Positions 1-21,366 of a DNA stretch of 21,366 bases are shown here, piece after piece; the stretch's first letter is position 1; each line of letters starts with the position of its first letter. Location of the stretch: IMG/VR virus record IMGVR_UViG_3300022871_000138, positions 1 to 21,366 of that record; one strand, written 5' to 3'. Source of the stretch: a virus. Below the pieces are notes generated by a model. It searched no databases and was not told the origin of the DNA. It saw only the letters and a list, made by a program, of their open reading frames with translations. The translations under genes and the position numbers were made by a program.

Positions 1-1
1 A

Positions 2-331
2 GTAGCTTCTAGAAATTTAATAGAACATTTTGGTAGACATGAAATAGTTCCAATGTTAAAAGAATGGGCAAGAGTAGTAGAAAAAGATGGTTTTGTAAGA
101 GCTGAAACAGTTGATGGTGGAAGATTGATGGATAAATGGAGAGTAATGAAAGAAGATGAATTATTAGATGGTCTTTTAGGAGCTCAAACTTATGATGAAA
201 ATTTTCACAAGATGGTTTTCTCAGAAGATATTATAAAAAGATGTTTCGATGAAGCTGGATTGAAATGTGATATTGAATGCTTCGAACATAGGGAAATACC
301 TAGGTTTATTGTTAATGGAACAAAAAAATGA
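2..331 (+). CDS. Class I SAM-dependent methyltransferase, C-terminal part (5' end outside window)
   Basis: The reading frame is open from base 2, so the gene starts left of the window and only about 109 residues are visible. The first visible residues, ASRNLIEHFGRHE, match the segment after motif III of small SAM methyltransferases (the usual ...LEHF... turn). The next stretch, EWARVVEKDGFVRAETVDG, matches the canonical EW-RVLKPGG-L-I-VPD strand. The tail (GAQTYDENFH, then CFDEAGLKCDIE) matches the later GGQ-Y--N-H and L--AGF segments of the same family. An internal ATG at 53 is therefore not the start. The stop codon overlaps the ATG of the aminotransferase gene (ATGA-type overlap), implying translational coupling. 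The acceptor is unknown; by context it may be a sugar or surface glycan. Confidence 0.75.
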   Translation, partial: VASRNLIEHFGRHEIVPMLKEWARVVEKDGFVRAETVDGGRLMDKWRVMKEDELLDGLLGAQTYDENFHKMVFSEDIIKRCFDEAGLKCDIECFEHREIPRFIVNGTKK

Positions 332-1326
332 ACGTATTAAAACCATGTTTCTCAAAGAAACAAATTAAAAATATTCAAAGAGATTTAGGCGATATTTTAA
401 AGACTGGTTGGATCGGTCAAGGACCGAAAGTTACTGAATTAGAAGAAAAGTGGGCAAAGTTCACAGGAGCTAAGTATGCAGTTGCTACTAACTCTTGTAC
501 TGCTGCATTAGATATTGCTTGCAGAATAGTTGATTTACCTGATCCGGTTCAAGTCTCAGCTTTTACTTTTGCTTCTTCTGCACTAGCTCCATTAAATGCA
601 GGATATAAAATTGAATTTGTTGATATAGATGAAAAGAGTTTATGTACTGATATCGCTGACATCCAAGTTATGTATGCTGGAAATCAACATGGAATTGGTA
701 GAATTTATGATATGGCTCATTCTTCTGGAGCAGAACACATGGGAGAAGTTAGTTGTTGGTCATTTCATGCAGTAAAGAATTTACCGGCAGGAGACGGTGG
801 CATGATAACAATGAATTCATTAAAATTGTATGAAAAAGCTAAAGCGATAGCTTGGTGCGGTATAAATAAGAGTACTTTTGAAAGAACTGGTAAGAAATAC
901 AACTGGGATTATGATATTACTGAAATAGGATTGAAAGCTCACATGAATGATATTACAGCCGTGATCGCATTAGAAAAATTAAAGTCTTTAAAAGAAGATA
1001 ATCTGTATAGAGCTAAACTAGCCTTTTGGTATGGTAAATATCTACCATTTTGGATAAATAGACCTTTCAATAGTAAAACTTGGCATTTGTATACGATTAA
1101 AGTTTCTGATAGAGATAAATTAATAGATTTTTTAGCAGAAAAAGAAATAGGGACAGGAGTTCATTATAAACCGCTAAATCATTATGATATTTTTCCAGAC
1201 GCTGATTTACCGGTAACTGAAAAAACATTTAAAGAGATTATTTCACTTCCGATGCACTTAAATGTGACTGAAAAGGATATTATTGAGATTTGTAACCAAA
1301 TTAAAGAATTTTATGCCAGAAAATGA
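328..1326 (+). CDS. DegT/DnrJ/EryC1/StrS-family PLP-dependent sugar aminotransferase
   Basis: This 332-aa protein has the hallmarks of the DegT family, which transfers an amino group from glutamate or glutamine to nucleotide-activated keto-sugars. Visible motifs are ATNSCTAAL near residues 53-61 (phosphate-binding Ser/Thr after the GT-ALH position) and YDMAHSSGA with Asp128 (pairs with the PLP ring nitrogen). SFHAVKNLPAGDGG follows with the Schiff-base lysine at Lys150, and AHMNDITAVIALEKL corresponds to the RM-D--AA----QL segment. HYKPLNHYDIF near the C-terminus fits the usual substrate-binding region. It is shorter than the usual 370-400 aa, mostly through shortened loops, but the catalytic residues are intact. 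It overlaps the methyltransferase upstream by 4 bases and the gene downstream by 14 bases. In a phage it may modify a virion or host-surface glycan; the substrate cannot be told from sequence. Confidence 0.88.
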   Translation: MNVLKPCFSKKQIKNIQRDLGDILKTGWIGQGPKVTELEEKWAKFTGAKYAVATNSCTAALDIACRIVDLPDPVQVSAFTFASSALAPLNAGYKIEFVDIDEKSLCTDIADIQVMYAGNQHGIGRIYDMAHSSGAEHMGEVSCWSFHAVKNLPAGDGGMITMNSLKLYEKAKAIAWCGINKSTFERTGKKYNWDYDITEIGLKAHMNDITAVIALEKLKSLKEDNLYRAKLAFWYGKYLPFWINRPFNSKTWHLYTIKVSDRDKLIDFLAEKEIGTGVHYKPLNHYDIFPDADLPVTEKTFKEIISLPMHLNVTEKDIIEICNQIKEFYARK

Positions 1327-1789
1327 TTCATTTAGAGAAAAAATCATCGAAGAACCGGATAGCGCTCTAGAAGTGACAGAAACAACCGTAGACGAACCAA
1401 AGGAGGCTAGTGATACAGTTAATCAAACAACTCCAGAAGATAAGCCTATGGATGAAGAGGGAGACAAAATTAGAGATTTGACTATTTGGGAAGGTGAAAA
1501 TAACAAAAAATTTGTAAATGAGTACTTTGATACCCATAATATTTACAATGAGTTTGAATGGAAGATGTTATTGTCAAAAGTTGATAAATTTGTTAAAAGC
1601 GAGATTGAAACTAAAGAATTAGCTAATACTATTGACAACTATAGAGACATTGTACAGAATTTAGAAAATGTGATACAATCAAATAAATTGAACCTTTCAA
1701 AAAGACTCAACAAAATTGTTGGTTACATCAATATTACTAAAAAACTCTACAAGGATAAGGAACTTGAGAAGAAGTACTTATCACCGTAG
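1313..1789 (+). CDS. Acidic-N-terminus, helical hypothetical protein
   Basis: The 158-aa protein is not one I can name. The frame is open back to a TTG at 1283, but the ATG at 1313 gives a short 14-base overlap with the aminotransferase gene and is the better start. Residues 1-60 are strongly acidic and Thr/Pro-rich, probably disordered. Residues 65-155 are predicted mostly helical (FVNEYFDTHNI, then LANTIDNYRDIVQNLENVIQ) and end in a basic KKLYKDKELEKKYL tail. An acidic disordered head with a helical tail directly before virion genes is compatible with a scaffolding-like or chaperone role, but no catalytic or family motif supports this. The final codons lie inside a perfect inverted repeat. 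Confidence 0.7.
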   Translation: MPENDSFREKIIEEPDSALEVTETTVDEPKEASDTVNQTTPEDKPMDEEGDKIRDLTIWEGENNKKFVNEYFDTHNIYNEFEWKMLLSKVDKFVKSEIETKELANTIDNYRDIVQNLENVIQSNKLNLSKRLNKIVGYINITKKLYKDKELEKKYLSP

Positions 1790-1834
1790 AGTTTTTTATA
1801 GTATTGGTGGGTTGTAGAGTCTCGCCAATACTAT
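1739..1834 (+). terminator. Two adjacent perfect hairpins between gene blocks (candidate terminator or attenuator)
   Basis: The first arm AAAAAACTCTAC (1739-1750) is perfectly complementary to GTAGAGTTTTTT (1786-1797), and the second arm ends in a T-tract. Immediately after it, ATAGTATTGG (1798-1807) pairs perfectly with CCAATACTAT (1825-1834) around a 17-base loop. That loop contains a further GTAGAGT copy (1814-1820), which could compete with 1786-1792 for pairing to ACTCTAC (1744-1750). The left arm of the first hairpin is inside the preceding coding region. The position, directly before the virion gene block at 1856, suits a terminator or a read-through control element. Which structure forms cannot be decided by reading. 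Confidence 0.55.
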
Positions 1835-1855
1835 TAAGAATTTTAACCTAAACAA

Positions 1856-2452
1856 ATGAGTTATACTAAAAAAACATTATTAGATCTACAGCAATATTTA
1901 GCTGATAAACATGACAGTGGTTCTTTACCTACTGATTCATCAACTTTGGCTTATTGGACAAGACTTTTAAATAATGCTCAAGATTATATAGCAGATCGAT
2001 TAAAATTAGTAAAAAGTACAGATTTGACTACAGTTTCAGGTATTATTGCATTACCTGATGATTTTATAAGTATAAAATCAGTTATAGTAGATGATGAAAT
2101 AGAATTAGCTCAAATCGATAAAGAAGATTCAGGCGGTGTTACTGGAAATGTTTTCTGGATAACAGGAAATCATTATGATGGTTTTTCATTAAATACGCCT
2201 AACGATGATGATTATGAAGTTTTTTATGTTTATAATATTGATCCTTTAGTTAATACTACTGATATTTGTATTATACCTGATCCTATTACAGTTGCAATCT
2301 ATGCTTATGCTAAGTTACGGCAAGCTGAGACTGATCCTTTAGAAGATGCTAATCAATCTCTCGGAGAAGCAGAAGCAAGAATAAGATCAATGATAGAAAA
2401 TAGAGTAACTAACGACGGAGACTTAAGCTTTACTTTAAACGAAAATGCCTAA
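1856..2452 (+). CDS. Probable head-tail connector / adaptor protein
   Basis: This 198-aa protein has the look of phage adaptor proteins of the P22 gp4 / head-completion type. It has a helical start with WTRLLNNAQDYIADRLKL, then SGIIALPDDFISIKSV, where an LPDDF-I turn leads into strands. Next come a beta-rich middle with FWITGNHYDGFSLNTP and YEVFYVYNIDPLV, and a C-terminal helical segment (ITVAIYAYAKLRQAETDP, EAEARIRSMIENR). This layout is common in small proteins that sit between portal and tail. It precedes and overlaps by 8 bases the large beta-rich tail or neck protein, which supports a connector role. The assignment is from overall pattern, not from a catalytic motif. Confidence 0.6.
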   Translation: MSYTKKTLLDLQQYLADKHDSGSLPTDSSTLAYWTRLLNNAQDYIADRLKLVKSTDLTTVSGIIALPDDFISIKSVIVDDEIELAQIDKEDSGGVTGNVFWITGNHYDGFSLNTPNDDDYEVFYVYNIDPLVNTTDICIIPDPITVAIYAYAKLRQAETDPLEDANQSLGEAEARIRSMIENRVTNDGDLSFTLNENA

Positions 2453-4031
2453 ATCAAAAGCAATTAAAAATATGCAACAAGATGATCTAGGTAAAGGAAT
2501 AAACACCTTTACTAGAGATACTATGATTGCTGATAATGAGTGTGATGACGCTTATAATATTTGGGCCACTGGTAAAAACTCAATTACTAAAAGACCTGGA
2601 ATTAAAAAATTAGCTACAATAGCTGGAGGTAATCCTATTGACGGACTAGGTGTTTATGTAAATGGATCTGAAAGGAAGTTAATAGCAATGTCAGGTGGTG
2701 TTTTATCTAGTGTGGAAACTGGAGCAGCTGTTGCCTTATCAGCAACAATAGCCTCGTGTGCAGCTTTTACGTCAGGAGAAAAAACAGATTTTGTTCAAGC
2801 AGCTGGTAAATTATTTATAGCCAATGGAACAGAAAAAATCAGATATTTTGATGGAGCAGTAAGAGAAGATACAGCAAATTCAGTAACTGCCTCTTGGTTA
2901 ATATATTATAAATCATGTTTGTGGGCAGCAGGTGATCCTTCTTTTTTAACAAGAACTTGGAGAAGCGGTAATGATACCAATATTGGCAACTTCACTTATG
3001 ATGCTACAGGTAATCCTTTAGCTACTTGGATCGAAGTTAATAAAGACGATGGAACAAATATGTCTGGTTTCTTTAAACATCAAGATTATTTATATCCTAC
3101 AAAAGAAAGGTCTTTATGGAGAATTTATGTTGGATCTGACGAATTTCAACTAATTAATTTAGAATTAGTTGATCCTGCTAGAGGTTGTGATTCACATAGA
3201 ACTATAGATACTGTAGAGAACGACAACTTTATGTTTAATGAGGCAGGTCTTTATGCTACTGGTTATGAGCCTAATGTTGTTGATCAGATTAGAACTAATA
3301 TTATTTCATTAAGAGTTGATACAAAAATAAAACAGATTCAAAAAAGTAGATTAGATGATGTTGTAGGAATTTATCATGATAATCATTATTATCTCTCATA
3401 TACAGCTGGTGGTGGAACTACTAATGATACAATGTTAGTGTATGACAGACAAAGACTTTCTTGGTGGGAATGGCAATTAACTGATATCAACGGAAATCCT
3501 ACAGGAGCAAATTGTTTTACTACTTTTAAAGATAGTAATGGTGAGACTAAATTATACTTTGGATCTTCTGTAGATGGTTCAATATATTATTTTGATGATA
3601 CTGCTAAAGATGATGCTGGATATTCTATAGTAACTGATTTTCTCAGTAAAAAATATGGTTTCAAAAGATATGCTCAGATGAAATTCTTTCTAGACGCAGA
3701 ACTTTATGTTGGTAAAACTCCTGGAAATATAACAGTGTCTGTATATATTGATGGTATTTTAGCGAATACTAGAACAGTGGTCATAGGTAATATAGGAACT
3801 GCTGGTATTGGTAGAGGTATAGTAGGAGTAGAAACTGCAGGTGTTGGTGATGGTTCATTAACTATAACTGACAAAGGTGGAGGCAATTTTATAAGATTAC
3901 CTGTAAATAAACTTGGAAGGAATATTCAAGTGGAAGTAGAAGATAATAATGGAACTACAAGATGGGAAGTAAATAGCATATCAATTAATTACAAAGAGAT
4001 AAATAATCTTTGGCAACCTAATACTTTATAA
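2445..4031 (+). CDS. Large beta-rich neck/tail protein (stabilization-protein-like)
   Basis: The 528-aa protein begins with a pattern seen in many phage tail or DNA-stabilization proteins: a short N-terminal segment with LGKGINTFTRDTMIADNECDDAYNI, then ITKRPGIKKLA. These correspond to the G-N-----L-DNEA-DA-N and L-KRPG motifs. The body is almost all beta strand with repeated short blades (for example DGLGVYVNGSERKLIAMSGG and GKLFIANGTEKIRYFDG), consistent with a beta-propeller like that of P22 gp10-type proteins. WWEWQL and KLYFGSSVDGSIYYFDD fit further blades. The C-terminal 130 residues look like a separate beta-sandwich ending in a WEVNSISINYKE strand. No transmembrane segment is visible. 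It likely forms part of the neck or tail tube in the virion. Confidence 0.6.
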   Translation: MPKSKAIKNMQQDDLGKGINTFTRDTMIADNECDDAYNIWATGKNSITKRPGIKKLATIAGGNPIDGLGVYVNGSERKLIAMSGGVLSSVETGAAVALSATIASCAAFTSGEKTDFVQAAGKLFIANGTEKIRYFDGAVREDTANSVTASWLIYYKSCLWAAGDPSFLTRTWRSGNDTNIGNFTYDATGNPLATWIEVNKDDGTNMSGFFKHQDYLYPTKERSLWRIYVGSDEFQLINLELVDPARGCDSHRTIDTVENDNFMFNEAGLYATGYEPNVVDQIRTNIISLRVDTKIKQIQKSRLDDVVGIYHDNHYYLSYTAGGGTTNDTMLVYDRQRLSWWEWQLTDINGNPTGANCFTTFKDSNGETKLYFGSSVDGSIYYFDDTAKDDAGYSIVTDFLSKKYGFKRYAQMKFFLDAELYVGKTPGNITVSVYIDGILANTRTVVIGNIGTAGIGRGIVGVETAGVGDGSLTITDKGGGNFIRLPVNKLGRNIQVEVEDNNGTTRWEVNSISINYKEINNLWQPNTL

Positions 4032-4038
4032 TAATAAT

Positions 4039-5196
4039 ATGAATTATCAGAATAATTTTGCAACGAATTTAACAAGTAACCAATTAGCAGCAGTTACGAC
4101 TACTCCTTTAAATTCAATTCCAACAGTTGACGCTCCATTCTATTTAGCTTTGGACGCTACCAACGTTAATGGAAACTATGAAGTAGTTTATTGTACTGGA
4201 AAAACAGCAACTAATGTAAATCATGCCGCTAGTTCTTATGAACATACAACAGCTGAAGAGGTTAGAATGATTGTCCCAGCTTCATACTTAAACGCAATTC
4301 AGAATTTAAAAGAAGGTGAAATGGTTAATGGAATGATATCGGTAGCTGATACTGCAGGTATTACTTTAGCTTTAAAAACTAAAGCCGGAACAGATCCTAG
4401 TGTATCAGATCCAGTCTTCGCAATGATAGGAGGAGCAGTAAGAGCTATTACAGCAGCTTTATCAGTAGCTAAGGCAGATGCAACTAATTGGTTCGATGCA
4501 GGTTCTACTGAACATGCCACTAACGAAATAGATTATTTCGTTTATTTGGGATATAATGCGACTGACGGAGTAGTTATTGGATTCTCACGAATACCTTGGG
4601 GAGCAAGTTATGATGACTTCTCTACTACAACAACAGATGAAGATTATTGCGCTATCTCTACTATAACTACTGCAGCAGCAACTGATTATTATAATGTGAT
4701 TGGTCGTTTTGCAGCTACTTTATCAGCAGGAGCAGGATATACTTGGACAGTTCCTACTTACACAGCCAAGAATTTAATTCAAAGACCGATTTATGACAAT
4801 AGGGTTACTACCCCTAGTATGCCAAGTCCACATACTAGATTAAATTCAAAAATAATAGTAGGAACGAGAGATTTTACTGCTGCAGCTGGAGATGTTTCTT
4901 ATACAGGTGTTGGTTTCAGACCAAGTTCTTTAGATTTAATTGGTTGTGTTGCGGCCGGTTCATTTCCTCAAATTTGGGGGATAGCAGATAGTCAAAAAAC
5001 AAGTTTTTGCGTGGATAGAGCCTTTGATAGCAACTTTAGAACAAGAGCTAATTATTTGGTTTTTACTTCCCCTTCCTCCGGAACTGAAATTTATGCTATA
5101 GTTAAGAGCTATGATGCAGACGGATTTACTTTGACTTGGACTAAGGGTGGATCGCCAACAGGTACTTTTGAATTCGCCGTAAAATGTATAAGATAA
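4039..5196 (+). CDS. Probable tail fibre / receptor-binding protein
   Basis: The N-terminal 85 residues match the short attachment domain common in phage tail-associated proteins. They run from FATNLTSNQLAAVTTTPLN, through APFYLALDATNVNGNYEVVYCTG, to YEHTTAEEVRMIVPASYLNAIQ. The general pattern is a threonine-rich strand, a strand with -E-V-V---, then T-A----G--V---L-A--LN. The C-terminal region (residues about 275-385) starts GTRDFTAAAGDVSYTGVGFRP and has the GFRP turn and repeated short strands of beta-sandwich receptor-binding or lectin-like domains of phage structural proteins. The middle is Ala/Thr-rich and beta-like. It begins 7 bases after the previous stop with an AATAATAAT leader. The target receptor is unknown. 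Confidence 0.65.
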   Translation: MNYQNNFATNLTSNQLAAVTTTPLNSIPTVDAPFYLALDATNVNGNYEVVYCTGKTATNVNHAASSYEHTTAEEVRMIVPASYLNAIQNLKEGEMVNGMISVADTAGITLALKTKAGTDPSVSDPVFAMIGGAVRAITAALSVAKADATNWFDAGSTEHATNEIDYFVYLGYNATDGVVIGFSRIPWGASYDDFSTTTTDEDYCAISTITTAAATDYYNVIGRFAATLSAGAGYTWTVPTYTAKNLIQRPIYDNRVTTPSMPSPHTRLNSKIIVGTRDFTAAAGDVSYTGVGFRPSSLDLIGCVAAGSFPQIWGIADSQKTSFCVDRAFDSNFRTRANYLVFTSPSSGTEIYAIVKSYDADGFTLTWTKGGSPTGTFEFAVKCIR

Positions 5197-5200
5197 AAAT

Positions 5201-5260
5201 ATGACAGAAGAACAATTAGAGGAACTTGCTAAAATAAAAATCTCTACCTTTAATAAATAA
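5201..5260 (+). CDS. Tiny ORF, 19 aa, doubtful
   Basis: A complete small frame (MTEEQLEELAKIKISTFNK) lies in the only gap between the fibre gene and the next virion gene. It starts 4 bases after the stop of the fibre gene with an AGATAAAAAT leader like neighbouring genes. The predicted peptide is amphipathic and helical. It could be a translated micro-protein or chance; there is no homology evidence. Confidence 0.25.
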   Translation: MTEEQLEELAKIKISTFNK

Positions 5261-5268
5261 TTAATAAT

Positions 5269-7245
5269 ATGGCCAAGTATAATGTCTCCAAGTCAGAAGC
5301 CAAGAAGCTTGGAATAAAGAGAGTAAAGATTGGCTCATCAAAATCGTCTTCTAAAAATAAGACTGATTATAGTAAACGAGCGTCCGGACAATCTAAAAGA
5401 GAATATCTAGCTGAGGTATCAGGTGGAAAACTTGATTATAAATCTGGAAAGATTGCTGTTCCTCAAACAAAAACAGTAACTACTCCATCAACTTCTAATC
5501 AAGGAGAGATTTTTATCAATGGCCAAGGTTTTTCAGTTGCGCCTGATAAACAAAATACTTTTTTAGCAGGTAAAGGTATTAAAAAGAATGTTTTAACAGG
5601 TGCATACGAATATATTGATACTAAAAGAACTTTTGAAAAACCTGATGTTAGTACTAAAAAAACTTCTAGTGCTTCTGATAAATATGTTGATAATAGACAA
5701 AGTATCGATACAAGTATACCTAATCAGAGACAAAAGACAACTAGACAAAAAGCTAGTGACTTTGCTAACAATGCCTTCGGTATTAATACAGCTCAAGCTT
5801 CTGGTGGTAGTCCTAGTCCTGTTAATAGCTATGGATTAGATAGGAAGGGAACGACAATCGGACCAAACAAGAAGAAAAGTTTCTGGGAAAGAGCTGGAGA
5901 AATTGTAACTGATCCTTTCGGAATAAATCCAAGAGTTAGAGCTGCTTCTTTAGGTATGCCTTTAGGACAAAAAGCTTATAATCCTGGGGATTCTTTCGGT
6001 GATATTTTTGCTCCTAGTAGTATTTTTGGAAGCAATATAAAAAATCAAATGGCTGAAGAAGAAGCAAATCCAGCACCATATGAAGTAGATCCGATAGTAG
6101 CAGGAGCTAGAAGTAGCACAGGTAATGCATACATAGACGCATCAAATATTCAAAAAAATTATATAGCTAAAAACGGAATTATAAGACCTAAATCTACTCC
6201 AGTCGGTGATAACTTTACTCAAAATCCTTTTGATCAATTTCAAGCTCCAGAAGAAACTTATAATCCTGCTGAATTTTCAACACAAGTATTAGATGAAGAT
6301 GGAAATTATATAGGACCTGAAGAAGAAGAAGCAATAATACCTCCTGAAGTAACAACACCAGGTCAAAATTATATAGGACCAACCGGAAGACAATTAGCTT
6401 CTGGTGGTGCTTTAGGTAATGGCGCAGGTTTAGCAAATGGAGGCAGTGAAGGATTAGATGAAGAAACTAGAGATTATATCAAAAGACTACAAGCTTCTTT
6501 AGGTGGTGATTTTGGTCAAGGTGATGCTGAAGAAAGATTAGAAAACTTATTAAATGGTATTAATACAAGATACAATGAGAGCAATAGAGTGGGAGAAAAC
6601 AAATTAGCAAAAAATAAAGTTAGTGACGCTAATAAACTCTCTTCTTTATTCGGAACTTATAATACTTCAGACTCTGGTCAAAGAATTCAAGCAGATCAAA
6701 GGAATAATAAAGATTATGCAGATCAACTTTCAGACTTCTTAACTAGAAGCACAGCTGCAAGATCTGGTGAAATATCGACTACTAAAGATAGAGGATCAGA
6801 TATCTTCGCAAATATTGCTGATAATAAAAGAAGTGCAACTAGTAATGTAGCTGATTTAATCTATAAAGCTCAGCAAGACACCGAAGCTAGAAATTATCAA
6901 CGTAATGAAGATGCTTATAATAGAAGTTATAAAGAAAATCAAGATTCTATTTCTAATAGATTAGCTTCTATGAAAGCTAATCAAAAAGATCCTGTTAAAC
7001 CAGTATATGTTGGTATAGATCAAAATTCTGGGCAAAGAATTTATGCTGATCCTTATACAATGCAACCTGTAAATACTGGATTTAATACTATTAATTCTGA
7101 GAGTGAGACAGATAAGTTATTAAGAGCTCTTGGTCTTGGAGGAGACGTGCAAGGACAAGGACAATCTAATAGAAATAATGTTACTCCACCAGCTGGAGCT
7201 CAAATTAAATATGATGAAAATGGTGATGCTTATTATGAAATATAA
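5269..7245 (+). CDS. Large low-complexity probable virion protein
   Basis: The 658-aa protein has no motif I recognise. Residues 1-60 are Lys/Ser-rich and basic (KSEAKKLGIKRVKIGSSKSS). Residues 60-400 are rich in Asn, Gly, Ser and Pro and probably extended, with two related NYIGP segments around residues 346-369. Residues 400-600 are predicted long helices rich in Gln, Asn, Arg and Asp (YIKRLQASLGGD, LFGTYNTSDSGQRIQADQ, YQRNEDAYNRSYKENQ). A basic N-terminus plus a polar helical C-terminal half, between the fibre gene and a giant protein, resembles internal or ejection proteins of short-tailed phages, but this is positional inference. No transmembrane segment or signal peptide is visible. It ends 5 bases before the next gene. 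Confidence 0.6.
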   Translation: MAKYNVSKSEAKKLGIKRVKIGSSKSSSKNKTDYSKRASGQSKREYLAEVSGGKLDYKSGKIAVPQTKTVTTPSTSNQGEIFINGQGFSVAPDKQNTFLAGKGIKKNVLTGAYEYIDTKRTFEKPDVSTKKTSSASDKYVDNRQSIDTSIPNQRQKTTRQKASDFANNAFGINTAQASGGSPSPVNSYGLDRKGTTIGPNKKKSFWERAGEIVTDPFGINPRVRAASLGMPLGQKAYNPGDSFGDIFAPSSIFGSNIKNQMAEEEANPAPYEVDPIVAGARSSTGNAYIDASNIQKNYIAKNGIIRPKSTPVGDNFTQNPFDQFQAPEETYNPAEFSTQVLDEDGNYIGPEEEEAIIPPEVTTPGQNYIGPTGRQLASGGALGNGAGLANGGSEGLDEETRDYIKRLQASLGGDFGQGDAEERLENLLNGINTRYNESNRVGENKLAKNKVSDANKLSSLFGTYNTSDSGQRIQADQRNNKDYADQLSDFLTRSTAARSGEISTTKDRGSDIFANIADNKRSATSNVADLIYKAQQDTEARNYQRNEDAYNRSYKENQDSISNRLASMKANQKDPVKPVYVGIDQNSGQRIYADPYTMQPVNTGFNTINSESETDKLLRALGLGGDVQGQGQSNRNNVTPPAGAQIKYDENGDAYYEI

Positions 7246-7250
7246 AAAAC

Positions 7251-10200
7251 ATGGCAAGAATATATCTGAACAAACAAACGCAACAAGCTGCGCCTAAAAG
7301 AATATACTTAAATAAACAGCAAACACAAACAAGTGCACCTAAGCAGCGTATATATTTAGATAAACAACAAACTCCGAAGAAAATATCTGCACCTAAAAAA
7401 AGTGGTTTATTTAAAAATAGCTGGGACACTTTTAACAGAAACCTAATTAAATCTAGTGCTTCTGTTGGAAATGCCTTTGAAGATACTGGAAAGACTATTG
7501 GTTTTGGTATAGCTAATATGATTAAACCAGAGCTTAAATGGAAAGATGTCAAGAAATCTCATGACATTGACTTTTTAGGTCATCAAAAAGATGTTTTTGC
7601 TGGTAGAAATCAAAGGACTTTATCTACAGTAATGAATGAGATTGCGGATAAAGAAGATAATAAATATTTAAGAGCTGGAATGAGAACAGCTGGTTATGCC
7701 GGTGATTTTGTTTTAGATCCTTTAAATAAAGTTGGTATTGCAAGTAAAACTGTGAAAGGTTTAAATGCAGCTAAAAAAGGTAAGATGGCTTTAACAGCAG
7801 CAGAACAAGCTAAAAAAGGACAACGTGCAGTTTTACAATTTGGTAAGCAAAGTTTATTGCCTAAATCTATTGATAGAGCTTTATTTGGTGGTGCTACAAA
7901 AGCAAATGATCTAATTAGGTCTACTTCTAGTGGAAATAAACTAGCAACAATATTATCAAAAGGTCCTGGTAAAGTTAGACCAGGTGGTGTTTCTAGAGAG
8001 GACTTTAAAGTAATAGAAGATGCTAAAACGGCATACAGAAATCTTGTAAATTATACTCAAAACAAATCAATAGAACTTGCTAAAGATATGTCCAAGAGAA
8101 TATTAAAATTGAAAGCTACAGCAGAACAAAAAAAGATGCTTTTACATGCTGTTGAGAAAGGAGATATGACTTTAGCTCCTAAAGGTTTTGAAGATATTTT
8201 CAAAGTTGGAGTTGATTTTAAAAAGCAAAATGAAGCTGTTTGGAAAAAGTACGGTGGCTCTATTTTAGAAGGCCATGGTCTTTCTCATGTTGCTACTAAA
8301 GAAGTTGCTGAAGAAGCAAGAAAAACAGCTTTGAAAAAAGGTGGTAATTTAGTTTATTCTCCGAAGACAGGGTTAGATATTCATAGACAATGGGTAAAAA
8401 TGAAAGGAAATGAGGGAACAAAAGTATTTAAAGGAGAAAGATATTCTGATTTAGATACTTTGCCTGAAAAAGATGGCGGTGGTATATTTTTTGCAAAAAG
8501 AGGTGAAGGAATGAAAGGACATGGTCCTAAAAAGTTGGAAGCTGAAATGGTTGCTAAAAAAACTTTTAAAGCTAATAATCAAGAAGATGCTGTAGGCAAA
8601 TTATTCTCAGAAAAAGAACAAAATAAAATTTGGGAAGGTTTTGACGACAGGAGTACAGCTGGACATCCTGAATTTGGAGATGAATTTTTATATTTAGATA
8701 AAACTATAGCAAAAAAATTACGTGAAAAAGGATATGATTCAATTCATTATGGTAAAGTAGACAATTCTTTCGATATGATGTCTCAAGAGCAATTTGTTTC
8801 GTTAGATAGAAATAACATTAAAGTTAAAAATACTGGAAATAAATTGGATGCTCCAATTAAAGCAATTCCACCTACCCCAGACCAAATAGTCAATATGAAA
8901 GAACAAGGTATTAAATATGTTGATGATTTATTTGAAAAAGGTAAAGGAGGATATGTAGATAAAAAAGGAAACTTAGTTAATATCGAACAAGCTTCTGCTA
9001 ATGAAATAAATGAATCTTTATTAAAAGCAGGAGGCAAAGAAAAATTCATAGAAGATCTTCCAACAGTTGCTGCTAAAATGGGAATTGCTACCGGTAGAAA
9101 ACAAGCCGGTAAAGAATTCTTAGAAGCTACTAAAGGATTAAAAGGTCCTGAAGCTAAAGCAATAGCTAAAGAAACTTATGAGAAAATGACTAACGTTGAG
9201 GCTTTAAATAAAGCAATAACAAGTTTTGATAACATTCAAAATATATGGAAATCGCAGGCTTTAATAGCTCCTTCTTATCATCTTAGAAATATTGCTGGTA
9301 ATCTATGGAACAATTATTTAGCAGATGTCAGACCAGCTTTTTACGGAAACGCTAGTGTTTTGCAGAATAAATCATTTAGAGGAGCAACAACAGCTGCTGA
9401 AAAAGCAACAGTTAAAGAGATGGAACAATTAGGTGTTATCGGTACTGGTCAATATGGTGGTGATATCGCAGAGACTGTAAGCTCAGAACTAGGTAAAACA
9501 TCATTTATTAATCCACTATCAAGACGCTTTGCTGGATATAAAGGCAATAAATATGTTGGTTCAATGCTTGAAGATAATGCTAAAATAGCTCATTATTTAT
9601 CTAAAAAAGCAGAGGGATTTACAGCCAAAGAAGCCTCTTTATCAGTTAAGAAATACTTATTTGATTATGGAGATTTAACTTCTGTTGAAAAAAGTTACTT
9701 TAAAAGAATCATGCCTTTTTATACTTGGACTTCTAAGAATCTTCCTTTACAAGTAGAGCAATTTGTACAGAAACCTGGTAAATTTGCTAAGATTGCTGTT
9801 GCAAAAAAAGACAGAGAAGAGGGTATTGATAAACCAAACGAAAAATATTTAAATGATTATATAGCTTCTAACTCGCCAATCAGACTAAGAACTGATCCTG
9901 ATGGATCAACTCAATACTTCTTAGCTGGTCAATGGTTACCTGCAGCCACAGCCTTAGATTTTCTATCTCAACCACCTGAAAATATTATTGGAATGATCAC
10001 TCCTTTTTTAAAAGTACCTATTGAAAATATAATGAATAAGTCTTCATTCTTCAAAGATACCTTAGGAGAGTATGAAGAAATTCAAAACAAACCAGGCCAG
10101 TTAAAAAGCTTCTTCGGTTTTGATATGAAACCTAAAACTATAAATGCAATAAGATCTATAAGAATTTTAAATGAAATAAACAAATGGAATCCTGGTGAAA

Positions 10201-10826
10201 TCTTTGGCAATAATAAAGGAAAAGGTAGTGTATGGAATGCTTTAGGAATAGATAATGCTTCTAATCAAAGAGGTTCTAAATACTCTCCAGACTCTTCTCA
10301 GACAGCCAGAAATATTGGTTTATTAGTTGGTAAGACTAGTAATTTCAATGAGGATCAATCAAAAGATTTTTATGATTGGGACACTAAAGGAAGAGAAGAT
10401 ACTTATAATCAACAAATAAATGCAGAATTAAAATTAGGACAAATTGATTTAGCTAGGAAAACTATTAAAGAAATGTCTGAATTTATGCAAGAGAGAGAAG
10501 GAGGAACAAACAAAAATATTGAGGGTTATAATCTAATGGGAGATCAATATTTTGAAGATCTAGCTAAAAACAAAGCGGCTGAATTAGAAAGAAAAATTAC
10601 TAGAGAAAAAATGAGGGAGATGATCAGAGAAGGTTTAAAAAGTGGAAATAATGAAACTATGATGGAAGCGATGAAATTAGATCCTACTTATGCTGGTAGT
10701 GCTGTAAAAGATGCTCTTAAAGAACAATCAGAAAAGGATTTAACTACTGCTCAAAAGAAAATGATGTATGAAGTAGAACAATTAAAAACAAAAATGAAAT
10801 TACAACCATTTTATACTAATGAATAA
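7251..10826 (+). CDS. Giant internal/ejected virion protein with ADP-ribosyltransferase-like segment (polyvalent-protein type)
   Basis: The 1191-aa protein is the largest in the window. Residues 1-50 hold three copies of a short basic repeat (RIYLNKQ). Residues 55-300 are helical and Lys-rich. Around 340-350 GHGLSHVATKE resembles the -Y-PH--T-- turn of large phage proteins. Residues about 391-527 resemble an ADP-ribosyltransferase domain of the kind found in phage polyvalent proteins: KVFKGERYSD, GIFFAKR, REKGYDSIHYGK and FVSLDRNNIKVK. Residues 668-693 (IAPSYHLRNIAGNLWNNYL) match a helical segment widespread in very large phage proteins. The C-terminal 150 residues are charged helices. Such proteins are typically packaged in the virion and injected. 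Catalytic competence of the ART-like part is not established, as a clear R-S-E triad is not visible. Confidence 0.65.
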   Translation: MARIYLNKQTQQAAPKRIYLNKQQTQTSAPKQRIYLDKQQTPKKISAPKKSGLFKNSWDTFNRNLIKSSASVGNAFEDTGKTIGFGIANMIKPELKWKDVKKSHDIDFLGHQKDVFAGRNQRTLSTVMNEIADKEDNKYLRAGMRTAGYAGDFVLDPLNKVGIASKTVKGLNAAKKGKMALTAAEQAKKGQRAVLQFGKQSLLPKSIDRALFGGATKANDLIRSTSSGNKLATILSKGPGKVRPGGVSREDFKVIEDAKTAYRNLVNYTQNKSIELAKDMSKRILKLKATAEQKKMLLHAVEKGDMTLAPKGFEDIFKVGVDFKKQNEAVWKKYGGSILEGHGLSHVATKEVAEEARKTALKKGGNLVYSPKTGLDIHRQWVKMKGNEGTKVFKGERYSDLDTLPEKDGGGIFFAKRGEGMKGHGPKKLEAEMVAKKTFKANNQEDAVGKLFSEKEQNKIWEGFDDRSTAGHPEFGDEFLYLDKTIAKKLREKGYDSIHYGKVDNSFDMMSQEQFVSLDRNNIKVKNTGNKLDAPIKAIPPTPDQIVNMKEQGIKYVDDLFEKGKGGYVDKKGNLVNIEQASANEINESLLKAGGKEKFIEDLPTVAAKMGIATGRKQAGKEFLEATKGLKGPEAKAIAKETYEKMTNVEALNKAITSFDNIQNIWKSQALIAPSYHLRNIAGNLWNNYLADVRPAFYGNASVLQNKSFRGATTAAEKATVKEMEQLGVIGTGQYGGDIAETVSSELGKTSFINPLSRRFAGYKGNKYVGSMLEDNAKIAHYLSKKAEGFTAKEASLSVKKYLFDYGDLTSVEKSYFKRIMPFYTWTSKNLPLQVEQFVQKPGKFAKIAVAKKDREEGIDKPNEKYLNDYIASNSPIRLRTDPDGSTQYFLAGQWLPAATALDFLSQPPENIIGMITPFLKVPIENIMNKSSFFKDTLGEYEEIQNKPGQLKSFFGFDMKPKTINAIRSIRILNEINKWNPGEIFGNNKGKGSVWNALGIDNASNQRGSKYSPDSSQTARNIGLLVGKTSNFNEDQSKDFYDWDTKGREDTYNQQINAELKLGQIDLARKTIKEMSEFMQEREGGTNKNIEGYNLMGDQYFEDLAKNKAAELERKITREKMREMIREGLKSGNNETMMEAMKLDPTYAGSAVKDALKEQSEKDLTTAQKKMMYEVEQLKTKMKLQPFYTNE
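7257..7367 (+). repeat. Three in-frame copies of the RIYLNKQ repeat at the N-terminus of the giant protein
   Basis: RIYLNKQ occurs at residues 3-9 and 17-23, and RIYLDKQ at 33-39, each followed by a Gln/Thr-rich linker ending in (S/A)APK. The DNA copies are similar but not identical, so this is an older protein repeat rather than a recent tandem duplication. It may be a packaging or processing signal at the extreme N-terminus. Confidence 0.8.
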
Positions 10827-10828
10827 TC

Positions 10829-11029
10829 ATGAAATCACAAAGTCAAATTGAATCAGAAAAGTTAGATAAAAAGGAGGTATTTTCTATATCTCATGATGAT
10901 ATTGCTAAGACTAGAGTAACTCAATGTAAAAAACATGAGTGGATAAAAATAGATGAAGAAAATTTAACTTGTAAAAAGTGTCCAACGGGTGTTAAAATCG
11001 CTCCTGGAACAGCAAACAAATATGTCTGA
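10829..11029 (+). CDS. Small putative zinc-binding protein
   Basis: This 66-aa protein starts 2 bases after the giant gene's stop. Residues 33-51 form a C-x2-H-x11-C-x2-C arrangement (CKKHEWIKIDEENLTCKKC), a typical small zinc ribbon. The preceding 30 residues are charged and helical. Small proteins with an H-W...C--C ribbon are frequent in tailed-phage structural regions, but their role is unknown. The stop TGA overlaps the ATG of a 16-codon frame at 11022. Confidence 0.65.
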   Translation: MKSQSQIESEKLDKKEVFSISHDDIAKTRVTQCKKHEWIKIDEENLTCKKCPTGVKIAPGTANKYV

Positions 11030-11072
11030 TCCAAATAGAAGAAATGCTCATAATGAGTTTAGTAAGCAATAA
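11022..11072 (+). CDS. Tiny ORF, 16 aa, doubtful
   Basis: The frame reads MSDPNRRNAHNEFSKQ and overlaps the zinc-protein gene by 8 bases in another frame. The overlap would allow coupled translation, but the length and absence of any recognisable feature mean it may be chance. Confidence 0.2.
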   Translation: MSDPNRRNAHNEFSKQ

Positions 11073-11102
11073 ATACTGAATGACTCTTTCGATAGAGACT
11101 AT

Positions 11103-11336
11103 ATGATGCTAGCTGTTGAAATGCTTGTCGAAAATGAAGCAGGAACTGCTTTATTACGTCAAAAATCTATAGCTACAGAAACTCAATTAGATAAATTGAT
11201 AGGATTTGAAATACCAGCTTATGACTATCTTGCTTTAACATATGTCGCTTCTGGCAATGGTGTCGGAGAGATTGACGCAGATGAAGGGATTGAATTGACG
11301 ATTAAAGATATTCCAACTAAAACTCTAACAAAATAA
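11103..11336 (+). CDS. Small phage protein of the ...ATET-LD-L-GFEIP... type
   Basis: The 77-aa protein contains IATETQLDKLIGFEIPAYDYLALTYVASGNGVGEI. This pattern (A-E--L--L, then a strand ending Y--SGNGVGEI) I recognise from small proteins encoded near phage tail genes; their role is not known. The ATG at 11103 is the first ATG. The frame is open back to 11073, with CTG at 11076 as the only other in-frame common start (giving NDSFDRDY in front), so the true start is uncertain. Confidence 0.65.
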   Translation: MMLAVEMLVENEAGTALLRQKSIATETQLDKLIGFEIPAYDYLALTYVASGNGVGEIDADEGIELTIKDIPTKTLTK

Positions 11337-11338
11337 TT

Positions 11339-11518
11339 ATGAGCAAAGTAATTGATGTAGTAGACCCAGTTGAAGAAGCTAAAAAGCTTTTGATGGAAGA
11401 AAATAAAAAGAAACAAGATGCTTTTGTAAAGGACTACCAAGAGGTTTGCAAAAAACACGGAATGGAGTTGCAACCAACGGCAGGGTTTAATATTGTAATA
11501 AAAGGAGATGAAAAATGA
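11339..11518 (+). CDS. Small charged helical phage protein, 59 aa
   Basis: This frame begins 2 bases after the previous stop and encodes a helical, Lys/Glu-rich first half (EEAKKLLMEENKKKQDAF). It then has YQEVCKKHGMELQPTAGFNIVI, which resembles the common small phage-protein pattern of a helix ending in C-K-YG followed by a P-F-I strand. Codon choice (CTT, TTG, ACG, GGG) begins to differ from the AGA/TTA-rich upstream genes. It overlaps the next gene by 11 bases. Function unknown. Confidence 0.6.
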   Translation: MSKVIDVVDPVEEAKKLLMEENKKKQDAFVKDYQEVCKKHGMELQPTAGFNIVIKGDEK

Positions 11519-11777
11519 AGTAATAGTAGAGCGTCTCGACACTCTCATAAAACAAAATAAAAAAGACCACAGTGAAATAATCTGTCATCAAGAAATAACT
11601 AATGGGAAAGTTATCCGAAACACGAAATGGAGATACTCATTTATATCTGCTGGTCTTGTTGTTACTGGAGCCGTAATTCCGCTGATTTTATACATTTCTG
11701 CTAATTTGCAAAAACAAGTTGACGACTTAAAAGCTGAAATCAAAGTAGTAAGCAGTCTTGACATTTTAGAATATTAA
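11508..11777 (+). CDS. Single-TM protein with flanking coiled coils (possible lysis-associated)
   Basis: The 89-aa protein has a polar helical head (residues 1-38), one hydrophobic segment at about residues 44-66 (SFISAGLVVTGAVIPLILYI) and a charged helical tail (LQKQVDDLKAEIKVV). This layout resembles XhlA-like or other small phage membrane proteins near lysis genes, but no family motif fixes it. AAAGGAG lies directly against the ATG, with almost no spacing, so initiation may rely on coupling to the overlapping upstream gene. It uses CTC, CGT and CGA codons that are rare in the rest of the window. Confidence 0.6.
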   Translation: MKNEVIVERLDTLIKQNKKDHSEIICHQEITNGKVIRNTKWRYSFISAGLVVTGAVIPLILYISANLQKQVDDLKAEIKVVSSLDILEY

Positions 11778-11843
11778 ATGGTTGGCTTTATTTTTAGTTC
11801 TTTAACATACCGTTCCCAAATCAGGGAATGGAAAGGAGATATT

Positions 11844-12023
11844 ATGTTACGCTTAAGACGTAAGAAACTTTGCTCTGGTAAATGTGACTGTTGCTTTAAT
11901 GAGGCAAACATACCTTATAAAGGCGGTCAGTATTGCTATAAATGTTTCAATGCAATTTGGTATTATGTAATGGAGGGCGAAAATGACAAAAAAGAAAAGG
12001 AGAAAGACCAAGAAGAATCATAA
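11844..12023 (+). CDS. Small Cys-rich putative zinc-binding protein
   Basis: I chose the ATG at 11844 rather than 11778 because AAAGGAG (11833-11839) sits 4 bases before it, a canonical ribosome-binding site. The Cys-rich part also begins only after this start. The 59-aa product is basic at first (RLRRKK), then has Cys at 10, 14, 16, 17, 31 and 34 (CSGKCDCC ... YCYKC), consistent with a treble-clef or zinc-ribbon fold. It ends in a very charged tail (NDKKEKEKDQEES). The last 41 bases overlap the HNH gene in another frame. Function unknown; it may act with the HNH protein. Confidence 0.6.
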   Translation: MLRLRRKKLCSGKCDCCFNEANIPYKGGQYCYKCFNAIWYYVMEGENDKKEKEKDQEES

Positions 12024-12231
12024 GAGTAGACATCACATTTTACCAAATTCAAGAGGTGGTAACTCTTCTGATGCCAATATCAAGGTCTTAAACGCGAATG
12101 AACACCAGAACTACCACACACTTTTCAGTAATTTGACACCCGATGAAATTATTGTTGAGTTGGTAGAACACTTCTGGAATGGACAAATTCACTGGGTATA
12201 CAAAGCGTTAAGGAGATTAAACGAACTATAA
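11983..12231 (+). CDS. Minimal HNH-family nuclease-like protein
   Basis: The 82-aa protein contains a compact HNH core: SRHHILPNSRGG (His17, His18), DANIKVLNANEH (Asn32, His41) and NYHTLF (His45). This is the H-H-I--SRGG-----N---L----H---H pattern of small phage HNH proteins. The first 14 residues are strongly basic, compatible with DNA binding. No Cys-x2-Cys zinc pairs flank the core. A good SD (GGAGG about 6 bases before ATG) supports the start. Small HNH proteins may be homing-type nickases, packaging-associated nucleases or inactive relatives. It sits directly before a strongly structured, apparently non-coding region. Confidence 0.75.
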   Translation: MTKKKRRKTKKNHKSRHHILPNSRGGNSSDANIKVLNANEHQNYHTLFSNLTPDEIIVELVEHFWNGQIHWVYKALRRLNEL

Positions 12232-12244
12232 ATGGAGGCAAGAA

Positions 12245-12349
12245 ATGACTGAAATGGGAGCTGAACCTAGCTCCCAAATCCTCTCTAGCCGTCAGTTATG
12301 TCCCCTATTAAAACAAGTTAGTATACATTTGAACCTAAATGTATACTAA
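12245..12349 (+). CDS. 34-codon frame with strong SD inside the structured region (possible leader peptide)
   Basis: GGAGG at 12234-12238 lies 6 bases before this ATG, as good a ribosome-binding site as those of the two genes before it. The frame reads MTEMGAEPSSQILSSRQLCP... and stops at 12347-12349, inside the right arm of the second perfect hairpin. The codons run through both hairpins, so the peptide sequence is constrained by RNA structure rather than protein function. A leader peptide whose translation alters folding is plausible. Also possible is that only the ATG is meaningful and the frame downstream is non-coding. Confidence 0.35.
   Translation: MTEMGAEPSSQILSSRQLCPLLKQVSIHLNLNVY
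12255..12276. repeat. Perfect inverted repeat A, 8-bp stem, loop GAACCT
   Basis: TGGGAGCT and AGCTCCCA flank GAACCT. It is the most G/C-rich stem in the area and stands out against the A/T-rich background. Confidence 0.9.
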
Positions 12350-12351
12350 CT
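12316..12351. repeat. Perfect inverted repeat B, 15-bp stem, loop GAACCT
   Basis: The arm AGTTAGTATACATTT is followed by GAACCT and its exact complement AAATGTATACTAACT. It has no T-tract after it, so it is not a typical intrinsic terminator. The loop is identical to that of inverted repeat A. Confidence 0.95.
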
Positions 12352-12408
12352 AAGGATTTAGTACACCTAAGCTAGCTAATACATAACTAGTGGACGGATA
12401 ACAATTAA

Positions 12409-12555
12409 AAAAAGCTTATTAAAACTTTTAAAAAGGTTTTACCATGGATAATAGCTTTATTGATATTATTCTTAGCCGTTAAGATTGTTAAAAGTGTCAA
12501 CTCTATAGAAATGGAGCAAAGATGTTGGGATTGTGCTGTAAATTTTAATTATTAA
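12409..12555 (+). pseudogene. Open frame for a one-TM protein lacking a start codon (decapitated gene or unusual expression)
   Basis: From a TAA at 12406 the frame stays open to 12555. It encodes a basic head (KKLIKTFKKV), a hydrophobic segment (LPWIIALLILFLAVKIV) and a polar tail with QRCWDCAVNFNY, which looks like a genuine small membrane protein. The only in-frame ATG is at 12511, after the hydrophobic segment. Other options are ATT at 12418 or TTG at 12460 inside the segment, with no SD. Seven A residues (12407-12413) sit at the upstream end. The gene may have lost its start when the structured element or cassette inserted, or the start may be supplied by recoding or RNA processing. It lies just before the endolysin gene, so a lysis role is possible. 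Confidence 0.45.
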
Positions 12556-12564
12556 AGTATAAAT

Positions 12565-13008
12565 ATGATTCATTTATCACAACGTGATGAAAAATGGGCA
12601 TGGAAAAAAATAGGTAAAACTAATTCTTATGTTAAAGATTTTGGTTGCACTATTACTTGTATTTCAATGCTATCTGATTGGTATGGTAAATACCGAAATC
12701 CAGCTTGGATGGCAAAAAACTTGAGATATGTAAGAGATCTGTTAATCTGGAAAAGTGTTACTGAAAAATTAAACTTTGAATTTGTTTGGCGCTTCTACAA
12801 GTATGAAGAAAATAGAATATTAAAAGCGCTGAAAGGTAAAAAAACTGCATGTGTTTTGCAGATTAAAGGTCGACATTGGGTAGTCGGTGTAAGGAAGAGT
12901 ATTTATCCTTGGAGTAGATGGTTCAAAACTGTTGATCCTTGGACAGGCAGATATAAGTGGTATCATAAAAATGATATTACTGGAGGAGCTACTTTTATTA
13001 AAGACTAA
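12565..13008 (+). CDS. C39-like cysteine peptidase, probable endolysin
   Basis: This 147-aa protein matches the peptidase C39-like (papain-fold) family used by phages and bacteria to cut peptide cross-links or signal peptides. LSQRDEKWAWKKIG is the typical start. The nucleophile is Cys28 in FGCTITCISML, the histidine is His104 in KGRHWVVGV, and the third residue is Asp124 in KTVDPWTG. There is no signal peptide or cell-wall-binding domain, so export would need a holin. It is followed 10 bases later by a small hydrophobic protein, which suits a lysis pair. The leader is A/T-only. The role as a peptidoglycan hydrolase rests on context; the fold call is firm. Confidence 0.8.
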   Translation: MIHLSQRDEKWAWKKIGKTNSYVKDFGCTITCISMLSDWYGKYRNPAWMAKNLRYVRDLLIWKSVTEKLNFEFVWRFYKYEENRILKALKGKKTACVLQIKGRHWVVGVRKSIYPWSRWFKTVDPWTGRYKWYHKNDITGGATFIKD

Positions 13009-13018
13009 AAATACGATT

Positions 13019-13180
13019 ATGAACAAAGCAATCGAAGCTGCATTAGCTGCTTCTGTACTGTTATCTACTACTGGAGGTTTTCTAGTAGTAGAAGGTAGAG
13101 TATGGGAAGGAATGGCTTGTATTATTCTTGGAGCCGGATTAATTTTCGCTCGAGGTTACTTGAAATTCACACCTAAATAA
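13019..13180 (+). CDS. Small two-TM membrane protein, holin candidate
   Basis: The ATG at 13019 gives a 53-aa protein with two hydrophobic stretches (AALAASVLLSTTGGFLVV and GMACIILGAGLIFARGYL) split by a charged EGRVWEG turn, and a basic C-terminus (KFTPK). Size, topology and position immediately after the probable endolysin fit a class II-like holin. An upstream ATG at 12932 would run through the peptidase gene and is not credible. This is the last + strand gene before the terminator. Confidence 0.6.
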   Translation: MNKAIEAALAASVLLSTTGGFLVVEGRVWEGMACIILGAGLIFARGYLKFTPK

Positions 13181-13186
13181 TATATG

Positions 13187-13216
13187 ATAAAAAGACCATT
13201 TATATGGTCTTTTTAT
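13187..13216. terminator. Perfect bidirectional intrinsic terminator between convergent gene blocks
   Basis: ATAAAAAGACCAT (13187-13199) pairs perfectly with ATGGTCTTTTTAT (13204-13216) around TTAT. The A-run before and T-run after the GACCA/TGGTC core serve as the T-tract in either direction. It lies 6 bases after the holin-like gene's stop and 5 bases from the stop of the convergent gene. Confidence 0.9.
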
Positions 13217-13220
13217 GTCT

Positions 13221-13598
13221 TCAATCAATTTTATATTCCACAGAACACCATTCTGAATCATAATTTTTTGATGTAACTATAGCAACTCTATCTCCATCTT
13301 TTAGTTTCCAAAATGATATGCATGAGTTTAAAATTCTGTATGTTTTGTCGTCGTGATCTGCAACCTTATCACCGCCTCCATCAATAATAATCTCAGCAAT
13401 AAATCTACTTCTCTTCGCTTGTTTAACTTGTTTAAACATCTGGCAACCATTATCAGCATTGATCATAGATAATTCGTCGCCATAAACTAAATTGCATTTA
13501 GATGAATAATTTGGTGGGATAGGATATAAATCGCCATCATTTCCAACCATAGATTGTCCATCAAAATAACCTTTTACTTCGTCGTTTTCTGTTTCCAT
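13221..13598 (-). CDS. Small beta-rich protein resembling a family seen in Patescibacteria
   Basis: The 125-aa protein reads FDGQSMVGNDGDLYPIPPNYSSKCNLVYGDEL, then FKQVKQAKRSRFIAEIIID, then KTYRILNSCISFWKLKDGDRVAIVT. From memory it matches a small uncharacterised protein frequent in CPR genomes, with the pattern DG--YPVP-NYASKS-LVEGD, YKQI-----R and a C-terminal Y-VL-ASV-YFK---GD-V-I segment. I cannot confirm this without a search. The two halves are both beta-rich and resemble small barrels, which might bind nucleic acid. It overlaps the upstream RusA gene by 25 bases and is the last gene of the - strand block. Confidence 0.65.
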   Translation of the reverse strand: METENDEVKGYFDGQSMVGNDGDLYPIPPNYSSKCNLVYGDELSMINADNGCQMFKQVKQAKRSRFIAEIIIDGGGDKVADHDDKTYRILNSCISFWKLKDGDRVAIVTSKNYDSEWCSVEYKID

Positions 13599-13918
13599 TT
13601 TATTATTTTAAATTTTATAAATTCACTTCCCTTTTTAGTGTCGACCTTTTCTACATCCCACTTATATATTTTTTTATCGTTGAAGCCATACTTTTTAGAT
13701 ATTATATCTTGAAATTGTTTAATACAATTATCTCCATCTGCATTCTTACTCGACAGACCGAACACATAAAATACTTTGTACTTCTCACTCTTTGGAACTT
13801 TTATTTTTGGTAGCAAAATATTCAAATCATACTCATATCCTTTATACTCTTCGGTTTTAAACTTTCTTCCTCTAAACGCCTTGTTCACACTTAAAGCCTT
13901 AAGCTTTATTTTGTGCAT
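13574..13918 (-). CDS. rusA: RusA-family Holliday junction resolvase
   Basis: The 114-aa size is typical for RusA-type endonucleases, which cut four-way DNA junctions in phage recombination and packaging. ALSVNKAFRGRKFKTEEY gives the family's early N-x-A--GR---T--Y motif. The acidic cluster DGDNCIKQFQD supplies Asp61, Asp63, Asn64, Lys67 and Asp71, and Asp81 follows in FNDKKIY. The D-x-D-x3-K arrangement followed by a later Asp and a K/I-rich strand is the family's metal-binding site. It begins after a long hairpin and overlaps the next gene. The context beside an AAA+ ATPase suits late DNA processing. Confidence 0.82.
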   Translation of the reverse strand: MHKIKLKALSVNKAFRGRKFKTEEYKGYEYDLNILLPKIKVPKSEKYKVFYVFGLSSKNADGDNCIKQFQDIISKKYGFNDKKIYKWDVEKVDTKKGSEFIKFKIIKWKQKTTK

Positions 13919-13929
13919 GTATTTATTTT

Positions 13930-13978
13930 TTAGTTTGCTTATCTTAACACAGTTTCCTGTGCTAAGTAAGCAAACTAA
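13930..13978. repeat. Long near-perfect hairpin upstream of the resolvase gene
   Basis: TTAGTTTGCTTA (13930-13941) pairs perfectly with TAAGCAAACTAA (13967-13978). Within it CTTAACACAG (13943-13952) pairs with CTGTGCTAAG (13957-13966) apart from one mismatch, around TTTC; one T (13942) bulges. The total is about 21 pairs. Neither strand has a T-tract after the stem, so it is not a standard terminator. The right arm contains the stop codon of the upstream gene (13975-13977). It could be an RNA-processing site, a stability element, or an operator for a dimeric repressor. Confidence 0.7.
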
Positions 13979-14259
13979 TCAGTGTAGAGTTCAAGAGTTT
14001 TTCCATCGTCAGTAACTGAATAGCTATCAAAATCAGGATAATTTAGATCCCTTTTGATTAAAGACCATTTTTCATCATTAACTGCTTTAGACCTGTCTCT
14101 TAAATTACAAGCTTCATCAGCGAATTTCTTAGATTCATCATGGAGTTTCTTCCATGTTGGTTTCATAGGCATAGTCTTTGTAGGCTCACCTCGATTCTCT
14201 TTGTCATCAAACAAGTCTTCTCTCATTTCATCTAACATTTTTTTAAGTCTATTCTTCAT
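13975..14259 (-). CDS. Hypothetical charged protein, 94 aa
   Basis: I do not recognise this protein. The first 65 residues are charged helix (KNRLKKMLDEMREDLFDD, then KLHDESKKFADEACNLRDRSK), possibly coiled coil. The last 30 residues (LNYPDFDSYSVTDDGKTLELYTD) look like two short strands. It starts 18 bases after the end of the preceding gene with an AATTAAAAAAG leader. The stop is inside the long hairpin. Confidence 0.6.
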   Translation of the reverse strand: MKNRLKKMLDEMREDLFDDKENRGEPTKTMPMKPTWKKLHDESKKFADEACNLRDRSKAVNDEKWSLIKRDLNYPDFDSYSVTDDGKTLELYTD

Positions 14260-14277
14260 CTTTTTTAATTTAGTTTA

Positions 14278-14685
14278 TTATTCGAAAGCTGGATCTATTC
14301 TACTATCGCTAGTATCTTCGACCTCAGTTTCGTCTTCTTTTCCTTCTTCTTCACTTTTCACTTCTGGTGTTTCACCTGATACACTCGACCAGCCGTCTGG
14401 GTAGTTTTTAATAGCTTTATGAATTTCATTAGCTATTGGATCTGCCACTTGGCGTATATCATTTATACTTTCTGATAGTTGAAAGAACCTTTCCTTACCG
14501 TTTATTACTATTTTACCTCTTATAGTTGGTTCTGTAAATGAAGAGAAACTGGAAGAACTTTGTCCTTGTGTATTTCCTGTTTCTCTAATTCGATAAGCTC
14601 TTTCACTTAATAATCTATAAAATTCAGAAGGGTTAATCTCTCCATTCATCGCTTTTCTATATAAATCTCCATTTGAGTCTGCCAT
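14278..14685 (-). CDS. Hypothetical protein with acidic C-terminal tail, 135 aa
   Basis: No family is recognised. Residues 1-40 are helical (GEINPSEFYRLLSERAYRIRE), then comes a Ser-rich linker (GQSSSSFSSF) and a small folded part (RGKIVINGKERFFQLSESINDI). Residues 103-135 are dominated by Glu, Asp and Ser (SEEEGKEDETEVEDTSD), resembling acidic tails that mimic DNA or recruit partners, as in single-strand-binding proteins, although no OB fold is evident. It starts 1 base after the stop of the upstream gene, so translation is likely coupled. Confidence 0.6.
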   Translation of the reverse strand: MADSNGDLYRKAMNGEINPSEFYRLLSERAYRIRETGNTQGQSSSSFSSFTEPTIRGKIVINGKERFFQLSESINDIRQVADPIANEIHKAIKNYPDGWSSVSGETPEVKSEEEGKEDETEVEDTSDSRIDPAFE

Positions 14686-14686
14686 A

Positions 14687-15112
14687 TTATTCCATTAAAG
14701 TGTTATCATGCTCTTGCTCTGGTACTAATTCTCCAGCCGTTGTCAACACTAATTTCTTCTCTTTCTTTTTATCTTTTTTCTTGCCTAATTTTTTCTTCCT
14801 AGGAGGATTCTTTAAGATAAAAGTTCCACAACCAGCGTCACAACAAGCAATAATGTATTCATCAGTCTCTTCTAGTATATGAGTTAGAGGCCATTTAGTA
14901 TCAGGGTTTCCACACATACCAAGACCTCTTATGCCAACTGATCCATAACCTTCATTGTCTTTTACTTTTCCTCCTTTGTCATAGTCTTCATGTATTTTAA
15001 AACGACCTACAAACCCTTTTTTTTCATTCTCCTTTCCTGTACAAGTGAAATGTTTTCCACATAACTCTTTAGCTCTACTATAAGCCTTATCAGAAATTTT
15101 ACTATTTCCCAT
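14687..15112 (-). CDS. Hypothetical Cys-containing protein with Lys-rich segment, 141 aa
   Basis: No family is recognised. Cys residues occur at 18, 24, 67, 90, 91 and 95; the CC-x3-C group (IACCDAGCGTF) suggests a metal site. GGKVKDNEGYGSVGIRGLG is a Gly-rich loop region. Residues 104-120 are almost entirely Lys (KKKLGKKKDKKKEKK), an obvious nucleic-acid-binding or disordered segment. The ATG lies inside the last codons of the AAA+ gene (11-base overlap), so the two are probably co-translated and may work together. Confidence 0.6.
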   Translation of the reverse strand: MGNSKISDKAYSRAKELCGKHFTCTGKENEKKGFVGRFKIHEDYDKGGKVKDNEGYGSVGIRGLGMCGNPDTKWPLTHILEETDEYIIACCDAGCGTFILKNPPRKKKLGKKKDKKKEKKLVLTTAGELVPEQEHDNTLME

Positions 15113-16040
15113 TTGTTTTTGTTTTAGTTCTTTTAACTCTCAACATACCATCATCTCCTTTTTCAATATCATGTCCTGGCCTTCTTCTTTTGCTAAAGTC
15201 TCTAGAGTCAATTGCCTTTTTGAAAGTCTTATTAGATTCAACTTCTTTCTTAACATTATCTAAGAAGCAATCTAGATCTATTTTAGTTTTACCTTCATAA
15301 GCTGCTTGACGTGCTGCATTTAAAACAATATTTTTAATAGTTCCACCAGTAACTTCGAATTTAGCAAGTTCATCAAAATCAACATCCGGATCTATAGGAG
15401 CTTCTGCTGGTATCATACGAGCCCAAATCTTTTTCCTTAATTTTTCATTAGGAAATTCAAACTCAACCTTAGCATTTAATCGTCTTTCAATAGCTTCATC
15501 TAAAGCTTCGATTCTATTTGTAGTGAAAATAACTACACCTGTAAATTGCTCTAATTCTGATAAAATAGTGTTAATCTGAGCTGCTAAAAGCATGCCAACA
15601 TTGTTTCTATTAGTGATAAGAGAGTCACATTCATCAAATAAAAGAACATGTTTTTGAACTTTACCAGGTACCGCCTCACCAGTGTTTTTATTAACTTTAC
15701 CGGTAGGTCCTGCCATCTCACCTGAACCAATCTTAAACATTCTTTTAATATTTCTTTCAGCTCCACCAGGAACTTGAGTCTCAATCTCTGCAGAAGAGAC
15801 AACTAATAATTCTTGTTTTAATTTATTAGCAATCGCCTGAGCCATTAAAGTTTTACCAGTTCCTGGAATACCGTAGAAAATCATTGATATTGCTGTTCCC
15901 TTTTCGAAAATCTTGCCAAAACCCCATTTATTAAAAATGGTATCATGATGTTTTAACTGCGCCATCGCAGCTTTAATTTGTTCCTTTTTCTCTGCCTCTA
16001 AAACTACTGAATCAAAATCTACTTTTACTTTACTTCGCAT
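15102..16040 (-). CDS. AAA+ ATPase
   Basis: The 312-aa protein is a single AAA+ domain with Walker A GIPGTGKT (residues 57-64), Walker B HVLLFDECDS (131-140), sensor 1 FTTNR (Asn175), the arginine-finger pair in AIERRLNAK (Arg186, Arg187) and a lid with TGGTIKNIV (231-239). This resembles classic FtsH/Cdc48-type AAA domains, which act as hexameric protein remodelers. There is no protease or transmembrane domain. A Gly/Lys-rich insertion (about 105-130) precedes Walker B. The C-terminus is basic (FSKRRRPGHD, then RVKRTKTKTNGK), suggesting nucleic acid contact. In phages such ATPases may load or remodel replication proteins; the partner is unknown. The leader contains several ATAA repeats. Confidence 0.85.
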   Translation of the reverse strand: MRSKVKVDFDSVVLEAEKKEQIKAAMAQLKHHDTIFNKWGFGKIFEKGTAISMIFYGIPGTGKTLMAQAIANKLKQELLVVSSAEIETQVPGGAERNIKRMFKIGSGEMAGPTGKVNKNTGEAVPGKVQKHVLLFDECDSLITNRNNVGMLLAAQINTILSELEQFTGVVIFTTNRIEALDEAIERRLNAKVEFEFPNEKLRKKIWARMIPAEAPIDPDVDFDELAKFEVTGGTIKNIVLNAARQAAYEGKTKIDLDCFLDNVKKEVESNKTFKKAIDSRDFSKRRRPGHDIEKGDDGMLRVKRTKTKTNGK

Positions 16041-16126
16041 TTGTTTTATTTATTTATTTATTATTTAATCATTGTGCCTCGATTCATTTAAAATATGTAT
16101 TATTACAATTATCCATAAAATTACGT
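16041..16126 (-). promoter_or_regulatory. Leader of the AAA+ gene with ATAA repeats and a TCGAG-type motif
   Basis: Read on the - strand, this 86-base gap holds TCGAGGCACAA (16082-16072) about 31 bases before the ATG, then AATAATAAATAAATAAATAAA. A similar motif, TCGAGACGCAA, lies 28 bases before the ATG at 17168. No clear -10/-35 pair and no SD are visible. The shared motif could be part of a promoter or RNA leader; with two copies the support is thin. Confidence 0.3.
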
Positions 16127-16276
16127 TCATATTTTTATTATATCATTTAATGAAGCTATTGAGTTTTCTATATCTGATTGTATGTCTGGACAATCATCAT
16201 CTAATGCAGTTTCTAATCTATCTAAACTGTTGATAATGTCTTCAGCATAAAATCTAACTTTTTCTGGATCAAACAT
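16127..16276 (-). CDS. Small acidic helical protein, 49 aa
   Basis: The frame begins MFDPEKVRFYAEDIINSLDRLE and continues as one or two acidic amphipathic helices ending in NDIIKI. The leader AAATAATAAT matches its neighbours, and the gene is separated by 8 bases from the small membrane protein upstream. No family is recognised; size and helical content resemble small phage regulatory or accessory proteins. Confidence 0.55.
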   Translation of the reverse strand: MFDPEKVRFYAEDIINSLDRLETALDDDCPDIQSDIENSIASLNDIIKI

Positions 16277-16284
16277 ATTATTAT

Positions 16285-16392
16285 TTAAAAATTATCATCA
16301 TATATCGTCTTGCAAGTTACATATAACAAAAAAGGTAAAGACCATAATGGAAAAGTAATTGCTAATAGAATTATTATTATTTGTCTTTTCAT
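16285..16392 (-). CDS. Small membrane protein, 35 aa
   Basis: The frame reads MKRQIIIILLAITFPLWSLP followed by FLLYVTCKTIYDDNF. It is a short basic start, one hydrophobic segment of about 20 residues and a polar tail, so it is a candidate single-pass membrane peptide. The TAAACAAA leader is like that of other genes here. Its size makes the call tentative, though it fills the gap between two likely genes neatly. Confidence 0.45.
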   Translation of the reverse strand: MKRQIIIILLAITFPLWSLPFLLYVTCKTIYDDNF

Positions 16393-16397
16393 TTTGT

Positions 16398-16727
16398 TTA
16401 TTTTCTAAATGTTGATATAAAATAATTACCTGTTTTATTTGTTCTTTCAAGATCCTTTTTCAAGTTCATATTATAGTCCATCATTTCTCTCATGTTACCG
16501 ACTTTAGCTTGCAAGAACGGCATTTTATTTTTAGCCATTTGGAAGATTCGACTTTTAAAGTTTTGCTTTTTAACAATAACTTCACCTTCACTATTCTTAA
16601 TCTCAGGAACATCAACTATTTTAAACTCCTCTATTATTTGTGCCGCATAGTCTTGCCACGGCAGAACTTTTCTCTTAGTCTCAACTACTTTAATTTTTCT
16701 ATTCTTTAATATATCTTTTATTTCCAT
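16398..16727 (-). CDS. Hypothetical basic protein, 109 aa
   Basis: No family is recognised. It is Lys/Arg-rich throughout (KDILKNRKIKVVETKRK, then KKQNFKSRIFQMAKNKMP) and mostly helical in the second half (AKVGNMREMMDYNMNLKKDLE). A basic protein beside a DNA methyltransferase might bind DNA, but this is only inferred from charge. The start is preceded by AAAATAAATAAA and ends 5 bases before the next small gene. Confidence 0.6.
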   Translation of the reverse strand: MEIKDILKNRKIKVVETKRKVLPWQDYAAQIIEEFKIVDVPEIKNSEGEVIVKKQNFKSRIFQMAKNKMPFLQAKVGNMREMMDYNMNLKKDLERTNKTGNYFISTFRK

Positions 16728-16757
16728 TTTATTTATTTTAATGTTAAATTATCCTCT

Positions 16758-17168
16758 CTATTTCTTAAAAATTACAATCATTGAATCATGCATACCACTT
16801 TTATTATTGACTTTTTCTCCTCTTGTGTTTATTCCAATAAATTTAACTCTTCCTTTTAAAAATCTTAATTTAGTATTTGGATAAATTATTTCATGAAAAA
16901 TTATAGTACTAGTGCTAACTGGCAATAACATTACACAGGTTTTACCTTTTTTACTTTCTTCAAAAGCTTTTCTTATGAATTGTTCCTTAAGTTTTCTACT
17001 ATACGGAGGGTTTATAAAATTTGATTTACCCCATTCAATTTCTAAACCATCAAACTTAGGATTTAATGGACATGGATCAAAATCAAAATTAAATTCTTTG
17101 TTCAATTCATCATATATATAATCAGGAGTTGCCCAATCATCTCTATGTTTTAAATTTCTATTTTTCAT
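16758..17168 (-). CDS. Phage-type DNA N6-adenine methyltransferase
   Basis: This 136-aa protein matches the phage adenine methyltransferase family (PF05869-type). It has DDWATPDYIYDELNKEFNFDFDPCP at the N-terminus (the W-TP---F--L---F-F--D motif) and the catalytic NPPY at residues 53-56 (FINPPYSR). VMLLPVSTSTIIFHE and the strand RFLKGRVKFIG follow. It uses SAM to methylate adenine in DNA, usually to protect phage DNA from host restriction or to regulate it. There is no restriction endonuclease partner next to it, so it is an orphan. It is at the shorter end for the family (roughly 140-170 aa), but all main motifs are present. Confidence 0.85.
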   Translation of the reverse strand: MKNRNLKHRDDWATPDYIYDELNKEFNFDFDPCPLNPKFDGLEIEWGKSNFINPPYSRKLKEQFIRKAFEESKKGKTCVMLLPVSTSTIIFHEIIYPNTKLRFLKGRVKFIGINTRGEKVNNKSGMHDSMIVIFKK

Positions 17169-17220
17169 GATTTTAGTTTATTTAAAATATAACCTTTTGC
17201 GTCTCGATATTATTTTTTAT

Positions 17221-17409
17221 TTATTTATTTTTTCCAAGTAATTCCTCTTCCTTCCACCCTTCTTGGTCACAACGTTGCCAACCATAGCAATTATCTTTAC
17301 TGCAAGTTATTCTTCCTAAAGTTTCTTCATAATCACTACGATAATGATATTTAGCAGAATGACCGCACCCACTACATTTCTTTTCTCTTTTTTTTCCTTT
17401 CATAATCAT
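17221..17409 (-). CDS. Small Cys/His-rich putative zinc-binding protein, 62 aa
   Basis: After a basic start (MKGKKREKK) come CSGCGHSAKYHY (Cys12, Cys15, His17, His22), ITCSKDNCYGWQRC (Cys36, Cys41, Cys47) and an acidic tail. The C-x2-CGH---YH...C----C-W--C pattern is one I associate with small uncharacterised phage proteins and probably binds one or two zinc ions. Two in-frame ATGs (17409 and 17403) are possible starts; the leader AATAAATAAAAA suits either. Function unknown. Confidence 0.6.
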   Translation of the reverse strand: MIMKGKKREKKCSGCGHSAKYHYRSDYEETLGRITCSKDNCYGWQRCDQEGWKEEELLGKNK

Positions 17410-17424
17410 TTTTTATTTATTACC

Positions 17425-17631
17425 TCATACTATTTCAAATTTAGTTAAATCACTCCATCTTTTTGGGTCGCAAGAATCTTCGTCTCCTTCAACTGCTGTA
17501 AATCTAATGAGTTGTTTATGGGTAACTACTTCATTGTTAGACCATTCTTCTGTGTAGTGCATTTCATCTTCATCTCCTAGAGTAATGTGAAGCCATTGTT
17601 TGTTGTAAGTGTCGTATGCTTTTAGTTTCAT
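17425..17631 (-). CDS. Small YopX-like hypothetical protein, 68 aa
   Basis: The start KLKAYDTYNKQWLHITLGDE resembles the first strand pair of YopX-type phage proteins (K-RA-D---K-W), and the C-terminal DLTKFEIV is a typical closing strand, but the match is weak. Its ATG overlaps the stop of the preceding gene by 4 bases (ATGA), so translation is coupled. Function unknown. Confidence 0.5.
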   Translation of the reverse strand: MKLKAYDTYNKQWLHITLGDEDEMHYTEEWSNNEVVTHKQLIRFTAVEGDEDSCDPKRWSDLTKFEIV

Positions 17632-18128
17632 TTCTTTACTTTAAAAATAACATCTAGTTCGTCTTTACAATTTTCAATCACTTTTTCGCAGGCTTCTTCG
17701 CTTTTAAGATGACCAAAAATAGAAGGACTTTGAGAAAAACTAGACAACCAGTTTGATTTGAATTTCTTTTCTCTAATATCATAATAAATATCCCATTTTT
17801 CTTGCCTATAGTTTCCCCAATATGGCTCGAATTCTAACCCATCCTCAAATATAAATTTACGCACTTTAGTAATAGCTTGCATTTCAGCTAGTTTTGCTTC
17901 GGCTTCTGGGCGGGTTTTGAAGGCTAGACCACAATCGAAATCAGTTTTGTATGCACCATCGTAATTTTTATTCAAAATTTCTACCTCGGCTTCTAAAAAG
18001 CTAATAAGAAAGAAGTCTTCTTCGTCTTCTGGATAAAAACTCTTTTTCTTAAACTGCTCTTCCATCTTCTTCCAGCTTTCAGGGGATAATTCTACTTCTT
18101 TGTTGTTGATTATTAATTGATTTTTCAT
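17628..18128 (-). CDS. Hypothetical phage protein with two TREEAE-like segments, 166 aa
   Basis: Residues about 66-95 (CGLAFKTRPEAEAKLAEMQAITKVRKF) match a pattern frequent in small phage proteins: a short aromatic strand, FKT-EEAE, then a long helix. A second similar unit follows at about 130-160 (SIFGHLKSEEACEKVIENCKDEL), giving an internal duplication of strand, F---KSEEA and helix. The middle WDIYYDIREKKF forms strands. The role of this family is unknown. It overlaps both neighbours by 4 bases (ATGA), so three genes are translationally linked. Confidence 0.6.
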   Translation of the reverse strand: MKNQLIINNKEVELSPESWKKMEEQFKKKSFYPEDEEDFFLISFLEAEVEILNKNYDGAYKTDFDCGLAFKTRPEAEAKLAEMQAITKVRKFIFEDGLEFEPYWGNYRQEKWDIYYDIREKKFKSNWLSSFSQSPSIFGHLKSEEACEKVIENCKDELDVIFKVKK

Positions 18129-18487
18129 TTTTTTAATATTATTAAATTATTTTCTAATAAATAAATCAGCATCTTTGCTCCCATTTCTGGGTGTTTCATT
18201 AAGTTCATAATTCCTAACATACCCACCCAATTAGTACCTTTGAAATTAAACACTTCCCCGTATGCTTTAATAAATTTGTCAGAACCTGCTTTATTTAACA
18301 TTTTCCCTAATTCGGCTGTTGTATAGCAAGCAACATTATCAGGACAATAATCAGGTTTTCCCCAAAACTCAATATCTTCTTCTTTGGATTTTGTAGAATC
18401 GCGGAAAAATAAACTGGGTTCAATTACTCCTAATTCGTGTAATTTATTGCTTAAATAAACATTCGTGACTTGATTTTCTAGTTTCAT
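18125..18487 (-). CDS. Hypothetical phage protein (L--ELGV-E-SLF family), 120 aa
   Basis: The N-terminus (NQVTNVYLSNKLHELGVIEPSLFF) followed by ACYTTAELGKMLNKAG matches a group of small phage and plasmid proteins that begin with L---L-ELGV-Q-S-F and continue with A-T-AELGE-L. No function is known for them. The rest is helical (GMLGIMNLMKHPEMGAKMLIYLLEN). It overlaps the next gene by 4 bases, which suggests coupled translation. Confidence 0.65.
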   Translation of the reverse strand: MKLENQVTNVYLSNKLHELGVIEPSLFFRDSTKSKEEDIEFWGKPDYCPDNVACYTTAELGKMLNKAGSDKFIKAYGEVFNFKGTNWVGMLGIMNLMKHPEMGAKMLIYLLENNLIILKK

Positions 18488-18512
18488 TTCTTTAATATTA
18501 ATTTACTTAAAA

Positions 18513-18734
18513 TTACCTCAACTTTACTAACTTTAATTCTAATTTATACAAAATCTCTTTTACTTCTTTGATGTCGGCTTCAAGTTGTTCTCGTTGGTCC
18601 TGGATTGTTGGCTGGTTGGCTTCAAGCTCTAGTGCGGATATTTCTTGTTTGGAAAGTCCACACTTACCACAGCTACAATCACGAAGAATATTGTTATCAT
18701 CGTAGTAGCTTTGGCAAAAACATTGTTCGTTCAT
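18513..18734 (-). CDS. Cys-rich N-terminus plus coiled-coil protein, 73 aa
   Basis: Cys at 5, 7, 20, 22 and 25 (CFCQSYYDD, then CSCGKC) form a likely metal-binding head. Residues about 40-73 (IQDQREQLEADIKEVKEILYKLELKLV) form a heptad-like coiled coil. The layout suggests a small adaptor or oligomerising regulator. I recognise no family. The leader has AAAAAAAGA rather than a true SD. Confidence 0.55.
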   Translation of the reverse strand: MNEQCFCQSYYDDNNILRDCSCGKCGLSKQEISALELEANQPTIQDQREQLEADIKEVKEILYKLELKLVKLR

Positions 18735-18750
18735 TGCGGTCTTTTTTTAA

Positions 18751-19644
18751 TCATAATTTTTTCTTATTCTTATTAGTCCAATATCTTAAAATTCTAAATA
18801 AATATTGGTTGATAACATCAAACTCAGTCATATTCATATCTCCATTTTTTCTGATGTTTTCTTCTTCAATCCAGAATTGAGTTAAAGCTTTTGCAGTATC
18901 TCCTTCGGAAATATCCCAAACAGGTATTTCTTCGAAGTTAAGATTCATATCACCAGTTAAAATTTTATTCAATTGCTTCTCTGTAGTGTCATAATAATGA
19001 AGTGAAGCTGCATTATGAATATAATTCCCCATTGGTATTTCTAGCCAACAAGCCATTACTTCTTGAATGAAACAGAAAGCTGGAATATCAAGGCATGTTC
19101 CCCATAGAATGTCATTGCTACGCATTGTCGCTATCATATCCAATTCACCATTTCTAATTATAAACTGCCATGATAATGTACAGGCTGAATCTTTAGTATC
19201 TCTACAATCCTCTGCATTATGTATGGTTACCACCGCTCTCCTAGTATCTGGATCCTTTTTTAATTCCTCATAGCAATACTCAAGTTGATTATTTAAACCG
19301 ATCCTAGGTCCATACGGCGCGTCGAAACCACCTCTTTCATTAGTGTAATTGGTTAATTGCTTATTATAAGCTATAAGAATAGCAGGATCACAGTTTTGGG
19401 AGAGGTACATCATCTTCTCGATTATCAGATACGCATAGTTCAATTTACGATCTTTTAAAGTAATTAAACAATTTTTTGGCTTTGATAAAATCAATTGAGG
19501 TGCTAATAATTCTTTGCATTTAAAACCTCTTGGCTTTGTCCACTCTCCTTTTTCATTTAAAGCTTTTAATGCCATTAGGAATAATTCATTAAAATTGTCT
19601 TCATTTATTATCACTGGATAATGTAAAGCTCTATTTTTTGTCAT
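18751..19644 (-). CDS. Thymidylate synthase-fold enzyme, predicted dCMP hydroxymethylase
   Basis: The 297-aa protein aligns to ThyA by spacing. Catalytic Cys155 is in SACTLSWQF, and Arg175 with Asp178 are in MRSNDILWG. DTRRAVV (Arg135, Arg136) supplies the phosphate-binding arginines from the partner subunit. His216 and Tyr218 are in LHYYD. Each sits exactly 9 positions beyond the E. coli ThyA residue (146, 166, 169, 126/127, 207, 209). At the position of ThyA Asn177, which selects dUMP, this protein has Asp186 (CLDIPAF). The same Asn-to-Asp change marks T4-type dCMP hydroxymethylases and, in mutated TS, turns preference to dCMP. So the product is probably 5-hydroxymethyl-dCMP rather than dTMP. 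The C-terminal end also differs from the conserved ThyA tail. Confidence 0.8.
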   Translation of the reverse strand: MTKNRALHYPVIINEDNFNELFLMALKALNEKGEWTKPRGFKCKELLAPQLILSKPKNCLITLKDRKLNYAYLIIEKMMYLSQNCDPAILIAYNKQLTNYTNERGGFDAPYGPRIGLNNQLEYCYEELKKDPDTRRAVVTIHNAEDCRDTKDSACTLSWQFIIRNGELDMIATMRSNDILWGTCLDIPAFCFIQEVMACWLEIPMGNYIHNAASLHYYDTTEKQLNKILTGDMNLNFEEIPVWDISEGDTAKALTQFWIEEENIRKNGDMNMTEFDVINQYLFRILRYWTNKNKKKL

Positions 19645-19719
19645 TAGTTATAATTATCTTGTTAACCACATTTTTTTTGATGCTTCACTGTTTACTTATT
19701 TTCTTGTAAAATGAATATT

Positions 19720-19995
19720 TTAGTTTTCATTTCGTTCATTCAGAGAAATTGCCATGTAGTTGATCGCATCAATAATATTATCATCTTTATGTTGGAACTT
19801 CTCTCTTGAGAGCTTTAAAGCAACTAATACCTTTGAAAATTCCTCAACTGTTAATTTTATTCCAAAAACTAATTCTAAAATATTGCAAGCTAATTTTATG
19901 CTATCTCCAGCAGATCCATATTGTTTTTGTCTCTCTTTCGCTATTTTAGCACAGTCTTCTAAGATTTTACTGTAGTCTTGTTTATTCTTTTTCAT
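19720..19995 (-). CDS. DUF6378-like phage protein, 91 aa
   Basis: The pattern ILEDCAKIAKERQKQYGSAGDSI, then FGIKLTVEEFSKVLVALKLSREKFQHKDDNIIDAINYMAI, matches small phage proteins with an RQ-QYG--- start and a late K--R-----D---D--NY segment. Members are usually listed as DUF6378. The all-helical layout and position among nucleotide-pool genes recall MazG-type nucleotide pyrophosphohydrolases, but the metal-binding EExxE motifs are not evident, so enzymatic activity is uncertain. It starts 2 bases after the stop of the upstream gene. Confidence 0.65.
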   Translation of the reverse strand: MKKNKQDYSKILEDCAKIAKERQKQYGSAGDSIKLACNILELVFGIKLTVEEFSKVLVALKLSREKFQHKDDNIIDAINYMAISLNERNEN

Positions 19996-19997
19996 AA

Positions 19998-20300
19998 TTA
20001 TTTTTTAAGTTTTAATTTCCACATAACATTTCTAGAATGAGCAGGAAACAAAGGAGCCATTATAACTGATATCAAATTAACGTCATAATATTTCCTAAGA
20101 TCTTCAAACATCTCTTTTTGACTCTCTGACATCTCTTCTTTATAATCTTTAATAGATGCGAAAGTACCAAAATGTTCAACTATCGTAAAATGCTTTTCTA
20201 GTAATCCCTTTGTCTCTTCATAAGTTCTCTCATGGACTTGTCCATCATAAATATGATTAGCTGCAGCTCCGACTTTCTCATCATAACAAGGAGTGCTCAT
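19998..20300 (-). pseudogene. C-terminal fragment of a SAM methyltransferase (split or deleted gene, second part)
   Basis: The 100-aa frame begins MSTPCYDEKVGAAANHIYDGQVHE and continues LLEKHFTIVEHFGTFASIKDYK. This is what the C-terminal third of a small class I methyltransferase looks like: a final LSTPC-----G-A-NH---W core strand followed by a cap. It starts in the stop codon region of the N-terminal fragment (4-base overlap, ATGA). Motifs II-III, expected between the two parts, are absent. It may be expressed by coupling as a separate polypeptide or may be decaying. Confidence 0.6.
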
Positions 20301-20482
20301 TTTCTATATAAAGTTTCAAAAAGAGGTGCATCTCCACAACCTACATCAAGGAAGTTTTGTCCTATTTTAGCTATTTTTAAAACATGATTAAATCTCAATG
20401 CATGAGCCCAGTAATCCCTATGGCTTATACCTTTTTCTATTGTATCATACACATTTAAAGCTGTTTTGTTATACTTTTTCAT
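20297..20482 (-). pseudogene. N-terminal fragment of a SAM methyltransferase (split or deleted gene, first part)
   Basis: The 61-aa frame reads ALNVYDTIEKGISHRDYWAHALRFNHVLKIA, then the SAM-binding motif I FLDVGCGDAPLFETLY, and stops two codons later. A normal enzyme of this type continues with the acidic loop and motifs II-IV, about 80-90 more residues, before the segment seen at the start of the next frame. The two frames together therefore look like one gene that lost its middle by an internal deletion, leaving an ATGA junction. Motif I itself is intact. Confidence 0.6.
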
Positions 20483-20494
20483 ATTAATATATTA

Positions 20495-20941
20495 TTATTT
20501 ATCATCATAATTTTTAATTTCCTCATGTATCAATTTCAATTTAACTTTAGCTAGAAAAAAAGCTGACTTAGTATCTTTAGAATCATGATAATCATAATCA
20601 GCTATGACCTTTTTAATTCCTGCATTTATGATCATCTTAGCACAAGCAAAACAAGGAACCATTGTGCAATATAGAGTCGAACCGTCTGTCGAAACTCCAT
20701 TCTTAGCTGCGTTAACAATTGCATTCTGTTCGGCATGAGTGGTCCTTACACAATGTCCTTTAACTATATAATGTCCAACATCGTCGCAGTGATCCATTCC
20801 TGCAGGAGCTCCAACGTAACCTGTTGAAACTATCTGTTTGTTTCTAACTATCACACAACCAGAGTGGCCTCTGTTACAAGTTCCTCTGGTGCCAACCATA
20901 TTAGCGATATCTCTAAAATATAGATCTATGTTTTGTCTCAT
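20495..20941 (-). CDS. Deoxycytidylate (dCMP) deaminase
   Basis: The ATG at 20941 is chosen because it follows AATAATAATAAATAAA like its neighbours and gives the normal family start (MRQNIDLYFRDIANMVGTR). An upstream start at 21001 would only add residues inside the dUTPase gene. In the 148-aa product the zinc-binding catalytic site is TTHAEQNAI (His69, proton-shuttling Glu71) and PCFACAKM (Cys97, Cys100). STGYVGAPAGMDHCDD is the phage/ComE-type substrate loop. It converts dCMP to dUMP, feeding dTMP synthesis, and competes for dCMP with the predicted hydroxymethylase at 18751. The pairing of a deaminase with dUTPase and a hydroxymethylase parallels T4. Confidence 0.9.
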   Translation of the reverse strand: MRQNIDLYFRDIANMVGTRGTCNRGHSGCVIVRNKQIVSTGYVGAPAGMDHCDDVGHYIVKGHCVRTTHAEQNAIVNAAKNGVSTDGSTLYCTMVPCFACAKMIINAGIKKVIADYDYHDSKDTKSAFFLAKVKLKLIHEEIKNYDDK

Positions 20942-20960
20942 TTTATTTATTATTATTAGT

Positions 20961-21366
20961 TCAGAATCCTGAACTGTTATGTGCTTTATCACCTCTCTCA
21001 CTTTCTGCTAATTCGTCAACCTCTCTCATATATTGATCACCTAAAGACATAATCAACATCTGACCAATCTTATCTCCTTTAGCAAACTCGACTCCAGACG
21101 GACCAGAGTTAAATAAGATTATACTAACTTCCCCACGGTAACCTGAATCAATGACATTTCCAATAGAAGTTAAACCATATTTGATTGCCATACCACTTCT
21201 CTCGCTCATTATGCAAACTTCATTTTCATAGATCTGCATAGCAAAACCTAATTTAATCTGCCTAGTTTCACCAGCTTTTATATAATGACCAATCGGATCG
21301 TAAACATCAAAACCAGCGTCACCATTATAAGCTTTAGTAGGTAAAATAGTCTCTTGCCTTATTTTT
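20961..21366 (-). CDS. dut: dUTP diphosphatase (dUTPase), start just outside the window
   Basis: The frame runs to the right edge; 134 residues are visible and only a handful of N-terminal ones are missing. All five trimeric dUTPase motifs are present in order: AGFDVY, MSERSGMA, GNVIDSGYRGEV (catalytic Asp, then YRG for uracil binding), FAKGDKIGQML and ERGDKAHNSSGF (the P-loop-like C-terminal arm, with the usual RG-GGFGSTG altered). The enzyme hydrolyses dUTP to dUMP and pyrophosphate, limiting uracil in DNA and supplying dUMP. It is followed 19 bases later by the dCMP deaminase gene. Confidence 0.92.
   Translation of the reverse strand, partial: KIRQETILPTKAYNGDAGFDVYDPIGHYIKAGETRQIKLGFAMQIYENEVCIMSERSGMAIKYGLTSIGNVIDSGYRGEVSIILFNSGPSGVEFAKGDKIGQMLIMSLGDQYMREVDELAESERGDKAHNSSGF

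Follow-up and report, generated by a model that had tools for sequence, protein, structure and literature searches.

Two hairpins with an identical GAACCT loop in a structured gap before lysis-type genes of an uncultured tailed phage

The candidate RNA TwoAYGGAY consists of two hairpins with the same loop sequence, AYGGAY. In the CsrB/RsmZ sponge RNAs, several stems show one GGA-containing loop motif to one RNA-binding protein. Transcripts of T7-type phages carry stable intergenic RNase III hairpins within the operon, and the packaging RNA (pRNA) of phi29 has an AACC loop sequence. TwoAYGGAY was listed for the human gut, gammaproteobacteria, and clostridia (Weinberg et al. 2010, PMC2864571). 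The element described here lies at 12245–12397 on the + strand of a 21,366-base virus record from an uncultured tailed phage (the window, i.e., the whole stretch of DNA that was analysed). It resembles TwoAYGGAY in having two hairpins with one loop sequence, but the loop is GAACCT instead of AYGGAY, Rfam gives no match, and the taxa listed for TwoAYGGAY are not this phage group. It also resembles CsrB/RsmZ in that different stems present one loop; in contrast to those RNAs, again without an Rfam match, both window loops are GAACCT and lack the GGA expected in the hairpin loops of a CsrA/RsmA-binding sponge. As in T7-type transcripts, stable hairpins stand between genes of a phage operon, but identical loops are not a known feature of RNase III hairpins; a literature search on RNase III intergenic hairpins found nothing specific. 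The AACC of phi29 pRNA is present in the window loops, and a related contig (L012) has two arms with complementary loops, but the two GAACCT loops are not complementary to each other. Ordinary large terminases were found in six related records, the window being a fragment without a terminase match, and a phi29-type pRNA was rejected on the grounds of these terminases and the absence of kissing loops. Rfam 15 returned no match at the gathering score in the window or in the relatives L001–L003, and a lax search of 12150–12600 gave nothing but sub-threshold miRNA-like and sRNA scores, in agreement with the preliminary description, which knew of no matching class. Because there is no Rfam match and the loop sequences differ from those of TwoAYGGAY and CsrB/RsmZ, we do not claim membership in a named RNA family.

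According to the ORF list, the structural genes run from left to right and are followed by a run of small genes and then by a lysis-type cassette, while replication and nucleotide genes form a convergent block that enters from the right side of the window. The element is flanked by an HNH homing-endonuclease-like small protein gene (11983–12231, + strand; phrog_655, E = 3e-6) and by the small-membrane-protein and other lysis-type genes. The latter, all on the + strand, encode a small membrane protein (12418–12555), a C39-like peptidase that is probably the endolysin (12565–13008), and a holin-like two-helix membrane protein (13019–13180), whose character was judged from sequence alone. The peptidase is 43–56% identical to those of its relatives, four out of five of which hit Peptidase_C39_2 with a best E of 8e-6.

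Hairpin 1 (12255–12276, + strand; TGGGAGCT-GAACCT-AGCTCCCA) has eight perfect, GC-rich pairs with pairing probabilities of 0.95–1.0, and hairpin 2 (12316–12351, + strand; AGTTAGTATACATTT-GAACCT-AAATGTATACTAACT) has 15 perfect pairs with pairing probabilities of 0.92–1.0. The stems differ from each other. The loop together with its closing pair, TGAACCTA, is found at 12262–12269 and 12330–12337 on the + strand; these are its only copies in the whole window, and both are hairpin loops with a T-A closing pair, exactly as in the preliminary description. We compared the window with 60 dinucleotide-preserving shuffles of its entire length. Hairpin 2 is the longest perfect hairpin in the window, and its 15-bp stem exceeds the longest in the shuffles (14 bp, the next being 11 bp). 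Hairpin 1 is unremarkable by length, as the window contains 10 hairpins of at least 7 bp versus 11.7 expected from the shuffles. Neighbouring hairpins with an identical loop occurred in none of the 60 shuffles and nowhere else in 275 kb of related phage records, which bears out the earlier view that the loop identity is unlikely to be due to chance. Hence, the 15-bp stem and the repeated loop are what stands out beyond chance. The region 12228–12420 folds with a z-score of −5.7, none of 200 shuffles being as stable, and it is among the two most structured stretches in the window; the claim of a structured, probably functional intergenic element is thereby backed. An intrinsic terminator was rejected, as no T run follows the stem on the + strand; hairpin 2 qualifies weakly as a terminator, on the − strand only.

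The preliminary description further proposed two mutually exclusive folds, one of which hides a start codon. Every complementarity it named is present: ATGACTGA (12245–12252) can pair with TCAGTTAT (12292–12299), including one G-T pair, AGTTATGT (12294–12301) with ACATAACT (12381–12388), and CCGTC (12289–12293) with GACGG (12393–12397). The last two combine into a 13-pair bulged long-range helix on the + strand, with CCGTC and AGTTATGT on its 5′ strand (12289–12301) and ACATAACT, an AGTG bulge, and GACGG on its 3′ strand (12381–12397). The start codon, ATG at 12245, does have a strong Shine-Dalgarno (SD)-like sequence, GGAGG at 12234–12238 (12234–12247 with the ATG, + strand). The corresponding two-state leader-peptide switch, or attenuator, in which the first fold would hide this ATG and the second would free it, draws on these complementarities and on the strength of this SD, most genes of the phage lacking one. 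The best fold pairs GGAGG via an interrupted helix, and enforcing the long-range helix costs 2.3 kcal/mol relative to the overall best fold, so alternative folds are possible, as for most RNAs of this length. Yet the competing helices are at chance level. Against shuffled linkers, the long-range helix has p = 0.23 and the best helix between the 5′ leader and the middle linker has p = 0.16. When the hairpins were fixed and the rest was shuffled, the observed −52.5 kcal/mol was average (mean −51.6, p = 0.37). For the helix hiding the start codon, the pairing probability is about 0.01 (a population of about 1%), and for the alternative helix it is about 0.03. As the extra helices are no better than those of shuffled sequence and the start-codon helix is almost unpopulated, the gating of the start codon by exclusive folds is unsupported. 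The ATG opens a 34-codon ORF (MTEMGAEPSSQILSSRQLCPLLKQVSIHLNLNVY; 12245–12349, + strand) that spans both hairpins and ends with a stop inside the second stem; a ribosome translating it would therefore unwind both hairpins, which also argues against the switch. Taken with these data, the switch is very unlikely. The coding status of the ORF is uncertain, its codon score being low and that of the HNH-like neighbour equally low. A pseudoknot between AAATCCT and AGGATTT (about 12277–12283 and 12354–12360) was tried and rejected, as enforcing it gives −35.9 kcal/mol versus −52.5 kcal/mol for the best fold.

In 50,697 phage records there was no DNA match, nor was there a protein match to the peptidase. 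Protein-guided scans of viral contigs detected relatives of the peptidase (L001/L002, L012, L015, L016, L031, and L032) and of the tail proteins (L003 and L006–L011). The element had no close homologue in viral contigs, genome contigs, or phage records, and no host prophages were found in the genome contigs. The untranslated gaps preceding the lysis genes are strongly folded in L012 (z = −6.7), L015 (−5.0), L001 (−4.3), and L003 (−4.5), with none of 200 shuffles as stable in each case, and more weakly in L031 (z = −2.5). Such a structured gap is absent before the lysis genes of L016 and L032, which both have the peptidase gene. Thus, five related contigs have a structured pre-lysis gap and two relatives do not, and the window, with its structured untranslated gap directly before lysis-type genes, belongs to what may be called, as a descriptive group, lysis-cassette leaders. 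The gaps of the relatives differ in sequence from the window element. The leaders gave no useful DNA alignment (p = 0.28 for L012; the best other was L001 with p = 0.07), and apart from L012 their loops are unlike those of the window. At the place matching the window element, the first hairpin of L012 reads GGGAGAA-A-CAC-GAATCT-GTG-C-TTCTCCC followed by CATCCT, to be compared with GGGAGCT-GAACCT-AGCTCCC followed by AAATCCT in the window. The stem base, the loop, and the following bases are suggestive of a relationship between the two hairpins and lend the window loop weak support from outside, although the resemblance was noticed post hoc and the overall alignment is not significant (p = 0.28). 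A hairpin-pattern scan of all viral contigs gave 26 matches, among which the full hairpin with the exact loop position is confined to the contig of L012 and to L050. In L050, an unrelated phage, GAACCT sits on a GGGAG stem amid GC-rich, siphophage-like head genes; this match is probably a coincidence, and its presence there means that such a hairpin can arise elsewhere.

The position, the stability, and the identity of the two loops are established. We put a probability of about 0.4 on the reading that the element is a cis-acting RNA leader of the lysis cassette, composed of two independent hairpins without a bistable switch, with the shared loop possibly bound by a factor. The hairpins would fold independently in the late transcript, within the interval that separates the last accessory gene from the membrane-protein, C39-peptidase, and holin genes. 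Acting presumably at the RNA level, they may set apart the lysis portion of the transcript, protect it, or control its expression, and the identical G-AACC-U loops could be read by one factor, either an RNA-binding protein or a complementary RNA. The z-score of −5.7, the loop identity, the site directly before lysis-type genes, the structured gaps in relatives, and the GAATCT hairpin of L012 argue for such a leader, whereas the failure of the relatives’ leaders to align with the window and the lack of a structured gap in L016 and L032 argue against it. It is rather unlikely that the hairpins are plain intergenic ones that stabilise the mRNA or serve RNase III-type processing in the late transcript, with a functionless loop whose identity is coincidental or a remnant. 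Such hairpins would fit the fact that the relatives have structured gaps in this location whose sequences are unrelated, and that the window has another tandem hairpin pair with unlike loops at 1735–1840, but 6-nt loops that are identical and share one closing pair are absent from shuffles and relatives. Going beyond the leader reading, the element might be a phage regulatory RNA of a kind not yet described, whose two unrelated stems show G-AACC-U to a single factor, from the phage or the host, that controls when the lysis genes are expressed, within a wider phage group each having a structured lysis leader; we regard this as quite unlikely. Should the shared loop serve as a binding site, a regulator of phage lysis that reads the loop would exist and could be retrieved with the hairpin as bait; otherwise, the element is an ordinary intergenic hairpin pair. 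Lysis leaders would be worth searching for new phage RNA regulation, given that structured pre-lysis gaps recur in several leaders that look unrelated. The structure is real and of an ordinary kind; what makes it worth attention is that the loop is repeated and that structured gaps recur ahead of lysis genes.

Two further alternatives concern the palindromes as DNA and the loops as antisense sequences. The element might act as DNA, its palindromes forming cruciforms or single-strand hairpins that are, for instance, sites for the neighbouring HNH-type endonuclease, a recombinase, or a replication protein. The two palindromes with an identical spacer do adjoin the HNH homing-endonuclease-like gene. 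However, we found neither a target duplication nor a second copy or an empty site, the element having one copy in the genome fragment, and the structured gaps at this place in relatives, including that of L015, which also adjoins an HNH-like gene, have different sequences, which makes a DNA element improbable. The loops could also pair in cis with AGGTTT at 12434–12439, within the first part of the membrane-protein gene, and so curb translation of that gene, following a c4-like antisense logic. GAACCT and AGGTTT can form six pairs (one of them G-U) at a distance of about 100 nt, but AGGTTT occurs 12 times on the + strand, so we estimate that it would be found within 100 nt downstream by chance in about 6% of cases; cis pairing is thus highly improbable.

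The ORF of the small membrane protein has no ATG, GTG, or TTG ahead of its membrane segment and probably starts at an ATT. The L001 membrane ORF (4859) likewise has none of the three codons before the membrane segment. All four phages (the window, L001 4859, L012 3590, and L015 3860) have an ATT at the corresponding N-terminal position, with later GTG/ATG codons also present in the L012 and L015 ORFs. This suggests that a lysis gene is started at AUU, which is rare; a literature search on AUU-start lysis genes found nothing specific. We also considered that a translational bypass or an intron might connect the 34-codon ORF with the start-less membrane ORF, but rejected this in favour of the ATT start, which is simpler because the membrane ORFs of L001 and L012 also lack a canonical start at the N-terminus and do not have this upstream arrangement. 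GGAG-type SD motifs are found at the starts 11508, 11844, 11983, and 12245, and the other genes of the window mostly have A-rich leaders without SD; in this largely SD-less phage, these four starts form an island with SD motifs.

Several other structures were observed in the relatives and the window. L012 3298–3362, before the lysis cassette, has a three-way-junction-like fold closed by AAAATTAAAC/GTTTAATTTT, and its two arms with complementary loops carry GAATCT and AGATT. L031 430–540 (also L073 18172–18210) contains two hairpins in tandem, which have 11 and 15 perfect pairs and the loops TTCGT and AACCCTGAG, and an upstream GGGTT is complementary to the AACCC loop. L003 13200–13500 is a long, strongly folded non-coding stretch with several hairpins, located between a small gene and the region preceding the amidase lysis genes. 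In the window, the two tandem stable hairpins at 1735–1840 (z = −6.7) lie between two structural genes, and the second loop repeats GTAGAGT, the 3′ arm of the first hairpin, so that ACTCTAC could pair with either. Between the two convergent gene blocks, a 13-bp hairpin at 13187–13216 that is bordered by A and T runs is probably a bidirectional terminator.
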